Shown: positions 1 to 64,000 of the stretch, piece by piece | Position numbering within the stretch: position 1 is the first letter of the stretch | How the letters are laid out: each line of letters starts with the position of its first letter | Origin: Desulfobulbaceae bacterium | GTDB taxonomy: Bacteria > Desulfobacterota > Desulfobulbia > Desulfobulbales > Desulfobulbaceae | Direction: 5' to 3' | Assembly: GCA_011389815.1 (NCBI GenBank) | Contig: JAABTP010000003.1 | Location: 1-64,000 of the forward strand | DNA: 64,000 nt | Notes under the pieces: model-generated | Seen by the model: only the letters and a program-made list of their open reading frames with translations | The model's database searches: none | What the model was told of the DNA's origin: nothing | Translations under genes and position numbers: made by a program

Positions 1-60
1 GTAAAAAACGTTGTGACCCTTAAACTATCGTGATCTTCTTTTTTTGTCCAATCTTTTTTT

Positions 61-408
61 GTGTGGAATGAGGGGGGTGAACGGTTACGCTCTCTGCGTC
101 AGCGAATTGAATCTATTAAAGTTTTGCATGAGAATGGTTTTAATACTGCGATTTATATAAAACCTTTTCTGGGGAATAAGACTTTGAAAAGTTTGCCGGA
201 AATTGTTAAGATATTGCAGTGTATTCCTCTTCCTGTAATCTTGGGCAAATTATTTGTATCTTCTCCTGGTACAAAAGGAAATAAAGCGGTTGTCAGCAAC
301 AGTTATATTTTGGTGGAATCGGAAACAAGAGAATATTTTAATGTGAAAAATATATTGCAGCAGTACACGACTGTTTATGAAAATAGTTTTCAAGTCTTTG
401 GAGACTGA
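61..408 (+). CDS. Probable C-terminal part of a radical SAM protein (partial or broken)
   Basis: A 115-codon frame starting with GTG. The residues around RIESIKVLHENGF followed by TAIYIKPFLG resemble the strand-helix pattern in the second half of radical SAM barrels of the spore-photolyase-like type, where a Arg-rich helix is followed by a substrate-side strand ending in KP. The same reading frame is open back to a TGA at 31-33, and the residues before that TGA (VVTLKLS) would also fit the barrel. The gene may therefore begin outside the window and carry a nonsense mutation, or the real start is at 61. No CxxxCxxC cluster is visible because that part would lie upstream. The next gene starts 5 bases after its stop, so the two probably share a transcript. 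The family assignment is an inference from pattern only. Confidence 0.4.
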   Translation: MWNEGGERLRSLRQRIESIKVLHENGFNTAIYIKPFLGNKTLKSLPEIVKILQCIPLPVILGKLFVSSPGTKGNKAVVSNSYILVESETREYFNVKNILQQYTTVYENSFQVFGD

Positions 409-413
409 AAAAA

Positions 414-1169
414 ATGAAATTTAAAACAATAACCATTCTAAACTCATTAATATTTTTGATTGGCTTTGCTTTTTCGGCCATTGGTATAATTATCGAAACA
501 GAAAAAACAGGTACATTCTTGTGTATTCCACGAAGCGCAATTCAAAATATTCTAATTAGTGTTGGCTGTTCAATAATAGCAACATCTATAATTTCTTTTA
601 TCATGACGTGGTATTTAAATGATGATAAAGAGGCCCGGCGTGTTATTGACAAATGGGGATTGAAAAATATTGAGGTACGATCGGCTCTTAACTACGAGAT
701 AAACGAAAAGCTCGATAACATGAAAGACGGAATGGACATTGTTGCATTTGGCATGAAGAATTTTTTAGCTGCCAAGAAACAACTTCTTGAAGATAAGATC
801 GAAAAAGGTCGGTCAATTCGAATCCTGACAATCGCTCCTGACAGTAAATATGTCGCCCAAAGAGAGCTGGAAGAAAAGGAGCCACCAGGGCAAATTAGAA
901 ATTCAATAGCAGAACTCATTAGTTGGGCGGAAAGAGTAAAGTTTCAGAAAAAAAGAGGGACAATTGAGGTTAAAACCTATGACAGTTTACCTCAAGATAT
1001 GTATCAAAAAGTTGATAACTATGTGTATGTTGGCCCGTTCCATTACGGAAAGCCAAGCCAGCAGACTATTGCATATGAATATAGGCCAGATTCAAAAGGT
1101 GCCAAATATTATTCCGATTACTTTTTGAAGCTTTGGGAAGATTCAAATTTCTGCAAAAAAATAGTTTAA
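414..1169 (+). CDS. Membrane-anchored protein with a soluble C-terminal domain, possibly PLD-like
   Basis: 251 residues. Two hydrophobic segments lie near residues 7-28 and 44-66, followed by a soluble region of about 180 residues. That region has the pattern DIVAFGMKNF, then SIRILTIAPDS, then a long helix and VDNYVYVGPFHYG near the end. Such alternating strands and helices recall the degenerate phospholipase-D-like domains found C-terminal to two membrane helices in some bacterial conflict proteins, but no HxKxxxxD motif is present, so an active nuclease or lipase is not supported. It follows the preceding frame by five bases and converges with the ThyX-like gene. The DNA is rich in A and T compared with fhs downstream. 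Function unknown; the two-helix topology is the firmest statement. Confidence 0.7.
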   Translation: MKFKTITILNSLIFLIGFAFSAIGIIIETEKTGTFLCIPRSAIQNILISVGCSIIATSIISFIMTWYLNDDKEARRVIDKWGLKNIEVRSALNYEINEKLDNMKDGMDIVAFGMKNFLAAKKQLLEDKIEKGRSIRILTIAPDSKYVAQRELEEKEPPGQIRNSIAELISWAERVKFQKKRGTIEVKTYDSLPQDMYQKVDNYVYVGPFHYGKPSQQTIAYEYRPDSKGAKYYSDYFLKLWEDSNFCKKIV

Positions 1170-1216
1170 CCAACTTGTCTTTTTCATTTTACAGATACCA
1201 CCGAGCCTCCTTATTC

Positions 1217-2530
1217 TCAGTTGATCTTTTCAATATCCTGCAAACCTCGTTTAACCTCGAATTTATCTTTACTTAAATCTGCGTGGATTTTAAGAGCAGG
1301 GTGGTTATTTTTTAAAGCATTACACATGTTATGTGCGATTCTTCGCAAGGTAGGGTGAACTGTTGAGCGAGATCTGAGTTCGGCAACATAAACCATTTCT
1401 GGAAGGTCATAGACTATCTCGCAAACAATATTCGACCCCATTGGAATGTAATACTGTGTTTCTGCTGAAGAAAGGTTGTGTTTTTCGGCCAGTTCTTTAA
1501 TTCTGCGAAATTGTTTCTTTATTAATAAGTCAGCTTGATTGCGAAGTTCGTTAGGTAGATGTTTTAAATACCATTGATTAAAGCCGTAGTTAGTTGTAAG
1601 AACAGGTAATCTGCAAAGTCCATTTCTGTGTCTTTGTAAATCTCGATAGCTTCCATAATCAAGTAAAAACATGCAGTTGTATCGACCGTACCTTGAGATA
1701 TACCTTGGAAGCAAAGCTCCTTTCGGGCGCAGTCCTATAACCTCATGCTCTTCATCCTCCAGCAGCTTGTTATCAATATCTGTCCTGCAAAGAAAATCTT
1801 CTTCTGTTAGCGATGGGGTGTATGATGAATAATGAATTTTTTTAGAAAACCGGCTGTAATATTTTTCCGCTTCGTCCTTTTGCGTATGGGAAAAACTGCT
1901 GGGGTATTTTGTCGAAAGTTTTTTCAATGCCGCCTCAGCAATGAAACGCACTTCATCTAAAGGATGAAATCTAAGTTGGCAAAGTTTGTCATGTGCCTGT
2001 CTTAAATTCGTGCTCCATGATAGTTGAGTGGTTGCTCCGGCCGGAAGAAATCCTCTGAGAATATCAAACCCTCTTGCATCTATTGCTTTTTTCCATACAC
2101 TATATTGTTGTCCTTGTTCCAGCGGGAAGCGATCTTTCAAGTATGATCGAACAACTTCTGTTGAAGCAGTGTAAAATTTAATCCAATTTTTTAGTAATTC
2201 CTGGGATTCTTCCGTGCTCACAGGATCAATTAGGGACTGGCTGGAAAAATCAATATATCTTGTCGAAGTTTCCTGACCGGAATAAAGCGGATTGTCCTGT
2301 ATAGCTTTTGCGGCCAATATAGAAACACCCTCTAGAAAAAGCGTTGTTGTTCCACAGTCTCCGATTGAAGCATGTCCGTAGCCCACATAGTAGCTCTTCA
2401 TGAAATTTGAAGAACCGGCCTTTTTGACCTGTTCAATATGTCTTTCTACACTTGCTGATGAGCGACTGTAAAGTGCTTGCATCATAGCTGATGATTCGGG
2501 ATCGAATTCGTCGTTGATAAATATTTTCAC
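1217..2530 (-). CDS. Two-domain ThyX-like protein (flavin-dependent thymidylate synthase family)
   Basis: 437 residues, about twice a normal ThyX (roughly 220-250). Two consecutive ThyX-like halves are visible. The N-terminal half has GHASIGDCG near 52-60 and the motif end ExSTRY at 87-92; its C-terminal part (LPAGATTQLSW, NLRQAHDKL) matches the usual ThyX end. The second half has LQRHRN at 299-303, then IPMGSN and AELRSRSTVHP. The ThyX signature RHRxxSxNExSxRY is therefore split: ExSxRY survives in the first half and RHR in the second. Canonical ThyX makes dTMP from dUMP using FAD, NADPH and methylene-folate in a homotetramer with shared active sites. A fused pseudo-dimer with one functional site type is an inference. 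It stands alone on the minus strand, converging with the membrane protein gene. Confidence 0.75.
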   Translation of the reverse strand: MKIFINDEFDPESSAMMQALYSRSSASVERHIEQVKKAGSSNFMKSYYVGYGHASIGDCGTTTLFLEGVSILAAKAIQDNPLYSGQETSTRYIDFSSQSLIDPVSTEESQELLKNWIKFYTASTEVVRSYLKDRFPLEQGQQYSVWKKAIDARGFDILRGFLPAGATTQLSWSTNLRQAHDKLCQLRFHPLDEVRFIAEAALKKLSTKYPSSFSHTQKDEAEKYYSRFSKKIHYSSYTPSLTEEDFLCRTDIDNKLLEDEEHEVIGLRPKGALLPRYISRYGRYNCMFLLDYGSYRDLQRHRNGLCRLPVLTTNYGFNQWYLKHLPNELRNQADLLIKKQFRRIKELAEKHNLSSAETQYYIPMGSNIVCEIVYDLPEMVYVAELRSRSTVHPTLRRIAHNMCNALKNNHPALKIHADLSKDKFEVKRGLQDIEKIN

Positions 2531-2955
2531 TTTGTTATCACGTCCTTTTTGTTGAGAATGGCAGATGTTCCGCAGAACGAAGTTGTGTAACCGGGAAGAC
2601 TATATTCCCTTTTTTCTCTCATGAAAAGCACTTTATCAAAGCTGCGGAACCCTCTATGCGGGAAGTGATGATCCCGCTGCAGAAGGATTTTCAGCAGCGT
2701 TTTCCATCTGTTTTTACCTGATTAATTTCTCACAAAAATGTTTAATTTGTCATGCAGTAATGTTTTGGTATTGACTAATTTGTTGACAATAGGTTCTAAA
2801 TCCGATAGTATGGTTATTTCTTTTATGTGCAGGATGCATTTGTTCAGGTTCTTGCGGGTAGATATTTGCCTTTAAGTCCTCATCTTCCAGTTGTATCCGC
2901 TCTCTGATTTAATTATTCGTAACCTTTAAATATTCAACGTTATAGGAGACTGTTC
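2531..2955. other. Intergenic region between divergent thyX-like gene and fhs
   Basis: About 425 bases without a convincing gene. A short open frame ending in TGA near 2718-2720 (reading ...MREVMIPLQKDFQQRF) has no start with a ribosome site and may be a relic. A promoter-like pair sits at 2783-2811, and a GGAG ribosome site lies just before fhs at 2945-2948. Confidence 0.6.
2783..2811 (+). promoter_or_regulatory. Candidate sigma70 promoter for fhs
   Basis: TTGACA at 2783-2788 is separated by exactly 17 bases from TAGTAT at 2806-2811. The -35 matches consensus fully and the -10 matches at four of six positions. It lies about 145 bases upstream of the fhs start, leaving a leader of moderate length. 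No transcription data support it. Confidence 0.5.
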
Positions 2956-4719
2956 ATGGTTTTGGATCCAACGAAACATGCAGACTGGGAAATTGCCGAA
3001 GAGGCTGAAAGCCGGATGAAAACAGTGTACGAGCTGGGTGAAAAGCTTGGACTGGAGAAAGAGGAACTGCTGCCGCACGGCCATTATCTGGCCAAGCTGG
3101 ACTATCGCAAGATCCTTGACCGCCTGAAAGATAAGCCAGACGGCAAGTATGTTGACGTGACTGCTATATCTCCAACTCCGTTGGGTGAAGGCAAGTCCAC
3201 CTGTGCCATGGGCTTGGTGCAGGGGCTGGGGAAACGCGGTAAATCGGTTATTGGTGCTATCCGCCAGCCTTCTGGTGGCCCGACCATGAACATCAAGGGT
3301 TCTGCTGCTGGTGGTGGTTTGGCCCAGTGTATTCCTTTGACCCCGTTTTCTTTGGGTATGACTGGCGACATTAACGCCATCATGAATGCCCATAACCTGG
3401 GTATGGTCGCCTTGACCGCCCGGATGCAGCATGAGTGTAATTACACGGATGAGCAGCTGGCCCAGCGCAACCTGAAGCGGCTGGATATTCACCCGAAAAA
3501 GGTGGAATTCCGCTGGATCATGGACTACTGTGCTCAGGCCCTGCGTAATATTACGACAGGTATCGGCGGCAAGATGGACGGCATGACCATGCAGTCCGGT
3601 TTCAACATCGCGGTATCTTCCGAGATCATGGCTATCCTGTCCATTGCCAAGGATCTGAAAGATATGCGCGAGCGCATCGGCAGGATCGTGGTGGCCTATG
3701 ACAAGCAGGATCGGCCCATCACCACGGCGGATCTGGAAGTGGACGGCGCCATGACCGCCTGGATGGTCGACGCCATCAACCCCAACCTGATGCAGACCCT
3801 GGAAGGCCAGCCGGTTGTTGTCCATGCTGGCCCGTTTGCCAACATCGCCATTGGTCAGTCCTCTGTTATTGCTGATCGGGTCGGCCTGAAGCTGGCTGAC
3901 TATAACGTGACCGAGTCCGGTTTCGGTGCGGATATCGGCTTTGAGAAGTTCTGGAACCTTAAGTGCCGTTATTCCGGCCTTAAGCCGCATTGCGCAGTTG
4001 TTGTGGCCACCATCCGTGCCCTCAAATGTCACGGCGGTGCGCCCATTCCTGTTCCGGGTAAACCCATGCCCCAGGAATACAGCGGTGAGAATGTGGGCTG
4101 GGTTGAGGAAGGCTGCAAGAACCTTATCCATCACATTGAGACCGTCAAAAAAGCGGGGATCAATCCAGTGGTCTGCATTAACGCCTTTTACACCGACACG
4201 GACAACGAGATCGCCGCTGTCCGCCGCCTGTCCGAGGCTGCCGGTGCCCGTGTTGCCCTGTCCCGTCATTGGGAGCACGGCGGTGACGGTGCCCTGGAAT
4301 TCGCTGATGCAGTTGCTGACGCCTGTGAGGAAGAGAATGAATTTAAGTTCCTCTATGATTTGGACACCCCGCTGTCCAAGCGCATCGAGCTGATCGTCAA
4401 AGAGGTTTACGGCGGCGACGGGGTAAGCTACAGTCCAGAAGCAGCTGCCAAGCTCAAGCGCATTGAAGCGGATCCGGAGATGAAGGAGATGACTACCTGT
4501 ATGGTCAAGACCCATCTTTCCCTGTCCCATGATCCCAAGCTCAAGGGAACCCCCAAGGGCTGGACCCTGCCGGTACAGGACATCCTGACCTACAAAGGCG
4601 CAGGCTTTGTCGTGCCCGTGGCCGGGGCCATCAGCCTGATGCCGGGTACGGCCTCTGATCCGGCCTACCGCCGTATTGATGTGGATACGGATACCGGGAA
4701 GGTGAAGGGCGTGTTCTAA
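2956..4719 (+). CDS. fhs: Formate-tetrahydrofolate ligase
   Basis: 587 residues, close to the family length of 555-590. It ligates formate to tetrahydrofolate with ATP, giving 10-formyl-THF, in the methyl branch of the Wood-Ljungdahl pathway and in one-carbon supply. The ATP-binding loop TPLGEGKST is near residues 74-82, followed by the family-specific stretches [13 protein letters not shown] and [12 protein letters not shown]. The C-terminal part carries [11 protein letters not shown]. The ATG start is preceded by GGAG at a good distance. It is transcribed alone: a promoter-like sequence lies upstream and a hairpin follows. An acetogenic or complete-oxidizing sulfate reducer would use the enzyme in either direction; which one cannot be told from here. 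Confidence 0.97.
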
Positions 4720-4750
4720 ACTGCGCTTGCACATTGCTGTTTGCTGGCAG

Positions 4751-4782
4751 ACGGGCCGGAGGGAGAAATCCTTTCGGCCCGT
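4751..4782 (+). terminator. Hairpin terminator after fhs
   Basis: ACGGGCCG at 4751-4758 pairs perfectly with CGGCCCGT at 4775-4782, followed by a T-rich stretch (TGTTGTTTG). It lies 32 bases after the fhs stop, as expected for rho-independent termination, although the T run is interrupted. Confidence 0.65.
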
Positions 4783-4919
4783 TGTTGTTTGCGGGTATTG
4801 CACGAAAAAGCGCCTATCATTGCATATTGTTGCCGAATGGTACGAGGTGCGGTGGGCGAGGTGCGGAACAGGGAGTGGGCAGCCTGCTGCTATATAGGTC
4901 GGAGAGAGGGTATCATATA

Positions 4920-4996
4920 GGTATGTCTCCGGGACTTACCTGTATGGTACTGACGGACTTACCTAGGTATGTCTCTGGGACTTACCTGTATGGTAC
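4920..4996 (+). repeat. 31-bp direct repeat, two copies
   Basis: Two 31-bp copies begin at 4920 and 4966, period 46 bases, differing by one base (CTCC against CTCT). Each contains GGGACTTACCTGTATGGTAC. A short extra piece, GGACTTACCT, lies between them at 4955-4964. The copies overlap no convincing gene; the only open frame across them is a shadow without a coding pattern. Confidence 0.8.
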
Positions 4997-5142
4997 CGGG
5001 GGAGATGAGGGGGTGGAATGAAATTGCCTTGATAACATTGCGCAATCCGGTTAAGCTTTATCAATATGAGAAATTGTCTGCAAAACAACGGGGCCATTTT
5101 TTTTGTTTTGCTCCAGTGGGAGTGATGGACTGAGAAAAAAAG

Positions 5143-5180
5143 AGGTCAAGAGTGAAATAGCTTTTGACCTGTTTTTTTTT
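5143..5180 (+). terminator. Strong rho-independent terminator with no gene before it
   Basis: AGGTCAAGAG at 5143-5152 pairs with CTTTTGACCT at 5161-5170 (one G-T pair), with an 8-base loop, followed by G and nine T residues at 5172-5180. The nearest upstream plus-strand gene, fhs, ends 420 bases earlier and has its own hairpin. This suggests a short untranslated RNA ends here, or that it insulates pilB. Confidence 0.8.
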
Positions 5181-5441
5181 GTAGTAAGATAAGAAAGTGT
5201 ATTGTGGAAGGATAGTTGGAAAGGGTGTATCGTGCTCCTGTCAGAGAGGAAAGGTATTTCTTTGTTATTTAAAACTGTTACAATTTTTAAAGTTTTTTTA
5301 GGAGAAAAGGCAAGGGCAATGTCGCGAGGGAGCGATACAGCTCTGTTATGAAATATATTAAGCAGTTAATATTAGAAGATATGTTTGAGTACATAATTCT
5401 GTAATTTACTCCTGTGATCGGAAATTTTTTTCTGAGATATT

Positions 5442-7700
5442 ATGGTAAAAAAAGCAACAGACTCCAAAGCACAGCATAAAGCCTCTATGAGGAGGACAGT
5501 AAAAGATCAATCAGGGGCTGGCAAACTCAGGATTGGCGAACTTCTGCAAAAAGCGGGCTATATTACAGCTGCAGAGTTCAATAATGCGAAGGCGATCAAT
5601 AAAAAAAGCGGGGAACGTTTAGGGAAAATTCTGGTTGAGAATGGAACCATTGAATCCGATACCATCCCAAATTTTCTCAGCAGGCAGCATAACTATACTC
5701 TGGTGAATATTGCTGAGGAGCCACCGAGTCAGGACGCTGTCCAACTCGTACCTTACGAGACAGCCAAGAAGTATCTTGCTTTTCCCCTCAGAGTGGCAGG
5801 TGACACCTTACAGGTCACCATGGCCGAGCCCACTGATGCCCTTGAGGTGGAAGAACTACAAAATGAGGTAAAGAAAGGGCTTGATGTCTGTGTTTCCACA
5901 GCCAGGGACATTATTGAGGCCTATAAGACCTATTACAAGATTGATGAGGAAGAATATAACTCTTTCTTTGCAGAAGATGAGGATCAGGACGTTCAGGTTG
6001 AGCAGGTCGAGGACTGGGGCGCCTTGGTTTCTGATGTTGCTGATGAGTTTGAGTTTGAAGAGAATAAAGATGATGACGATATCGGCATTGCCGGCCAATT
6101 TTCCGCCAATGATGCGCCGATCATCAAATTGGTGAACGGTATTCTGGTCAAGGCTGTGCAGGACGGGGTCAGTGATATTCATATTGAACCCTTTGAAAAG
6201 ACTATGCAGGTTCGCTATCGGAAAGATGGTTCGTTATTCAAGTCGATGAACTTGCCGCTGACCATCAAAAATGCCCTGATTGCCCGGATGAAAATCCTCG
6301 CAGGTCTTAATATTACCGAGCGCAGGGTGCCTCAGGACGGACGTATCAGTATTCGTTTAGGCCGCAACAAGGCCGTCGACTTTCGTGTCTCAACCCTGCC
6401 TTTGCTGCACGGGGAAGGTACGGTTCTTCGTATTCTGGATAAGGGTTCCCTTAATGTTGACTTGACTAAATTGGGTTTTGAACCGGAAACTTTTGAAATT
6501 CTCAAGAAATGTTTGTCCAGTCCCCAGGGGTTGCTTCTGGTTACCGGCCCCACCGGTTCTGGTAAGACTGTTACCCTGTATTCAGCATTAAACTCCTTGA
6601 ATAGTGAGGACATCAAGATCCTGACCGCAGAAGATCCGGTGGAGTTCAACTTTAAGGGTATTAATCAGGTCAATGTTAACGTTGAAGTTGGCATGACCTT
6701 TCCTGCTGCCCTTAAGGCCTTTCTTCGTCAGGATCCGGATATTATCATGGTTGGTGAGATCCGTGATATCAGTACTGCAGAAATTGCCATGAAGGCTGCT
6801 ATGACGGGCCATCTCGTTTTCAGTACGCTCCATACCAACGATTCCCCCTCAACAGTCGGTCGTATGGTGGATATTGGTATTCCACCGTATCTTCTGGCCG
6901 GATCACTGACCATGGTTCTGGCCCAGCGTTTGGGCCGAAGGCTCTGTGCGAAATGTAAGCAACCTGCCACCTATGAGCGGCAGCACCTGCTTACTATTGG
7001 TTTTACCGAGGAACAGCTTGACACAGAAGGCTTTCAGTTGTACGGCCCCAAAGGGTGTCCGACCTGTAACGGCCTTGGTTATAAGGGTCGGGTTGGTTTT
7101 TTTGAATTATTAGAGGTTACTGAGGAAGTAGGTGAGGCCATTCAGGCCGAGGTCCCGGAAGAACAGCTCCGTAAGGTTGCAGTCCAGGCAGGCATGGTCC
7201 CGCTCCGGCAGGCTGCTATCAAAAAGGCGATTCAAGGCGTGACCAGTGTTGACGAAGTACTGCGTCGAACCGTGATCCATGGAGATACCTTGCCTGCGTA
7301 TCTGGTTAATCCGGATATTGAAGAATATGAGGACGGTGATATTATCATTCAGGAAGGAAATGAGGATGATAGAAATTTTTATCAATTGGTTCGGGGAAAG
7401 GTAGCAGTCCTGAAGCAAGGGAAAAAAATTGCTGAAATAACCGAACCTGGAGAGTATTTTGGGGAAATGGCCTGCCTCATGAACGAGGCCCGCTATGCCT
7501 CAGTTATCTCCATAGGCCGTTGTAAAATTAAGCGTTATCCTGGAGAGAAGTTAACCGAGCTTATTGAGCAATATCCGGAAATTTCCCGGAAGCTCTTTAA
7601 AACAATGGCCAAACGGTTGCGCAAAACCGACAATATTGTTATCCAGCTTGCTGGCGGTAAAAGAGGCTCAGGTCCAACACCTCCTCCCCGACGAAGATGA
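5442..7700 (+). CDS. pilB: PilB/GspE-type assembly ATPase with C-terminal cyclic-nucleotide-binding domain
   Basis: 752 residues; usual PilB is about 560-580. Order of parts: an MshEN/T2SSE N-terminal domain near 28-165 (LLQKAGYITAAEF, GKILVENG), an acidic linker, then the hexameric ATPase about 200-590. Walker A GPTGSGKT is at 369-376 and the Walker B region (DPDIIMVGEIRD) around 430-441. A CxxC pair of zinc ligands (CAKC, CPTC) follows, as in PilB and GspE. The extra C-terminal part, about 640-735, has the pattern of a cNMP-binding fold (EDGDIIIQEGNEDD, GEYFGEMACL, then a helix). PilB drives type IV pilus extension; pilMNOP genes lie at the far end of the window. The fusion implies allosteric control by a nucleotide, an inference. 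The gene overlaps the next by four bases. Confidence 0.9.
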   Translation: MVKKATDSKAQHKASMRRTVKDQSGAGKLRIGELLQKAGYITAAEFNNAKAINKKSGERLGKILVENGTIESDTIPNFLSRQHNYTLVNIAEEPPSQDAVQLVPYETAKKYLAFPLRVAGDTLQVTMAEPTDALEVEELQNEVKKGLDVCVSTARDIIEAYKTYYKIDEEEYNSFFAEDEDQDVQVEQVEDWGALVSDVADEFEFEENKDDDDIGIAGQFSANDAPIIKLVNGILVKAVQDGVSDIHIEPFEKTMQVRYRKDGSLFKSMNLPLTIKNALIARMKILAGLNITERRVPQDGRISIRLGRNKAVDFRVSTLPLLHGEGTVLRILDKGSLNVDLTKLGFEPETFEILKKCLSSPQGLLLVTGPTGSGKTVTLYSALNSLNSEDIKILTAEDPVEFNFKGINQVNVNVEVGMTFPAALKAFLRQDPDIIMVGEIRDISTAEIAMKAAMTGHLVFSTLHTNDSPSTVGRMVDIGIPPYLLAGSLTMVLAQRLGRRLCAKCKQPATYERQHLLTIGFTEEQLDTEGFQLYGPKGCPTCNGLGYKGRVGFFELLEVTEEVGEAIQAEVPEEQLRKVAVQAGMVPLRQAAIKKAIQGVTSVDEVLRRTVIHGDTLPAYLVNPDIEEYEDGDIIIQEGNEDDRNFYQLVRGKVAVLKQGKKIAEITEPGEYFGEMACLMNEARYASVISIGRCKIKRYPGEKLTELIEQYPEISRKLFKTMAKRLRKTDNIVIQLAGGKRGSGPTPPPRRR

Positions 7701-8491
7701 GCAAAATATCTGTTTATATTATTGCCTGGAACGAGGCTGATAAGATCCGTTCAGCTCTCAACTCTGTTCTTTGGGCCGATGAAATTATTTTAGTGGATTC
7801 CTTTAGTGAGGATGAAACCGCTGCCATTGCTCTTGAAATGGGTGCTCGGGTCGAGCAGATCAAGTTTTGTGGTTTTGGCGAGTTGCGCAATCAAGCTATG
7901 GCTGCCTGCACCCATGATTGGATTTTTTCTCTGGATGCAGATGAGCGCTGCACACCAGAGGTGCGGGATGAGATTCTGGCCACTGTTGCCTTGACTGATC
8001 CTGCAGATGCCTATTATATACCGAGGCGAAATTATTTCATGGGACGCTGGATCAAGCATTCCGGGTTTTATCCTGATTATCGTCAGCCCCAGCTTTTTCG
8101 AAAAGGATCTCTCCATTTTAAGACCGATGATCCGGTACATGAAGAGTATACGATTCATTCTGATAAACCTGTGGGCTACCTACAACAGCCGATCTGGCAA
8201 TTTCCCTATAAAAATATGGAAGAAGTTGCACAGAAGGCAAATCGCTATTCAAGCTTAGGGGCAAAGAAGCTCCAACAGCGTGGACGACATGGAGGGATGC
8301 TCAAGGCTCTTGGTCGTGGCTTATGGTCTTTTTTTCACATGTACATCCTGAAAAAAGGCATCCTTGATGGTTGGCCTGGACTAGTTATTGCAATCGGTAA
8401 TTTTGAAGGTACCTGGTATAAATACGCCAAGCTACACGAGCTTGAGGAAAACTGGCAGCAGCCGGATTCACCTCCGCTCCGTAAAAAATAA
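7697..8491 (+). CDS. Family 2 glycosyltransferase, WaaE/KdtX-like
   Basis: 264 residues. The N-terminus SVYIIAWNEADKI and the segments LVDSFSEDET and FSLDADERCTPE give the GT-A fold of GT2 enzymes; DAD is the metal and sugar-nucleotide motif. The pattern with WIKHSGFYPDYRQPQLFRK and the VHEEY segment is typical of the WaaE/KdtX group that adds glucose to the first heptose of the LPS core. The predicted role is LPS core or another cell-surface glycan, at the cytoplasmic face of the inner membrane. The ATG overlaps the pilB stop (ATGA), so translation is probably coupled. That link to pilB is unusual; pilin glycosylation is possible but not shown. Confidence 0.85.
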   Translation: MSKISVYIIAWNEADKIRSALNSVLWADEIILVDSFSEDETAAIALEMGARVEQIKFCGFGELRNQAMAACTHDWIFSLDADERCTPEVRDEILATVALTDPADAYYIPRRNYFMGRWIKHSGFYPDYRQPQLFRKGSLHFKTDDPVHEEYTIHSDKPVGYLQQPIWQFPYKNMEEVAQKANRYSSLGAKKLQQRGRHGGMLKALGRGLWSFFHMYILKKGILDGWPGLVIAIGNFEGTWYKYAKLHELEENWQQPDSPPLRKK

Positions 8492-8613
8492 TCATCGACA
8501 AAGATTTACCTGAAGGTACTGACAGCTCCTTGGCGTCCTCTGATCAACTTTCATGTTTTCCTGTCCCTCTCCACCCATTTCCCAAGGGGGAATGGAGTTC
8601 TACATGAGGACGG

Positions 8614-9405
8614 TTACTGCTTAAAATAGGCATTAACACCCTTGTCGCACCAGATTTTTTTTTGTTCAATGGTTTCGCTAAGAAGTCTGTCGTTTTCTGG
8701 TAAATGGCTACGGTCATTTCTTGGATGATAGAGATGATAGGCAAGGGCTTTGAACTTTACATTTTTGCGGATAAGACCGTAATTGAGCAGTCGTGCAGTG
8801 AATTCTGAATCCTCTCTTCCCCAACCGATAAATTCTTCATTAAATCCGTTGACAGCAAGGGCATCTTTACGCCAAAAGGCAAAATTGCAGGTTCTGACCC
8901 CGTTCATCCCATGATTTTTAAAAGAAAACAGACGGGAGAGTAAGACCGAACGCAGACAGTTTTTCCTGTTTTCAACGCTTTGTTTGCATAGGGTCTCTGG
9001 CATCTTTTTTCGCATCAAAACTTCTTGAGACAATTCTTCCTTGAGGAGTACCCGAGTTCCTTGAACAAAATAGCCTGGTTGCGCAAAAGACAGATGGTCG
9101 GCAATAAAATGCTTTTCCATAACGATATCGCCATCAATCAGGACAATGTACTCACCGTTTGTTTTTGCGATGGCTTTATTCCTGCTTGCTGAAAGCTGAA
9201 AACCTTTATCTTCCTGCCAGGAATGAATTACTGGTAAGGACGATTGGGCAGCAACCCTTGCAATCATCTTTCTTGTATCCGGCCTTGAGCCATCATCAGC
9301 AACAATAATTTCCATGGGTTTTGTTGTTTGTTGTAAGCCGCTCAGTAAAGAAAGCTCTAAGGCATCTTTCCAGTTATAAGTGGTGATAATAAGGCTGACC
9401 TTCAT
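8614..9405 (-). CDS. Family 2 glycosyltransferase with galactosyltransferase-type C-terminus
   Basis: 263 residues. It opens with SLIITTYNWKDAL, has the UDP-sugar region IIVADDGSRPDT and the metal motif LIDGDIV. The acceptor part contains GWGREDSEFTARL, the signature of the GT2 group with a C-terminal galactosyltransferase-like domain. Last gene of the minus-strand operon msbA, ligase fusion, heptosyltransferase, this gene; 35 bases separate it from the preceding gene. Likely role: adding a sugar to LPS core or a related surface glycan. The acceptor cannot be read from sequence. Confidence 0.87.
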   Translation of the reverse strand: MKVSLIITTYNWKDALELSLLSGLQQTTKPMEIIVADDGSRPDTRKMIARVAAQSSLPVIHSWQEDKGFQLSASRNKAIAKTNGEYIVLIDGDIVMEKHFIADHLSFAQPGYFVQGTRVLLKEELSQEVLMRKKMPETLCKQSVENRKNCLRSVLLSRLFSFKNHGMNGVRTCNFAFWRKDALAVNGFNEEFIGWGREDSEFTARLLNYGLIRKNVKFKALAYHLYHPRNDRSHLPENDRLLSETIEQKKIWCDKGVNAYFKQ

Positions 9406-9440
9406 GGTACGGGTTGTTCGTTGGTTGATAGAGGAGGTGT

Positions 9441-10535
9441 TTACAAAAGGGAAAGAGCTGACTCGTACACCGCTTCAGGGGAAATTTGCTGCATACAGGA
9501 ACAATGGGAGCATTTGCGCTTTCTGCACTCAAGGCAGTCCAACCCTGTTGCCCGGAGAATGCGATGCTTATTTTTCCCCAGGCTATAGGGACCAACTTTG
9601 TCAGGATGAGTAGGGCCAAACAGGGCTACTACCGGGGTTCCGGTCAAGGCCGCAATATGCATAGGGCCGGAGTCAAGCCCAATATAGAGAGAGGCACGCT
9701 GTATTAGAGCAACTGATTGAGGCAGGGTTAATTGACCAGCTGCAATGAGAGGTTCTGTTGTCATGTGTTGTGCAATGGAGGCAATATATTCTTTATCCTG
9801 CGCTCCACCACCAAAAAACATGGGTACTTCTTTGTCATGCAGCATATCGGCGAGCTTGGCCCAATACTTAACAGGCCAGAATTTGCTCTGCCAGCGAGCA
9901 GCAGGATTGGCATAGACTATGGAAATGGAAGGATCAGCACCATTTGTATCATTCCTGTCAATCTTATGTGATAGGAGAAATTGTTGCACGGTCTGGCGAT
10001 CGTCTTCACTGGTGCAGAGATAAAAATCTTCATCTCTCACGTTGGCCCCCATGTATTTGCAAAACAGGAGGTTCTTTTCCTGCGCATGCTTTGTTGTGGC
10101 AGGGATATTAATAAGGTGATTTTGAAAAAACGTGTTGAGTTCTTTGGCATCACTGAATCCAACCCGTTGTCCGCCAGGATTTGTCCGTCCTAACAGGCCA
10201 CTACGGAGGGAGGCATGCAGGTCGAGAACCAGATCATATGGGTGCTGCTGAAACTGCCTGCGTAATTCCTGTATGGTACTGATGGTTGCGTGTAAGGCTT
10301 TGAACCAGGACCATCGACCAGCATGAGGGTCGCTGGTGGAGGGAATATGGATGGGATACACGGTATCAATGCTGTCATCCGCTTCAAGCAAAGGGGCAAA
10401 GGAACGTTGAACGACCCAGCCGATAGAACAGTCAGGAAAAGAGCGTTTGATGGCATGGACAACCGGTAAGGTATGAATGATATCTCCCAACGAACTGGGT
10501 TTGATAATAAGAATACCCTTGTTGTTTAGCTGCAT
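9441..10535 (-). CDS. Family 9 glycosyltransferase, LPS heptosyltransferase-like
   Basis: 364 residues, near the usual 320-360. The start ILIIKPSSLGDIIHTLPVVHAIK is the family 9 signature, closest to heptosyltransferase I (WaaC). The C-terminal GT-B half contains FFGGGAQDKEY and IGLDSGPMHIAALTGTPVVALFG, the nucleotide-sugar binding region. It ends in a cysteine-rich segment (CLECRKRKCSHCSC) of the kind seen in several heptosyltransferases. It would transfer L-glycero-D-manno-heptose to the inner LPS core in the cytoplasm. Its start overlaps the end of the upstream fused ligase gene by 10 bases. Confidence 0.88.
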   Translation of the reverse strand: MQLNNKGILIIKPSSLGDIIHTLPVVHAIKRSFPDCSIGWVVQRSFAPLLEADDSIDTVYPIHIPSTSDPHAGRWSWFKALHATISTIQELRRQFQQHPYDLVLDLHASLRSGLLGRTNPGGQRVGFSDAKELNTFFQNHLINIPATTKHAQEKNLLFCKYMGANVRDEDFYLCTSEDDRQTVQQFLLSHKIDRNDTNGADPSISIVYANPAARWQSKFWPVKYWAKLADMLHDKEVPMFFGGGAQDKEYIASIAQHMTTEPLIAAGQLTLPQSVALIQRASLYIGLDSGPMHIAALTGTPVVALFGPTHPDKVGPYSLGKNKHRILRATGLDCLECRKRKCSHCSCMQQISPEAVYESALSLL

Positions 10536-13084
10536 GTTGTTGCCTCGCCCTCTGCCAAGCTGATCAGTTGCTGGACAGCATCAGCAACCGTTGGAAGTGT
10601 GGAAGCGTGTTGCCTGGTTTGTGCAGAAACCTCTGTTTGTTCCTCTTCCTGAGTAAAATTATCAAGGACTTTTTCAATAGCCCTGGCAATCGCCTGCACA
10701 TTATTTGCAGGTACAGCTAAATGTCCATGTTCTGTAAGTATAGTATCCAGCTCTTTATTATTATACACTAAACCAATGATAGGGCGTCCGGTGAGGAGGT
10801 ATTCATACACCTTGGAAGGAATGGTTTCACAAGAAAAATAGATAATATTCTGGATAAGCAGCAGGCAGTCTGTTTGCTGCATGGCTGTCAGGGCCTTCTG
10901 GCGTGATACGGTTCCGTGCCGGACAACCAGGTCACTCAGCCCAAGCCGTTCCATTTCCCGCTCAGAGGCACCGTCAAAAGAGCCATAGACATCCACCTGA
11001 ATTTTTTTTCGGAATTCTGCGTTGTGTTGATTGCGGCTGCTGATTTGGTGCAGTGCCTGAAAAAAGGGGACAAGATTACGGGTTCCGGCCAATGAGCCAA
11101 AATGGGCAAAATGGTAACGTGTTCCTTTATGGAATTTTTGTTGAAAAAGACCAGGTATTGATCCTGGATAGACAACAGCCCCTGGGCATGCCCCCTTGGT
11201 TCTTATGTTGCAATGCTGCATAGCTGCATGAACGAGAAAAACAAACCTGTCTGCATGCTGACAAATCTTTTTCTCAAGTGTTTTGTAAACCTGTAAAACT
11301 CTTTTGCTACGTCGCCATCCGTGATCATGGACCAGGGGATCCTGGGTTTCGGCAATCCAGGTACACCCGGTCCAGCGTTTAATGACTAAGGCAGCAATAT
11401 GGGCGGAAGCAGAGCCGCCAGTGGAGTAGATAACCTCTGGTTGCAGTTGTCGACAGAGGAGAAAACCACGTAAGGAGGCGAGAAAACACCAGGACCATTC
11501 ACTCTCCATATTAATGATAATTTTTTCCAGAAGATAAAAAGGAAAAACAGGCACCATGCAGATTGTTTCGACCAGTTTAAACTGCCAGCGTTTATGAAGG
11601 TGCTTACGGAGAAAATGGCGGAGTTCAAAACGGATACCTGATGGTGCAAGACTGAGGGTTCTGTGGTGGATCCATTGTTTTGAAGGCCTGCCAACAGGTC
11701 CACTGAGCAGGATTGGCTCAATCCCTTGTTCCCGAAAAAAGGGGAGTCGGTCATCAATATGTTGGGAACAGGCTGACCCTGGAATATTGGCTCGATAGGA
11801 GAGGATTAACCAGCATTTTTGGGGCTGCTCCAGGGTAAGGAATTCCTGGAGCCGTTGATTGGGTTGCTTTTTATACAGGGCAGCAGTCATGACAACAAAG
11901 AAGAAGGCTGTCTGATAAACAGTAAGGTATGATTCTGCCAACATAATAACCAGGAAAAAAAGAGGAAGGGCTGTACAAAGCCGTTGTACATCGTCCTGAA
12001 GGGTTTTGGCCTGGAAAGACATGGTAAGAAAGATCAGAAGTAACAAGAGAATGCCGGGTATGCCAAGCATGGCTCCGACTAAGACGTATTGATTATGAGG
12101 GTTATCAGTTGCAATACTTGCCGGACTTCGTTTGCGATTGACCGCTGCATAGGCGGATTGGAAATCACCGGTTCCCACGCCAAAACAGGGATGCTGGCTG
12201 ATAATCTCAAGAGAGTTGCGTACAAACAGAAGACGCATCCCCACAGAAGTGTCAGGATTTTTTTTGAAATTTTCTATCTCCTGCCAGGCAATATTGACCC
12301 GCTGTTGAAAGGTTGGGCTGTACAGATAGCTGGTTATGGAGATTGCGGGGAGAAGGAAACAAATAGCTCCTATGGCCTTTAAACGATTTTTGTTAAAGAA
12401 TTGCAACAAGAGCAGGCCCATGAGGACCAGGAAAACGAGTTGACCAGTCCTTCCTTCGGTGATGAACATATTCACGGTCATCAACCCGGCAAGAGGGATG
12501 AGCAGGATTCGGAGATGAGGTCTTTGGCGAGCCATTCCCCAAATGGACTCATGAAGGCTCAGGTAGATAGCAAAGGCCAGGAGTGGATTGTAGATAACAT
12601 GAAAGGTCTTTGGCGTCAGATGGGTCGGGCTGACATCAGCATACTGAACCAGGCCAAAGCGCACCAGGAAGGTGATGCTCATGGCCACGGTCATTCCAGC
12701 CAGAAAGGCATAGAGGTAGATTGAGCGGTTGCGGTATGTGACAGCAGTCAGCAAGACAGGGAAGAGAGCAAGTTTCCACTGATCTTTCAGAGCGCCAAGA
12801 CCTGCGGAAAAGTTGTCTGACCAGAGCAGGCCCAGGCAAAGCAGGCCAAGAAAGGCAAGGATCGTTACAGCAACCGGATGGGAGAAAATCTCTACACCTT
12901 TTTCTATGAATTCTCCTTCAATCAGCCAGAACAGCAGAATCAAAAGAGCTACCACAGAAACTGCTGATGTGGACAGGGGAACTGCAAAGGCCAGCAGAGC
13001 AGGCAGCAAGCTGTTTATTTGGCCAGCACGGTTTCGGAATGAGCGAGCTGGAGTATTTATTTGTTTGACTGCTGAATTCATCAA
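10526..13084 (-). CDS. O-antigen ligase fused to a GT4-type glycosyltransferase
   Basis: 852 residues. Residues about 20-420 form a polytopic membrane protein with the O-antigen ligase/Wzy pattern: many hydrophobic helices, the large periplasmic loop, and DNPHNQYVLVGAMLGIPG near the ligase consensus. From about 430 on, the sequence is a GT-B glycosyltransferase (RANIPGSACSQHI, VIYSTGGSASAHI, FGSLAGTRNLVPF, then EYLLTGRPIIGLV), with the donor-binding E-x7-E-like region near its end. The ligase moves O-antigen from undecaprenyl diphosphate to lipid A-core in the periplasm, while GT4 enzymes act in the cytoplasm, so the last helix must leave the C-terminus inside. No stop or frameshift separates the halves. 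It begins 8 bases after the msbA stop. Confidence 0.87.
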   Translation of the reverse strand: MMNSAVKQINTPARSFRNRAGQINSLLPALLAFAVPLSTSAVSVVALLILLFWLIEGEFIEKGVEIFSHPVAVTILAFLGLLCLGLLWSDNFSAGLGALKDQWKLALFPVLLTAVTYRNRSIYLYAFLAGMTVAMSITFLVRFGLVQYADVSPTHLTPKTFHVIYNPLLAFAIYLSLHESIWGMARQRPHLRILLIPLAGLMTVNMFITEGRTGQLVFLVLMGLLLLQFFNKNRLKAIGAICFLLPAISITSYLYSPTFQQRVNIAWQEIENFKKNPDTSVGMRLLFVRNSLEIISQHPCFGVGTGDFQSAYAAVNRKRSPASIATDNPHNQYVLVGAMLGIPGILLLLLIFLTMSFQAKTLQDDVQRLCTALPLFFLVIMLAESYLTVYQTAFFFVVMTAALYKKQPNQRLQEFLTLEQPQKCWLILSYRANIPGSACSQHIDDRLPFFREQGIEPILLSGPVGRPSKQWIHHRTLSLAPSGIRFELRHFLRKHLHKRWQFKLVETICMVPVFPFYLLEKIIINMESEWSWCFLASLRGFLLCRQLQPEVIYSTGGSASAHIAALVIKRWTGCTWIAETQDPLVHDHGWRRSKRVLQVYKTLEKKICQHADRFVFLVHAAMQHCNIRTKGACPGAVVYPGSIPGLFQQKFHKGTRYHFAHFGSLAGTRNLVPFFQALHQISSRNQHNAEFRKKIQVDVYGSFDGASEREMERLGLSDLVVRHGTVSRQKALTAMQQTDCLLLIQNIIYFSCETIPSKVYEYLLTGRPIIGLVYNNKELDTILTEHGHLAVPANNVQAIARAIEKVLDNFTQEEEQTEVSAQTRQHASTLPTVADAVQQLISLAEGEATTCS

Positions 13085-13092
13085 GGTCCTGA

Positions 13093-14826
13093 TTATCTGT
13101 CCGCATACTGCATGGTGTACAAGCCTTTATAGACACCATGCTGTTCCAGGAGGCTTTCATGAGTGCCTTCTTCCACTAATCGTCCGTTCTGCATAACAAT
13201 GATGCGGTCTGCGTTTTTAATCGTGGAGAGACGGTGAGCAATGACAATGGTGGTTCGGTTTTTCATCAGATTATCCAGGGCCTTTTGCACCTTGCGTTCT
13301 GATTCAGTGTCCAGGGCAGAGGTGGCTTCGTCCAGCACCAGGATAGGCGCGTCTTTAAGAATAGCCCGGGCAATGGACACCCGCTGTTGTTGTCCACCAG
13401 AAAGACGGGTACCGGATTCTCCGATTACTGTATCAAAACCTTTGGGCAGGTCTTTGATAAATTCCATGGCAAAGGCTGCCTCAGCAGCCTGGTGAATGTC
13501 TTCATCTGTGCAGTTTGGACTGCCATAGCCGATATTATTGCGCACTGTATCGTTAAACAAGATGGTCTGTTGGGTAACCAGGGCAATCTGGCTCCGCAGG
13601 GAGTGGAGGCTAACATCTCGAATATCCTGTCCATCAATACGTATGGCTCCCTGGCAGACATCATGAAATCTGGGGATGAGGCTGGACAGGGTTGTCTTAC
13701 CGCCGCCAGAAGGACCAACAACAGCCAGGATTTCACCCTGAGTGACCTTGAGCTGAACGTCCCGGAGCACGGGCTCATCCTTATTATAGGCAAAGCTGAC
13801 CTTGTTGAACTCAATAGTATCATGAAAAGGAGGGAGTATCTTGCTTTCTGGTTTTTCTTTGATTTCAGGTTCAATATCAAGCAGGTTGAAGATTCGAATA
13901 GCCGCAGCTATACCGGACTGGATGGTGGAGTTAATCTTACTCACCCCTTTGACCGGCTCGTAGAGCATAACCAGCGCAGTGAGAAAGGACATAAAGGTAC
14001 CTGGAGTTGAATCTCCAGCCAGCACCTGCATGCCCCCGAACCAGAGGATCAAGGCCATTCCAATGCCGCCGAGGAATTCAATCAAGGGGTGGGAAAGGCT
14101 TCGGAATTTGGTTTCTGTCATCAGGGTATCGAAAAGGTACTGCATTTTTTTACCAAAGAGCTTTTTTTCCTGCTCTTCCATACAAAAGGCCTTGACTATC
14201 CGGGTTCCCCGGATGGTCTCGTTGAGGAAATCACTGGCCTCAGCCATACCCTGCTGATAGTTGGTGCTGATTCGCCGAAATTTTTTGCCAAAGACCACGA
14301 TAGGAATCGCAGCCATAGGGATGAAAATTAAAGAAACAAAAGCCAGACGCCAGTCCATATAAAAGATTACAGCGAGCAGGCCGCAAACGGTAAAGAAATC
14401 CCGGAGCAGATGGATCAAGGCGTGGGAGACAGATCCTTGAAGCATACTGACATCATTCATGATTCTGGAAATTAAGTCGCCAGTGGAATTTTTATGGAAA
14501 AATCCCATAGAGAGGTCATTGAGATGGCCGTAAATCCTGCAGCGCAGATCTTTGATCACGCATTGACCAATCCATTCAAGAAGATAGGAGTAAAGGAAAT
14601 AAAAAATACCTTTGATGAAAAAAACAGCGAGCAAGGCAAGAGGGAGTATGAGCAGCCATTCCCGTTTCTTGTGTAAAAATATTTCATCAAGCAAGGGTTT
14701 GACCATATAGGCCTGAGCCGCATTAAAGCCTGCAACAATAATCATTGCCAGCATTGAGATAATGAGCTTTTTCCTGTACGGATGTAGTACCTTGTACAGG
14801 CGGGCGAGGATAGTTTTAGTTGTCAT
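13093..14826 (-). CDS. msbA: Lipid A export ABC transporter/permease
   Basis: 577 residues, the normal length of an MsbA half-transporter. An N-terminal six-helix ABC membrane domain (about 20-310) is followed by the ATPase: Walker A GPSGGGKTT, Q-loop TQQTILF, signature LSGGQQQR, Walker B ILVLDEATSALD, and the switch histidine in VIAHRLST. It flips lipid A-core from the inner to the outer leaflet of the inner membrane and works as a dimer. As first gene of the operon with heptosyltransferase and ligase genes, the LPS role is better supported than a drug-export role. A promoter is expected in the divergent region to the right. Confidence 0.93.
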   Translation of the reverse strand: MTTKTILARLYKVLHPYRKKLIISMLAMIIVAGFNAAQAYMVKPLLDEIFLHKKREWLLILPLALLAVFFIKGIFYFLYSYLLEWIGQCVIKDLRCRIYGHLNDLSMGFFHKNSTGDLISRIMNDVSMLQGSVSHALIHLLRDFFTVCGLLAVIFYMDWRLAFVSLIFIPMAAIPIVVFGKKFRRISTNYQQGMAEASDFLNETIRGTRIVKAFCMEEQEKKLFGKKMQYLFDTLMTETKFRSLSHPLIEFLGGIGMALILWFGGMQVLAGDSTPGTFMSFLTALVMLYEPVKGVSKINSTIQSGIAAAIRIFNLLDIEPEIKEKPESKILPPFHDTIEFNKVSFAYNKDEPVLRDVQLKVTQGEILAVVGPSGGGKTTLSSLIPRFHDVCQGAIRIDGQDIRDVSLHSLRSQIALVTQQTILFNDTVRNNIGYGSPNCTDEDIHQAAEAAFAMEFIKDLPKGFDTVIGESGTRLSGGQQQRVSIARAILKDAPILVLDEATSALDTESERKVQKALDNLMKNRTTIVIAHRLSTIKNADRIIVMQNGRLVEEGTHESLLEQHGVYKGLYTMQYADR

Positions 14827-15209
14827 AGGGTATTATTTTATCTGAGAGGGCCTTGGACTATACCTTCAATTCCTTACCGTCTCAGTAGGGCAATAACGGG
14901 TTTGTTTCCTGAGAGATTTAAACTGGAAATCTCTAGAGGAAAAAAGCAAGCAACCAGCGACTGAGAAGGCCTGGAAGATGTGTTCCTGCAGATGCTGGGA
15001 GCCTATATTATGCCTTGGCAAAGATCAAGTAAATAGTAGGGGGCAGCTAAAAATAGGCTTGGTAGAGAGAAGGGATAAGCTACAGCTTGAAGGTTTATGG
15101 TGTTGGGTGTAGAATATGATGCTGTTGTCCTGCCCCGGATGGGCAAGATGGGTGATTATATGTTTTACCCTGACTTTTACAGTAAATTTTCGAGCGGAGT
15201 CCTTCCACA
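14827..15209. other. Divergent intergenic region between msbA and the lipoprotein gene
   Basis: 383 bases. It must hold promoters for both directions. On the plus strand a good promoter-like pair is at 15087-15115. On the minus strand TTTACT and TAATAT spaced 17 bases (about 15004-15032) are a weaker candidate for msbA. Short open frames in this stretch lack coding pattern. Confidence 0.5.
15087..15115 (+). promoter_or_regulatory. Candidate sigma70 promoter for the lipoprotein-pcm operon
   Basis: TTGAAG at 15087-15092, a 17-base spacer, and TAGAAT at 15110-15115 (five of six to consensus). It is about 95 bases upstream of the lipoprotein start. Confidence 0.45.
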
Positions 15210-15587
15210 ATGCAACGCGTTATTTTTTTGCTCTTTGCTGCTCTTTTGTTCCTTGTCGGCTGTTCTTCAAAACCGGTTCGTCATTTGGCCTCTGATGCTG
15301 CCTTGGTAAAGCCGGGTATATCCACACGAGAAGATGTGGTGCGTTACCTTGGAGAGCCTGACAGGCGTCGAACCCTTTCTCCCAATATGGAAGAATATGT
15401 CTATTATAACGAGCGAAAAGGATTTTTGGGCGGCTTGCCCTTTATTGGCGAGCAGCTTGATCCGAGCAGTTATGAAATGATTTTAGTCATTCTGGATGGT
15501 GATACGGTTATAGATTGTGATTTTTTGATCCATAAGGCCGGGGATAAAGACTGGGCTGCTGCTGTGAGCGAGGAGCAGCTTCCGTGA
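15210..15587 (+). CDS. Small outer-membrane lipoprotein, BamE/SmpA/OmlA-like
   Basis: 125 residues. A signal peptide with lipobox LVGC places the lipidated cysteine at residue 18. The mature part contains [21 protein letters not shown], the usual start of the BamE/OmlA fold in which a helix with T-x-E-D-V precedes the LG-x-P turn. BamE supports outer-membrane protein assembly, but many small lipoproteins share this fold, so a specific BAM role is not claimed. It overlaps pcm by four bases and heads a small operon. Confidence 0.8.
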
Positions 15588-16240
15588 GTGCAAGATCTCT
15601 TGCCTCTTTTGCCATGCACCGGCAGCGGATGAAAGAGACCCTTATTGAACGTGGTATTGAGGATCATGCCACGTTGCGTGCCATGACTGAGGTGCCTCGG
15701 CATCAGTTTGTTGAAGATGCCATGCAGGCCCGGGCTTATGGCGATTTCCCTCTGCCCATTGGTTCTCAACAGACCATTTCTCAGCCTGTTGTTGTTGCGA
15801 CAATGACTCAGGCTCTTGGGCTTCAGGGGCATGAGCGGGTATTGGAGATTGGTACAGGCTCAGGGTATCAGGCAGCAGTACTTTCCCGGCTCTGTAAGCG
15901 GGTGTACACGATTGAACGAATTCATTCCCTGCTTGGTCGGGCCCGAAAGGTTTTTGATCAATTGCATTATTATAATATTATTTCCTGTATTGATGACGGC
16001 ACTGTGGGCTGGCCTGACCAGGCACCCTTTGATGCAATTGTGGTCACCGCAGGTGGGCCGAAGATCCCTGAGCCTCTGATCGAACAACTGGCCGATCCAG
16101 GTAGAATGGTTATGCCGGTGGGCACGCAGGAAGAGCAGGAATTGCAGCTTCTGGAGAAGCGCAACAGAAGAATTCGGATTCAATCTATCGGGCATGTTCG
16201 TTTTGTCAACCTGATAGGGGAACATGGCTGGAGAGAGTAA
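15584..16240 (+). CDS. pcm: Protein-L-isoaspartate O-methyltransferase
   Basis: 218 residues, typical length. The GTG start overlaps the preceding stop (GTGA). It repairs L-isoaspartyl residues in aged proteins by SAM-dependent methylation in the cytoplasm. The family-specific helix VPRHQFV, the substrate region [17 protein letters not shown] motif [16 protein letters not shown] and the [12 protein letters not shown] segment are all present. The order lipoprotein-pcm-YqaA suggests an envelope and stress operon. Confidence 0.95.
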
Positions 16241-16985
16241 GGTGAGAAAGCAGGTGGAGATAAAGGAAGACTGTAAGGAGCAAGGGCAAGGGGTACAGGA
16301 AGAGCGTACTGAAAAGAAAAAAAAACCTGGCCTGATACGTCGCCTGTACGATTGGATGTTGAGCTGGGCAGATAGCCCCTATGGTCTTCATGCCCTTATT
16401 ATTATCGCGTTTATTGAGTCCAGCTTTTTCCCCATCCCGCCGGATGTGCTGCTGGTGGCCTTGGTCCTTGGAGCAACGACCCGTTGGTATAAGTTTGCCT
16501 TTTGGTGTACCGTATCCTCGGTGATTGGTGGGCTGGCTGGCTATGGAATAGGTGTCTTTGGCTGGGAAACCATTGGTCAATGGATTGTTCAGCATGTTGC
16601 CCATATGGAGCTGACTGAGGTGGATGGCCGTCTGGATATTGCCCTGCCTTCCTATCTTATTACCGGGATGGGGAGTTCTTTAGGCGGTGAATATCTCTTT
16701 CAGGTTTATGATTATTGGAATGCCTGGATTGTCTTTGTCTTTGGTTTGACACCGCTGCCCTATAAATTGGTGACCATTACTGCTGGTGTGGCCCGGGTCA
16801 ACCTGCCTGTTTTCTTGATTGCTTCTATTTTATCCAGGGCCTTGCGCTTTTTTGTGGTGGCCTGGATTCTTCATAAATGGGGGGATCCGGCCCGGCGTTT
16901 TATAGATCGTTATTTTAATCTCCTGTCAATCGCTTTTGTTGTGCTCTTGGTCGGAGGCTTTCTGATCCTGAAGGTGATTATGTAA
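16224..16985 (+). CDS. YqaA/DedA-like inner-membrane protein
   Basis: 253 residues. After a charged lysine-rich cytoplasmic N-terminus of about 35 residues, four to five hydrophobic segments follow. The sequence FIESSFFPIPPDVLLVALVLG and FGLTPLPYKLVTITAGVA are hallmarks of the SNARE-associated/DedA (VTT) family, YqaA branch. DedA proteins help move lipid carriers or phospholipids across the inner membrane. The chosen ATG overlaps pcm by 17 bases; a GTG at 16242 would avoid the overlap and loses only six residues. Its stop overlaps the next start by one base. Confidence 0.85.
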   Translation: MAGESKVRKQVEIKEDCKEQGQGVQEERTEKKKKPGLIRRLYDWMLSWADSPYGLHALIIIAFIESSFFPIPPDVLLVALVLGATTRWYKFAFWCTVSSVIGGLAGYGIGVFGWETIGQWIVQHVAHMELTEVDGRLDIALPSYLITGMGSSLGGEYLFQVYDYWNAWIVFVFGLTPLPYKLVTITAGVARVNLPVFLIASILSRALRFFVVAWILHKWGDPARRFIDRYFNLLSIAFVVLLVGGFLILKVIM

Positions 16986-17503
16986 TGGATGAATATAAGA
17001 CTCGCGTCGTGTTGGAAAAGTTAATTGAGAATTATCCGAGACAATCAAAGGTTAACGACTTTGCAATTGCAGAAGATGAGAAACAGGATTTTCTTAACTT
17101 TTTAATGGAGCTGCATCAGCGACGGCTTGTTGAAGCTTTCTTTATCTTAGATAACACATGCGAAAACTCAGGAATGCCATTGGAGTTAGCTGGTATTAAA
17201 ATCACCAAGGAGGGAAGAGAGTTTATGGAAAGAAAAGATGAGGCACCGCCTGTTTCGCAGACAATTAATATACACGGTGCTGCGGGAACGGTGAATATCG
17301 CCGGGCAAGATATTCATATCAACGGAGCAGATGCAGATAGGCTTCTGGAAAGACTTCTGGAGAATATTGAAAAATCAGACTTGCAGCCTGCAAACAAGAA
17401 GACGCTCCGTGACGCAATAAAATCAATGGCTGCTGCTGTGACACCGAGTGTGTTGGCTGGATTGCTTGTCGAGAGCACAAAAAGTATTTTCTCAGGTAAT
17501 TGA
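16985..17503 (+). CDS. Unknown protein with a possible winged-helix start
   Basis: 172 residues, no confident family. Residues 1-80 (VLEKLIENYPRQSKVNDFAI, ELHQRRLVEAF, ITKEGREFMERKD) look like a small winged-helix-like domain. Residues 90-112 carry a repeated pattern INIHGAAGTVNIAGQDIHING, suggesting short beta strands. The C-terminal third is helical (ERLLENIEKSDL). This order, a DNA-binding-like start, a glycine-rich strand region and helices, resembles proteins associated with phage or bacterial effector systems, but that is only a pattern. It overlaps the YqaA gene by one base and seems co-transcribed. Confidence 0.6.
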   Translation: MDEYKTRVVLEKLIENYPRQSKVNDFAIAEDEKQDFLNFLMELHQRRLVEAFFILDNTCENSGMPLELAGIKITKEGREFMERKDEAPPVSQTINIHGAAGTVNIAGQDIHINGADADRLLERLLENIEKSDLQPANKKTLRDAIKSMAAAVTPSVLAGLLVESTKSIFSGN

Positions 17504-17614
17504 CGTAGCTCCCTTTTGGCTTTTGATCTAATTGTTCCGTTTTTTTGCAATCGTGCTCCTTTTTTCTTGACCAAAAAAACGTCGCTGGTATTATATTCCC
17601 TTTGTGATAATTGG

Positions 17615-17691
17615 GGGCCTATAGCTCAGCTGGCTAGAGCCATCGGCTCATAACCGATAGGTCCTTGGTTCGAGTCCAAGTAGGCCCACCA
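17615..17691 (+). tRNA. tRNA with CAT anticodon (elongator Met or Ile2)
   Basis: 77 bases including an encoded CCA. Acceptor stem GGGCCTA/TAGGCCC, D arm with AGCTCAGCTGGCTAGAGC, anticodon arm ATCGG-CTCATAA-CCGAT, T arm CTTGG-TTCGAGT-CCAAG. The first pair is G-C, so it is not the initiator, which would have an unpaired base 1 and three G-C pairs in the anticodon stem. CAT is either elongator methionine or isoleucine (lysidine-modified); these cannot be told apart confidently here. Confidence 0.93.
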
Positions 17692-17858
17692 GTTTTCATT
17701 GAAACTATTACACAGAACAACAGGTGATTGAGCAGAGGCTCAACGCTTTTTGATAATCTTATTCTTTTTTCGTCTTTTGAGTCTTCAGAGCTTACGTAAA
17801 AAAATCTGCCTGTATAGGAAATTTATCGTACAAGGCAATAATGAACAAACGTCAATAT

Positions 17859-17900
17859 AAGAGGTACACCCTTTACGGGCTGTGCCTCTTTTTCTTTTTA
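17859..17900 (+). terminator. Terminator after the tRNA
   Basis: AAGAGGTACA at 17859-17868 pairs with TGTGCCTCTT at 17881-17890, extended by CCC/GGG with one bulged base, and is followed by a T-rich tract. It ends about 170 bases after the tRNA and only a few bases before the NIF3-like start. Confidence 0.7.
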
Positions 17901-17902
17901 TT

Positions 17903-18724
17903 GTGGTAAAAGTTCAGAATATATTTGATATTCTTCAGGAGATCGCTCCTCTTGACCTTGCCCAGTCCTGGGATAATGTTGGTCTGCTTGTTGGTACCCC
18001 TGAAGGACAGGTCAGCTCAATTCTTCTTGCTCTGGATCCAACCACAGCCTTGCTTGCCGAGGCTGAGCAATGCAATGCCGAACTTATTATCACCCACCAC
18101 CCAGCTCTTTTCCGTCCGTTGAAAAGCCTTCGTTCAGATCGTCCAACAGAAAAATTTCTTTTTGCAGCTGTGCAGGCAGGGCTTCATGTCATTGGTTGTC
18201 ATACCAATCTGGATGCGGCCTGTGGTGGAGTGAATGATGTGTTGGCGCAATTACTTGCCCTTCAGGACGCGGTTCCTCTGTTACCTGACACCACTGAAGG
18301 TTGTGGGCAAAAGACCGGCTTAGGCCGTATAGGGATGTTATCAGCACCTCTTACCCCGGAATGTTTTTTGGAGCAGCTTGATCGCGCCATATCTCCTCCC
18401 TGGTTACTGGAAGCAGGGCCACGGCCTGATAAAATACATAAGGTCGCTGTTTGTGGCGGATCCTGCTCTGATGTTTCTGCAACAGCCTTGAGGGGCGGAG
18501 CAGATGTGTTTATCACCTCTGAGGTGAAACATGATATTGCCCGTTGGGCTGAAGAAGCTGGGTTCTGGCTGATTGATGCCGGTCATTTTGCCACTGAATA
18601 TCCAGCAATGAAAGGATTACGAGATGTGCTTGTTAAGAGGCTGGATGCCTCGGGTCTGGAGGTGTCGGTGCGTTGTGCGTACCAGGAACCACCTTTACGC
18701 CTGGCAGCAGGAAAGGCCTGCTAA
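17903..18724 (+). CDS. NIF3/YbgI-like dinuclear metal protein
   Basis: 273 residues from the GTG at 17903; a longer frame from 17882 would start inside the terminator stem and is rejected. The NIF3 fold places two metal ions in a toroid hexamer. Visible ligands: LIITHHPALFRPLKSL, GCHTNLDAACGGVND and, near the end, DAGHFATEYPAM. The insert between them (residues 130-210) is short, so this is the non-PII type. Annotated homologues carry the name GTP cyclohydrolase 1 type 2, but activity is doubtful in most. The zinc-ribbon gene follows about 100 bases later, a common neighbour order. Confidence 0.9.
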   Translation: MVKVQNIFDILQEIAPLDLAQSWDNVGLLVGTPEGQVSSILLALDPTTALLAEAEQCNAELIITHHPALFRPLKSLRSDRPTEKFLFAAVQAGLHVIGCHTNLDAACGGVNDVLAQLLALQDAVPLLPDTTEGCGQKTGLGRIGMLSAPLTPECFLEQLDRAISPPWLLEAGPRPDKIHKVAVCGGSCSDVSATALRGGADVFITSEVKHDIARWAEEAGFWLIDAGHFATEYPAMKGLRDVLVKRLDASGLEVSVRCAYQEPPLRLAAGKAC

Positions 18725-18828
18725 AGAAGAATGCAAATAAGACCTTTCTATATATTTTTGAGACTATTTTCAATATTTAACATACTGGCCGTTGTTAACG
18801 GTCAGGCTTGATACATGAGGAGTTTGCC

Positions 18829-19554
18829 TTGAAAGAAGATATCAGCGTGCTTATAGCCCTGCAGGAACTTGATACAGAACTTTCTGGATTTGATCGGAAA
18901 ATTGAAGAAAAGAAACAGGAGTTGACAGCGCGTGAGCAGGCCATTGCCGAAAAAGAAGTCCTTGCCGGGCAGTGCAAGGAAAAAGCAGCGGAGCTGAAGC
19001 AGAGCCAACGTGATATCAAGAACGGTAGTGAGGATGCTGCTGAGCGCATTAAGGATCGCCAGAGTAAAATGATGCAGGTGCAGACCAGCCGGGAGCATCA
19101 GGCCTTGCTCAAAGAGATTGAAGATGCCAAAAAAACGATCAAGGATACTGAGGAAGAGTTGCTTCAGGTGATGGAGCAGGTCGAGGCAGAAGAAGCCAAG
19201 GCAAAAGAATTGGAAAACCTCTGCACTGGAGAACGGGAGTTACTTGCTGAGGAGGCTGCGAAGGTTGAAAAAGCAGTTGATGAATTGAATAATAAGCGAT
19301 TAGCTGTGCAGGAACAACGCGATAAGATGGCCAGGAATGTTCCTTCTTCGCTGATGAAGCGATATGATAAATTGCTCAAAAAACGGGAAGGACTTGCTGT
19401 TGTCCGGGTTATTGATGCTGTGTGTCAGGGCTGTTTTATGACTATCCCACCGCAGAAGTATAACGATATCCGTTTGGGAGAGGATATTTTTTCCTGCCCA
19501 ACCTGTCAGCGTACCCTGTATTATTTACCTGAAACAGAAGAAGTTGATGCCTGA
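18829..19554 (+). CDS. Coiled-coil protein with C4 zinc ribbon (DUF164 type)
   Basis: 241 residues from a TTG at 18829, chosen because GAGGAG lies 8-9 bases upstream; an earlier ATG at 18808 overlaps that site. Residues 1-180 form an almost uninterrupted charged coiled coil. The end holds a zinc ribbon, CQGCFMTIPPQ and FSCPTCQRTLYY, with CxxC-x(~20)-CxxC spacing. These proteins are found next to NIF3-like and RNase H genes in many Gram-negative bacteria; a role in nucleic-acid handling is suspected but not proven. The stop overlaps the following gene by eight bases. Confidence 0.9.
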   Translation: MKEDISVLIALQELDTELSGFDRKIEEKKQELTAREQAIAEKEVLAGQCKEKAAELKQSQRDIKNGSEDAAERIKDRQSKMMQVQTSREHQALLKEIEDAKKTIKDTEEELLQVMEQVEAEEAKAKELENLCTGERELLAEEAAKVEKAVDELNNKRLAVQEQRDKMARNVPSSLMKRYDKLLKKREGLAVVRVIDAVCQGCFMTIPPQKYNDIRLGEDIFSCPTCQRTLYYLPETEEVDA

Positions 19555-20173
19555 GTCCTGTTTGGATCAGGCGGCTCTTGCTGCCGTTCTTGGGGAGCGT
19601 CTGTCAGATGCTGTCCTGGCAAAGTTGTTCCCGGAGTATGCTCTTGCTGATATACGTGCTGTTTTGTGTGGTCAGCAGAAGACAGTCAGCCCGGTTATAA
19701 TTACGTCCTCTCCAGCTCCTTCTGTTCAGCAGCAAAGTCTGTTTCCTGAGCAGGCTTCTGGTTCCGGTTTAGCCTGTAAGCTCTTTACGGATGGTGCTTC
19801 CCGTGGCAATCCCGGAGAAGCCGGGGCCGGGAGTGTGCTTTTGGAGAGCAATGGTCAGGAGCTTGCGGCCCGTTCGCTTTATCTTGGTCAATGTACCAAT
19901 AATGTGGCCGAGTACAAGGCCTTGCTGCTTGGTTTGCAGTCGGCCCTTGAGCTGGGTTGTGGCAAATTGGAGATCTTTCTTGATTCTCAATTGATTGTCC
20001 GGCAGTTGCAGGGGCAGTATAAGGTGAAGCATCCGACTTTAAAGCCTCTTTTTTTTGAGGTGAAGGAGTTGCTGACCAGGATAGAGAACTGGTCGGTTGC
20101 CCATGTGCCTCGGGAGCAGAATAAGCGTGCTGATGCCTTGGCGAATCAGGGCATTGATAATAAGGTAGCCTGA
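19547..20173 (+). CDS. RNase HI-type ribonuclease with N-terminal extension
   Basis: 208 residues. The first 75 residues are helical (LGERLSDAVLAKLFPEYALADI) and not part of the RNase H fold; Gln/Ser-rich linker follows. The catalytic domain has D82 in LFTDGASRGNPG, E122 in NVAEYKALLLGL, D146 in FLDSQLIVRQLQGQY and D196 in RADALANQGID, so all four acidic residues are kept. It cleaves RNA in RNA-DNA hybrids. The ATG at 19547 overlaps the zinc-ribbon gene by eight bases; a hairpin terminator follows. Confidence 0.93.
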   Translation: MPESCLDQAALAAVLGERLSDAVLAKLFPEYALADIRAVLCGQQKTVSPVIITSSPAPSVQQQSLFPEQASGSGLACKLFTDGASRGNPGEAGAGSVLLESNGQELAARSLYLGQCTNNVAEYKALLLGLQSALELGCGKLEIFLDSQLIVRQLQGQYKVKHPTLKPLFFEVKELLTRIENWSVAHVPREQNKRADALANQGIDNKVA

Positions 20174-20226
20174 TTCCTTACCAAGTAAGGAATTCTCTTG
20201 TATCTTTGAGGAGGCTTGAGGGCTGA

Positions 20227-20250
20227 AGCCAGAACGCTTCTGGCTTTTTC
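20227..20250 (+). terminator. Rho-independent terminator after the RNase H gene
   Basis: AGCCAGAA at 20227-20234, loop CGC, TTCTGGCT at 20238-20245, followed directly by TTTTTC. It separates the upstream operon from the RNase P RNA gene. Confidence 0.85.
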
Positions 20251-20343
20251 CAGAAATTTTCTCCCTGCAACCCGGAAAGCTGCTGCCTTTACCCAGAAGA
20301 AGCCTGGCTTTTAATAGGACTACGATAGAGAGATATAAACAGT

Positions 20344-20718
20344 TTCAGGGCGGACGCATGGTCGCTCCGGCGTTAAGCCGGTGAGGAAAGTCCGAACACC
20401 GCAGGGCACGGTGGTTCCTAACGGGAACTCCGGGTAACCGGAGGAAAGTGCCACAGAAAAGACACCGCCGATGGAACGACGCAGTTGTTCACAGGTAAGG
20501 TTGAAATGGTGAGGTAAGAGCTCACCGCCTTTATGGCGACATAAAGGGCAGGGTAAACCCCACCGGGTGCAAAACCAAATAGGGAAACGTTTGAGGGCGG
20601 CTCGTCCGATGTTTCCGGGTAGGTTGCACGAGGTGCCGGGCAACCGGCATCCCAGTTAAATGATCATGGCCTGCTTTGGCAGGAACAGAATTCGGCTTAT
20701 AGTCTGCCCTGTTTTTTT
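20344..20718 (+). ncRNA. rnpB: RNase P RNA, bacterial class A
   Basis: About 370 bases. Terminal stem P1 is CAGGGCGGAC at 20346-20355 with GTCTGCCCTG at 20702-20711, then T7, which doubles as the terminator. Conserved core pieces are easy to see: GAGGAAAGTCCGAACACC (CR-I), GGTAAGGTTGAAATGGTGAG, the J11/12-type GGTAAGAGCTCACC, the GGGTGCAAAACCAAATAGGG block with CR-IV, and ACAGAATTCGGCTTATAG (CR-V). It is the catalytic RNA that removes tRNA 5' leaders. The exact 5' end is not determined by sequence alone. Confidence 0.98.
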
Positions 20719-20731
20719 ATATGAAAGTCTT

Positions 20732-20792
20732 GGGTGACTCCTTGGAGTCGCCCAATCTTCGTGTTTTGTTGTCCCTCCCCCAAGGGGGAGGG
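20732..20792. repeat. Two extragenic palindromes after rnpB
   Basis: First hairpin GGGTGACTCC-TT-GGAGTCGCCC at 20732-20753 (one G-T pair). Second, CCCTCCCCC-AA-GGGGGAGGG at 20773-20792, perfect. The second has the CCCCC-AA/TT-GGGGG centre also seen at 34215-34238 and 57328-57349. They sit between the convergent rnpB and DUF4105 genes and may act as bidirectional stops or be dispersed palindromic repeats. Confidence 0.65.
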
Positions 20793-20805
20793 ATGGAAGT
20801 TATTC

Positions 20806-22782
20806 CTACCAATACCATTTGAGTTCAACAGCGATTGTGTCCTTTTCCCCCAGCAGGGAGAGGGCGGAGCGTGCTGAGATATGGTACTGAAGTTCTATTC
20901 CATACATAGCCTCAAGATGATCCTGATAACTGAGGCTGGCTCCTCCGTAGATCCGGGATTTGATCCGACCAAAATCTGTCAGAACCCCGATATGGGGAAA
21001 GAGGCGGGCATGGGGTTGCTCAGTATGGGCTGAGACCTCAAGCAGGGCATAGGCAGTAATGTCGTTGCCAAATTTTCGGGCCCGGCCTGCGCCAAAACGA
21101 AAAAAGAAGTCCTGTTCAGCAACACCATCCTCTTCAACAGATTCCATTCCTGCCCGAAGTTGCCATGACCAGGGATTCTTTTCATGGATGAGTGCATGAT
21201 TGGTTTTGAGTTTCCTGATCCTGAGCAGATCAAAACGATCCACAAAAAAATCCTCTTCTCCGATTCCTACCACGGTATCCAGTACTGTTAATTCGTCGCC
21301 GCCCAAGCTGTTGCGGCCCACACTTTCCTGGGTAAACGGGGCCAAATGAAGGCGTACATAACTGTTGCGGATTTTATTATGACCTATGCCCAATCCTGTG
21401 AGCAAAGGAGGGTTTCCCTTGGCTGGCGATGCCAGTTCAGGAGGTTGTTCCAAGGGAGTTGTCCGGGGTGGCAGACCAAGTCGGGCAAGGAGCAGATCCT
21501 TTTTACTTTGCAGGATTTCTTCTGCAGGATTGGGTGCCTCCTCAACGAGCCGATAATTGAAATAGGCCAGCAGGGTATCTAGCACTGCTGGTTGTTGTTC
21601 AACATCGATTTGTTTCAGGGATTCCTGAAGAGTTCCTGTTCCTTTCTCTATCACCGTCTGTACAGCTTCTTTTTCGTCTTTTCCCAGCTGGTCAAAGCGA
21701 TAGTAGAGGGTACTCTCAACCGAAGGGATAAAGCGGATAGATTGAATGAGTCCTTTTTTACCAACCTCCTGCCTGCTACGATCTATTTCTTCAAAATGAT
21801 GAAAGATTTCAACCGGGGCATACCAGAGGCGTGCATTATCCAGCAGTGGTTCCTCCAGAATCAGTTCCAGGAGTTCAGCAAGGCGGGCTGCGCAGTTTTT
21901 ATGAAAGAAATAATAGGTAAATTTTTTGCCCAGGATTTCCCAGAGGTGAAAAATCAACAGCTGTTGCTGGTCATCTGACAGACGTAATTGATAATCCCAG
22001 ATATCGCGGAATTCTGTTCGGGAATAGACCAGATCCTGCGTGTAAAAATATCGATCTGAAAATCCTGCCTGATAGCCGCCGCCAATACCGTAGATAATAT
22101 AGCGTAAGGTCGACTCGTTCTCTGGAACCAGGGCACCGTAATTAACAGTGAGATCAAAGAGTCCAGCCTGATCATCGTGGCTGTCTGTGTTGAACTTTAA
22201 TAAGGTGTGGCCAAAGACAGAGGCTGGGTTGCCGAGATAGCCACTGACCAGAAAGAGACTGGTTGAGGTAACCTGCCCAGGTAAAGACCATTTGCTCAAG
22301 CGGGTACATTGCGATGGTTGCGGTGTATACTCTGGCAGGGAAACATGCTGTGAAAGCCAGAAATAGCGGGCAGGGAAACGACAGCGGGCATGAGTGTTGT
22401 CATCCGCTGACCAGGGTTGGGAATAGGCAGCCAGGGTAGCATGGAGTTCTGCCGCAGGATCTTGCTTGCCGTTTTGGGAAAGAAAAAACTCTTTGGTTAA
22501 TACCTCGCTCTGCTCATCCTGACCATCTTTATAATGGAGGAGTTTGAGCCAAACCGGATTATGAGCAAGTGCTTGTACCTGATCCGGTGAGAAGTTGACA
22601 GGGGGCTTGATATCTGAATGATGTGCCCAGCCTGATTCTGGAGCAAGTCCCCAGAGCATCCATAATAGGGCGCAGGTAATACACGGGTGGATGAAAAAGA
22701 GGGCTTTGCGGGGGCTGGAGAGGAGGGGATGGGGCTGGCGGCAGGTATACGCCGACGCACGCATACAGCGTATACCTGGCAT
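20806..22782 (-). CDS. DUF4105 (Lnb-like periplasmic domain) protein
   Basis: About 658 residues from ATG at 22782. The longer frame from 22941 is rejected because its first 53 codons lie inside the DUF3015 gene. A signal sequence or N-terminal anchor (ALFFIHPCITCALLWMLWGL) is followed by a long periplasmic region. The segment with SLFLVSGYLGNPASVFGHTLLK and FFHKNCAARLAELLELIL matches the conserved cysteine/histidine core of DUF4105, which recalls cysteine peptidase-like folds. The last 200 residues (YGGASLSYQDHLEAMYGIE) are strand-rich and may form an outer-membrane barrel-like part. It follows DUF3015 by 8 bases. Function unknown. Confidence 0.8.
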   Translation of the reverse strand: MPGIRCMRASAYTCRQPHPLLSSPRKALFFIHPCITCALLWMLWGLAPESGWAHHSDIKPPVNFSPDQVQALAHNPVWLKLLHYKDGQDEQSEVLTKEFFLSQNGKQDPAAELHATLAAYSQPWSADDNTHARCRFPARYFWLSQHVSLPEYTPQPSQCTRLSKWSLPGQVTSTSLFLVSGYLGNPASVFGHTLLKFNTDSHDDQAGLFDLTVNYGALVPENESTLRYIIYGIGGGYQAGFSDRYFYTQDLVYSRTEFRDIWDYQLRLSDDQQQLLIFHLWEILGKKFTYYFFHKNCAARLAELLELILEEPLLDNARLWYAPVEIFHHFEEIDRSRQEVGKKGLIQSIRFIPSVESTLYYRFDQLGKDEKEAVQTVIEKGTGTLQESLKQIDVEQQPAVLDTLLAYFNYRLVEEAPNPAEEILQSKKDLLLARLGLPPRTTPLEQPPELASPAKGNPPLLTGLGIGHNKIRNSYVRLHLAPFTQESVGRNSLGGDELTVLDTVVGIGEEDFFVDRFDLLRIRKLKTNHALIHEKNPWSWQLRAGMESVEEDGVAEQDFFFRFGAGRARKFGNDITAYALLEVSAHTEQPHARLFPHIGVLTDFGRIKSRIYGGASLSYQDHLEAMYGIELQYHISARSALSLLGEKDTIAVELKWYW

Positions 22783-22789
22783 AGGCTGA

Positions 22790-23275
22790 TCAGCTCCGGT
22801 TTTCCATTTCCTTGTGAAGAATATTGTACAGGTTTTCAGCCTTGGTAAAGAGGGTCTGTTGGGTATAATCAGCAGCTGCAACAGAATGGGCAAACTGCTT
22901 GCGAACGTCTTCCACAAAGGCTGTTTTCTCTTCCTGTTCAACCCCTGCCAGCGCAGTCAATGAATCAAGGTATTTGCCTTCTCCGGCTGCCAGCTCAACT
23001 TCCAGAGACTCATAGGCATCATGGACAAAAGTGGCCATACGGGCCTGTCCACCTGAGCAGGTCTCAGGAGATGAGATGTTGGAGGAAATAGCAGTGGTTC
23101 CCAAATCAAAGGTGACGTTGGTGATAGCAGCCACTACCGGGGTGCGGGGTGCGATGATTGCGCCGAGTCCACAATCTATATAGATCTCGGCAAATTCTCT
23201 GGCTGTTGCGGTTTGGGCAAGAGCTAAGGAGGCAGCACAACTCAGGGCAAGGAAGGTCAATTTTGGGGTACGCAT
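22790..23275 (-). CDS. DUF3015 secreted protein
   Basis: 161 residues with a signal peptide (LTFLALSCAASLALAQTATA). The mature part has DCGLGAIIAP, TNVTFDLGTTAISSN and SSPETCSGG, the two-cysteine pattern of DUF3015, expected to form a periplasmic disulfide. It is followed after 8 bases by the DUF4105 gene; the pair is likely one operon and may act together at the outer membrane. Function is not known for the family. The gene reads divergently from ispD. Confidence 0.85.
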   Translation of the reverse strand: MRTPKLTFLALSCAASLALAQTATAREFAEIYIDCGLGAIIAPRTPVVAAITNVTFDLGTTAISSNISSPETCSGGQARMATFVHDAYESLEVELAAGEGKYLDSLTALAGVEQEEKTAFVEDVRKQFAHSVAAADYTQQTLFTKAENLYNILHKEMENRS

Positions 23276-23455
23276 GTCTCTTGTTCTCCTTTTTGTACAG
23301 AAGTTGAATGAATTGTAACATCATTTCTCTCTGCCAATAGTAGCCGGGAAGCTCTCTGCTGTCAATAATGCTTTGTTCCGAATTATATTTTGCTATCATT
23401 CTTCGTTCGCAGTACTATAGTATGATTAAACTTCAGCACGCTATGGTGAACAAAT

Positions 23456-24169
23456 ATGATTGATACGACAACACACTCCGTGGCTGCCATTATCCCGGCA
23501 GCAGGTTTGGGAACCCGGATGGGAGCTGGGATCCCGAAACAATTTCTTGAACTGGCTGGCGAGCCTGTCCTGGTTCGCACCCTGCGGGTTTTTCTTGCCC
23601 ACCCGGCCATTGACCTGATTATGTTGATCCTTCCTCCTGTACATCTTGAAACCGGCAAAGATCAACTTATTCCTTTTCTGAGCAAAGAGGAACAGAGCAG
23701 GATTATATATGTGGCTGGGGGCGACACCCGTCAGCACTCGGTCCAGAACGGGATCAAAGCCCTGCCTGCTTCTATTGAGCGGATTTTTGTCCATGATGGG
23801 GCACGGCCTCTGGTCAAAGGGGAGATTATTGATAGATGCCTTGCAGGTATTGAGGAGCATGGGGCTGTAATTGCAGCGCTTCCGGTCAAGGATACCCTGA
23901 AAGAGGTTGATGAGGGTTGCACAGAGATTGTTGGCACTGTGGATCGCTCCCGACTCTGGCAGGCCCAGACTCCCCAGGCAATGGATCTCCATTTGCTGGA
24001 ACGGGCCTATGAGTATGCTGCAGCCACTGGTTTTATTGGCACAGATGAGGCGTCTCTGCTGGAACACGCCGGGGTTTCAGTGAGTGTGGTGATGGGCAGT
24101 GAGGAAAATATTAAAATTACCCGGCCGGATGATCTGAAGATCGCAGCCGCTCTGCTTCGGAAGGGGTAG
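23456..24169 (+). CDS. ispD: 2-C-methyl-D-erythritol 4-phosphate cytidylyltransferase
   Basis: 237 residues, normal length. It makes CDP-methylerythritol from MEP and CTP in the MEP pathway of isoprenoid synthesis. Start region [21 protein letters not shown] carries the CTP-binding glycines and the R and K residues of the family; VHDGARPLV and a region with [14 protein letters not shown] supply the substrate-binding aspartate and arginine. ispF follows after 17 bases, the usual pairing. Confidence 0.97.
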
Positions 24170-24186
24170 GGAAAGAAGAGGACGCT

Positions 24187-24663
24187 ATGCGGATCGGACA
24201 CGGTTTTGATGCCCATCGATTGACAAAAGGAAGGAAACTGATTCTCGGCGGGGTGGAGATTCCCTACGAGCTAGGGCTGGTCGGTCACTCGGATGCGGAT
24301 GTCCTGGTTCATGCCCTGATGGATGCCCTGCTCGGTGCCTTGGGGGCAGGGGATATCGGGCGACATTTCCCGGATACGGATGAGCAGTACCGGGGCGCGG
24401 ACAGCCTCAAGCTGCTTGAACGGGTCATGGAACTGGTCAGGGCGAAAAAGATGCACCTGGAGAACGCGGATATCACGGTGGTCTGCCAGCAGCCTAAACT
24501 TGCTCCCCACTTGGCGACCATGCAAAGCAATCTTGCCGCTGTTTGCGGAGTCTCACCGGAGCAGATCAATATCAAGGCCACCACCACAGAGAAGATGGGT
24601 TATACCGGGCGGGGCGAGGGGATTACTGCCCATGCAGTGGTGCTGCTCGCTGAGGCGGTATGA
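24187..24663 (+). CDS. ispF: 2-C-methyl-D-erythritol 2,4-cyclodiphosphate synthase
   Basis: 158 residues, standard length. It cyclizes CDP-ME 2-phosphate, releasing CMP. Motifs: [11 protein letters not shown] with the zinc ligands D8 and H10, the loop [20 protein letters not shown] with H42, [13 protein letters not shown] and [17 protein letters not shown]. The trimer binds zinc at subunit borders. Its stop codon overlaps the NACHT start (ATGA), an odd link between housekeeping and accessory genes. Confidence 0.97.
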
Positions 24664-27600
24664 TTGAAGGAGTGCTTATAAGCTGGGGTGCTACAGCAGC
24701 ATGGTCGGTTTTTGGCCCGGTTTTGGAAAATATTGCTCAGGGTGTGGCGAAGGATGCGGCTAAAAGCTATGTCGGTAAATGCTTCGGCAGTGTATTATCG
24801 CCCCTGAACCGCAAGCCGCTGACCAAGGCAACCGGTCTCGCAGTGAAAGAGCTGCTCAAGCTGCTGGAAGATGAATTGCTGGATGCGGAGCTGGAGACCC
24901 GCGAGCTGGAGGTGATGCGTGATGTCGTTGCCGACTTTTTGGAGCAGGACGTTGTGCAGCAGGCCATCGGTTCTTTATTTCTGGAGCCGGGCTATTATCT
25001 TGATCCGGCCCTTTTTGTAAAAGCGTGGCAGGATACTCCTGATGCTCCGGCCCTGCCCAATGATTTTTCCTGGAAGCGAATCAGCAAACGCTTCAGCCGC
25101 GAGGTGGAGGCTATTCGAGATGATTCAGCGGAACTGCGGGAAACCTTTGCCCGTCTGCGTTCTGCCAAGGACAGCGAGGATTGGCAGAAAGGACGTGACC
25201 TACCTCCAGAGTTTGATCTGGACAAATACGCGGATGCTCTGGTGGAACGCTTTGCCAGCCTCGGTCTGGATAGCTTGGACACCGAGGGCGCGGCCTATAA
25301 TGCGGTCCGCCTCTGGAACGTGTTTGTGCCCCAGTCCATCCGGGAATGTCAGAACTACCGACCGCAGTTGCTGGAGCTGCCCAAGGAAGAACAGCAACGC
25401 CTGATTCAGCAGGGTGAGGTCGATGCTCGCGAATTGGAGCTGCTGGAGCGCGAACGTCACGACCTGCGGCGGGCCTATTTTGACCAGACCCCGCGACCGG
25501 TCTTGGAGGTCTGCGCTGACCCGCAACTGCCCCGGCTCGTCATTCTCGGCGATCCCGGTTCCGGCAAATCTTCTCTGCTCCGCTTCCTGGCCCTGGAATG
25601 GGCACGAGATGAGGACGCCAACCGCCGTTATACTGCACCCCTACCTCTGCTCATCGAGCTGCGCGATTACAACCAGTGGGACTGCCCCAATGGTAAGGGC
25701 TTTGTCTCGTATCTGCATCATGCCCGTACTTGGCACCGTCTTAATCAACAGACCCTTGATGCCTTGCTTAAAATACCGGGCCGGGTTGTGCTCCTGCTGG
25801 ATGGCCTGGATGAAATCTTTGATCCCAAGGAGCGTGAGCAGGCCATCAATGATATCCATCGCTTCAGCAATGATTACCCTGATACCCGGATTATCCTGAC
25901 CTCTCGGGTGGTGGGGTATAAGACGCAGAGGTTGCGGGATGCAGAATTTAAAGACTTTATGCTCCAGGATTTGGATGAAGAGCAGGTTGAGCAATTTCTG
26001 GTTCTTTGGCATGAGACCACCTTTACGGATATCAATGAGGCCCAGCGCAAGCGGGAACGGCTGGCTAAAGCAATCAGGGAATCTAATCCTATCAAGCTGC
26101 TGGCGGGTAATCCTCTTCTCCTTACCTTGATGGCAATCATTAACCGTTATCAGGAATTACCCCGTGATCGGGTCTTGCTCTATGAAAAGGCGGCGGAGCT
26201 ACTGCTTCAGCAATGGGAAACAGAACGCTCGTTGCAGGATTTCCCCGGCCTCAGCGGAGAGATCGACCTCCGGGCAAAGTCCGCCATTCTGCGCCGGGTG
26301 GCTCTGGCGATGCAGACCGCTGAAGGGCAGGAGGAAGGCCGGGCTGCCAATATCATTCAGGGCGAACGACTCGCCGGGCTGATTGAAGCCTATTTGCGGG
26401 AAGATCTTCATTTTGATCAGGCCCGTGCTGCGGCTAATGCCTTGGTTAAGCAATTACGGGAACGGAATTTCATCCTCTGCTTTCTTGGCGGTGACAGCTA
26501 TGCCTTTGTCCACCGCACCTTTCTTGAATACTTCTGCGCCACCGAGTTTGTTCACCAGTTTGAAAAGAAAAAGAGCTTGAGCCTTGAGGAGCTGCTTGCT
26601 CTGTATGATAAATATTGCCGGGACGATGACTGGCAGGAAGTGCTGCGCCTGATCTGCGGGCAGCTTGATGAACAGTTTGCCGGGGAAATTATTGCGCACT
26701 TAACGGAGCAGGTGGATATGGAGGCGTGGGATGGGGAAACGCCGTTGCCGGAGTTGGTGCTGGCGGTTTGGTGTTTGAGTGAGGTGCGAAACCTAAAGCT
26801 TATTGAGGAGAAAATAGGAGTGGAGTTGCTGCTGAAGGTGATCCATTGTTTCCTTTCTGGGAGGAGAGAGATGGCTTCAGTGTCTGATCTTCTTACATCT
26901 TGTTATTCAGGATATTTCGCTAAACAATTACTTGTTGCAACTAAGAGTGTTGGGCCAGAATGGCCTGGGAAATCGAAGTTTTATTTTGATAGTACATGTG
27001 TAAAATATAGCGTGCCAAAAGGATATATACCATATAATAAAGAGGCGGTCGTTTTTTTCGCACATGTTTTGCAACAACGAGTTTTGGTCAACCAATTCTG
27101 TTTGGATGAAAATTGGGAGAATCGCCACAGCGGAGTGAAGATATTAAGTGAATACTGGCCTGATGATGAAACTCGCCAGCTGCTTCGTGAACGTGTTGTG
27201 CAGGATGAAGGGATTTCTATCCGTTATACGGCACTGGAGCAGATGGTCAAACACTGGCCGGATAGCGATACTCTTCAGTTGCTTAGTGAACGCGTTGTAC
27301 AGGACGAGGATGGCTCTATCCGTAAGAGTGCGCTGGAGCAATTGATTGCACATTGGAAGGATGATAAGGGGCTTCAATTGCTCAAAGAACGTATTAATCA
27401 GGATGAGGATCAAGATGTCCGTAGCACTGCATTGACGTTGTTGGTCAGGCACTGGCCTGATGATGAAACTCGTCAGCTAATTAGAGAACTAGCACCAGTA
27501 GAAGGCACAGCTGCACTTTTGTACGGCAAAGAGTTTTCCCGTTTTGGTGAAGTTGTATTTCAAGAGTACGTAGAGTTTGACTACGGGTATCTCAATCCTC

Positions 27601-27746
27601 GTCAACCAATCTCCGCCGAACACATCCAAAAAGCCGCAGAAGAAGCCAATATTCCCCCGGACAAAATCGACGAAACCGTGCGTTCCCTTTCCGAACACAT
27701 GGGCTGGGACATCACCAAAGGCAGCGAGGCCGGGAAGTTGCCCTAG
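24660..27746 (+). CDS. NACHT STAND ATPase with HEAT-like repeats (bNACHT-type)
   Basis: 1028 residues. Order: an N-terminal helical domain (1-230, starting [22 protein letters not shown]), a NACHT ATPase from about 270 (Walker [10 protein letters not shown] at 297-304; Walker [10 protein letters not shown] with D381, D384, E385; sensor-like LTSRVVGY), a winged-helix/helical stretch around 500-650 ([15 protein letters not shown]), then HEAT-like repeats. Three repeats of 33 residues begin with WPDDE or WKDD at 833, 866 and 899, with a partial fourth at 932. The tail ends [15 protein letters not shown]. Bacterial NACHT proteins are antiphage sensors related to eukaryotic NLRs; the effector here is not obvious, since no nuclease or membrane domain is visible at the N-terminus. 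The ATG overlaps the ispF stop. A defence role is inference from family knowledge. Confidence 0.88.
27678..27746 (+). repeat. NACHT tail, copy 1 (inside the gene)
   Basis: Reference copy of a segment that recurs downstream at 28455-28518 and 29055-29097. It encodes [18 protein letters not shown] and the stop of the NACHT gene. Confidence 0.85.
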
Positions 27747-27781
27747 GGCCGAAAGATTTTTCGCCCTTACTGTTTCTGTGC

Positions 27782-27787
27782 TATAAT
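27782..27787 (+). promoter_or_regulatory. -10 element before the first PIN module
   Basis: A perfect TATAAT at 27782-27787, about 54 bases before the antitoxin ATG. The -35 (TTTCGC with a 17-base spacer) is poor, as is common for autoregulated toxin-antitoxin promoters. Confidence 0.45.
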
Positions 27788-27840
27788 AAAATCGTTACGG
27801 AACAGCAACGCGAACAAAAACAGCAGCAAGGATACACGAT

Positions 27841-28062
27841 ATGGAACAAATAGTTGTCCAAGTACGGGATAAAGAAAAGGCCAAAATGCTGCTTGATCTG
27901 CTGACAGCGTTGGACTTTGTTGATTCTGTTCAGGCCGGTCAAAGCGAAACTTCTGAGCAGGATACCCCGGATGATTTCTTTTCCTTGGCAGGAATCTGGC
28001 AGGACAGAGATATTACTCAGGAGGCAATCCGTAAAGAAGCGTGGCCGAGGCAGGAGACATGA
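27841..28062 (+). CDS. Antitoxin of a PIN-domain toxin pair
   Basis: 73 residues. MEQIVVQVRDKEKAKMLLDLL looks like the short N-terminal strand-helix of antitoxins of the DUF2281/VapB-like kind. The charged end (SLAGIWQDRDITQEAIRKEAW) would wrap the toxin. It overlaps the PIN gene by four bases (ATGA), the classic antitoxin-first order. A copy of its last 63 bases lies at 30308-30370. The DNA-binding part cannot be assigned confidently. Confidence 0.8.
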   Translation: MEQIVVQVRDKEKAKMLLDLLTALDFVDSVQAGQSETSEQDTPDDFFSLAGIWQDRDITQEAIRKEAWPRQET

Positions 28063-28439
28063 TCCTCTGTGACACCAACATTCTGATCGAATTCTACAAA
28101 AATAATCCGCAGATTACAGAAGAGCTGCGCCAGATCGGCCCGAACCGCCTGGCTATCAGCGCGATTACCCAGGCCGAACTGTATTTCGGTGCTTTGAACA
28201 AAGCGGAGTTACAGCGCATCAAGCAACACCTTGCACTGCTGACCGGTTTTCCTCTGGATATCCCAATTTCAACCCGGTTTCTTCAGCTCATGGAAACCTA
28301 TTCGTTAAGTCATAAACTGAGCCTGCCGGATGCGTTGATTGCGGCAACTGCCCTGTCGCATGATCTGTCTCTGTATACGTTGAACGTCAAAGATTTTCGT
28401 TTCATCTCCGGCTTGAACCTGCACCGCCCCGCAGCATAA
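28059..28439 (+). CDS. vapC: PIN-domain toxin (VapC-like)
   Basis: 126 residues from the ATG at 28059; the earlier frame start adds six residues but overlaps the antitoxin. PIN signature: ILCDTNILIEFYK with D5, then SAITQAELYFGA with the conserved glutamate, and LSLPDALIAATA followed by LYTLNVKDF. VapC toxins cleave tRNA or rRNA with a metal ion held by the acidic residues. Paired with the preceding antitoxin; expected to be neutralized by its C-terminal tail. The stop is followed at once by a second copy of the NACHT tail. Confidence 0.93.
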   Translation: MILCDTNILIEFYKNNPQITEELRQIGPNRLAISAITQAELYFGALNKAELQRIKQHLALLTGFPLDIPISTRFLQLMETYSLSHKLSLPDALIAATALSHDLSLYTLNVKDFRFISGLNLHRPAA

Positions 28440-28454
28440 GTGGAAGAGGAATCC

Positions 28455-28518
28455 GTGCGCTCGCTTTCAGAACACATGGGCTGGGACATAACCAAGGGCA
28501 GTGAAGCCGGGAAGTTTT
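28455..28518 (+). repeat. NACHT tail, copy 2 (relic)
   Basis: Reads [21 protein letters not shown] in the frame open from 28440, nearly the same as the NACHT C-terminus, then ends in unrelated codons and a stop at 28557-28559. It starts right after the PIN toxin stop, so the toxin module lies exactly between two copies of the tail. Confidence 0.9.
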
Positions 28519-28593
28519 CGCCTTGCCCTCTGCACCCGGTTTTCAACGTGCAAAAATAGAAAAATCTATATTTGAATGAGGGCGAGCATGTCC

Positions 28594-28824
28594 CGTCACC
28601 GGGGAATGATTCTTCGTCACAAGGGGGTCGTCCTGCGTCACCGAGGGATGATGCCTCGTCACAAGGGGATTGTTCTGCGTCACCGGGGGATCATGTTTCG
28701 TCACAAGGGGATTGCCTTGCGTCACTGGGAGATCATGCCTCGTCACAAGGGAATCGTCTTGCGTCACAGAGGGATAACGCCTCGTCACAAGGGGATCGCC
28801 CTGCGTCACTGGGGGATGATGACC
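28594..28824 (+). repeat. 21-bp tandem repeat array, 11 units
   Basis: Eleven consecutive 21-base units, starting CGTCACCGGGGAATGATTCTT at 28594 up to 28824. Odd and even units alternate (CGTCACC/T.GGGGAT.AT and CGTCACAAGGGGAT), giving a 42-bp higher-order unit. Divergence is mostly in the last bases of each unit. Looser units of the same step continue to about 29050. Because 21 is divisible by three, the frame is kept along the array. Confidence 0.95.
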
Positions 28825-29054
28825 ATCCTCTTGTGAATGATGATCAATTTGTGTCGAATCATGACGAGATACTACCGAATGATGACAAAAATATTGCGTA
28901 GCGTCATGATTCCCTGCCTCGGAACGATTCTGCAACAGGTACGAGTGGTTCTGCAACGCCGCTGCATGATCCTGCGATAGGTACGGATCGTTCTGCACAA
29001 GAAAAGGATGACGCTGCGATCCTGCGGAATGATTCCGCACAGGGGGAGACCCTA

Positions 29055-29097
29055 TCAGAACATCCGCACCGGGACATCACCAAGGGCAAGAAAGCTT
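29055..29097 (+). repeat. NACHT tail, copy 3 (degraded)
   Basis: TCAGAACAT at 29055-29063 is followed by CGGGACATCACCAAGGGCA and AAGAAAGCT, matching parts of the NACHT tail codons for SEH...DITKG. About six codons in the middle differ. It sits in register with the heptapeptide frame. Confidence 0.65.
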
Positions 29098-29140
29098 GTA
29101 AGAAGGCTTTCCTCTTCAGCTTCTTTCCTTTTCGTTTCTC

Positions 29141-29169
29141 TTGAGCTTGCGTTCCGATTGGGCTACAAT
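29141..29169 (+). promoter_or_regulatory. Promoter of the RelB/YafQ module
   Basis: TTGAGC at 29141-29146, 17-base spacer, TACAAT at 29164-29169 (five of six). The antitoxin ATG is 26 bases further on, after AAGGAG. Antitoxins of this type usually repress this promoter. Confidence 0.65.
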
Positions 29170-29194
29170 GCAGAGAAATACAAGGAGAATCGCT

Positions 29195-29455
29195 ATGAAT
29201 AAAACAGCAAGCGTACGGGCTCGTATTGAGCCTGACTTAAAAAATCGGGCGGAATATATTTTTCGTCAACTTGGCTTGACTACCACCCAAGCTATTACTC
29301 TGTTTTATAAACAGGTGGAACAAAGAAAGGGTCTGCCTTTCAGTGTAGCATTGCCCAATGAGTCTACCCGCAAGACTTTTGACGACACAGATGCCGGATG
29401 CGATCTGGTCGTTTGCGAGGATGCTGAAGATATGTTTAAAAAGCTCGGTATCTGA
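29195..29455 (+). CDS. RelB/DinJ-family antitoxin
   Basis: 86 residues from the ATG at 29195, preceded by AAGGAG at good distance; a longer frame from 29141 is rejected because it runs through the promoter. Start SVRARIEPDLKNRAEYIFRQLGLTTTQAITLFY is the ribbon-helix-helix pattern of RelB/DinJ. The C-terminus binds the YafQ-type toxin encoded next, with the stop and next start overlapping by one base. Confidence 0.93.
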   Translation: MNKTASVRARIEPDLKNRAEYIFRQLGLTTTQAITLFYKQVEQRKGLPFSVALPNESTRKTFDDTDAGCDLVVCEDAEDMFKKLGI

Positions 29456-29727
29456 TGCTGACTCCCGTATATACCCGAAAATTTGAACGGGACATCAAGC
29501 GTATGCGGAAGCGCGGGAAGAATATGGATAAAATCAAGCTGATTATCCGCTCTCTGGTTGCGGAAGAATCTCTTGATCCCATCCATCGGGATCATAGGCT
29601 CATCGGAAATTGGAAAGGGAGGCGGGAATGCCACATTGAATCAGATTGGCTGCTTATTTATCAATACCAGTCAGACAGTATTATCTTTGAGCGTACAGGT
29701 ACCCATACTGATTTGTTTCGTAAATAG
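29455..29727 (+). CDS. YafQ-family mRNA endoribonuclease toxin
   Basis: 90 residues. The sequence YTRKFERDIKRMRKRGKNM, then HRDHRLIGNWKGRRECHIESDWLLIYQY, contains the histidines, the aspartate and the C-terminal phenylalanine expected for YafQ. These toxins enter the ribosome A site and cut mRNA in translation. Partner of the preceding antitoxin. Confidence 0.93.
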   Translation: MLTPVYTRKFERDIKRMRKRGKNMDKIKLIIRSLVAEESLDPIHRDHRLIGNWKGRRECHIESDWLLIYQYQSDSIIFERTGTHTDLFRK

Positions 29728-29836
29728 TCAATATGTTCCCTATTTTTTCTAGTGTTCAAGCTCTGCTTGGGCACAGACACCGTGAAGCTCCGCTTTATAT
29801 CGGGTTGATCTTGTGCAATATCATTGAGGTGAAATT

Positions 29837-30157
29837 ATGGGAGAATATGCAGTTCAACGACCATTGCAACGTCCGCCGGTGCATCCGGGGGAAATCCTGC
29901 GTGAGGATGTGCTTCCCTCGCTCGGTCTTTCTGTTAGCGAAACAGCTCGTCGGCTCGGAGTATCTCGTCAGCAGTTGCACCGTATTTTAGCAGGAACCCA
30001 TCCTGTCACAACGGAAATGGCCTTGAGGATCGGCAAATTTTCCGGCAACGGTCCTGGCCTCTGGCTACGTATGCAGCAAGCCTATGATTTATGGCATACC
30101 GAACACCGAATACAAGAGGAGTTGGCTCACATTGAAACAGTTGTCCGGACCTCCTGA
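29837..30157 (+). CDS. higA: HigA-family antitoxin without an adjacent HigB
   Basis: 106 residues. RPPVHPGEILREDVLPSLGLSVSETARRLGVSRQQLHRILAG is the HTH-XRE region of HigA, and the end (WLRMQQAYDLWHTE) is the usual dimer helix. HigB normally precedes HigA directly, but the 109 bases upstream hold no HigB-like frame, and the YafQ gene ends there. It may be an orphan regulator or may cross-regulate. Confidence 0.9.
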   Translation: MGEYAVQRPLQRPPVHPGEILREDVLPSLGLSVSETARRLGVSRQQLHRILAGTHPVTTEMALRIGKFSGNGPGLWLRMQQAYDLWHTEHRIQEELAHIETVVRTS

Positions 30158-30218
30158 GGGAATATCTACTCTGTTGCCAAAGCGTCGGGTGATATACCCG
30201 TACATATATAACACTCAC

Positions 30219-30264
30219 GGAGCAACATCATGGAATGGGCTGAAGTCATAGGTAATCCCCTGTT
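30219..30264 (+). repeat. Copy of the start of the Uma2 gene
   Basis: 46 bases matching the Uma2 gene region 31133-31178 (upstream CGGAGCAACATC plus the first codons) with a single mismatch. It forms the first half of the chimeric frame 30230-30373. Confidence 0.9.
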
Positions 30265-30373
30265 TGCTCGCGCGCAAGGACAGGGAGAGTGTGGTGTAGA
30301 TTTTATGTCCTTGGCAGGAATCTGGCAGGACAGAGATATTACTCAGGAGGCAATCCGTAAGGAAGCGTGGTAG
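30230..30373 (+). pseudogene. Chimeric 47-codon frame: Uma2 start joined to antitoxin end
   Basis: ATG at 30230 to TAG at 30371-30373. Residues 1-11 are MEWAEVIGNPL, identical to the start of the Uma2 protein at 31141. After a linker, from residue 26 on it reads MSLAGIWQDRDITQEAIRKEAW, the end of the antitoxin at 27841-28062. The two joined pieces stay in one frame. It could be translated, since the copied piece includes the upstream ribosome-site region CGGAGCAAC, but it is probably a recombination scar. No domain is complete. Confidence 0.7.
30308..30370 (+). repeat. Copy of the antitoxin gene end
   Basis: 63 bases equal to 27982-28044 (antitoxin codons 48-68) with one mismatch. Located 2.3 kb from the original. 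Confidence 0.92.
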
Positions 30374-30421
30374 AGACCGACTCTGGACCTGCTTTCAGCC
30401 TTTAACGAAAGAGGAGATGAC

Positions 30422-30637
30422 GTGACGAAATTGAAAGAAAAGATTGTAAATGAAATAAATGCGATGAACATGAATGAACTGGTCGTTGTTTATGAACAGA
30501 TTCAACTGCTGCAGGCCATGAAAGGGATTGCCAAACGTCCTGAAACCTCTTCTGTAGAAACAATCCTTGAGATGACCGCCTCATGTCCCGGTTCGTGGGC
30601 TGAAGTGGCTCTTGAAGAGAGGGCGGATCGTCTATGA
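30422..30637 (+). CDS. Antitoxin of the second PIN module
   Basis: 71 residues from a GTG at 30422, with GAGGAG six to ten bases upstream. LKEKIVNEINAMNMNELVVVYEQIQLLQAMKG is a helical dimer segment of small antitoxins found before PIN toxins; SCPGSWAEVALEERADRL is the probable toxin-binding tail. It overlaps the toxin ATG by four bases. No DNA-binding motif is clear. Confidence 0.82.
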   Translation: MTKLKEKIVNEINAMNMNELVVVYEQIQLLQAMKGIAKRPETSSVETILEMTASCPGSWAEVALEERADRL

Positions 30638-31077
30638 AGAGCTATTATCTCGACACGTCTGCGCTGGTCAAAATTTATCACCGGGAAATCGGTACAGAGA
30701 CGATGCTTGGACTTTATCGCGGCTCGGATACATTATTTATCTCAGAGCTTGCGAAAATCGAGCTGTTATCGACTGTGTATCGTAAATACCGTGAACACGG
30801 CATCACGCAGGAAACTCTTGAAGCCCTGGTGCAGAAGTTTGAGGATGATCTTGATCGCAGGTATCAGTTAATCAAGTTTTCCTCCTTGGTTATCGCAGAA
30901 GCTTGGGAATTCCTTCGCAGTACAGCAGAGAATCGGGGACTCAGAACCCTGGACAGTTTGCAGACGGCATTTTTTAAGACATACTGCGATTCGGCAACAA
31001 TTTTTGTCAGTGCAGACACTGTTCTTGAAAATTTAGTGAGCGAAGCAGGATTTCAGACCTTGATTCCTGTGGAATAA
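30634..31077 (+). CDS. PIN-domain toxin
   Basis: 147 residues. The first strand SYYLDTSALVKIYHRE with D7 is the PIN start; SELAKIELLSTVYRKYRE carries the conserved glutamate; LRTLDSLQTAFF and TIFVSADTVLENL supply the remaining acidic residues. A ribonuclease toxin of the VapC-like superfamily. Preceded by its antitoxin (ATGA overlap). The Uma2 gene follows 63 bases later. Confidence 0.93.
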   Translation: MKSYYLDTSALVKIYHREIGTETMLGLYRGSDTLFISELAKIELLSTVYRKYREHGITQETLEALVQKFEDDLDRRYQLIKFSSLVIAEAWEFLRSTAENRGLRTLDSLQTAFFKTYCDSATIFVSADTVLENLVSEAGFQTLIPVE

Positions 31078-31140
31078 TACGACCGGAGTAAAGCTGGCTT
31101 GAGGCGATATGATGAAGACAAGAAAAAACGGAGCAACATC

Positions 31141-31608
31141 ATGGAATGGGCTGAAGTCATAGGCAATCCCCTGTTGCAGAATCTCCCCTTCAAGATTGAG
31201 CTGAACCGCTTCGGCAAAATCCTGATGAGTCCTGCGTCTAATCAGCACGGACGCATTCAAGGCCGCATGGCAGCCAATCTCATCAACAAACTGCCCAACG
31301 GTGAGGTTATCACAGAGTGCTCTATCCAAACCTCGGAAGGCGTCAAAGTGGCTGATGTGGCTTGGGCCTCAGATGAGTTTATCCGCACTTTTGCCTACGA
31401 AACCCCATACCCCAAGGCCCCGGAAATATGCATTGAGATTGTTTCCCCGTCAAACTCCAAAGTAGAAATCTCGGGCAAAGTAAATCTTTATCTGGCAAAA
31501 GGTGCCCAAGAGGTTTGGGTGGTGTACGAGGATGGCAAAATCACGACCTACAGTCATGTCGGAGAAATCGAACAAAGTGCGTTGGCCCCTGATGCGCAAA
31601 ACCTGTAA
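31141..31608 (+). CDS. Uma2-family protein (DUF820, PD-(D/E)XK-like)
   Basis: 155 residues from the ATG at 31141; a frame from 31099 has no ribosome site. Core of the PD-(D/E)XK fold: VKVADVAWASDEF (acidic D), PEICIEIVSPSN (E) and YLAKGAQEVWVVYEDGKI (the E-x-W strand). Uma2 proteins are very common in cyanobacteria and some sulfate reducers; nuclease activity is predicted from fold only. A sister gene at 37230 shares MEW, LQNxPFKIEL and the same core. The first 46 bases are copied at 30219. Confidence 0.9.
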   Translation: MEWAEVIGNPLLQNLPFKIELNRFGKILMSPASNQHGRIQGRMAANLINKLPNGEVITECSIQTSEGVKVADVAWASDEFIRTFAYETPYPKAPEICIEIVSPSNSKVEISGKVNLYLAKGAQEVWVVYEDGKITTYSHVGEIEQSALAPDAQNL

Positions 31609-31620
31609 GGACAGAAAATA

Positions 31621-32766
31621 ATGCAGCACGAACTGATCAACCAGGAACGGCTTGCCCAGACCTTTATTCGCCTTTGTGAAACCGACAGCCCCTCCCGTAA
31701 GGAAGGGCGCATGGCTGCTCTGGTCACAGAAATACTCTGCGAGCTTGGTGCAGACCCTCCCTTTGAAGATGATTCTGCCACGCAAACCGGTTCGGAATGC
31801 GGCAATTTGATTTTCCGTTTTGCAGGCGATCCAGACCTGGAACCGCTGTTCTTCAATTGCCACCTCGATACGGTGGAACCCTGCATCGGCATCAAAGTGG
31901 TGCGCAAGGATGATATTTTCACCAGCCTGGGCGACACCATTCTGGGCAGTGATGATAAATCCGGGATTGCCGCCATGATTGAGGCCCTGACTGTGTTGCG
32001 GGAGAATACGCTTTCCCATGCGCCCATGGAGTTTATCTTCACCACCTGCGAGGAGATCGGTCTGCTCGGGGCCAAGGCCCTGAACCCGAACCATATCCAG
32101 GCCAGGATGGGCTATGCCCTGGATTCCACCGGGTTTGGCAGGGTGATTGTCGGAGCACCTGCTTCAAATCGGCTTCGTATTAAGGTCAAAGGCATGGCAG
32201 CCCACGCAGGTTTAAGTCCGGAACAGGGCATTAATGCTATTACATTAGCTGGGCAGGCCCTTGCAGCCGCTCCTTGTGGCCGGATTGATGAAGAGACCAC
32301 AGCTAACTTCGGCACCATTCATGGCGGGGCAGCCTCTAATATTGTTGCCGAAGAGGTGGTGATTGTGGGTGAAGTGCGCAGTCATTCCCCGGAAAAACTG
32401 GATAACCTGACCGCAGAGATTGAGCAGGCATTTTGCAAGGTGATTGATGAATGGAGTGATCCCACAGGCGAGGCCCGTGGTGTTCCGGAATTGGATTTTC
32501 AAGTCAAGCAGGATTTTCCAGCTATGCAGCTCTCGGCTGAGGATGCGGTGATTCAGCGGCTTGATGCAGCAGCAGCTCAGGTCGGTATTCCCATGGGGCA
32601 TGAGATCGCTGGCGGTGGCAGTGATGCCAATATTTTTAATGGGGCTGGTCTGCCCACTGCCATTATTGCCTCCGGCATGACCCATGTTCATTCCACTGAT
32701 GAGCAGGTCAGTCTTGAGGATATGAGCAACTTAACTGCCTTGGTGCTGGCCTTGGCCAGCAATTGA
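31621..32766 (+). CDS. M20-family metallopeptidase, PepT/YqjE-like
   Basis: 381 residues. Metal ligands: H81 and D83 in CHLDTV, D111 in LGSDDKSG, E144/E145 in CEEIG, D168 in LDSTG and the final histidine in THVHSTDEQ. The lid domain is at about 180-300 (GMAAHAGLSPEQGINAI). PepT-type enzymes remove N-terminal residues from small peptides in the cytoplasm. The gene begins 12 bases after the Uma2 stop. Confidence 0.9.
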   Translation: MQHELINQERLAQTFIRLCETDSPSRKEGRMAALVTEILCELGADPPFEDDSATQTGSECGNLIFRFAGDPDLEPLFFNCHLDTVEPCIGIKVVRKDDIFTSLGDTILGSDDKSGIAAMIEALTVLRENTLSHAPMEFIFTTCEEIGLLGAKALNPNHIQARMGYALDSTGFGRVIVGAPASNRLRIKVKGMAAHAGLSPEQGINAITLAGQALAAAPCGRIDEETTANFGTIHGGAASNIVAEEVVIVGEVRSHSPEKLDNLTAEIEQAFCKVIDEWSDPTGEARGVPELDFQVKQDFPAMQLSAEDAVIQRLDAAAAQVGIPMGHEIAGGGSDANIFNGAGLPTAIIASGMTHVHSTDEQVSLEDMSNLTALVLALASN

Positions 32767-32789
32767 ATAATACAATTTCAGGCAGGAGC

Positions 32790-32863
32790 GTAGGGGCAGG
32801 TCCCTGTGCCTGCCCATTTATTGCATGGGAACATTCAGGGCGAACACAGGGATTCGCCCCTAC
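32790..32863. repeat. Imperfect long inverted repeat with GTAGGGGC ends
   Basis: The ends GTAGGGGCAGGTCCCTGTG (32790) and CACAGGGATTCGCCCCTAC (to 32863) pair at 16 of 19 positions. Each half also forms its own hairpin (GGGCAGG/CCTGCCC and GGGCGAA/TTCGCCC). The ends match the GTAGGGGCGA palindromes at 55984 and 56064, so it is probably a member of the same dispersed family, a MITE- or REP-like element. Confidence 0.8.
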
Positions 32864-32892
32864 ACGCCTTGCATACTCTTATCAGAAATACT

Positions 32893-34209
32893 ATGTCAGT
32901 CATACTCGAACAGAATCGAACCTCAGCAGCTGAAGCCAGCACTGGACAGCAGGATGTCTTTCTACAACGCATCCCGGATGCAGTGTATCAGGAGATGGTA
33001 GAGACCTTTTCCCGGAAATATCATTTTCGCAACGGCCTGGAAAATGGTGGCAGGATGCGGCTTGCCAATTATTTTGTTGGCATCAGCGCAACCCTGGCCC
33101 GGAGTTTTAATCAATTCATCGCCGCGATTGAACAGGAAGCAACCAACGATCGCCTGCCTGCTTTTCAGCCTCCCAATGGTTTTGCCCCGCAAAAGGAGAA
33201 CCTGTTACCCATAGAGCAGGGCGGTGGTTTTTCCATGGGCAGTTTTGATATGGCCGTGACCGATGATGGTCTGCGTAATATTGAGCCCCAGGCCGTTGCT
33301 ACCTATCCTATCAGTGCAGCTTTGTTGAACAGGATGCTTGTGCAGCATCTGCCTGATATTGAGAAGATTGAGAATGCCTTTCTTTTTGCCGATGGTCCGC
33401 AGGTGACTTGGGATGATTTCCTGAACGTCTATCGGAACATGCTGGGCGGGGAACAGGGCGAGCCTGTTGTGCTCACAGACCGAAAGGTGCAGGAGCAAAA
33501 GACCAATTTTGAGTTTTATGCCACCCAGAAAGAGCTTGGCCTCCCCATTGATATTGTAGATGTAGAGGATTTTTACGAGCAGGACAGAGGCCTGTATTAT
33601 CGGAATGCATCTGGTGCGCCGGTGCGGATCAGGCGTTTGTACAGCCGGATCATCCTGGCTGATGCCTTGTTTTTGGAAGATTATCCTGATGGTTCATCCT
33701 GGCAATACCGTTTTGATAGAGCATATAAAGAATTAAAGTTGATTAATCACCCGATCAAACAATTCCTCGTCTCCAAGCGACTGGCACCCTCTTTGGATCA
33801 TCTCTATAACCCAAGCTGTTATGAACTCGCTGAGGTCGCATCCTCCTTTCGTCAGGGAATTCTGGCCTATGATGACTATGTGTGGAAGCATAAATGGGGG
33901 GCTGCTGGTCATCGTCTTTTTTTGCGTCCATCTGAGAGGGTGCTTGATGAGCTGGCTGAGGTGCTGGACGAATATATTGCCCAGAAAAAAGTGGATTATA
34001 CAACCTTTATCACCGATGATGGACAGGAGAAGATCGTTGAGCTGCGCTTTATGACAGCCCGTTACAATGAGCAAACTATAACCGTGCCTATGGCCCGAAT
34101 AGGACATGTGGATCGGGATCAGGCAGGACGAAAGGCCTATAAGGTTCATTTTGGTGATAATAATATGGGTGGATACGGTTTTAGTCCGGTCCTTATTTTT
34201 AATGAATAA
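32893..34209 (+). CDS. Unknown protein resembling circularly permuted ATP-grasp enzymes
   Basis: 438 residues from the ATG at 32893; the frame back to 32806 runs through the palindromic repeat. Possible ATP-grasp marks: VVLTDRKVQEQKTNFEFYA, RNASGAPVRIRRLYSRII (the strand after a sugar- or peptide-binding loop), and NHPIKQFLVSKRLAPSLDHL, in the order seen in permuted ATP-grasp ligases such as the glutathionylspermidine type. The end holds GDNNMGGYGFSPVLIF. No exact catalytic motif was confirmed, so this is an inference. No assigned substrate. cysK follows 60 bases later. Confidence 0.6.
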   Translation: MSVILEQNRTSAAEASTGQQDVFLQRIPDAVYQEMVETFSRKYHFRNGLENGGRMRLANYFVGISATLARSFNQFIAAIEQEATNDRLPAFQPPNGFAPQKENLLPIEQGGGFSMGSFDMAVTDDGLRNIEPQAVATYPISAALLNRMLVQHLPDIEKIENAFLFADGPQVTWDDFLNVYRNMLGGEQGEPVVLTDRKVQEQKTNFEFYATQKELGLPIDIVDVEDFYEQDRGLYYRNASGAPVRIRRLYSRIILADALFLEDYPDGSSWQYRFDRAYKELKLINHPIKQFLVSKRLAPSLDHLYNPSCYELAEVASSFRQGILAYDDYVWKHKWGAAGHRLFLRPSERVLDELAEVLDEYIAQKKVDYTTFITDDGQEKIVELRFMTARYNEQTITVPMARIGHVDRDQAGRKAYKVHFGDNNMGGYGFSPVLIFNE

Positions 34210-34214
34210 AGCCT

Positions 34215-34238
34215 GTCTCGCCCCCTTGGGGGCGGGAC
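34215..34238. terminator. Palindromic hairpin before cysK
   Basis: GTCTCGCCCCC (34215-34225) pairs with GGGGGCGGGAC (34228-34238), one G-T pair, two-base loop. No T run follows, so it may be a palindromic repeat rather than a terminator; same centre as 20773-20792. Confidence 0.55.
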
Positions 34239-34269
34239 AACAAGGCATGAAGAAAGGGAGGCAAGGAAG

Positions 34270-35196
34270 ATGCAGATTTATGCAAACCTGGCAGAGAGCG
34301 TAGGCAAAACCCCTTTGGTGCGTCTGGGCAGGATCGGGGCGAATTGTGCAGCAGAGATCGTGGCGAAGCTGGAATCCTCCAACCCTTTGGGGAGTGTCAA
34401 GGACCGTATTGCTGTGGCGATGGTAGATACTGCTGAGAAAGACGGTCTGCTCACGCCCAAGACCACGGTGATTGAGCCTACCTCGGGGAATACCGGTATT
34501 GGGCTGGCCTTTGTCTGTGCTGCCCGTGGCTATCGATTGATCCTGACCATGCCGGAAACCATGAGCGTGGAACGACGGAAGCTCCTTGCCTATCTCGGGG
34601 CAGAATTAGTCCTGACACCAGGGGCTGGAGGCATGAAAGGGGCTATTGGCCAGGCAGAAGAACTGCTGGAAGAGCATGCGCCAAGCTGGATGCCCAATCA
34701 ATTTGCCAACCCAGCCAATCCAGCCATGCATCAGCGGACAACCGGGCCAGAGACCTGGGAGCAGACGGACGGGACCGTGGATATTCTGGTTGCCGGGGTA
34801 GGGACTGGAGGTACCATCACTGGAGCAGGGCGTTTTCTCAAAGAACAGAATCCGGATATTCAGGTGGTGGCTGTGGAACCAGTTGATTCACCGGTTCTGT
34901 CTGGTGGGCAGCCTGGGCCTCATAAGATTCAGGGGATTGGAGCCGGTTTTGTGCCGGAAATTCTGGATCAGTCTCTGCTTGATGAAATTGTGCAGGTAAC
35001 AAATGAGGAGGCCATGCAGGCCGCCCGATGTCTTGCCAGGCAAGAGGGGATTCTCTGCGGAATATCTTCCGGTGCGGCAGCAGCTGCTGCCTTGAAAATA
35101 GGGGGCAGGGCAGAAAATCAGGGGAAACGGATTGTGGTTATGTTGCCCGATACAGGTGAACGTTATTTGAGCACGGAGCTGATGAAACTTGCATGA
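34270..35196 (+). CDS. cysK: Cysteine synthase A (O-acetylserine sulfhydrylase)
   Basis: 308 residues, normal length. PLP lysine K44 in [11 protein letters not shown]; the [11 protein letters not shown] loop binds the amino acid carboxylate; [12 protein letters not shown] holds the phosphate. It condenses O-acetylserine with sulfide to cysteine in the cytoplasm; in a sulfate reducer it uses internally produced sulfide. The start is preceded by AAGGAAG. Single gene by context. Confidence 0.96.
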
Positions 35197-35203
35197 ACAC
35201 ATA

Positions 35204-35821
35204 TCAGTCTTTTTCCTCTTCTTTGCTGTGGGCCACATTCAGGAGGTCATTAACTAACCCCTGCATCCTGGCTGCTGAGTCACGGATAGCATGGAGATGT
35301 TTGTCCTGTTCCCGGCGTACCTCGGGATAGTTTTCATCAGAGAGCAGCTCTGACATGGAGATGATAAACCCCAAAGGGTTTTTCAGATCATGGGCAGCCA
35401 TACGGAGAAAACGATTTTTGAGACGATCCAGCTCCAATAAACGGTCATTGGCCTCTACCAGACGTTTGCCCACCGCTATACGACTTTGCAGTTCACCAAC
35501 ATGGACAGGCTTGCTCAGGAAATCATGGGCACCTTGATCAAGGGCGTGGACAGCATCCTCCTTATCTGACTTACAGGTCAAAAGGATGGTGTAGGTTAAC
35601 TGTTCATTGGGGTTATCCTGCAAACGGGAGCAGATTTCCACTCCGTCAAGACCAGGCATCATCCAGTCCAGTACTGCTATTCTGGGTGGGTCCTGGCTGC
35701 GGAGAATGGTCATCGCCTCTAAGCCATCCCTGGCCTCGACAACCGTGTATCCCCATTTTGTGACACAGGTTTTGAGGAGGGTTCTGGTTGAGATTTCGTC
35801 GTCAGCGATGAGAAGTTTCAT
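35204..35821 (-). CDS. Receiver domain plus histidine-kinase dimerization domain, no ATPase domain
   Basis: 205 residues. Receiver 1-115: acidic pocket DDE at 7-9, phosphoacceptor D52, K104 in FLSKP. The rest is a HisKA helix pair with H144 in MAAHDLKNPLG and then ends without an ATP-binding domain. The full hybrid kinase would be twice as long. It could be phosphorylated in trans or act as a phosphorelay hub. The stop lies 8 bases past the cysK stop, so the two converge. Confidence 0.9.
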   Translation of the reverse strand: MKLLIADDEISTRTLLKTCVTKWGYTVVEARDGLEAMTILRSQDPPRIAVLDWMMPGLDGVEICSRLQDNPNEQLTYTILLTCKSDKEDAVHALDQGAHDFLSKPVHVGELQSRIAVGKRLVEANDRLLELDRLKNRFLRMAAHDLKNPLGFIISMSELLSDENYPEVRREQDKHLHAIRDSAARMQGLVNDLLNVAHSKEEEKD

Positions 35822-36292
35822 GAGAGAAATATTGGTTACAAGACAAGGTCAAGGGGCAGGTGTCTCTGACGACATTCAGCTGCTCCACAGCTTTTTGAAA
35901 ACAGAGAGTACATGTAAATAGTAAAGGAAGCGCATTGCGAAGTCAATAAGAAGAACTCCTGGATTGTGCGATAACAAGGTATCGTTTCAGCAGGCCTTTT
36001 ATGCTACCCGGCAGGATATCGTTTGTTTTTACATGAAGGAGAGGAATGGAAAATTTTAACAAACTCCGATTTGGAACCGTGTATTTCAGAAGTGCTGGTA
36101 GAGGTCTTGTTGTGTTTTTTGTTACTGTGGCAATATATTGTGTACCAGGAAGAGTAACTGGAATATACCTGTTGGTTTCGCAATAATTTGCTTTCCCTTC
36201 ACGAACCGATTATTCTTCGTAAAAAATATCCTCTTGGTATAATTTTTGTCTCTCTCCAGAGGGGCCATAGGAATCAAGCATGAAAAGGTTTT
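35822..36292. other. Intergenic region, no gene seen
   Basis: 471 bases between divergent genes. An open minus-strand frame at 36122-36451 overlaps the next gene and lacks coding pattern. No terminator, repeat or RNA was recognised. Confidence 0.5.
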
Positions 36293-37207
36293 ATGGAACA
36301 CAAGAAACGTATTTCCGTTGTTATCCCTGCTTATAATCACGAAAAATTTATTGGTGCGGCTGTGGATTCCGTGCTCAGCCAGACCTGGGAAAACCTGGAA
36401 TTGATCGTGGTTGATGATGGGTCCACCGATAAAACCGGGGAGCTTGTTCAAGCCTACACAGATCCTCGTTTATCGTATTATTATCAGGAAAATCAGGACG
36501 CTTTTAATACCATTAACCGGGGAATGAGTCTGGCCCAAGGCGAGTATATTGCGATCCTGAATTCCGATGATATCTATGCCAAAGATCGGTTGGAAAAACT
36601 TGTGGCGCATCAGCAGGCAAGCAATGCGGCCTGTTTATTTACTGATGTTATTCCCATCTGCGATGCAGGTACGGTATTTACAGACCCGGAATTTGGTTGG
36701 AATAGCTGGCATCATAAAAATCGGAACTGGTATTTTGCCTGCGAAGATCTGTATACAGCTTTTCTCAAGGGCAATTTAATGGTAACCACATCAAATCTGT
36801 TTATGATCGCAGAGGCTGTACATCGGGTCGGCAAATTTTGTTCTCTGCGTTACCTGCATGATTATGATTATATCTTCAGGATGATGCTGGCCTTTCCTGA
36901 TCAGGTGCATTATGTAGCTGATGAACAACTCCTCTATTACCGCATCCATGATGGCAATACTCTTGGGGAGGCAGCGATTATTGGGCGGCAGCAGGATATA
37001 CAGGTCATTCAGAAATACATGCTGGCAGCCCTACCCGGAGAATCAAGAATGATAGCCTCCGCAGGGACAAAGCGTCTGTTAGAGCTGCGGGATGAGCTGG
37101 AGCAGGTGCAAGGGGAACTGGCGGGTCAGGCTGAACCCAGTGTGCGGGAACAGGGGCGTCTGTTGTTTTCGGCAATCAAATACAAGCTGCGTAAAAAACT
37201 GCGCTGA
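36293..37207 (+). CDS. Family 2 glycosyltransferase
   Basis: 304 residues. RISVVIPAYNHEKFIGAAVDSVLSQTWENLELIVVDDGSTDKT is a textbook GT2 start; LNSDDIY is the DXD-type metal site; RYLHDYDYIFRM is the acceptor region. The C-terminal 60 residues are helical with basic end, typical of peripheral membrane contact. Probably works on a surface polysaccharide together with the genes that follow. Uma2 lies 22 bases downstream. Confidence 0.93.
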   Translation: MEHKKRISVVIPAYNHEKFIGAAVDSVLSQTWENLELIVVDDGSTDKTGELVQAYTDPRLSYYYQENQDAFNTINRGMSLAQGEYIAILNSDDIYAKDRLEKLVAHQQASNAACLFTDVIPICDAGTVFTDPEFGWNSWHHKNRNWYFACEDLYTAFLKGNLMVTTSNLFMIAEAVHRVGKFCSLRYLHDYDYIFRMMLAFPDQVHYVADEQLLYYRIHDGNTLGEAAIIGRQQDIQVIQKYMLAALPGESRMIASAGTKRLLELRDELEQVQGELAGQAEPSVREQGRLLFSAIKYKLRKKLR

Positions 37208-37229
37208 TTACAGAAGAGAGGAGGTACAG

Positions 37230-37706
37230 ATGGAATGGAATCAGGTTCTCGAACACCCGTCTCTGCAAAATATACCGTTTAAGATAGAACTTGATGAGTG
37301 GGGGAAAATTGTGATGACACCGGCATCGAATCTGCACGGCAATCTTCAGGTGAAAATTGCTCTGAAGCTCATGCAATGCACAAAAGAAGGCGAGGTCTCT
37401 GCCGAAATCAGTATTCAGACCTCAAAAAACGTCAAAGTAGCGGACGTTGCCTGGGCTTCCGCTGAGTTTATCGCCCAACACGGTTTTACAACACCGTATA
37501 GTATGGCACCGGAGATATGTGTTGAAATTATCTCACCCGGAAACATGAAAGGAGAGATGGCGGAAAAAAAAGAGCTGTATCTTGCCAAAGGGGCAAAGGA
37601 AGTATGGTTCTGCGATGAGAACGGTGACATGGAGTTCTTTAGCTATAAAGGCAGGATTACGGAGTCAAAGATATGCCCTGAGTTTCCTGCGAATATTTAT
37701 GCGTGA
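37230..37706 (+). CDS. Uma2-family protein, second copy
   Basis: 158 residues from the ATG at 37230, preceded by GGAGG; the upstream frame part belongs to the previous gene. Acidic core: VKVADVAWASAEF, PEICVEIISPGN, YLAKGAKEVWFCDENG. Close paralogue of the gene at 31141 (identical MEW start and LQN(L/I)PFKIEL). Inserted between a glycosyltransferase and glpD; nuclease activity only predicted. Confidence 0.9.
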   Translation: MEWNQVLEHPSLQNIPFKIELDEWGKIVMTPASNLHGNLQVKIALKLMQCTKEGEVSAEISIQTSKNVKVADVAWASAEFIAQHGFTTPYSMAPEICVEIISPGNMKGEMAEKKELYLAKGAKEVWFCDENGDMEFFSYKGRITESKICPEFPANIYA

Positions 37707-37724
37707 TTATTTGATTATTTTAAT

Positions 37725-39443
37725 ATGCAGCGAAAAAAACATCTTGAGCAGCTCAAGAAAGAACAATTTGATATTCTGGTGATCGGCGGCGGCATTACCG
37801 GGGCCTGTATTGCCCATGATGCGGCTTTGCGTGGTTTTTCCGTAGCTTTGATCGAACGTCAGGATTTTGGTGGTTTTACTTCCTCTGCTTCCTCAAAATT
37901 GCTGCATGGAGGTATTCGCTATCTGCCCATGGGACAGGTCTGGAAGGTGAGGGAATCTGGCCGTGAGCAGATGATCTTTCAGCAGCTTGCGCCTCATCTT
38001 GTCAGCTGGAAACCCTTTTTGATTCCCACAGAGCATGGTTTGAGTCTGACCAAGGGGGCCTGGGCCCTCAAAACAGCAATGAAGCTCTACGGCCTTTGTC
38101 ATTTTGGGCTGAAGGATTTGTTGGATAATCCGGCCAGAAAGCCACCACAGGGGCCATTTCTTGGTGTTGAAGAAGCCTTGGCCGCAGCTCCTCAGCTGAA
38201 CAGTATAGAGCGGTTAAGCGGTGCCCAGGTGCTCTTTGAATCACATATGCACAGCTCTGAGCGGATGACCCTGGCTTTTCTCAAGACTGCGGTCAGCAAT
38301 GGTGCAAGGATGGCAAATTATGTGGAGGCTGAACAGTATCTGAGTTCGGCTGGTCGGATTGAGGGCGTAGTTGTACGTGACGCCCTGACTGATGAGCAGT
38401 TTTCCCTGCGAGCACGTCTGACCATTAACTCAGCAGGCCCGGCGACCCAGGCCCTGAATCGTTCCGTGCCTGGTCTCCAGCTTCGGATGAAGAAAGAACT
38501 CACCGGCTTTGCCCGAGGCGTCCATCTGGTGACCCGTCAGGTCCATCCGGAATACGCCTTAGCCCTGACCACCCGTAAGAAAACTGAGGGTTTTGTTACC
38601 AGAGGCGGGCGGCATTTTTTCATCATCCCTTGGCGTGGCCGCTCTCTCATCGGCACCACCAACGTACCCTTCAAAGGAACCTTTGATCAGGTCAGGGTGA
38701 CGCAAAAGGATATTGATGATTTTCTTGTTGATATCAACGAGGCCCTGCCGGATTTGCATCTCACCCGACAGGATGTCCATTATGCCTATACTGGCTTGTA
38801 TCCTCTTATAGTGCGTAATATTGAAGAGGATAAATATCAGGGAACCGGTGAGTACCAGCTGGTGGATCATGAAGCTACAGACAAGACGCCAAGGCTCATT
38901 ACCTCTTTGGGTGCTAAATTCACCACGGCCAGGAATGTGGCGGAAAAGACTGTTGATTTGGCTGCACAAAAGTTCAGCGAGCAGAAGAAGCCCTGCGGTA
39001 CAGTTGCAACGCCCCTGTTGGAGGGAACTATTGCTGACCTACCTGCTTTTATTGAAGAGAAACAGGCACAATATAAGGATCTGCTTTCCGCTGAGACTGT
39101 AGAGCATCTGATCCGTTATCATGGGACAGAGATTGATCGAATGATGAATCTGGCCGTTGGTCGTCCTGAACTCCTGCAACCTCTTTCTTCCAAACTTTCT
39201 ACCCTTGCGGTGGAGGTGTTCTACGCTGTGCAAGAGGAAATGGCAATGCATCTGGATGATGTTTTTTTTCGCCGTACCGGTGCCGGAACCATTGGCCAGC
39301 CCGATGAGATAACCTTGGAACAAGCTGCCGGCCTGATGGCTGCTGAACTCGGGTGGAGTGAGGACCAGAAGCACGAAGAAAAGAGCAAGGTGCTTGCCCG
39401 TTATGAGTATGGAGATAATGACGGGCAACGTAGTACAGAGTGA
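37725..39443 (+). CDS. glpD: Glycerol-3-phosphate dehydrogenase, FAD type
   Basis: 572 residues. FAD motif ILVIGGGITGACIAHDAALRG, RQDFGGFTSSASSKLLHGGIRYL (substrate and flavin contacts), and RGGRHFFIIPWRGRSLIGTTN. The end carries the C-terminal GlpD domain. It oxidizes glycerol-3-phosphate to DHAP at the cytoplasmic membrane, feeding the quinone pool. The ribosome site before the ATG is weak. Its neighbours are glycan genes, so a link to glycerol phosphate in surface polymers is possible. Confidence 0.93.
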   Translation: MQRKKHLEQLKKEQFDILVIGGGITGACIAHDAALRGFSVALIERQDFGGFTSSASSKLLHGGIRYLPMGQVWKVRESGREQMIFQQLAPHLVSWKPFLIPTEHGLSLTKGAWALKTAMKLYGLCHFGLKDLLDNPARKPPQGPFLGVEEALAAAPQLNSIERLSGAQVLFESHMHSSERMTLAFLKTAVSNGARMANYVEAEQYLSSAGRIEGVVVRDALTDEQFSLRARLTINSAGPATQALNRSVPGLQLRMKKELTGFARGVHLVTRQVHPEYALALTTRKKTEGFVTRGGRHFFIIPWRGRSLIGTTNVPFKGTFDQVRVTQKDIDDFLVDINEALPDLHLTRQDVHYAYTGLYPLIVRNIEEDKYQGTGEYQLVDHEATDKTPRLITSLGAKFTTARNVAEKTVDLAAQKFSEQKKPCGTVATPLLEGTIADLPAFIEEKQAQYKDLLSAETVEHLIRYHGTEIDRMMNLAVGRPELLQPLSSKLSTLAVEVFYAVQEEMAMHLDDVFFRRTGAGTIGQPDEITLEQAAGLMAAELGWSEDQKHEEKSKVLARYEYGDNDGQRSTE

Positions 39444-39467
39444 GCAGAATGAGCAGAGTGTGTGAGG

Positions 39468-40697
39468 ATGAGTAATCAGAACCTTGAGCAGCATAAAACT
39501 GTGCTGCACATTGCTCCCACCCCGTTTTTTGCCGACCGGGGTTGCCATATCCGGATCCGTAACGAGGTGGAGGCCCTGGCTTCGTATCCGTACCGGATCA
39601 TTATCTGTACCTACCATCATGGCAATGATGTGGAGGGGATGGATATCCGGCGTATTCTTTCAGTGCCTGGTTATACCAAATTGGATGCGGGTTATTCGCC
39701 CTTTCGTTTTCTGGCCGATTTTTTACTCTTCTTTCTCGTTCTGAAAACAACGTGGCAGGAACGCCCCTCTCTGCTCCATTGCCACCTCCATGAAGGAGCC
39801 CTGATAGGCTGGGCTGTGAAACTCTGTCTGTTCCGGAGAAAGATCAAGGTGCTGATGGATATGCAGGGCAGTCTTTCCGGGGAACTGGCTGCCTATAAGG
39901 CCTTTGATAGCTTCTCCTTTCTCTTGAAGTTTTTTCGTGCTGTTGAAGGGATTATCTGCCGGATGCCGGATTTCTTTTTCTGCTCTTCCCAACAGAGCTG
40001 TCAGGTGCTGCAAAAGGAGTTTCAAGTGCCAACGGAGAAGATTCAGTTGCTGCAGGATATTGTTCCTGATGCTTTTTTTCAGACCTCTGCATCAGAGCAA
40101 CTCCGGTCTGTTCGTTTTCAGGGGCTGATTCCCCAGGGAAAGCAGGTAATCCTGTATACTGGCTCTTTATTACCGGGAAAAGGGATGCAGCATATCCTGG
40201 AAGCCATGAGGATTCTTTGTGCTCACCGTGACGATCTTTTTTTTGTCCTGGTCGGTTACCCCCTGGAACCTGCAGAAGCGTACATCCGCCAGCATAAGCT
40301 GGAGTCATCCTGTCTGCTGCCGGGTCAGGTGGCCTATTGTGATCTGAGCGACTGGTTGGCCGTAGGTGATCTTGCCCTGGAACCCAAGGAGGCAGATTCC
40401 GGGGAGGCCAGCGGGAAGCTGCTCCATTATATGGCTGCCGGATTACCGGTGGTCTGTTTCGCCACAGAAAACAACCGAAAAATGTTGAGCGAAGCTGGCT
40501 ATTATGCACCTTCCTGTGATGGGCAGGGATTGGCGACTGGCATAGAAGCAGCCCTTGCTGATGGAGCGCAGGCCAGCAGACGGGGAGAGCAGGGGCGGGA
40601 ACAGGTTCAGAGTCAGTATTCCTCAGCTGTTGTGGGGCAGGTTCTTCATGAGGTATACAGGCGGTTTATCCATCCTTCAACCAACATCTCAGGTTAA
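39468..40697 (+). CDS. GT4-type glycosyltransferase
   Basis: 409 residues from the ATG at 39468 (an upstream GTG at 39462 is less good). GT-B fold: VLHIAPTPFFADRGCHIRIRNE at the acceptor half, YTGSLLPGKGMQHILEAM at the donor half, and LEPKEADSGEASGKLLHYMAAGLPVVCF as the donor-binding E-x7-E region. Likely transfers a sugar to a polymer assembled at the inner membrane. MBOAT gene follows after five bases. Confidence 0.92.
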   Translation: MSNQNLEQHKTVLHIAPTPFFADRGCHIRIRNEVEALASYPYRIIICTYHHGNDVEGMDIRRILSVPGYTKLDAGYSPFRFLADFLLFFLVLKTTWQERPSLLHCHLHEGALIGWAVKLCLFRRKIKVLMDMQGSLSGELAAYKAFDSFSFLLKFFRAVEGIICRMPDFFFCSSQQSCQVLQKEFQVPTEKIQLLQDIVPDAFFQTSASEQLRSVRFQGLIPQGKQVILYTGSLLPGKGMQHILEAMRILCAHRDDLFFVLVGYPLEPAEAYIRQHKLESSCLLPGQVAYCDLSDWLAVGDLALEPKEADSGEASGKLLHYMAAGLPVVCFATENNRKMLSEAGYYAPSCDGQGLATGIEAALADGAQASRRGEQGREQVQSQYSSAVVGQVLHEVYRRFIHPSTNISG

Positions 40698-40702
40698 CAG
40701 AG

Positions 40703-42145
40703 ATGGTTTTCAGCTCTGTTACCTTTCTTTTTCTTTTTCTGCCGGTTGTCCTGGTCGGTTATCTCTGTGTCGGCAGGAAAGGACGTAATCTGTTTTTGCT
40801 TTTATCCAGTCTTGTCTTTTATTTCTGGGGTGAGCAGCTCTTCGTCTTTGTCATGCTTGCCTCTATTGCGATGAATTATATCTTTGGCCTTCTTTTGGAC
40901 CGAGTAGGGAGACAAAGAAGCAGATCCGGCAAGATCTTACTGGCAGCCGCTCTTACTGCCAACCTTGGTATGCTCGGCTTTTTCAAGTATGCAAATTTTG
41001 CCGTGGATAACCTTAATATGTTACTCGGCCAGCTTGATATACCTCTTATCCATCTCAGCGATGTGCATCTTCCTATAGGTATTTCCTTTTTTACCTTTCA
41101 AGCGATGTCCTATCTTGTTGATCTGTACCGTCGGAAATGCAGGGCGCAAAAAAATCCGCTCTATCTCGGGCTGTATATCTCTCTTTTTCCCCAACTCATT
41201 GCTGGGCCTATTGTTCGCTACCGTGATATTGCGGAGCATATAAAAAAACGTACAGTTGGTCTGCATGATTTTGCCTGTGGCACAGAACGATTTATTTTCG
41301 GTTTAGGAAAAAAAGTCCTGATCGCCAATCCCATGGGCTTGATGGCGGATCATATTTTCGGTATGCAAATGCATCTGCTTTCAACCGGCACGGCCTGGCT
41401 GGGTGTTGTCTGTTATACCTTGCAGATTTATTTTGATTTTTCAGGATATTCAGACATGGCCATCGGCCTTGGGCGCATGTTCGGGTTTCACTTTCTGGAG
41501 AATTTTAATTATCCCTATATCAGTCGGTCTATTCGTGAATTTTGGCGGCGCTGGCATATTTCTTTATCAACCTGGTTCAGGGATTACCTTTATATTCCCT
41601 TAGGGGGCAACCGACACGGCAGTTTGCGGACGGCTTTGAATTTGTTATTAGTTTTCTTGCTTTGCGGTCTTTGGCATGGTGCGAGTTGGAATTTCATCCT
41701 TTGGGGCCTGATGTACGGTTTTTTTCTGGTTGCAGAACGGGGGTGTTGGGGCCGGATCGTAACCGGTATGCATCCGATTGGGCAGCATTGTTATACCCTG
41801 CTGGTGGTGATCAATGGCTGGGTATTTTTTCGCCTCGAGCAATTAACAGAGGCAGGTTCTTATTTCTCTGTTATGTATGGTTTGTCGGGAGCAGAGAGGA
41901 TGCATCCTCGCATCAGTATGGACTGTAATGCGTTATTTATCTGTTCATTTGTAGCCGGTATTCTGCTCAGTCTCCCGTTGTATCCCTGGCTGCGGACATA
42001 CTGGAGGGCTTGGATGCAAGAAAAATACCTTGCCGCCGTATCTGTGCAGGTTGTAAAGCTGGGTTTCATCTTGACGGTTTTGTTGCTTTCAGCCGGATCA
42101 ATTTCTGTTGGAGCGTATAATCCTTTTATCTATTTTAGATTCTAA
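40703..42145 (+). CDS. MBOAT O-acyltransferase, AlgI/DltB-like
   Basis: 480 residues with about ten membrane helices. Conserved AlgI/DltB marks: FKYANFAVDN, LPIGISFFTFQAMSYLVD, FDFSGYSDMAIGLGRMFGF, FWRRWHISLSTWFRDYLYIPLGG, and the catalytic histidine H325 in LWHGASWNFILWG. It moves acetyl or other acyl groups across the membrane to an exported polymer, with the SGNH protein encoded next doing the transfer. The AlgX/J-type partner immediately follows. Confidence 0.94.
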   Translation: MVFSSVTFLFLFLPVVLVGYLCVGRKGRNLFLLLSSLVFYFWGEQLFVFVMLASIAMNYIFGLLLDRVGRQRSRSGKILLAAALTANLGMLGFFKYANFAVDNLNMLLGQLDIPLIHLSDVHLPIGISFFTFQAMSYLVDLYRRKCRAQKNPLYLGLYISLFPQLIAGPIVRYRDIAEHIKKRTVGLHDFACGTERFIFGLGKKVLIANPMGLMADHIFGMQMHLLSTGTAWLGVVCYTLQIYFDFSGYSDMAIGLGRMFGFHFLENFNYPYISRSIREFWRRWHISLSTWFRDYLYIPLGGNRHGSLRTALNLLLVFLLCGLWHGASWNFILWGLMYGFFLVAERGCWGRIVTGMHPIGQHCYTLLVVINGWVFFRLEQLTEAGSYFSVMYGLSGAERMHPRISMDCNALFICSFVAGILLSLPLYPWLRTYWRAWMQEKYLAAVSVQVVKLGFILTVLLLSAGSISVGAYNPFIYFRF

Positions 42146-42149
42146 GATC

Positions 42150-43751
42150 ATGAGCTTTACGAGACGAGTTTATCCGGCAGCAGTTTCTGGCATTTTTTTG
42201 CTTTTTCTCCTCTTGCCCTTTTGTCTGTTTATGGTAGGCCCGCGTAAGGAAATTTCAGAAGCGGAAAAACGAAAGCTTGCTGTTTTTCCCGAGATAGTTC
42301 CGACCATGACCGGATTGACTGAATTTCCGAAGAAATTTGATGCATTTTACAGGGATCATTTCGGGTTGCGTGATAACCTCATCAGATTATATAACCTTCT
42401 TTCTTTGAAGATTTTTCATGTATCACCTTCTGATTTTGTTCTTAAAGGAAAGGAAGGCTGGTTTTTTTATATTGGCGAAGGGGTGTTTGATGATTTTAGC
42501 CGGATGGAGCATATTGATCAGATCTCCCTTGAACAACATGCTGCAACACTGATTGACCGGCGGAATTGGCTTGCCAGTTTTGGCGTGAGATATCTTTTTG
42601 TTCCGGTTCCTAATAAAATTTTTCTCTATGATGAATATCTCCCTGACAGAGTGCAAGGTGTCAGAGGAATGAATTTTTACGAGCAATTTACCGCTTTTTT
42701 AGAGCGAGAGATTTTTTTTGAGGATTTTATAAATCTTTATCCCGTATTACGAGACAATAAACAGGCAGAGCGGCTTTATTTTAAAACCGATACCCATTGG
42801 AGTAATGCCGGAGCCTTGCTGGCTTTTAATCAGATTATGAAGCGATGTTCTGATTGGTTTCCTGAAGAGAGTGCATCTGTGATTGAGAAAGAGATTGAGC
42901 GGGAGAATGTAACGTTTTCAGGTGATTTGGCTCGGCTTATGCATCAGGAAGGAGAAGTGACGGAACAGGTTGATGTTTTTAAGATAAAGAAACCCTGCGC
43001 TGAGAAAAAAAATACTCATCCCTCCCCGACCTCGCAGTATTTGCAGGAAGCTGATATTTCTGCTTCGAGACTACCCACTGAAAATGGCTGTCTGGATAAG
43101 ACTTTGACAGCTCTTATTGTGCATGATTCCTTCGGTATTCCTCTTCAACGATACTTTAACGAACGCTTCAAACGTGTTATTTATTCTCGACAGATTAAGC
43201 TTGATAAGCTGCAGAAGTTGATAGTCGGAGAGCGACCCGACATTGTTATCGAAATATGGGTAGCGAGGAATCTCGGCAGAGCACTTGCCCCGAATCCGGC
43301 TGAATGGACGACTAAAGTGCTTGAGGAGCAATATGCGGCGTCCGAGACAGTACGTATGCGTATAGACGGGTCATTGGATTTACAAAGGATCTCCTTGCGT
43401 AACCATGTCAGTTTGGAACGCCATGCTGATGGATTGCTGATCCATGCGCACGGTAACGATCCGTTTTTTGTGCTTCCGTTCACGCCCCCGGAAAAGCCTG
43501 AACGCTATTTGGTTGAAGTTGAAGTAGATGCTCCACAGAACACTACCTTTGCCTTGTATTTTACCATTGGAGAAAATACCAGGGATATAGCACCACAACA
43601 AGTGGTGGAGCAGAAAATACATAAAGGAAAAAACCGGTTGCTCTTGCGCTTACCTCATCCAGATGTTCGTGGTTTGTTGCGTATTGATCCTGGCAAAAAG
43701 GCGGGTAACTATCTCCTTCGTTCTCTGACAGTGAAGGGTGTTGCTCATTAA
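42150..43751 (+). CDS. AlgX/AlgJ-like SGNH O-acetyltransferase
   Basis: 533 residues from the ATG at 42150; the longer frame overlaps the MBOAT end. One N-terminal anchor (FLLFLLLPFCLFMV), then a periplasmic SGNH-like domain: DTHWSNAG with D214, H216 and W217, and HDSFG with S327. The triad is the one used by AlgJ/AlgX to acetylate alginate. A C-terminal strand-rich domain (from about 400) is probably a carbohydrate-binding module. It acts with the MBOAT protein. It may modify cellulose-, alginate- or other exopolysaccharide; the polymer is not identified here. Confidence 0.9.
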   Translation: MSFTRRVYPAAVSGIFLLFLLLPFCLFMVGPRKEISEAEKRKLAVFPEIVPTMTGLTEFPKKFDAFYRDHFGLRDNLIRLYNLLSLKIFHVSPSDFVLKGKEGWFFYIGEGVFDDFSRMEHIDQISLEQHAATLIDRRNWLASFGVRYLFVPVPNKIFLYDEYLPDRVQGVRGMNFYEQFTAFLEREIFFEDFINLYPVLRDNKQAERLYFKTDTHWSNAGALLAFNQIMKRCSDWFPEESASVIEKEIERENVTFSGDLARLMHQEGEVTEQVDVFKIKKPCAEKKNTHPSPTSQYLQEADISASRLPTENGCLDKTLTALIVHDSFGIPLQRYFNERFKRVIYSRQIKLDKLQKLIVGERPDIVIEIWVARNLGRALAPNPAEWTTKVLEEQYAASETVRMRIDGSLDLQRISLRNHVSLERHADGLLIHAHGNDPFFVLPFTPPEKPERYLVEVEVDAPQNTTFALYFTIGENTRDIAPQQVVEQKIHKGKNRLLLRLPHPDVRGLLRIDPGKKAGNYLLRSLTVKGVAH

Positions 43752-43782
43752 GGTGAGTAGATTTTTTTTTTGCACGTTCTGT

Positions 43783-44532
43783 ATGATGATGACGAAACAA
43801 GACCCCACCAAAAGAAGCCCTCAACCCGAGCATGAAACCAAGTTTGTTTTTCATAATATCCAGGCCCCGACCCTGATTCGCTGGTTACAACTACGTTGTC
43901 TGCCAGACCCGAATTTTCCAACAGGGATTATCTCAAGTATTTATTATGATACCAAGGATTGGTTGCTTCTCTATGAAAAATTTAATAGCGATTATTATAA
44001 GACCAAATTCAGGGTTCGTTGGTATGAAGGGATTGGGCATGATGTGTTTGGTGAAAACAGGGTAAACGAATCCCCTCCTGATTGTTCTTTTGTGGAGGTT
44101 AAGTACAAGATCGGAGCCACCCGTGAAAAGATGCGTTTTGCAAGCAGATATACGGGCAAGGAACTTGCTGCTAAACCATTAAGCGACCCTGATTTGCTGG
44201 AATTACAACAACAGGCCCGGAAAAAGGGGGCCAGGATTCCCTTCTCGCTTTACCCGGCCTTTCAAATACAGTACAAACGACGCAGGTTTCTTGAGCCAAA
44301 CACCCGTTGCCGGGTATGTATTGATTATGATATCCAGGCCCCACGGGTGAATGGTCAAATGTTGACCTCTGCCAAGCCCCAGGCTGTTCTCAATACCGGA
44401 GTTGTTGAGGTAAAGGGTCATATTGCTGATTTGCCAGGTAGTCTGCACCAACTTACAGCCCTTGGCTGTCGTAAACAGGCTTTTTCAAAATACGGCAGCT
44501 GCTATGCATTATTAACAGGGTTGTTTTTTTAA
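43783..44532 (+). CDS. VTC-domain protein (CYTH-like polyphosphate polymerase family)
   Basis: 249 residues from one of three ATGs at 43783-43789; the start is uncertain, and no clear ribosome site is seen. It opens with HETKFVFHNIQAPTLIRW, has SSIYYDTKDWLL and the basic residues KTKFRVRWYEG, then SFVEVKYKIG and VVEVKGHIADLP. That ExKF/YDT/KxRxR/E-x-K pattern is the VTC/CYTH tunnel that binds triphosphate. Bacterial VTC proteins are often next to DUF4956 and CotH genes, as here. Polyphosphate synthesis is a family inference. Confidence 0.86.
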   Translation: MMMTKQDPTKRSPQPEHETKFVFHNIQAPTLIRWLQLRCLPDPNFPTGIISSIYYDTKDWLLLYEKFNSDYYKTKFRVRWYEGIGHDVFGENRVNESPPDCSFVEVKYKIGATREKMRFASRYTGKELAAKPLSDPDLLELQQQARKKGARIPFSLYPAFQIQYKRRRFLEPNTRCRVCIDYDIQAPRVNGQMLTSAKPQAVLNTGVVEVKGHIADLPGSLHQLTALGCRKQAFSKYGSCYALLTGLFF

Positions 44533-44589
44533 AAAAGAGTATTCCCCGCTGTAAGGGCGAAAGGATGAATAAATAATAAGGAGACATAC

Positions 44590-45300
44590 GTGGAAGAGTT
44601 ACTCACATCCCTTTCCGGTTTTGGCAGCAATAGAATGGAACAGGTAGGTTTTTTGCCGTTCTTATTTTTAATGCTGATTTCGTTGCTCAGCTCTGTCTTT
44701 ATTTCGTTTTTATACACAAGGTTTTACAGTGTACGGGCAACGGGCAGTCAGGTGCATCGGGCCTTTCCACTCATCGGCATCTCTATTACAGCTATTTTTA
44801 TCAGTATTCAGTTCTCCCTGCCCCTCTCCCTGGGCTTGCTTGGGGCCTTGTCCATTGTTCGTTTTCGTACCCCTATTAAAGAGCCTGAAGAGATCGGCTT
44901 TATCATGCTGGTTGTTGCCTCATCCCTTTGCTGTTCCACCTTTAATCTCTCGTTTTTGGCGATCTTATTGATTGTTTGCGTGATTGCCCTGCTGGGAATG
45001 CAGTATTTTCAGCGGATTTTTAAAGGCGCAATGAATGATGGCATCATTATTCTGACCTTGGCCTCAGATGACTTTCAGGAAAAGAGCAGCTTTATTTTCC
45101 AGACACTGAAAGAGGAGATCCCACAAGGACGGATTGACAGTATTACAGATAATAATGGCGAGACGGTTATTTCTTATAACTTTATCCGGATGGAGCAGGA
45201 AGCTTTTCTGCAATTGCAGGCTAAGCTGAAAAACGGACAGCACGATGGGGTTGGTTCGATCGGGGCAAATATGTTCTATAATAAACAGGGAGCAATTTAG
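44590..45300 (+). CDS. DUF4956 membrane protein
   Basis: 236 residues from a GTG with AAGGAG upstream (44578-44583). Three to four membrane helices at about 20-150, with SIVRFRTPIKEPEEIGFIMLV between helices, the DUF4956 signature. The remaining 80 residues form a soluble domain. Adjacent VTC and CotH genes are the usual partners. The helper or transport role is unknown. Confidence 0.9.
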   Translation: MEELLTSLSGFGSNRMEQVGFLPFLFLMLISLLSSVFISFLYTRFYSVRATGSQVHRAFPLIGISITAIFISIQFSLPLSLGLLGALSIVRFRTPIKEPEEIGFIMLVVASSLCCSTFNLSFLAILLIVCVIALLGMQYFQRIFKGAMNDGIIILTLASDDFQEKSSFIFQTLKEEIPQGRIDSITDNNGETVISYNFIRMEQEAFLQLQAKLKNGQHDGVGSIGANMFYNKQGAI

Positions 45301-45323
45301 GCCTGTTGGGAAATGGTGGAAGA

Positions 45324-47432
45324 ATGAGATCCTATGGCCTTATTGTCTGCTGTCTCTGTGGCTTTGCTCTTGGCGCCTGTTTTTTGGAAAAAGAGGCTTT
45401 TTTTGCTGATTTGAAAACGGCATTGCAGGGGCAGGAAATTCCCAGCTCAATCCTTGACGTTGGCAAGATGGGAAAGATCCTGAAAGAAAGAGGACTGATC
45501 AAGACCATGCCCAAGGAGGAACTTTTTTCATCAGCGACTGCGTTAGATTTCACGAAATCGCTTCTGACGATAGAGCTTGAGATCCCAGTTGCTACAGAGC
45601 TTCAGGTATTCTGGACAGAGAAAAAAGAGCAGAAGTACGACATCGAACGAAGCAGCAGCGTTGCTATTGCTAGCGGACAAAAAGATTATCTCCTCACCCT
45701 TCCTCCCTTGTCTGAGCTGCGTCTGCTGCGCATTGATCCCACGACAAAACCGGCTGATATAAGAATACGCCGCATAATCCTGTACTCTGCTGAGCATGAG
45801 ATCGTGTTATCTCCTGGGGACGGTCTTGATCTGTTGAAGCCCTTAGCAGGTATCAGTTCCATGCATCATGATGGTGATGGGGTATCGTTCACAGCTCTGG
45901 ATGCTGATGCCCAGCTTGAACTACAACTGGATGATGTACGTGGCCCCAGAAAGATAGAGCAGCTTGCGTTTCCACGGAAACGCAAGAAAAGCCTGTATCG
46001 GCATGTTGTTGATGACGGGTCACAATCCTTTCCCAGCAGCCAGGTTATTACGCAAGAGCATTTCAAGGAGAACTGGCCCATCCTTTCCCTTGTTATTGAT
46101 GAGGCGAATCTCTATCATCCTGATACAGGTCTCCTTGCCAATAAGACAGCCCGTGGGCGTCAATGGGAACGCCCAGCCTATTGCTCATACTTTGATGAGC
46201 ATGGCAAGTTGCGTTTTGCCTCAATGGTGGGGATGAGAATGCATGGTGGCAAGCGGATGCAGCTTTATAGCAGCTTTCGTTTGTATTTTAGGAAAGAATA
46301 CGGTCAGTCTCGCTTTTCTGCCTTTCAGCCTAAGATAGGGTTTAGTACAACAACCGAACCTGTTAAACGCCTGGTGGTCCATCATACTGCCTGGCCTGAA
46401 GGAGGATGGTATTTTAATAATACCCTGGCCTATGATATTGCCCGGCGTATAGGCTGTCAGGTCCCGGAAACCCGTTTAGCGCTTCTGTACCTGAACGGTG
46501 TTGAGCAGGGAATATATTTTTTCGTGCCCCATTTGGGAGAGCGGCTGCTGGAAACCTACTTTGGTCATAGTGATTTCTTGTATTATAAATATAAGAGCGT
46601 CCCTTCTCATAAAGGGCGTGTGCTTAATGTCAGGTTATGGAGCGTCTTGAGAGAACGGGGGAATTTAACAATGAAGGCCGCTGGTAGAGTTGTTGATCTT
46701 GACAATTTGGCACGCCATCTTTTTTCGTTTATCTTCTGCGGTACGAGTGATTATTATCAGGGACTGGCTGTCCTTGATAACAGTCAACCGGATAAGAGGG
46801 CCTTTTGGATTAATTGGGATATGGATCAGAGTTTTATCCAGAATGTCCGTTCCGAGAAAATCGTTATGACGGAATGGCAGCAGCGTGCCTGGAGGCTTGT
46901 TTATATGGCTTCGCCGCCCTATACAGCCCAGGATGTACGACCACGGCTGTTCAGTCGTCTCCTGAATGAAGATCCTGCGTATCGTGAATATGTCCTTACC
47001 TTGTATCGGGATCTGTTGAATCATCGTCTCAATGCCCGTTTTGTCAAGGAGAGGATAGCGTATTACACGAATATGTTGGAGTATTACGGCAAAAAAGACA
47101 CGAAGTATATGAAGATGCTGGGCGAATTTATGAAGCAACGTCCAGAAGTGGTGCGTAAAGAGACCGAAAAGCTTTTCAAACTCGGGCCCAGTTTATTGTG
47201 TCAGGTCACAGGCCCGGCTGATATACAGTATGACATTGACGGCTACCAGGAGCCTGCTGGTTATCAGGGATATTATTTTAAAGGAAGCCGGATAACGGTC
47301 AGTATTGCTGCGCCCTATCAGAAGAGATTTTCTTACTGGTTGGTGAACGAAAAAAAAGTGAATAGTCCCAGGTTGGACCTTGAGGTGCGTGAAGATTTGA
47401 TTATTGAGCCGGTTTTTCAAGATGAAGAGTAG
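45324..47432 (+). CDS. CotH-kinase-family protein, predicted lipoprotein
   Basis: 702 residues from the ATG at 45324. A short signal with lipobox ALGAC suggests a lipidated protein. The CotH core lies at about 290-560: MVGMRMHGGKRMQLYSSFRLYFRKEYG (ATP-binding-like strand), KRLVVHHTAWPEGGWYFNNTLAYDIARRIG, ALLYLNGVEQGIYFFV, and FWINWDMDQSFI with the kinase aspartates. In Bacillus, CotH phosphorylates spore-coat proteins; secreted forms occur near surface polymers. Shares eleven bases with the SUMF1-like gene that follows. Target unknown. Confidence 0.9.
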   Translation: MRSYGLIVCCLCGFALGACFLEKEAFFADLKTALQGQEIPSSILDVGKMGKILKERGLIKTMPKEELFSSATALDFTKSLLTIELEIPVATELQVFWTEKKEQKYDIERSSSVAIASGQKDYLLTLPPLSELRLLRIDPTTKPADIRIRRIILYSAEHEIVLSPGDGLDLLKPLAGISSMHHDGDGVSFTALDADAQLELQLDDVRGPRKIEQLAFPRKRKKSLYRHVVDDGSQSFPSSQVITQEHFKENWPILSLVIDEANLYHPDTGLLANKTARGRQWERPAYCSYFDEHGKLRFASMVGMRMHGGKRMQLYSSFRLYFRKEYGQSRFSAFQPKIGFSTTTEPVKRLVVHHTAWPEGGWYFNNTLAYDIARRIGCQVPETRLALLYLNGVEQGIYFFVPHLGERLLETYFGHSDFLYYKYKSVPSHKGRVLNVRLWSVLRERGNLTMKAAGRVVDLDNLARHLFSFIFCGTSDYYQGLAVLDNSQPDKRAFWINWDMDQSFIQNVRSEKIVMTEWQQRAWRLVYMASPPYTAQDVRPRLFSRLLNEDPAYREYVLTLYRDLLNHRLNARFVKERIAYYTNMLEYYGKKDTKYMKMLGEFMKQRPEVVRKETEKLFKLGPSLLCQVTGPADIQYDIDGYQEPAGYQGYYFKGSRITVSIAAPYQKRFSYWLVNEKKVNSPRLDLEVREDLIIEPVFQDEE

Positions 47433-48351
47433 GCATGTGTACAGCATTCTGGGATGCTCTCTTGCAGTGTGGTTGCTCTCTACAATCGGAGTATTGGCAC
47501 AACCTCCTGAAGACCCCCAGCCGTATGAGCAGTGGAAGGATCCGGTCTCAGGTCTGGAGTTTATCTGGTTGCAGGGAGGCTGTTTTCAGCTCGGGAGCCG
47601 GGATCCGCGTCCCACCCGTTTGTTCCTTGAAAAACCGCTGCATACGGTCTGTGTTGATGGTTTCTGGATGGGCAAATATGAGGTCACTAATGGTCAGTAT
47701 CGCCAATTCAAACCAGCCCATAATAGCCAGGAGACTGAGGGCAGATCGTTGAATGGTGATGAGCAACCAGTGGTGTATGTGAGCTGGTATGATGCCAAGG
47801 CCTATATGGATTGGTTGACCCGAAACAGAGACCGTCAGGGAAGGCCTCTTTTTCGCCTGCCCACAGAGGCTGAATGGGAGTTTGCAGTCCGGGCCGGAAC
47901 AGAGACACCCAGATACTGGGGTGGTGAAGAGGAAAGCACAACAGAGACCTGTGCGTACGCTAATGTTGCTGATTTCTTCTATCAGCTCAAGCGGGTAAGT
48001 TACCATGATTGTTCTGATGGTTTCCTTGTTTCTGCCCCTGTGGGTCGTTTCCCAGCCAATCCTGCTGGATTGTATGATATGCTGGGAAATGTCTGGGAAT
48101 GGTGTGAAGATCATTATGGCAAGGAAACATATCGGGTCAATCAAGCGGCAGATAGGCCGAGAAACCCTCTGTACCAAGAGAAAGAGGACGGGTTCGATTA
48201 CCGGGTCATTCGCGGAGGGAGCTGGCTCAGTGAACCGAACTCAATCCGCTGCGCCAAGCGTTCTCCTTCTCCTCCTGCAAGCAGATTTAATGTGCTAGGA
48301 TTCAGGGTAGTCATGGAGACAGAACAAGAAGCAGGACTCCAAAATCATTAA
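47422..48351 (+). CDS. SUMF1/FGE-fold secreted protein
   Basis: 310 residues from the ATG at 47422, inside the end of the CotH gene. Signal peptide (SLAVWLLSTIGVLA). The FGE-sulfatase fold shows as EFIWLQGGCFQLGS, WMGKYEVTNGQYRQF, YVSWYDAKAYMDWL, RLPTEAEWEFAVRAG, YDMLGNVWEWCEDHYG and RGGSWLSEPNSIRCAKR. The copper-binding cysteine pair of true formylglycine-generating enzymes is not complete, so it is probably a binding protein of this fold. Tightly coupled to CotH, suggesting a joint periplasmic or surface role. Confidence 0.88.
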   Translation: MKSRHVYSILGCSLAVWLLSTIGVLAQPPEDPQPYEQWKDPVSGLEFIWLQGGCFQLGSRDPRPTRLFLEKPLHTVCVDGFWMGKYEVTNGQYRQFKPAHNSQETEGRSLNGDEQPVVYVSWYDAKAYMDWLTRNRDRQGRPLFRLPTEAEWEFAVRAGTETPRYWGGEEESTTETCAYANVADFFYQLKRVSYHDCSDGFLVSAPVGRFPANPAGLYDMLGNVWEWCEDHYGKETYRVNQAADRPRNPLYQEKEDGFDYRVIRGGSWLSEPNSIRCAKRSPSPPASRFNVLGFRVVMETEQEAGLQNH

Positions 48352-48398
48352 AGGCTCCGCTATAAAGCGGTTTCATACAATATTTAAGGATGTAAAAC

Positions 48399-49382
48399 AT
48401 GAAAGTACTTGTAACAGGCGGCACCGGCTTTACTGGCAAGGCCTTGGTCAAACGGTTGATTGATGAAGGGCATGATGTCGTGAGTCTGGATTATCAGGAA
48501 GGATTAAAAACCGATGAGATTCGTTCCTGGGGCGCCAAGGTGGTTATCGGCTCGGTGACGAACCGGGCTGTTGTTGAAGAATGTATGGAAGGTGTGGACA
48601 TGGTCCAGCATCTTGCAGCGGCCTTTCGGGAACTGGATGTGCCCAATAGCTATTATGATGAAGTCAATGTGGGCGGTACCAAGGTGGTATTGGATGCAGC
48701 CCTGGCCCATAAGGTGCAGAAATTCGTTTACTGCTCCACCTGTGGTGTGCATGGCAATGTGGATAATCCACCCGCAGCCGAGGATGCGCCTATCCAGCCA
48801 GGGGATTATTACCAGCAGACCAAGTATGATGCTGAGCCTGTGGTGAACGAGTACTGCAAAAAGGGGATGGATACCATCATCATACGGCCAGCGGCTATCT
48901 ATGGCCCTGGTGATCCTGAGCGCTTCCAGATGATCTTTAAACGGGTTACTAAGGGGACGTTTCCCATGTTTGGCTCAGGGAAGACCCTGTATCACCCCCT
49001 GTACATTGATAACCTGGTGGATGCTCTGATGCTGGCTATGGAACCGGGCAAGGGCGTGGGCGAGGCCTATCTGATTGCTGACGAAGAGTATGTCTCCATT
49101 GAGACCCTGGTCCGTAAGACCGGCAAGGCATTGGGCGTGGATGTCAAGGTGCCCCATTATCCCATTATGCCTCTGGTGGTGGCTGGTCATATCTGTGAAA
49201 AGGTCTGCAAGCCCTTTAAGATTACGCCGCCCATCTTCCCTCGTCGGGTGGATTGGTTCCGCCAGAATCGGGCCTTTGATATCAGTAAGGCCAAACGGGA
49301 TTTGGGCTATGCTCCCAAGATTGATCTGGATGAGGGGTTGAAACGGACCGGGGAGTGGTACCGGGCTGAGGGGTATATCTAG
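48399..49382 (+). CDS. NAD-dependent epimerase/dehydratase (extended SDR)
   Basis: 327 residues. VLVTGGTGFTGKALVKRLI is the Rossmann glycine motif; YYQQTKYDAE supplies the YxxxK active-site pair; YCSTCGVHG holds the catalytic Ser/Thr. Substrate is likely a nucleotide sugar for the polymer genes upstream, or a hydroxysteroid-type compound; not resolved. AAGGA ribosome site. Followed by a hairpin. Confidence 0.92.
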   Translation: MKVLVTGGTGFTGKALVKRLIDEGHDVVSLDYQEGLKTDEIRSWGAKVVIGSVTNRAVVEECMEGVDMVQHLAAAFRELDVPNSYYDEVNVGGTKVVLDAALAHKVQKFVYCSTCGVHGNVDNPPAAEDAPIQPGDYYQQTKYDAEPVVNEYCKKGMDTIIIRPAAIYGPGDPERFQMIFKRVTKGTFPMFGSGKTLYHPLYIDNLVDALMLAMEPGKGVGEAYLIADEEYVSIETLVRKTGKALGVDVKVPHYPIMPLVVAGHICEKVCKPFKITPPIFPRRVDWFRQNRAFDISKAKRDLGYAPKIDLDEGLKRTGEWYRAEGYI

Positions 49383-49403
49383 GCTGCTTCTGCTTTCCCT
49401 CAT

Positions 49404-49443
49404 GGCTGTCTCTTTTTCGCCTTCTTGCCCTGAAGAGACAGCC
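49404..49443 (+). terminator. Hairpin after the epimerase gene
   Basis: GGCTGTCTCTT at 49404-49414 pairs perfectly with AAGAGACAGCC at 49433-49443; loop 18 bases. No long T run, so the terminator role is likely but not certain. Confidence 0.6.
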
Positions 49444-49655
49444 CCCCTGCACCCCTCCTTGCATCCACTTTATTACGTTTGTTTTTACTTCCCTCTTTCT
49501 CTGAAGAAGCGTTGATGTTGCCAACGATTCTCAGGAGGATCAATTGTTACAAGATGATTATTCCCTTGACTCATCGGAAAAAAAACAGATATCCTGTTGT
49601 ATAAAGAGACTGTTGTTCTGTGCAGCGTCCTTATTAATAACATATTAACACATAA

Positions 49656-50324
49656 ATGGAGGCCTTTAACGTTATGGCTCTTCTTCGTCATATTATTGAG
49701 GCTCAACGTGACTGGTATAAACCTAATTGGCTTTATGAATCAATTCCAGGCTTGTACATGGGGGCAGGCGTGTTCACCTTTGTCCTGTTACGTAATGCAC
49801 TCGGTATGTTCAGCGGTGGTTTGTTTATTGTGAGCAGTGTGGTTGTTTCGAGCCAACGATACCTCTACAGGCGTCAGAAGGCTCTGGCAAGGGCGGAAAA
49901 GGAAGAGGAGCATAAGGAGCTGAAGAAGTTAGGAACCATTGTCTGGCGTTCCTCCTTTCACTGTGGGGACAAGCTCATAGATGAGCAGCATAAGTTTCTC
50001 GTCAGTGAAGCAAACAGGATTATAGGTGCGATCATAGATGATGAGCAGGAGCTTGATTACGAAAAGACCCTGGTTAAGCTATTACGGGATATCCAGAGGC
50101 ATTTCAGGGATGAAGAGAAGTTTTTGATCAAGATGCTCCCGGAAGTAGCTCCTCAACATAAAGCGACACATCAGAAGCTTATGGATCAGACTATGTCCCT
50201 GGTTGACGATATCCGTGCGGAAGAGGCAACCCCATATGAGTTGCTCAGTTTTCTTCTGATTAATGTGATTACAAAGCATGTGGTGAGTGAAGACCTGAAG
50301 TGGAAGGATATGCTGGAGGGCTGA
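49656..50324 (+). CDS. Membrane-anchored hemerythrin
   Basis: 222 residues. One membrane helix at about 37-63 (MGAGVFTFVLLRNALGMFSGG, VSSVVV), a charged linker, and a hemerythrin domain from 95. Di-iron ligands: H102, H112 in DEQHKF, H149 and E153 in RHFRDEE, H168/H172 in HKATH, H208 and D213 in TKHVVSEDLKW. All seven are present. Hemerythrins bind oxygen reversibly; in anaerobes they serve oxygen sensing or delivery. A soluble-side placement depends on helix direction, not determined. Confidence 0.93.
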   Translation: MEAFNVMALLRHIIEAQRDWYKPNWLYESIPGLYMGAGVFTFVLLRNALGMFSGGLFIVSSVVVSSQRYLYRRQKALARAEKEEEHKELKKLGTIVWRSSFHCGDKLIDEQHKFLVSEANRIIGAIIDDEQELDYEKTLVKLLRDIQRHFRDEEKFLIKMLPEVAPQHKATHQKLMDQTMSLVDDIRAEEATPYELLSFLLINVITKHVVSEDLKWKDMLEG

Positions 50325-50448
50325 TGAGTAAGAGGGGGGCGTTGATGCTCCCCGAATGGCCGCTTAAGAGAAGGTGCGAATCAAGGATTCGGGAAAGCAA
50401 TACCGGGTCCTGCGCTACGCACGCACCCAGGTAAAGGAAGTAATCAGC

Positions 50449-50892
50449 TTAAGTCATCTTATGATACAGCCCCAGACTGATTATTAATAAGCTGACAGTA
50501 ACTAATAAAAACGCCGGATAAATGAGCAGAGCAATATCTTCTTTTCCTGCATTAAAGATAAATACTAAGGCTTCCAAGCTCACAGCAATAGCTATAATAA
50601 CGAGAAATTTTGACAACATTGCTTTCTCTGTCGCGGGCGTTATTTCCTCATGGCTTTTTATAACTTCTTCTTCCAGCAAGAATTTAGAGACATCGAAAAC
50701 TGCCATACCTATGACAATAAAACCGACTGCGTCAAGAAGAGCTTTTGTAAATAATGTCTTATCATTGATTGAGGTATGAATATTGATAATGGCAAAAGTA
50801 ATCATTGCGAGACTGATCAGGCTAAGAAATAAACTGATCAGAGCGAACATTACCTGGCCGATTTTACTAGGAAGTAATTTTAATTTACTCAT
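50449..50892 (-). CDS. Small four-helix membrane protein of unknown function
   Basis: 147 residues. Hydrophobic segments at about 14-37, 49-67, 93-112 and 119-142. Between helices two and three lies LLEEEVIKSHEEITPATEKAMLSKFL, a conserved-looking charged loop. No domain recognised. Single gene by itself, divergent from the small cysteine-rich gene region. The start codon ATG is preceded by no clear ribosome site. Confidence 0.75.
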   Translation of the reverse strand: MSKLKLLPSKIGQVMFALISLFLSLISLAMITFAIINIHTSINDKTLFTKALLDAVGFIVIGMAVFDVSKFLLEEEVIKSHEEITPATEKAMLSKFLVIIAIAVSLEALVFIFNAGKEDIALLIYPAFLLVTVSLLIISLGLYHKMT

Positions 50893-50945
50893 AGATTACC
50901 CAAAACTGTAAGTGTTAGTGACGAGAGGGGCACGGGTGCCACGAG

Positions 50946-51131
50946 CTACTTCTCACTTATACTGAGTAAATGAGACCTCCAGCATTGCCAGGGAAGAATG
51001 TGTATATGGCAATTACTTGAGCAACCGGAAAAATTGTCCTCTTGCAGAGGACAGGCTCCAAGCTTCATGGTGCATATCATTTTTGCTGCTTTTTCCAAGG
51101 CATGTTCTGTTTGTTTTTTGTTTATGCGCAT
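50946..51131 (-). CDS. Small cysteine-rich protein with a PWQCWR end motif
   Basis: 61 residues from the ATG at 51131 (AGGTG upstream); earlier ATGs at 51161 and 51206 would lengthen it. LEKAAKMICTMKLGACPL, then NFSGCSSNCHIHILPWQCWRSHLLS. Small proteins with a C-C-C-C pattern and PWQCW near the end recur in sulfate-reducing bacteria. A zinc or redox role is possible. The plus-strand frame across this stretch is judged a shadow. Confidence 0.55.
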   Translation of the reverse strand: MRINKKQTEHALEKAAKMICTMKLGACPLQEDNFSGCSSNCHIHILPWQCWRSHLLSISEK

Positions 51132-51319
51132 AAGGTGCACACCTTTTTTTACATTGGACATACTTGTGGTTGGTCGACGAGTATTGCTTCCAGTCGTTTT
51201 TTTCATTTTGGGGGGAATATGTTACGGCAGTGTGCAGGATTGCATGGAGAAGGAAGGAATCAGAACCTGAAGCTACTTTACACTGTAAATGATAAATCAG
51301 ATTTTAGCAACAAAATTAA

Positions 51320-51568
51320 TTATTTTTATGTGATATCCAGGTCGATCCGTATACCATTCAATGGGTAGCTACAGTTCCTGCGCATCCGAGTATACACCAT
51401 TCAAACCTTTTGGGTGCTTTTGATGCGCTGACAGGCATTGCAATGGCTCTCTATCCCCCAGACATTCCCCTTGACAATCTCCCGCCCTCATTCTACGGTG
51501 CAGGCTCTATCATTTCCGTACTGATCCCAAGCGGTAAACAAGTGACCTACCTCCCTGACAAATTATGA
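51320..51568 (+). pseudogene. C-terminal gene fragment coupled to a small membrane protein
   Basis: A frame with no start codon of its own (open from a TAA at 51317) reads VDPYTIQWVATVPAHPSIHHS, then LLGAFDALTGIAMALYPPD and PPSFYGAGSIISVLIPSGKQ, ending KL and TGA at 51566-51568. The composition looks coding, but nothing upstream connects. The stop overlaps the ATG of the following small gene (ATGA). It may be the end of a broken gene. Family not recognised. Confidence 0.5.
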
Positions 51569-51726
51569 ATACTCTCCTTGCAAGTATCAAGAATCCTATA
51601 GCCGTATTTATTATCCTTGCTCTTTGTGGTCTTGGATGGTTGCTGACTAAATCTCAGGACATTGCGGCATTCCTTTCTTCCACATCTTCCACAGAGGAGT
51701 CATCCCTTGCTGACCAGAATGCTTGA
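51565..51726 (+). CDS. 53-residue single-helix membrane protein
   Basis: ATG at 51565 overlaps the stop of the preceding fragment; stop TGA at 51724-51726. One hydrophobic segment IAVFIILALCGLGWLL near residues 12-28, then a serine/glutamate-rich soluble tail. The start codon overlap and the membrane helix argue that it is a true small gene, or the last piece of a broken operon. Function unknown. Confidence 0.6.
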   Translation: MNTLLASIKNPIAVFIILALCGLGWLLTKSQDIAAFLSSTSSTEESSLADQNA

Positions 51727-51730
51727 TTGC

Positions 51731-51822
51731 CCGGATCGTACGATCGGGACGAACCGGATCACATGATCGGGCAAAGCCGGATCGTATGATCGGGCCTGGT
51801 CCGAACGTAGGATCGGGTTTCA
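51731..51822 (+). repeat. 23-bp tandem repeat with palindromic units
   Basis: Four units of 23 bases: CCGGATCGTACGATCGGGAC at 51731, then CCGGATCACATGATCGGG (51754), CCGGATCGTATGATCGGG (51777), TCCGAACGTAGGATCGGG (51800). Each unit is a near palindrome about CGTACG. It is 125 bases upstream of the DNA-binding HU/DUF4469 gene. Confidence 0.92.
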
Positions 51823-51946
51823 GGGCATCATGTTTTCGAGGCTGCCTGATTTTTTGCTTGACAAAGACCGAGAGCGGTTTTAATCTTGGAAATCAAAGTA
51901 ATTTCAGCGGATCTACAACAGATTAAACCTCTACCGGAGAACAGCT

Positions 51947-53014
51947 ATGTCAACCGTACAATGGCGACCGTATATAAATGCCCTGACCACCCCGCGCTCA
52001 TACAAGCCACAGGTTATTCCCAGGGACACTATCGGGTACAAAGAACTGGCCGAGGAGATTTCCCGGGAAAATCCGCTCTGGAGCACAGATCTGGTGGATT
52101 CGATCCTCCGGGCCCGGGACGAGAAGGTTATGGAAATGCTGATCAACGGTAAACAGGTCTCTCTGGAAAACAGCTTTACCTATCATCTCACTCTGTCCGC
52201 CCGTCTGGACGCGCCGGATGCTCCCTTGCCGCCGGCAGAAGAGTGCGTTCGAGTGAAGGTCTATGCGGCCAGGGCCTTTGTGGAGGAAGTGCAGCAGAAG
52301 GTGCAACTGGAGCGTCTGGCACCGATCCAGAAGGCACCTGTGATAGCCGGTGCCCAGGACACAGTGCTTCGGCTTGATAATGTACTCAATCCCCAGGGCT
52401 TGCTCCGCTTGACAGGGACTGATTTATTCTTTGATCCTGATGAAGCCGATACCGGCTGTGTCATTGAAGGTACCCGGAACGGCAAGGTTGCGCAGACCCG
52501 TTTCGGATCAATCAGCAACAGCGAGGTCCAGGTGATACCGGATATCCCGGCCCAGAATGACCCATGGAACAACGAGTACCAGGTGTCGGTTATGACCCAT
52601 TATACCGAGCACGGCAGCCTGCGCACCGGTACCTATGGTCGTCCGTTGCGTACGCCCCTGGCCGTAACCCTGGGCAATGGAGACGGCATCCTCAGCGGAG
52701 CAAACAGGAATCCCCTGGTCACGGTGAGTGGCGGCGATCTTGAGGCGGAGAGTGCTCAGGTGCGGATTCAGGCGGTACTGGACAGTCGTTCCGGCGAGCT
52801 GCGTCTCAGTCTTCTTGACATGCAGGCCAACGGCGTACAGGCCGATACCGTGACTGTGAACGGTAACGGACCGTACATCCTGCCCGATCTTGCCGGTTCC
52901 GGCCTGAGCGGGTTAGAGGTCAATGTGCAAAACGCTGCTGGTCTGGAGGAACTGGTCAGGACAAACTACAGTGGCAGGATGGTGGATATTCTGAATGTGC
53001 AGGCAGGTGCCTAA
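51947..53014 (+). CDS. HU-like DNA-binding domain protein with DUF4469 domain
   Basis: 355 residues. Residues 1-125 resemble an HU/IHF fold (ELAEEISRENPLWSTDLVDSILRARDEKVMEMLINGKQVSLENSF, with an arm region LPPAEECVRVKVYAARAF). The middle part (LRLDNVLNPQGLLRLTGTDLFFDPDEADTGCVIEG) and RFGSISNSEVQVIPDIP, VMTHYTE, match DUF4469, an Ig-like domain usually found after HU-type starts. Good ribosome site CGGAGAACAGCT. DNA-binding and possibly structural; function unknown. The palindromic tandem repeat just upstream may be its target. Confidence 0.86.
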   Translation: MSTVQWRPYINALTTPRSYKPQVIPRDTIGYKELAEEISRENPLWSTDLVDSILRARDEKVMEMLINGKQVSLENSFTYHLTLSARLDAPDAPLPPAEECVRVKVYAARAFVEEVQQKVQLERLAPIQKAPVIAGAQDTVLRLDNVLNPQGLLRLTGTDLFFDPDEADTGCVIEGTRNGKVAQTRFGSISNSEVQVIPDIPAQNDPWNNEYQVSVMTHYTEHGSLRTGTYGRPLRTPLAVTLGNGDGILSGANRNPLVTVSGGDLEAESAQVRIQAVLDSRSGELRLSLLDMQANGVQADTVTVNGNGPYILPDLAGSGLSGLEVNVQNAAGLEELVRTNYSGRMVDILNVQAGA

Positions 53015-53077
53015 GGTTGCAGGGTGGGATAGGCCGAAGAGCGGGAATGTGCTGAAGCAGGGTTGAGGAACTGGAAC

Positions 53078-53112
53078 AAGTATGAGGACAGGCAGATCCT
53101 GCCCCCATACTT
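53078..53112. terminator. Bidirectional hairpin between convergent genes
   Basis: AAGTATGAGGACAGG pairs with CCTGCCCCCATACTT at 13 of 15 positions, 53078-53092 with 53098-53112. It lies between the HU/DUF4469 gene and the cytochrome gene, both ending toward it. Confidence 0.65.
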
Positions 53113-53147
53113 ATTCACACCTGGTCGGTACCTTGGAGGGGTATAAT

Positions 53148-53507
53148 TTACTCTGCGGAATCTTTCCCTGCCAGAGACATGATCCATTCGGCCATCTTTT
53201 TCGCATTCTCCTGGTCTATGGTCTTTCCGTTTTCCGACCGTGGCTGCATATCCACAGGGCGATCCCATTTGTGCTTGCTGCCGCGAAGGATTGAGTTTTC
53301 CAGTAAAGAGACAGCTTTGTCGCCCTTTTCCTTGTACTCATTTGCAATATCAGTAAAATAGGGGCCATACTTATCAGGCAACGCTTTATCTTCTTTTACG
53401 GAATGACATCCCATGCAGTCAAATTCCCCTGCAATTTCCTCACTTGCAAAAGCGGACCCGGCAACCAATATACATGCGGCGGCAATGCTGATAACAGATG
53501 TTCTCAC
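53148..53507 (-). CDS. One-heme cytochrome c, class I
   Basis: 119 residues from a GTG with GGAGG upstream. Signal peptide (SVISIAAACILVAGSAFA), heme motif CMGCH at 31-35, and a distal Met at about 87 (DMQPR). The short size and KYGPYFTDIA, KHKWDRPVDMQPR, EWIMSLAG fit a c551/c552-type periplasmic electron carrier. Partner reductase is not in the window. The upstream region forms a possible structured leader. Confidence 0.9.
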   Translation of the reverse strand: MRTSVISIAAACILVAGSAFASEEIAGEFDCMGCHSVKEDKALPDKYGPYFTDIANEYKEKGDKAVSLLENSILRGSKHKWDRPVDMQPRSENGKTIDQENAKKMAEWIMSLAGKDSAE

Positions 53508-53831
53508 AATACTCCTCCTTTGTTGAAATAAAAAACGTGTATTGCCACCTGTAACCGTAACGAACCCATCAGTACGTATCAGGTTCTCTGGGTGGCTCTT
53601 ACATTCATGGAAGGTTCTGCGGATGCCGATCCTTCCATGAATCTGATAATATCACAAGCGAGTACTGTATAGTCAAGAGAAAAATGATACGATTGTTTAA
53701 GCGAGCAATCTGTATTTATTGAGAAATAATCCTATCTGGCAGGATACTGCCCCGGCGGCTTTGGACGCCCGGCTGTGCTGTTCAGGGCTTGATCGCAGCG
53801 ACCTTTATGCAATCCTTCACATATCCCTAAA
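53508..53831. other. Leader and intergenic region upstream of the cytochrome gene
   Basis: 324 bases. On the minus strand nested stems lie upstream of the GTG: GCCACC (53544-53549) with GGTGGC (53591-53596), GAACC (53562-53566) with GGTTC (53582-53586), and further out ATTCATGGAAGG (53603-53614) with CCTTCCATGAAT (53631-53642), a perfect 12-bp pair. No known riboswitch consensus was recognised. The right third before 53832 shows nothing. Confidence 0.5.
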
Positions 53832-54710
53832 ATGAAAACTACTTTACATATCAGCAGTGGCGACATGTCTGGTGAGAGCCTTGCAAAAAGCGGTGTTTCA
53901 GGTGAGGTCATTGTTTGGCATGATATCCTCTATGATGGGCCAAGGAAGCCAGGGTGGCCGGATGAGGAGATCCTGGAGGCCCGTGCTTGTTTCCTCTCTG
54001 AGACCACTGACGGAGGACTGGCTGAGGATTACGTACTGGCGGTCTTGCAAGACCAGTATGCTCAACTCAAAGAGCTTGTTCAGCCGGATTCGCCGTATGG
54101 ATCAGTGGTGCTCTGGTTTGATGCCTGCCTGTTTGATCAGGCCATGCTCTGTCATGTCCTCAGCTGTCTGCATCTCCTGGGGAAAAAGGACGTTGCTTTG
54201 CTCTGTATTGATGCCTTTCCTGGAATTGAGCCCTATAATGGGCTGGGCCAACTCTCGTCTGAGCAACTTGCCTCCTGTTATGCAGATCGTCAACCAGTCA
54301 CAGAGGAGCAGTTTCTCTTTGCCGGGCAAGTTGATCATGCCTTTGCCCTTCAGGATCGGGAGGCCTTTGCACGGCTTGCAGCCCGCAAGGAGGCGCCTTT
54401 ACCCTGGGTTCCTGCTGCTGTCCAGCGTTGGTTAGAGGAAGAGCCGGACAGTGCAACAGGCCTGGGTCGTTTGTCTCGCCTTGCCTTAGAGGCCATTCAA
54501 TCCGGCTGCGACAGGCCGGAAAGGGTCTTTGCCTTTGTTGCTGACCGCGAGACACCACCGCAGTACTGGGGTGATATCACCCTTTGGCAAAAGATTAATG
54601 AGCTGGCTGAACAGGAACCACCCTTGGTGCGGATTCAAGGCCCGCAGGCACGTCTCCCCCAATGGGAGGGGATAGCTGATCTCAGGCAGTTTCGTTTGTA
54701 TCCCCTCTGA
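53832..54710 (+). CDS. DUF1835 protein
   Basis: 292 residues. The N-terminal 120 residues show DUF1835: HISSGDMSGESLAKSGVSGEVIVWHDILYDGP, then VVLWFDACLFDQAMLCHVL. The second half is helical and basic-acidic (ALPWVPAAVQRWLEEEPDSATGLGRL). A Rossmann-like nucleotide fold has been suggested for the family, function unknown. It precedes rtcB by about 90 bases, with a triplicated 11-bp repeat between. Confidence 0.88.
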   Translation: MKTTLHISSGDMSGESLAKSGVSGEVIVWHDILYDGPRKPGWPDEEILEARACFLSETTDGGLAEDYVLAVLQDQYAQLKELVQPDSPYGSVVLWFDACLFDQAMLCHVLSCLHLLGKKDVALLCIDAFPGIEPYNGLGQLSSEQLASCYADRQPVTEEQFLFAGQVDHAFALQDREAFARLAARKEAPLPWVPAAVQRWLEEEPDSATGLGRLSRLALEAIQSGCDRPERVFAFVADRETPPQYWGDITLWQKINELAEQEPPLVRIQGPQARLPQWEGIADLRQFRLYPL

Positions 54711-54742
54711 TGTACCATCCATGTACCATCCATGTACCATCC
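54710..54742 (+). repeat. Triple 11-bp tandem repeat before rtcB
   Basis: ATGTACCATCC repeated three times, 54710-54742, overlapping the stop codon of the DUF1835 gene (TGA at 54708-54710) and followed by a CCCGCC/GGGCGG hairpin. Confidence 0.9.
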
Positions 54743-54804
54743 CGCCCATCCAGGGCGGGACTACAAAACATGAAAGACACGAGTTTTATCGACAACGGAG
54801 TCCT

Positions 54805-55980
54805 ATGAAGAACGTTATCACCACGGAAAAGAAACCCATTAAGCTCTGGCTTGATGATCTGGAAGCGGGCGCCTTGGACCAGGCAAGGCATCTTGCCAAT
54901 CTGCCCTTTGCCTTTCGCCATATCGCCCTTATGCCCGATGCACACCAGGGCTATGGTATGCCCATTGGTGGTGTTTTAGCTACTGAGGGCGTGGTCATTC
55001 CCAATGCAGTAGGGGTGGACATAGGCTGCGGCATGTGCGCAGTCCAGACTTCTCTGCAAGAGATTGAACAGGATACCCTGAAGAAGATCATGGGTATGGT
55101 TCGCAAGAGCATACCTGTTGGCTTCAAGCACCATAAAAAGGCCCAGGATGCATCCTTCATGCCCGAGGACACAGGAGAAGGTGGGCTTGATGAACTCAGG
55201 GTCGTGCGAGAGGAATATAAGGCCGCATTAAAACAGCTGGGTACCTTGGGAGGAGGGAATCACTTCCTGGAGATCCAGCAGGGGAGTGATGGTCATATCT
55301 GGCTGATGATCCACTCGGGAAGCCGTAATCTCGGCTATAAGGTGGCGCATCATTACAACAAGCTGGCTATTGCTCTGAACCGGAAGTGGCATACCTCGGT
55401 ACCGGAGAAATGGCAGCTGGCCTTTCTGCCCCTGGATGGTCGCAAGGGCCAGGATTATCTGCTGGAGATGCAGTACTGTGTTGACTTTGCCCTGGCAAAT
55501 CGACGCCTGATGATGCAGCGGATGCAGGAAGCCTTTGCTGAGGTGGCGGGTGAGGTTGACTTTGCAGACATGATCAATATCGCTCATAACTACGCAGCAA
55601 TGGAGCATCATTTTAAGAAGAATGTGATGATCCACCGCAAAGGAGCTACCAAGGCTGCTGCTGACCAGTTGGGGATTATCCCTGGCAGTCAGGGCACAGC
55701 CAGTTACATCGTTAAGGGGAAGGGGGAGTCAGAGAGCTTTATGTCCTGCTCACACGGAGCTGGCCGCAGGATGGGACGCAAGCAGGCCCAGCGGGAACTT
55801 GACCTTGCTGCGGAGCAGGAGCGGCTTGCTGCCGTCGGGGTGATTCACGGGATACGGAATACCAAGGATCTGGATGAGGCACCTGGGGCCTACAAGGATA
55901 TCTCCCAGGTTATGGAGAATCAGCAGGATCTGGTTGATATTCAGGTGGAGCTACGACCCCTGGCGGTGATTAAGGGGTAA
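54805..55980 (+). CDS. rtcB: RNA-splicing ligase RtcB
   Basis: 391 residues from the ATG at 54805 with CGGAG upstream; the longer frame starts in the tandem repeat. RtcB joins RNA ends carrying 2',3'-cyclic phosphate or 3'-phosphate to 5'-OH using GTP and manganese. Motifs: MPDAHQGYGMPIGGVLA, the metal site GVDIGCGM with C75, LGGGNHFLEIQ, IHSGSRNLG, HNYAAMEHHF and SCSHGAGR with the guanylylated histidine. It may repair tRNAs cut by the PIN and YafQ toxins in the window, an inference. Confidence 0.95.
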   Translation: MKNVITTEKKPIKLWLDDLEAGALDQARHLANLPFAFRHIALMPDAHQGYGMPIGGVLATEGVVIPNAVGVDIGCGMCAVQTSLQEIEQDTLKKIMGMVRKSIPVGFKHHKKAQDASFMPEDTGEGGLDELRVVREEYKAALKQLGTLGGGNHFLEIQQGSDGHIWLMIHSGSRNLGYKVAHHYNKLAIALNRKWHTSVPEKWQLAFLPLDGRKGQDYLLEMQYCVDFALANRRLMMQRMQEAFAEVAGEVDFADMINIAHNYAAMEHHFKKNVMIHRKGATKAAADQLGIIPGSQGTASYIVKGKGESESFMSCSHGAGRRMGRKQAQRELDLAAEQERLAAVGVIHGIRNTKDLDEAPGAYKDISQVMENQQDLVDIQVELRPLAVIKG

Positions 55981-55983
55981 CCT

Positions 55984-56011
55984 GTAGGGGCGACCGGCCG
56001 GTCGCCCCTAC
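55984..56011. repeat. Perfect 28-bp palindrome at the pyrC stop
   Basis: GTAGGGGCGACCGG at 55984-55997 is followed by its exact reverse complement to 56011. The pyrC stop codon TAG (minus, 56008-56010) is made from this palindrome. It can fold into a strong hairpin, terminator-like but without a T run. Confidence 0.95.
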
Positions 56012-57297
56012 GCCAGACGATGGGTTATCCGCCCGCCCATAATGGTGTACACGGCCCGACCTTGTAAGGACGATCGGCCGGTCGCCCCTACGTCGAGAAA
56101 GGGTGAATTCTTGCTTTTGGACACCACCTGCTCCTCGGTGTAGGTATATTGGAGGTCCGGGTTGACTATTGTGACATCAGCCCTTGCCCCTGCACTGAGA
56201 GTGCCGCCCTCCACCCCCAGTATCCGGGCCGGATTCACTGACAGCAGCTCAACCAGCTTGTTCTCATCAAGTACACCCTCCCGGACCAGGGCCAGGGAAA
56301 GGGGCAGGGAGGTCTCCAGCCCGATGATGCCGTTCATGGCCCGATCAAACTCCACCTCTTTTTCCAGGATGGAATGGGGGGCATGGTCGGTGGCAATGGC
56401 ATCAAAGGTGCCGTCGGCCAGGCCTTGCCGGATGGCCTGACGATCCTGCTCTGTACGCAAGGGAGGGTTCATCTTGGCATTGGTGTTGTAGCCGACCACG
56501 GCCTCATCCGTGAGGGTGAAGTAATGGGGGGCAGTCTCTGCCGTGACCCGAACGCCCCTTGCCTTAGCTGAACGAATAAGATCTGTGCTCATGGCTGTGC
56601 TCACATGGGCGATGTGTATTCGCTTACCAAGGCACTCGGCCAAGGCGATATCCCGGTACACCATGATGGACTCAGCAGCATTGGGAATGCCTTTGAGGCC
56701 GAGCCGGGTGGAGACGATGCCCTCATTCATGACCCCGTTGCTCAGGCTGGGTTCCTCACTGTGGGATATCACCAGCAGGTCGTGGTCATCGGCATATTCA
56801 AGGGCCCGCCGCATGAGCTGGCTATCACGGACGGGCAGGCCATCATCGCTCACAGCCACTGCACCGGTTGCCCGTAACTCACCGAACTCTGTCAGCGCAG
56901 AACCCTGACTGTTTTTACTGATTGCCGCAACTGGGTAGACCCGTGCATCAGCGTGTGTTGCCTGAGAAAGAATTAAGGAGGTTACGGCCCGACTGTCGTT
57001 CACCGGTTTGGTGTTGGGCATGCAGGCCACCGCAGTAAATCCACCAGCTGCTGCGGCCTTGGTACCGGAAAGGATGTCTTCCTTGTACTCTTCACCTGGT
57101 TCCCGGAGATGTACATGCATATCAATGAGGCCAGGAATCACCCAACAGCCACTGGCATCCACCTCCTGAACATCCGAGGGAATGTTTGTTGCAGGGTCAG
57201 CAATGCGTCCGTCCACAATGAGGAGATCACGCACATCATCAAAGGAGTTTGCAGGATCTATGATTCGTCCGTTTTTTATCAGCAAGGGAGCTGGCAT
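56008..57297 (-). CDS. pyrC: Dihydroorotase, with a short insertion near the end
   Basis: 429 residues. Zinc ligands H61 and H63 in [10 protein letters not shown], then [24 protein letters not shown], and the aspartate in ATDHAPHSI, as in type I dihydroorotases. It closes N-carbamoyl-aspartate to dihydroorotate in pyrimidine synthesis. Near the C-terminus, residues 403-412 ([10 protein letters not shown]) are coded by a copy of the palindromic repeat at 56064-56091; homologues usually read directly from SPFLG into GxVxxTIVGG. The function may be kept, since the insert lies after the barrel. The TAG stop lies in the next palindrome. pyrB lies upstream on the same strand, 71 bases away. Confidence 0.94.
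56064..56091. repeat. Copy of the palindrome inside pyrC
   Basis: GTAAGGACGATCGG then CCGGTCGCCCCTAC, the same 28-base element as at 55984 with three changes on one arm only. It lies in frame within pyrC and adds about ten residues. Confidence 0.85.
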
Positions 57298-57327
57298 ATC
57301 TATACCTCAATGAGATTCATCCTTTTT

Positions 57328-57349
57328 GCCCTTCCCTAAGGGGAGGGGC
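57328..57349. repeat. Hairpin between pyrC and pyrB
   Basis: GCCCTTCCC (57328-57336) with GGGAGGGGC (57341-57349), one G-T pair. Related in composition to the palindromes at 20773 and 34215. It could be a pyrB-side processing or stop site. Confidence 0.5.
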
Positions 57350-57368
57350 GAAAGCTGTAAGCTGGCTG

Positions 57369-58301
57369 TTAGCTGTTTCCCGAGACCAGGTACAGGAGGG
57401 CCATTCGTACTGCAACCCCGTTGGTCACCTGATCAAGAATGACCGACTGCGTGCCGTCTGCCACATCGGGCATGAGTTCGACACCTCGATTGATTGGGCC
57501 TGGATGCATAATCAGGGCGTCCGGGCGGGCCCAGGAGGCTACCTCGGCTGTGACACCGTATTTTGATGCGTACTCACGGAAGGAGGGAAGCAGCGGGTCG
57601 TTCTGGCGCTCCTTCTGAATACGCAGGGTCATGACCACATCGGCATCCTGTACAGCCTCTTTCATGCTGGAGCAGACTGTGACGCCCAGCTCTTCCAATC
57701 CTGGTGGGATAAGCGTTCCCGGCCCATAAACAAAAACCTCTGAACCCATACGAAGGAAACCAAGAATATCGGAATGAGCCACCCTGCTGTGAAGAATATC
57801 ACCGATGATGGCGATCTTTAAACTATGCAGCTTTTTCTTGTGCTCACGCACCGTCATCATATCCAGCAGGCCCTGCGAGGGGTGCTCATGTGTGCCATCG
57901 CCCGCATTGATGACCGCTGCATCCACGTATTGACTGAGCATATGGGGCGCACCGGAAAACGAGTGACGCAGGATGATTATATCCGGGTTCATGGCCGAGA
58001 TATTGCGGGCCGTATCAATCAAAGTTTCCCCCTTGGTCGCGGAGCTGGTGGAGGCGGAGATATTAAAGGTGTCCGCACTCATCCGCTTGGCAGCTATCTC
58101 AAAGGAAAGGCGGGTGCGGGTGGAGGGCTCGAAAAAAAGATTGATGATCGTGTTGCCCCGGAGGGTGGGAACCTTTTTTATGGGGCGGGCTGAAATTTCT
58201 TTAAAGGATTCTGCTGTGGTGATAATATAATCAATATCATCAGCTGAGAGATGTTCTATATCAAGGATATGTCGATGTGAAAAAAAATAGCCGGTAGCCA
58301 T
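57369..58301 (-). CDS. pyrB: Aspartate carbamoyltransferase, catalytic chain
   Basis: 310 residues from the ATG at 58301; the TTG at 58307 adds two. Carbamoyl-phosphate loop [12 protein letters not shown], then [41 protein letters not shown] and [12 protein letters not shown]. It condenses carbamoyl phosphate and aspartate, the first committed pyrimidine step; three chains form the catalytic trimer. No pyrI regulatory chain is next to it. pyrC follows on the same strand, giving a pyrBC pair. Confidence 0.95.
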
Positions 58302-58433
58302 AATCAAAACAGTTGGAGTAATATCAATCTACGGGCTGCGCAGGCGCGCTGCCCGTTGAAGCTCTCCTGCGTATCTTTGCAATAATCGTTCAGGGATGGC
58401 AAGAGAAAAACAGGTCTGATGATAATAAATATG

Positions 58434-59129
58434 TTAATCAAGGATATCGCCAATTCTGCTCCAACGGACAGAAGATAAACGATCCCAGGAAAGCAGAGGT
58501 TGTTTGACATCCCATGACCAATAAATAATGAACGCCTTACCACGAACCGCTTCAAGACTAACTCCTTGAAAAACACCTTTATTATCAAAACCCCAAAACC
58601 TGGCATCTGACGAGTTGTCGCGATTATCTCCCATGACAAAGATATGTCCTTCAGGCACTGTAACCGGACCAAAATTATCCCGACGTGGATCTACCGACAC
58701 AGGATTTATTCTATTATCGGTAAATACACCGTGTAAATCCTCAAAGGGACGGTTATTGATGAATATTTTTTTATTTCTTATTTCTACGGTATCACCTTCC
58801 GTAGCGATGACTCTTTTGATATAATCTAGTTTAGGATTTTTCGGGAACTTGAATACCACAATATCGTTAGGCTTGGGATCACTGATCGGTATCAGCACCT
58901 TGCCCGTGAAGGGCATTTTTATTCCGTAGATAAATTTACTGACTAAAATATGATCACCAATGAGCAGAGTCGGTAACATAGATCCGGATGGAATCTTAAA
59001 GGCCTGAACAATAAAGGTTCGTATAAAAAGAGCCAGAAGTATAGCAATTACAATGGCTTCAAGGTATTCACGTGTAGCGGACTTCTGTTTTTTTACTTGG
59101 TTGCATTGCTTTGCTTGTTTGTCTTTCAT
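58434..59129 (-). CDS. lepB: Signal peptidase I
   Basis: 231 residues. One membrane anchor (EAIVIAILLALFIRTFIVQAF), catalytic Ser50 in IPSGSMLPTL and Lys105 in DYIKRVIA, then the boxes VMGDNRDNSSDARFWG. It removes signal peptides from exported proteins on the periplasmic face. Transcribed leftward before pyrB with a gap of about 130 bases. Confidence 0.96.
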   Translation of the reverse strand: MKDKQAKQCNQVKKQKSATREYLEAIVIAILLALFIRTFIVQAFKIPSGSMLPTLLIGDHILVSKFIYGIKMPFTGKVLIPISDPKPNDIVVFKFPKNPKLDYIKRVIATEGDTVEIRNKKIFINNRPFEDLHGVFTDNRINPVSVDPRRDNFGPVTVPEGHIFVMGDNRDNSSDARFWGFDNKGVFQGVSLEAVRGKAFIIYWSWDVKQPLLSWDRLSSVRWSRIGDILD

Positions 59130-59519
59130 TTTATTTTCTATCCTAAAATAGGTGGTTAAGCTTTTTTAAAGCGCAGAATATGCAAAATTCTATTAAGGGT
59201 GACGAGTGAATGGATAAAATGATTGTTAAATAGACGAAAAAAAAAATAAATTCAAGCACCAATTATTTTTTAGGAAGCCATCTATATTTAATTGTTTATT
59301 TTTTCATGATATTTCACTTGAAGAAATCTCCTAAAAACAAAAGAGACGTTTTTTCTGTTCATTAATTTCTCAAAAAAGAAATGCTTTTCTTGACATTTTC
59401 TTTTTTTTATGACCTATTATGTTTATACGTTTGAATTTTTAGTAAGCAGTTATTTTGTGTGTTGCAGTACTTTCCTGCTTCTGGTTGGTGGCCGTTCATA
59501 ATAAGAGAAAAGAAACAGC
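59130..59519. other. AT-rich divergent region before pilM
   Basis: 390 bases, strongly AT-rich with A and T runs. Promoter for lepB on the minus strand and for the pil operon on the plus strand are expected; TTGACA at 59390-59395 is followed by TATTAT at 59415-59420, a 19-base spacing, so a weak candidate. No gene or structured RNA is seen. Confidence 0.5.
59390..59420 (+). promoter_or_regulatory. Candidate promoter for the pilMNOP operon
   Basis: TTGACA (59390) and TATTAT (59415), spacing 19, two longer than ideal. About 100 bases before the pilM ATG. Confidence 0.4.
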
Positions 59520-60575
59520 ATGGCAAAGAAAGAAAAATTTGTCGTAGGGATTGATATTGGCTCCCATGCGGTAAAAATCTGTCAGATTCGAAAGGCTGGC
59601 AAAGACGGCTATGAGCTTATTGCGCTTGGCAGTGCTGCGATCTCGCCTGGAGCTGTCGAAGACGGCGTGTTGCAGGATGCTGATGTTGTCGGGACTGCTA
59701 TTGCCGAATTATGTAAGAATCTCAAAATAAAAAAGAATGAACGGGTTGGGCTGTCAATCTCCGGTTACTCGGTTATTGTCAAAAAAATTAATATTGAAAT
59801 GGAGAACGAGGAGGAACTTGCAGAGCGCCTTAATGAAGAGGCTGAGCAGTATATACCTTTTGATATTAGTGAAGTATATTTAGATTTTCAGGTGCTCAAA
59901 GCAGGCGAGGATGAGTTTGACCGCAGTGAAGTGATCCTGGTTGCAGCTAAAAAAGAGGTTATTGACGATTACCGCTCAATGCTTGAAGCTCAAAAACTCG
60001 TGCCTGCCTTGGTGGACGTTGATGGTTTTGCCTTGGAAAATATTTGGACAACAGTATCAGGAGGGAACAAGAATGTTTGTCTGATTGATATTGGAGCGTC
60101 CAGACTAAATATTAATATTATTGCCGACGATGCTTCCGTACTTGCCCGTGATGTGGTTATGGGCAGTGATGACTTGAGTCAAGAAATTGCCAATACTCTT
60201 GATATTGATTATGAAGAGGCTGAACACATAAAGACAGGCAGGGTTGAAGCAGAGGAAGAGCATCAGGAAGAACTTCATGAAATTTTTACTCAGATTTGTA
60301 CCCGATGGGTGTTGGAAATAAAAAAGGCTATTGATCTATACAGCAATAATAACCCTAAAAAGCCACTTTCATTTCTTGTCCTCAGTGGCGGTGGTTCTAA
60401 GGTTCGAGGACTCAAACGCTATCTTGCCAGTGAAACCGGACTTGAAGTCGTTCCTTTTAACCCGTTTGAAGGAATGAAAGTCAATGCAAAGAAGATTGAT
60501 ATGGCATACGTTGAAGCCGTAGCTCCTGAAATGTCAATAGCAGCCGGGTTGGCGATTCGACCAGCGGAATTTTAA
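59520..60575 (+). CDS. pilM: Type IV pilus assembly protein PilM
   Basis: 351 residues. Actin-like ATPase: FVVGIDIGSHAVKICQI (phosphate 1), VCLIDIGASRLNINII and FLVLSGGGSKVRGLKRYL. PilM binds the cytoplasmic tail of PilN and, via PilNOP, supports pilus assembly. Its ATG has AAAAGAAA upstream, not strong. Operon order pilM-N-O-P follows with gaps of 3 to 28 bases. Confidence 0.95.
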   Translation: MAKKEKFVVGIDIGSHAVKICQIRKAGKDGYELIALGSAAISPGAVEDGVLQDADVVGTAIAELCKNLKIKKNERVGLSISGYSVIVKKINIEMENEEELAERLNEEAEQYIPFDISEVYLDFQVLKAGEDEFDRSEVILVAAKKEVIDDYRSMLEAQKLVPALVDVDGFALENIWTTVSGGNKNVCLIDIGASRLNINIIADDASVLARDVVMGSDDLSQEIANTLDIDYEEAEHIKTGRVEAEEEHQEELHEIFTQICTRWVLEIKKAIDLYSNNNPKKPLSFLVLSGGGSKVRGLKRYLASETGLEVVPFNPFEGMKVNAKKIDMAYVEAVAPEMSIAAGLAIRPAEF

Positions 60576-60578
60576 GAT

Positions 60579-61169
60579 ATGATCCGGATTAATCTCCTGC
60601 CCGTGCGGCAGATGAAGCAGAAGACACAGGCGTTAAGGCAACTTGCGCTGAGTGGCGTTGTTATTATTGTAACACTTATTGTTTTGTTGCTTGCGACCGG
60701 TTTTCTTACTACAAAAGTCAGCGGCCTGGAGAGAGATATTAAAGATCTGACAGTGCGGAAAAAAGAGTTGCAAAAGACGCTTGATTTGATTAACGAGCTG
60801 GAAAAGAAGAAAAAACTTTTCGAACAACGGATTGGGGTGGTCAATCAGCTGAAAAAGAAGTCACAGCTGACAGTACGGATTTTAGATGAGGTTGCCCGAT
60901 TAACGCCCCATGAGCGAATGTGGTTAACAAGTGTTTCTCAAGACACCAATAGTTTAAAATTGAGTGGTATAGCTTTGGATAACCGCACCATAGCAGATTA
61001 TCTTGATGCATTAAAAGATTCGTCCTCGTCCTACTTTAGTAATGTAACGTTAGGAAGGTCTTCCCTGAAAAAGTACGGGGGAAGAAATTTGAAGCAATTT
61101 TCTCTGACCTGTTCTGTTGCTCTCCCAGAAGCAGATAATGAGGCTTCTAAGGACAACAGTAAGAAATAA
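60579..61169 (+). CDS. pilN: Type IV pilus assembly protein PilN
   Basis: 196 residues. Begins IRINLLPVRQMKQKTQA, the INLLP motif that contacts PilM, then one membrane helix (VVIIVTLIVLLLATGFLTT), a coiled coil (LQKTLDLINELEKKKKLFEQRI) and a periplasmic ferredoxin-like domain with LDEVARLTP. Standard length. Starts 3 bases after the pilM stop. Confidence 0.95.
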   Translation: MIRINLLPVRQMKQKTQALRQLALSGVVIIVTLIVLLLATGFLTTKVSGLERDIKDLTVRKKELQKTLDLINELEKKKKLFEQRIGVVNQLKKKSQLTVRILDEVARLTPHERMWLTSVSQDTNSLKLSGIALDNRTIADYLDALKDSSSSYFSNVTLGRSSLKKYGGRNLKQFSLTCSVALPEADNEASKDNSKK

Positions 61170-61179
61170 CAAATAAATT

Positions 61180-61815
61180 ATGGCCTCGGAAACGACAAAG
61201 TCAAAGTTTGATGCTTTTATTACAGGAAAATACATTCCTCTTGATCAAAAAATCAAGATAGCTCTTCCTGTTGTGGTGGTGATTGCATTGCTCGCAGGTT
61301 TCTATTTTTTTATTTTATCACCCAAAATAGCAGAGATAAAAGAGTTAGAGACAAAGAGAGTCTCGTTGCAGGCAGATGTTGATAAAGCTAAAAAAGCGGC
61401 TGATAACTTAGAGCAACATGAGGCAGAACGTGCTGAAATAGAGAAACGATTTGATGAGATCTCTATTTCTCTTCCAAAGATCAAAGAGATACCTAAGCTT
61501 TTGACAGATATTTCTGACCATGGTACAAGTTCCGGGCTTGATTTTTATTCATTCACCCCAGGCAGCGAAACGCCGAAAGAATTCTATGCAGAGATTCCTA
61601 TAAGTATTAATGTTCGTGGGCCTTACCATAACGTTGGTTATTTTCTTGACCAGGTGAGTAAACTTGAACGTATCGTCACTGTTCAAAATATTACCATGGG
61701 ATCGCCTAAAAAAGTAGAGGGTGAGATGCTGTTGAGTTCCTCATGTAACTTGCTGACTTATCGTTTAACAAGTGCTGAAGAACGTAGTGCACAAAAGAAA
61801 AAGAAGAAAAAATGA
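61180..61815 (+). CDS. pilO: Type IV pilus assembly protein PilO
   Basis: 211 residues. N-terminal cytoplasmic part, one membrane helix (IALPVVVVIALLAGFYFFIL), coiled coil to about residue 100, then a globular domain (LPKIKEIPKLLTDISDHGTSSGLDFYSFTPG, VRGPYHNVGYFLDQVSKLERIV). Pairs with PilN in the inner-membrane alignment complex. The lysine-rich end (KKKKK) is odd but not disruptive. Confidence 0.94.
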   Translation: MASETTKSKFDAFITGKYIPLDQKIKIALPVVVVIALLAGFYFFILSPKIAEIKELETKRVSLQADVDKAKKAADNLEQHEAERAEIEKRFDEISISLPKIKEIPKLLTDISDHGTSSGLDFYSFTPGSETPKEFYAEIPISINVRGPYHNVGYFLDQVSKLERIVTVQNITMGSPKKVEGEMLLSSSCNLLTYRLTSAEERSAQKKKKKK

Positions 61816-61843
61816 GCAGAAAAGGAGGCCAAGGAGGCGAGTT

Positions 61844-62356
61844 ATGAGAAGATATTTCGTTACGATACTCATGCTGTTCTTGGTAATGCTTTTATTGGAT
61901 AGTTCAAGCTGGGCCACAGAAAGCGATATTATTGGCGAAGGCGGGCAGGCCGGACTAGAAGAATCAGTACGGGAAGTTGATAAATTTAATTATCAGTTTG
62001 GAGACAGACCAGACCCCTTTCTTCCTTTTCTTTCAAAAGACAATAGTAGAGATGAGCTTGATGACACACCAATAAATGAGGGCAGTGGAGAACCATTAAC
62101 TGGAATGCAGCTTTTTGAACCAGGACAACTTAAATTGGTTGCTGTGTTTAAGATAGGGAATAGAAATATTGCTATGGCAGAGGATGTTACTGGTAAAGGT
62201 TATCGCCTTGATGAAAATATGCCGATTGGTCGATATGGGACCATTAATCGAATAGGTGATGAACAAGTTGAAATAACAGAAACTTATAAGACAACGACAG
62301 GCCGGGTTGTTACAAAGGAAATAGTAATGCGCTTGAAGAAAGAGGGAGATAACTAA
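61844..62356 (+). CDS. pilP: Type IV pilus assembly protein PilP
   Basis: 170 residues from ATG at 61844, with GGAGG before it; an earlier frame start overlaps pilO. Signal peptide (MLFLVMLLLDSSSWA), then YQFGDRPDPFLPFLS with the PilP DPFxP motif, and LKLVAVFKIGNRNIAMAEDVTGKGYRLDENMPIG, the HR-beta domain that binds the secretin. No lipobox cysteine, so it is probably a periplasmic protein here. Confidence 0.92.
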   Translation: MRRYFVTILMLFLVMLLLDSSSWATESDIIGEGGQAGLEESVREVDKFNYQFGDRPDPFLPFLSKDNSRDELDDTPINEGSGEPLTGMQLFEPGQLKLVAVFKIGNRNIAMAEDVTGKGYRLDENMPIGRYGTINRIGDEQVEITETYKTTTGRVVTKEIVMRLKKEGDN

Positions 62357-62357
62357 C

Positions 62358-63950
62358 ATGTCTCATTTTTTATCGGCAGATATCCAGCAAGGAAAAAGAT
62401 ATGGTTCCTGCTGTTTTTTATGTGCAGTAATTTTTTCTTTGCTGTTGGTCAGCCTTCCAGGATTAGCAGTGGGAGAGGAACCCAGTAATGAAAAAACTAA
62501 TGTAAAGACCTTGGTTACTGGTCTCAGTGCCACTCCTTCCGGTAAAAATCTTAATATATCAGTTCATTGCAGTGAGGAGACTGATTATATTCCTATTGCG
62601 TTAACAAACCCCTCAAAAATTATTATTGATGTTGCAGATGCTACAATACCATCTGGCACTGAACTTGTTTTATCTCCAGATTCATACGGGGTAGAGGTGG
62701 CAAGCAAGATCATTAAGGATGTATCTCCTGAACTTGTACGTATTGAGTTTATCTTGCCCAAAAAGTACAGTTATCAGGTAGATTGGGTCCAAAATAATTT
62801 AGTCCTTACGTTGGAAGATTTTTTTACTGAGCAACAGGCAGTACCAGAAAAAGATCCCAAACCCTCAGATTCTGCAGCTCAAGATACCACTTCCAGCCAA
62901 GAGAATGCTGAACAAGGGACCATTGACCGGCATTTACCTGATATTGAGGTGCTCCCTTCTGTTTCTGAGGGAAGTGAGCCTGATAAGAAACAACCAGACT
63001 CAGGAGCTGAAGGACCACCACCTCTTGGCTCTCTTGGAGAAAACGAGACGATCAGTGTGGATTTTTACAAAATTGATCTCCATAATGTTTTCAGAATGCT
63101 CCGGGAGATTACTGGTAAAAATATAATAATTGCTGAAGGAGTTTCTGGAAGTTTAACCCTTGCATTAAATGATGTTTCTTGGCGATTCGCTCTTGATATT
63201 ATTTTGAATCTTAAGGATCTTGACAAAATGGAGCGAGATAACACTCTGGTTATTTATCCGAAAAATCAGGAATTTGTTTGGCCGGAACGGGAAGAGGATA
63301 CACTCTCTATTGAAATTAACGACGATATAATTTCTCACGAAACTATTGTTATAAAACAGGAAAAAAATATTCCTCCCGAGAGATTAGAAGCGAAAAAATT
63401 AATTGCTCAGGGAAGAGCAGCTGAAAAAAAAGGCGATTTAGAAACAGCTATTCGATTTTATGAGCGAGCGCTTAATAATTGGCCGGAAAACTCTAAGCTT
63501 GCCAATAAAATTGCCACAATATATCTTGCCCAGCTCAATCAGAACGCAAAGGCTGTTTTTTTTGCTAAAAAAGCACTTGAGGCAGATAAAAAAAATAGTG
63601 CTGCTGCTTTGAATGCAGCCATTGGTTATGCCAATATGGAAGAATACCGGCAGGCACAGCAATATTTTGATCAAAGTGTTAATACTGGAAAGCCAAGCAG
63701 AGAAGCCTTAATGAGTTATGCTGCCTTTAGTGAACGGCAAAAACAGTATGAAGCTGCCTTACGTTTGTTGAAAAAGCAGGAGGAACTCTATGGGCAGAGT
63801 TTAAACTCTATGGTTGCGCAGGCCCGTATCTATGATTCTGTGGGAGATTATGGAGCGGCCCGTAAGAAGTATAAATCGATTCTTCATTCTGGATTCAGGG
63901 TTCCCCCTGATCTGAAAAAATTTATTCTGAGCAAAACCAATACGAAGTAA
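62358..63950 (+). CDS. AMIN-STN-TPR protein in the PilQ position
   Basis: 530 residues. Signal or anchor (CFLCAVIFSLLLVSLPGLAVG). AMIN domain around 45-155 (VKTLVTGLSATPSGKNLNISV, IIIDVADATIPSG, LVLTLEDFF), a low-complexity linker, STN/secretin-N domain near 225-305 (INDFHNVFRMLREITGKNII-like: DFYKIDLHNVFRML, GVSGSLTLALNDVSW), then TPR helices from about 335 to 520 (EKKGDLETAIRFYERALNNWP). A normal PilQ has AMIN, STN and the C-terminal secretin barrel; the barrel is absent here, replaced by TPRs. It could be a PilQ-interacting or split protein. A terminator follows directly. Confidence 0.85.
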   Translation: MSHFLSADIQQGKRYGSCCFLCAVIFSLLLVSLPGLAVGEEPSNEKTNVKTLVTGLSATPSGKNLNISVHCSEETDYIPIALTNPSKIIIDVADATIPSGTELVLSPDSYGVEVASKIIKDVSPELVRIEFILPKKYSYQVDWVQNNLVLTLEDFFTEQQAVPEKDPKPSDSAAQDTTSSQENAEQGTIDRHLPDIEVLPSVSEGSEPDKKQPDSGAEGPPPLGSLGENETISVDFYKIDLHNVFRMLREITGKNIIIAEGVSGSLTLALNDVSWRFALDIILNLKDLDKMERDNTLVIYPKNQEFVWPEREEDTLSIEINDDIISHETIVIKQEKNIPPERLEAKKLIAQGRAAEKKGDLETAIRFYERALNNWPENSKLANKIATIYLAQLNQNAKAVFFAKKALEADKKNSAAALNAAIGYANMEEYRQAQQYFDQSVNTGKPSREALMSYAAFSERQKQYEAALRLLKKQEELYGQSLNSMVAQARIYDSVGDYGAARKKYKSILHSGFRVPPDLKKFILSKTNTK

Positions 63951-63951
63951 G

Positions 63952-63977
63952 TTCAATATTTAATTGAATGTTTTTTT
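63952..63977 (+). terminator. Terminator after the pil operon
   Basis: TTCAAT (63952-63957) pairs with ATTGAA (63963-63968), loop five bases, then TG and seven T residues at 63971-63977. It closes the transcript just past the AMIN-STN-TPR gene. Confidence 0.8.
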
Positions 63978-64000
63978 GCCCTCTGGGGAGCGGAACAGCA

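Follow-up and report, generated by a model that had tools for sequence, protein, structure and literature searches.

Six co-directional genes on the plus strand at positions 40703-48351 of a 64,000-nucleotide stretch of Desulfobulbaceae DNA (the window, which belongs to a draft genome of 4.0 Mb) place an MBOAT and AlgX-like acyl-transfer pair directly ahead of VTC, DUF4956, CotH, and SUMF1-like genes. The question that this arrangement raises is whether all six act as a single system in which one exported polymer or surface protein is both acylated and phosphorylated, as an initial annotation had suggested, or whether two units share one run. The gene calls of that annotation are sound: the six ORFs hold up, all run in one direction, and each is correctly assigned, with family matches above the curated Pfam cut-offs. 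We consider it probable, with some reservation, that the run consists of two modules, in which an accessory polyphosphate/kinase module lies inside a glycan-acetylation operon. The features on which the argument draws are the following.

36293..37207, plus strand: GT2 glycosyltransferase (PF00535), which opens the conserved host run, with an ortholog in the same order in 5/5 congener loci.
37725..39443, plus strand: GlpD-type FAD-dependent glycerol-3-phosphate oxidase/dehydrogenase-like gene (PF01266 and PF16901), kept in the congener run.
39462..40697, plus strand: GT4 glycosyltransferase (PF00534), kept in congeners.
40703..42145, plus strand: MBOAT O-acyltransferase of the DltB/AlgI type, the membrane half of the acyl-transfer pair (PF03062, 104 bits, cut-off 27).
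42150..43751, plus strand, from ATG: AlgX/AlgJ/PatB1-like SGNH acetyltransferase that has a beta-sandwich at its C-terminus (PF16822, 68 bits, cut-off 26.5).
43783 (ATG; or 43738, GTG)..44532, plus strand: VTC-domain polyphosphate polymerase (PF09359, 69 bits, cut-off 23).
44590..45300, plus strand: DUF4956 membrane protein (PF16316, 51 bits, cut-off 30.6).
45324..47432, plus strand, from ATG: CotH atypical kinase with an N-terminal helix and beta-sandwich (PF08757, 70 bits, cut-off 23.8).
47422..48351, plus strand, from ATG: SUMF1/FGE-fold protein, predicted from the look of its N-terminus to be exported (PF03781, 195 bits, cut-off 23.3).
48297..48395, plus strand: stretch that the window has in common with the spacer between AlgX and SDR in five congeners, made up of the last 55 bases of the SUMF1-like gene and the next spacer.
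48399..49382, plus strand: SDR/epimerase-like gene (PF01370), which directly follows AlgX in congeners.

Counted from the start codons, the gaps are 4 bases between MBOAT and AlgX, 31 between AlgX and VTC (ATG 43783), 57 between VTC and DUF4956, and 23 between DUF4956 and CotH, while CotH and the SUMF1-like gene overlap by 11 bases (ATG 47422; the CotH stop ends at 47432), all of which agrees with the close packing first described. A SUMF1-like start one codon later (47425) was used in some searches, which should not change the results. The overlap points to joint expression of CotH and the SUMF1-like protein. The initial annotation had named independent promoters and a scattered distribution of the two halves as observations that would speak against it. 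The scan gave no promoter- or terminator-like match on the plus strand between AlgX and VTC, and its promoter total is near the shuffled mean (18 vs 14.1); a single transcript across both halves is possible. The distribution of the halves, by comparison, is indeed scattered, as set out below. The co-directional run is itself longer than six genes, taking in GT2, the GlpD-type gene, and GT4 upstream and SDR downstream, so that the six-gene limits are arbitrary.

The WHG histidine of the MBOAT protein matches that of DltB (6bug), with GLWHG set against GFWHG in the alignment, and the AlgX-like protein has a D-x-H motif, in which TDTHW lines up with AlgJ (4o8v) and PatB1 (5v8d). Its candidate Ser lies in HDSFG, placed against KDSFA of PatB1 in a segment that alone scores below zero. 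As in the AlgI/AlgJ/AlgX system for alginate and the PatA/PatB system for peptidoglycan acetylation, a polytopic MBOAT is combined with an exported SGNH protein that bears D-x-H and a candidate Ser; the difference is that the C-terminal domain of the window protein is a beta-sandwich common with CotH. Among the neighbors scanned there are no alginate synthesis genes. The pair would carry acyl groups across the membrane onto a glycan, and the series GT2-GlpD-GT4-MBOAT-AlgX-SDR would be a vertically kept exported-glycan locus.

When 145 relatives were searched with the AlgX-like protein, 49 genomes gave any match, and orthologs at 73-80% identity are present in 5/7 other genomes of the genus (G002, G003, G004, G006, and G007). 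The order GT2-GlpD-GT4-MBOAT-AlgX-SDR is found in all five of these loci, with SDR directly after AlgX, and VTC, DUF4956, CotH, and SUMF1-like genes are absent from the 20 kb covered in every one. The GlpD-type gene in G003 is split into two ORFs. The contig of G001, which gives no AlgX-like match, ends before the locus, and G005 (69% complete) gives a weak match to the C-terminus only; a search for the SDR ortholog in these two genomes returned none at E 1e-60. In other genera, MBOAT is adjacent in nine of 10 AlgX loci, and the tenth (L068) starts at a contig end. Across the 15 AlgX loci of relatives, 5 congener and 10 other-genus, VTC, DUF4956, or CotH occurs in none (0/15), which speaks against one system.

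The VTC protein matches yeast Vtc4 by profile (E 8e-14), and its R77, R79, and E209 align with Vtc4 R264, R266, and E426 and are invariant in 8/8 VTC proteins aligned. According to PMC9911596, Vtc4 R264A/R266A/E426N is catalytically impaired. Judged by this alignment, the window protein keeps the TTM-type polymerase residues of the yeast VTC complex, and it would synthesize polyphosphate from ATP at the cytoplasmic face of the membrane. It differs from the yeast protein in being a bare VTC domain (264 aa or less) with no SPX match, and DUF4956 may act as a membrane partner that would probably carry the polyphosphate over the membrane. The AlphaFold2 model of DUF4956 (pLDDT 86) has five long helices and, after them, a ferredoxin-like domain at the C-terminus, and its first Foldseek hit is the MgtC C-terminal domain (E 9e-4); VIA-align did not single out MgtC, and the Pfam scan gave no MgtC family match at E 0.01. 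The topology of the model fits the layout of MgtC/SapB proteins, an MgtC-type membrane part with an ACT-like C-terminal domain. We take MgtC as a lead only, and regard DUF4956 as a putative polyphosphate translocator.

An AlphaFold2 model of CotH (36 sequences, pLDDT 84) superimposes on Bacillus cereus CotH (5jd9) with Z 25.2 and an rmsd of 2.7 over 316 residues, and the profile comparison gives E 2.9e-12. In the alignment to 5jd9, D476 and D499 fall on two Asp residues spaced 23 apart, and both are invariant in 6/6 CotH rows aligned; the equal 23-residue spacing suggests that they correspond to D228 and D251 of Bacillus subtilis CotH. In PMC7821199, both the D228Q and the D251A variants of the latter are inactive. 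The window protein thus resembles the Bacillus spore-coat kinase in its kinase fold and two catalytic Asp residues, and departs from it in carrying an extra N-terminal helix and a beta-sandwich (~residues 79-200). CotH would be anchored outside the membrane through the helix and would phosphorylate a surface target.

The SUMF1-like protein has the fold and family of FGE (SUMF1). Its description as copper-less holds in alignment to human FGE, where GGSYMCHRSYCYRYRC faces GGSWLSEP followed by NSIRC and both active-site cysteines are missing. Because these copper-binding cysteines of FGE are absent, formylglycine formation is not expected, and by sequence the protein is of FGE fold but is not an FGE enzyme. 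It may instead serve as a non-catalytic exported binding partner or a substrate of CotH. Matches to this family number 11 in the window genome and range from 4 to 19 in each of 7 congeners; no stretch of any of them exceeds 49% identity, and the best full-length match reaches 45%.

VTC, DUF4956, and CotH form a widespread unit of their own. VTC is present in 8/145 relatives and CotH in 12/145, and contiguous cores occur in 5 of the 145 genomes, window included, with MBOAT-AlgX adjoining in the window only. In G043, G116, G061, and G127 the unit takes the form VTC-DUF4956-CotH with a protein of 272-297 aa just before CotH, and MBOAT, AlgX, and SUMF1-like genes are found in 0/4 of these core loci of ~20 kb each. 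The 272-297 aa protein carries a beta-sandwich flanked by hydrophobic segments, and its tail shows a weak match to the C-terminal portion of DUF4956. A DUF4956 alignment was then scanned against 84,980 species genomes and 78 loci were kept, which by record title come from Desulfobacterales, Spirochaetes, Planctomycetota, Verrucomicrobia, Acidobacteria, and others. Their stored flanks, on contigs that are in many cases short, contain VTC in 60, CotH in 57, a SUMF1-like gene in 1 (L147, Kiritimatiellae), and MBOAT or a whole AlgX gene in none (0/78 for each). Three "ALGX" labels in this set are matches to the beta-sandwich. A DUF4956 ORF is present in 70 loci; in 41 of these, VTC is adjacent and CotH lies ≤1.5 kb downstream, and many of the rest lie on short contigs. 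Where 5 kb is available on both sides (33 loci), VTC is found in 30, CotH in 30, a GT2 match in 11, a SUMF1-like gene in 1, and MBOAT and AlgX in 0. These neighbor labels come from profiles built on the window and the fetched loci, the FGE profile consisting of the window protein and a single hit. We do not claim the SUMF1-like gene and the triad as a recurring set, one locus in 78 being too few; by eye, the cysteine pair is also missing from the L147 protein.

A Pfam scan of DUF4956-locus neighbors took in 231 of the 258 proteins selected from 63 loci (26 proteins and one CotH were left out), after exclusion of eight loci, mostly presumed near-duplicates by eye, and of loci without a DUF4956 ORF. 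Glycosyltransferase family 2 appears in 9/120 and family 1 in 3/120 proteins of the first set, and sulfatases in 3/111 of the second; MBOAT, ALGX, and FGE are absent from the 25 commonest families listed, an absence that applies to families with at least two members. That VTC, DUF4956, and CotH are known neighbors, as had been stated for this locus, has a printed precedent: PMC7112168 places CotH, a polyphosphate polymerase, and DUF4956 beside Pel exopolysaccharide clusters in streptococci, clostridia, and bifidobacteria, and PMC2879425 places VTC-domain and CotH genes together in a Clostridium perfringens locus. The Pel-linked triad and the window have the same three families next to exopolysaccharide genes. 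They differ in that the host locus here is MBOAT-AlgX and not Pel, that CotH is fused to a beta-sandwich, and that a SUMF1-like gene follows; in addition, no DUF4832 match is found among the scanned genes of the window locus.

In the window, the VTC-DUF4956-CotH-SUMF1-like block sits exactly between AlgX and SDR, and the AlgX-SDR spacers of all five congeners align with the window from 48297 (48294 in G002; 48286 in G003), through the stop at 48351, to ~48395. Over the coding part of this relic the identity is 44/54 in G006, 45/57 in G002, 54/65 in G003, 41/54 in G004, and 41/54 in G007, with small indels, and downstream of the SUMF1-like stop it is 30/38 to 36/43; the divergence is of similar order to that of the congener MBOAT, AlgX, and SDR genes, which are 76.6-85.7% identical to the window in DNA. 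In G003 and G006 the relic still encodes RIRVVMET...GLPTH-stop, where the window has GFRVVMET...GLQNH-stop; in place of RIRVVMET, G002 has RIRVVIET, and G004 and G007 have RIRAVMKA. No further part of the block rises above shuffled controls in these spacers. Because ~55 bases of the SUMF1-like 3' end survive at the same place in five relatives, the block (at the minimum its SUMF1-like gene) was most likely ancestral at this site and then deleted in the congeners. The relic behind this reading is short, and only about five of its codons fall within the conserved FGE domain. The block would accordingly be described as an accessory phosphotransfer module, VTC-DUF4956-CotH with the SUMF1-like gene, that was retained here and most likely lost by its relatives.

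Gene trees disagree on the place of the window genome within the genus: formate-THF ligase groups it with G004/G007, PilB groups it with G001, and MBOAT with AlgX gives no clear placement. The FastTree tree for polarizing the deletion has the window basal (0.886), and the trees as a set conflict or give no clear order. Since the trees disagree, a regain of the block by recombination is possible. A simple recent insertion into the window genome is disfavored by the relic in the congeners, and a foreign composition was rejected, as the GC (0.44-0.51) and codon scores of the block genes lie within the spread of 37 other window ORFs (mean GC 0.482, sd 0.059).

The two halves do have a domain in common. 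The last ~75 residues of the AlgX-like protein (~455-529) are homologous to residues ~79-160 of CotH: hhalign of the AlgX C-terminus with the CotH N-terminus gives a probability of 97.9 and E 3e-13 (a single comparison) at 23% identity, and the beta-sandwich profile finds the AlgX-like protein at E 3e-5 in a small set. As the two are only 23% identical, they are not the result of a recent local swap. The same beta-sandwich occurs in two acyltransferase-3 proteins (L066 and L069; PF01757), in long membrane proteins with no Pfam match (L070 and L071), and in a GT2 protein and another CotH of L098; scans of proteins bearing it gave no Pfam name for it. Behind two CotH entries, the carbohydrate-binding module 2xhh ranks third among the Foldseek hits of the CotH model (E 4e-4, probability 1.0), a match that may cover the beta-sandwich. 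We do not adopt a carbohydrate-binding module assignment on this basis, as the 2xhh match comes without a residue range and most of the VIA rows lie across residues 243-621 of the CotH model. By analogy with its company on surface-polymer enzymes, the beta-sandwich is possibly a polymer- or sugar-binding module, and it would hold CotH to the polymer.

These results bear on the two competing accounts as follows. A single system of six genes, acylating and phosphorylating the same exported polymer or surface protein, would account for the unbroken co-direction, the short gaps and 11-base overlap, and the lack of a plus-strand promoter- or terminator-like match between the halves, as well as for the beta-sandwich that the AlgX-like protein and CotH have in common and that, close to MBOAT-AlgX in relatives, is also carried by acyltransferase-3 and other membrane proteins. 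We nevertheless consider it unlikely, because the six genes do not recur together: neither the DUF4956 loci (0/78, in stored flanks) nor the AlgX loci (0/15) contain both halves, the one contiguous core with an adjoining MBOAT-AlgX pair is that of the window, and the two beta-sandwiches are too divergent for a recent local exchange. Taken singly, surface acylation and surface phosphorylation are both plausible, and it is the dedicated combination of the two that lacks support. The other account is chance placement, with the VTC-DUF4956-CotH module acting elsewhere in the envelope and the SUMF1-like gene an unrelated passenger. In a genus with so large a SUMF1-like family, one member beside CotH is unremarkable, and an FGE gene adjoins the triad in just one other locus of the 78; we judge this account improbable, given that core loci are often near glycosyltransferases, as in the GT2 matches and the Pel clusters above, and that the CotH/SUMF1-like overlap points to joint expression.

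Two modules in one run remain the reading that we prefer, and a more ambitious version can be built on it. VTC and DUF4956 may make and export polyphosphate as the phosphoryl donor of CotH, while the beta-sandwich brings CotH and the AlgX-like protein to the same glycan, so that this polymer, or else a protein bound to it (the SUMF1-like product, for instance), would be both acetylated and phosphorylated; we regard this full combination as a long shot. Within the accessible open-licence literature we found no statement that polyphosphate feeds CotH, an idea that may be published elsewhere. What we take to be new is that CotH is fused to a further domain, that the beta-sandwich is exchangeable, and that the block is present or absent within one genus.

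These findings describe a conserved glycan-acetylation locus and, separable from it, a polyphosphate/kinase module that can be lost, the two giving a natural contrast of presence and absence in a single genus. They also draw attention to a beta-sandwich, unnamed in the Pfam scans of its carriers, on AlgX-like proteins, acyltransferase-3 proteins, CotH, and further membrane proteins. If polyphosphate does feed CotH outside the membrane, its export would solve the lack of ATP that an extracytoplasmic kinase faces there, and the donor supply of secreted bacterial kinases would become testable.

Among relatives, DUF4956 and CotH are separated by a membrane protein of 272-297 aa (loci L013, L014, L015 and L016), which consists of the beta-sandwich common to the AlgX-like C-terminus and CotH N-terminus of the window, together with a tail resembling the DUF4956 C-terminus.

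L013 7942-8826, membrane protein between DUF4956 and CotH
L014 8081-8923, same
L015 10964-11857, same
L016 11105-11923, same

In the window, CotH itself carries this beta-sandwich as a fused domain, and the DUF4956-like tail is missing. The domain also occurs on acyltransferase-3, long membrane and GT2 proteins in relatives' loci, where several of the proteins that bear it are encoded close to MBOAT-AlgX; Pfam scans of beta-sandwich proteins found no name for it.

L066 5-1048 and 1023-2633, beta-sandwich-bearing ORFs
L069 12092-13852, beta-sandwich-bearing ORF
L070 1055-2929, same
L071 8059-9924, same
L098 29-3529 and 10715-12817, beta-sandwich-bearing ORFs

For DUF4956 itself, the predicted model has five long helices and then a ferredoxin-like domain, a layout that appears MgtC-like, and its top Foldseek match is the MgtC C-terminal domain.

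Window 44590-45300, DUF4956 (modelled)

Two further window ORFs were noted. One overlaps the GT2 gene at its 3′ end; by its sequence, we take it to encode a Uma2/DUF820-type protein, and no counterpart was seen as a separate ORF in the five congener loci. The other, whose sequence features suggest an NTPase of NACHT-like type with HEAT-like repeats after it, is possibly a defence gene.

Window 37092-37706, 204 aa ORF
Window 24660-27746, 1028 aa ORF

A second CotH gene is present in the window genome, and neither VTC nor DUF4956 matches were found in the surrounding L076 stretch. In a Kiritimatiellae bacterium (L147), the gene for an FGE-fold protein overlaps VTC of a VTC-DUF4956-CotH run.

G000:C172:14905-15885 (window genome, within L076), second CotH gene
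L147 8297-9304, FGE-fold protein

Like the SUMF1-like protein of the window, this one lacks the FGE cysteine pair, in its case as judged by eye, and L147 may represent a second case of an FGE-fold protein paired with VTC-DUF4956-CotH.
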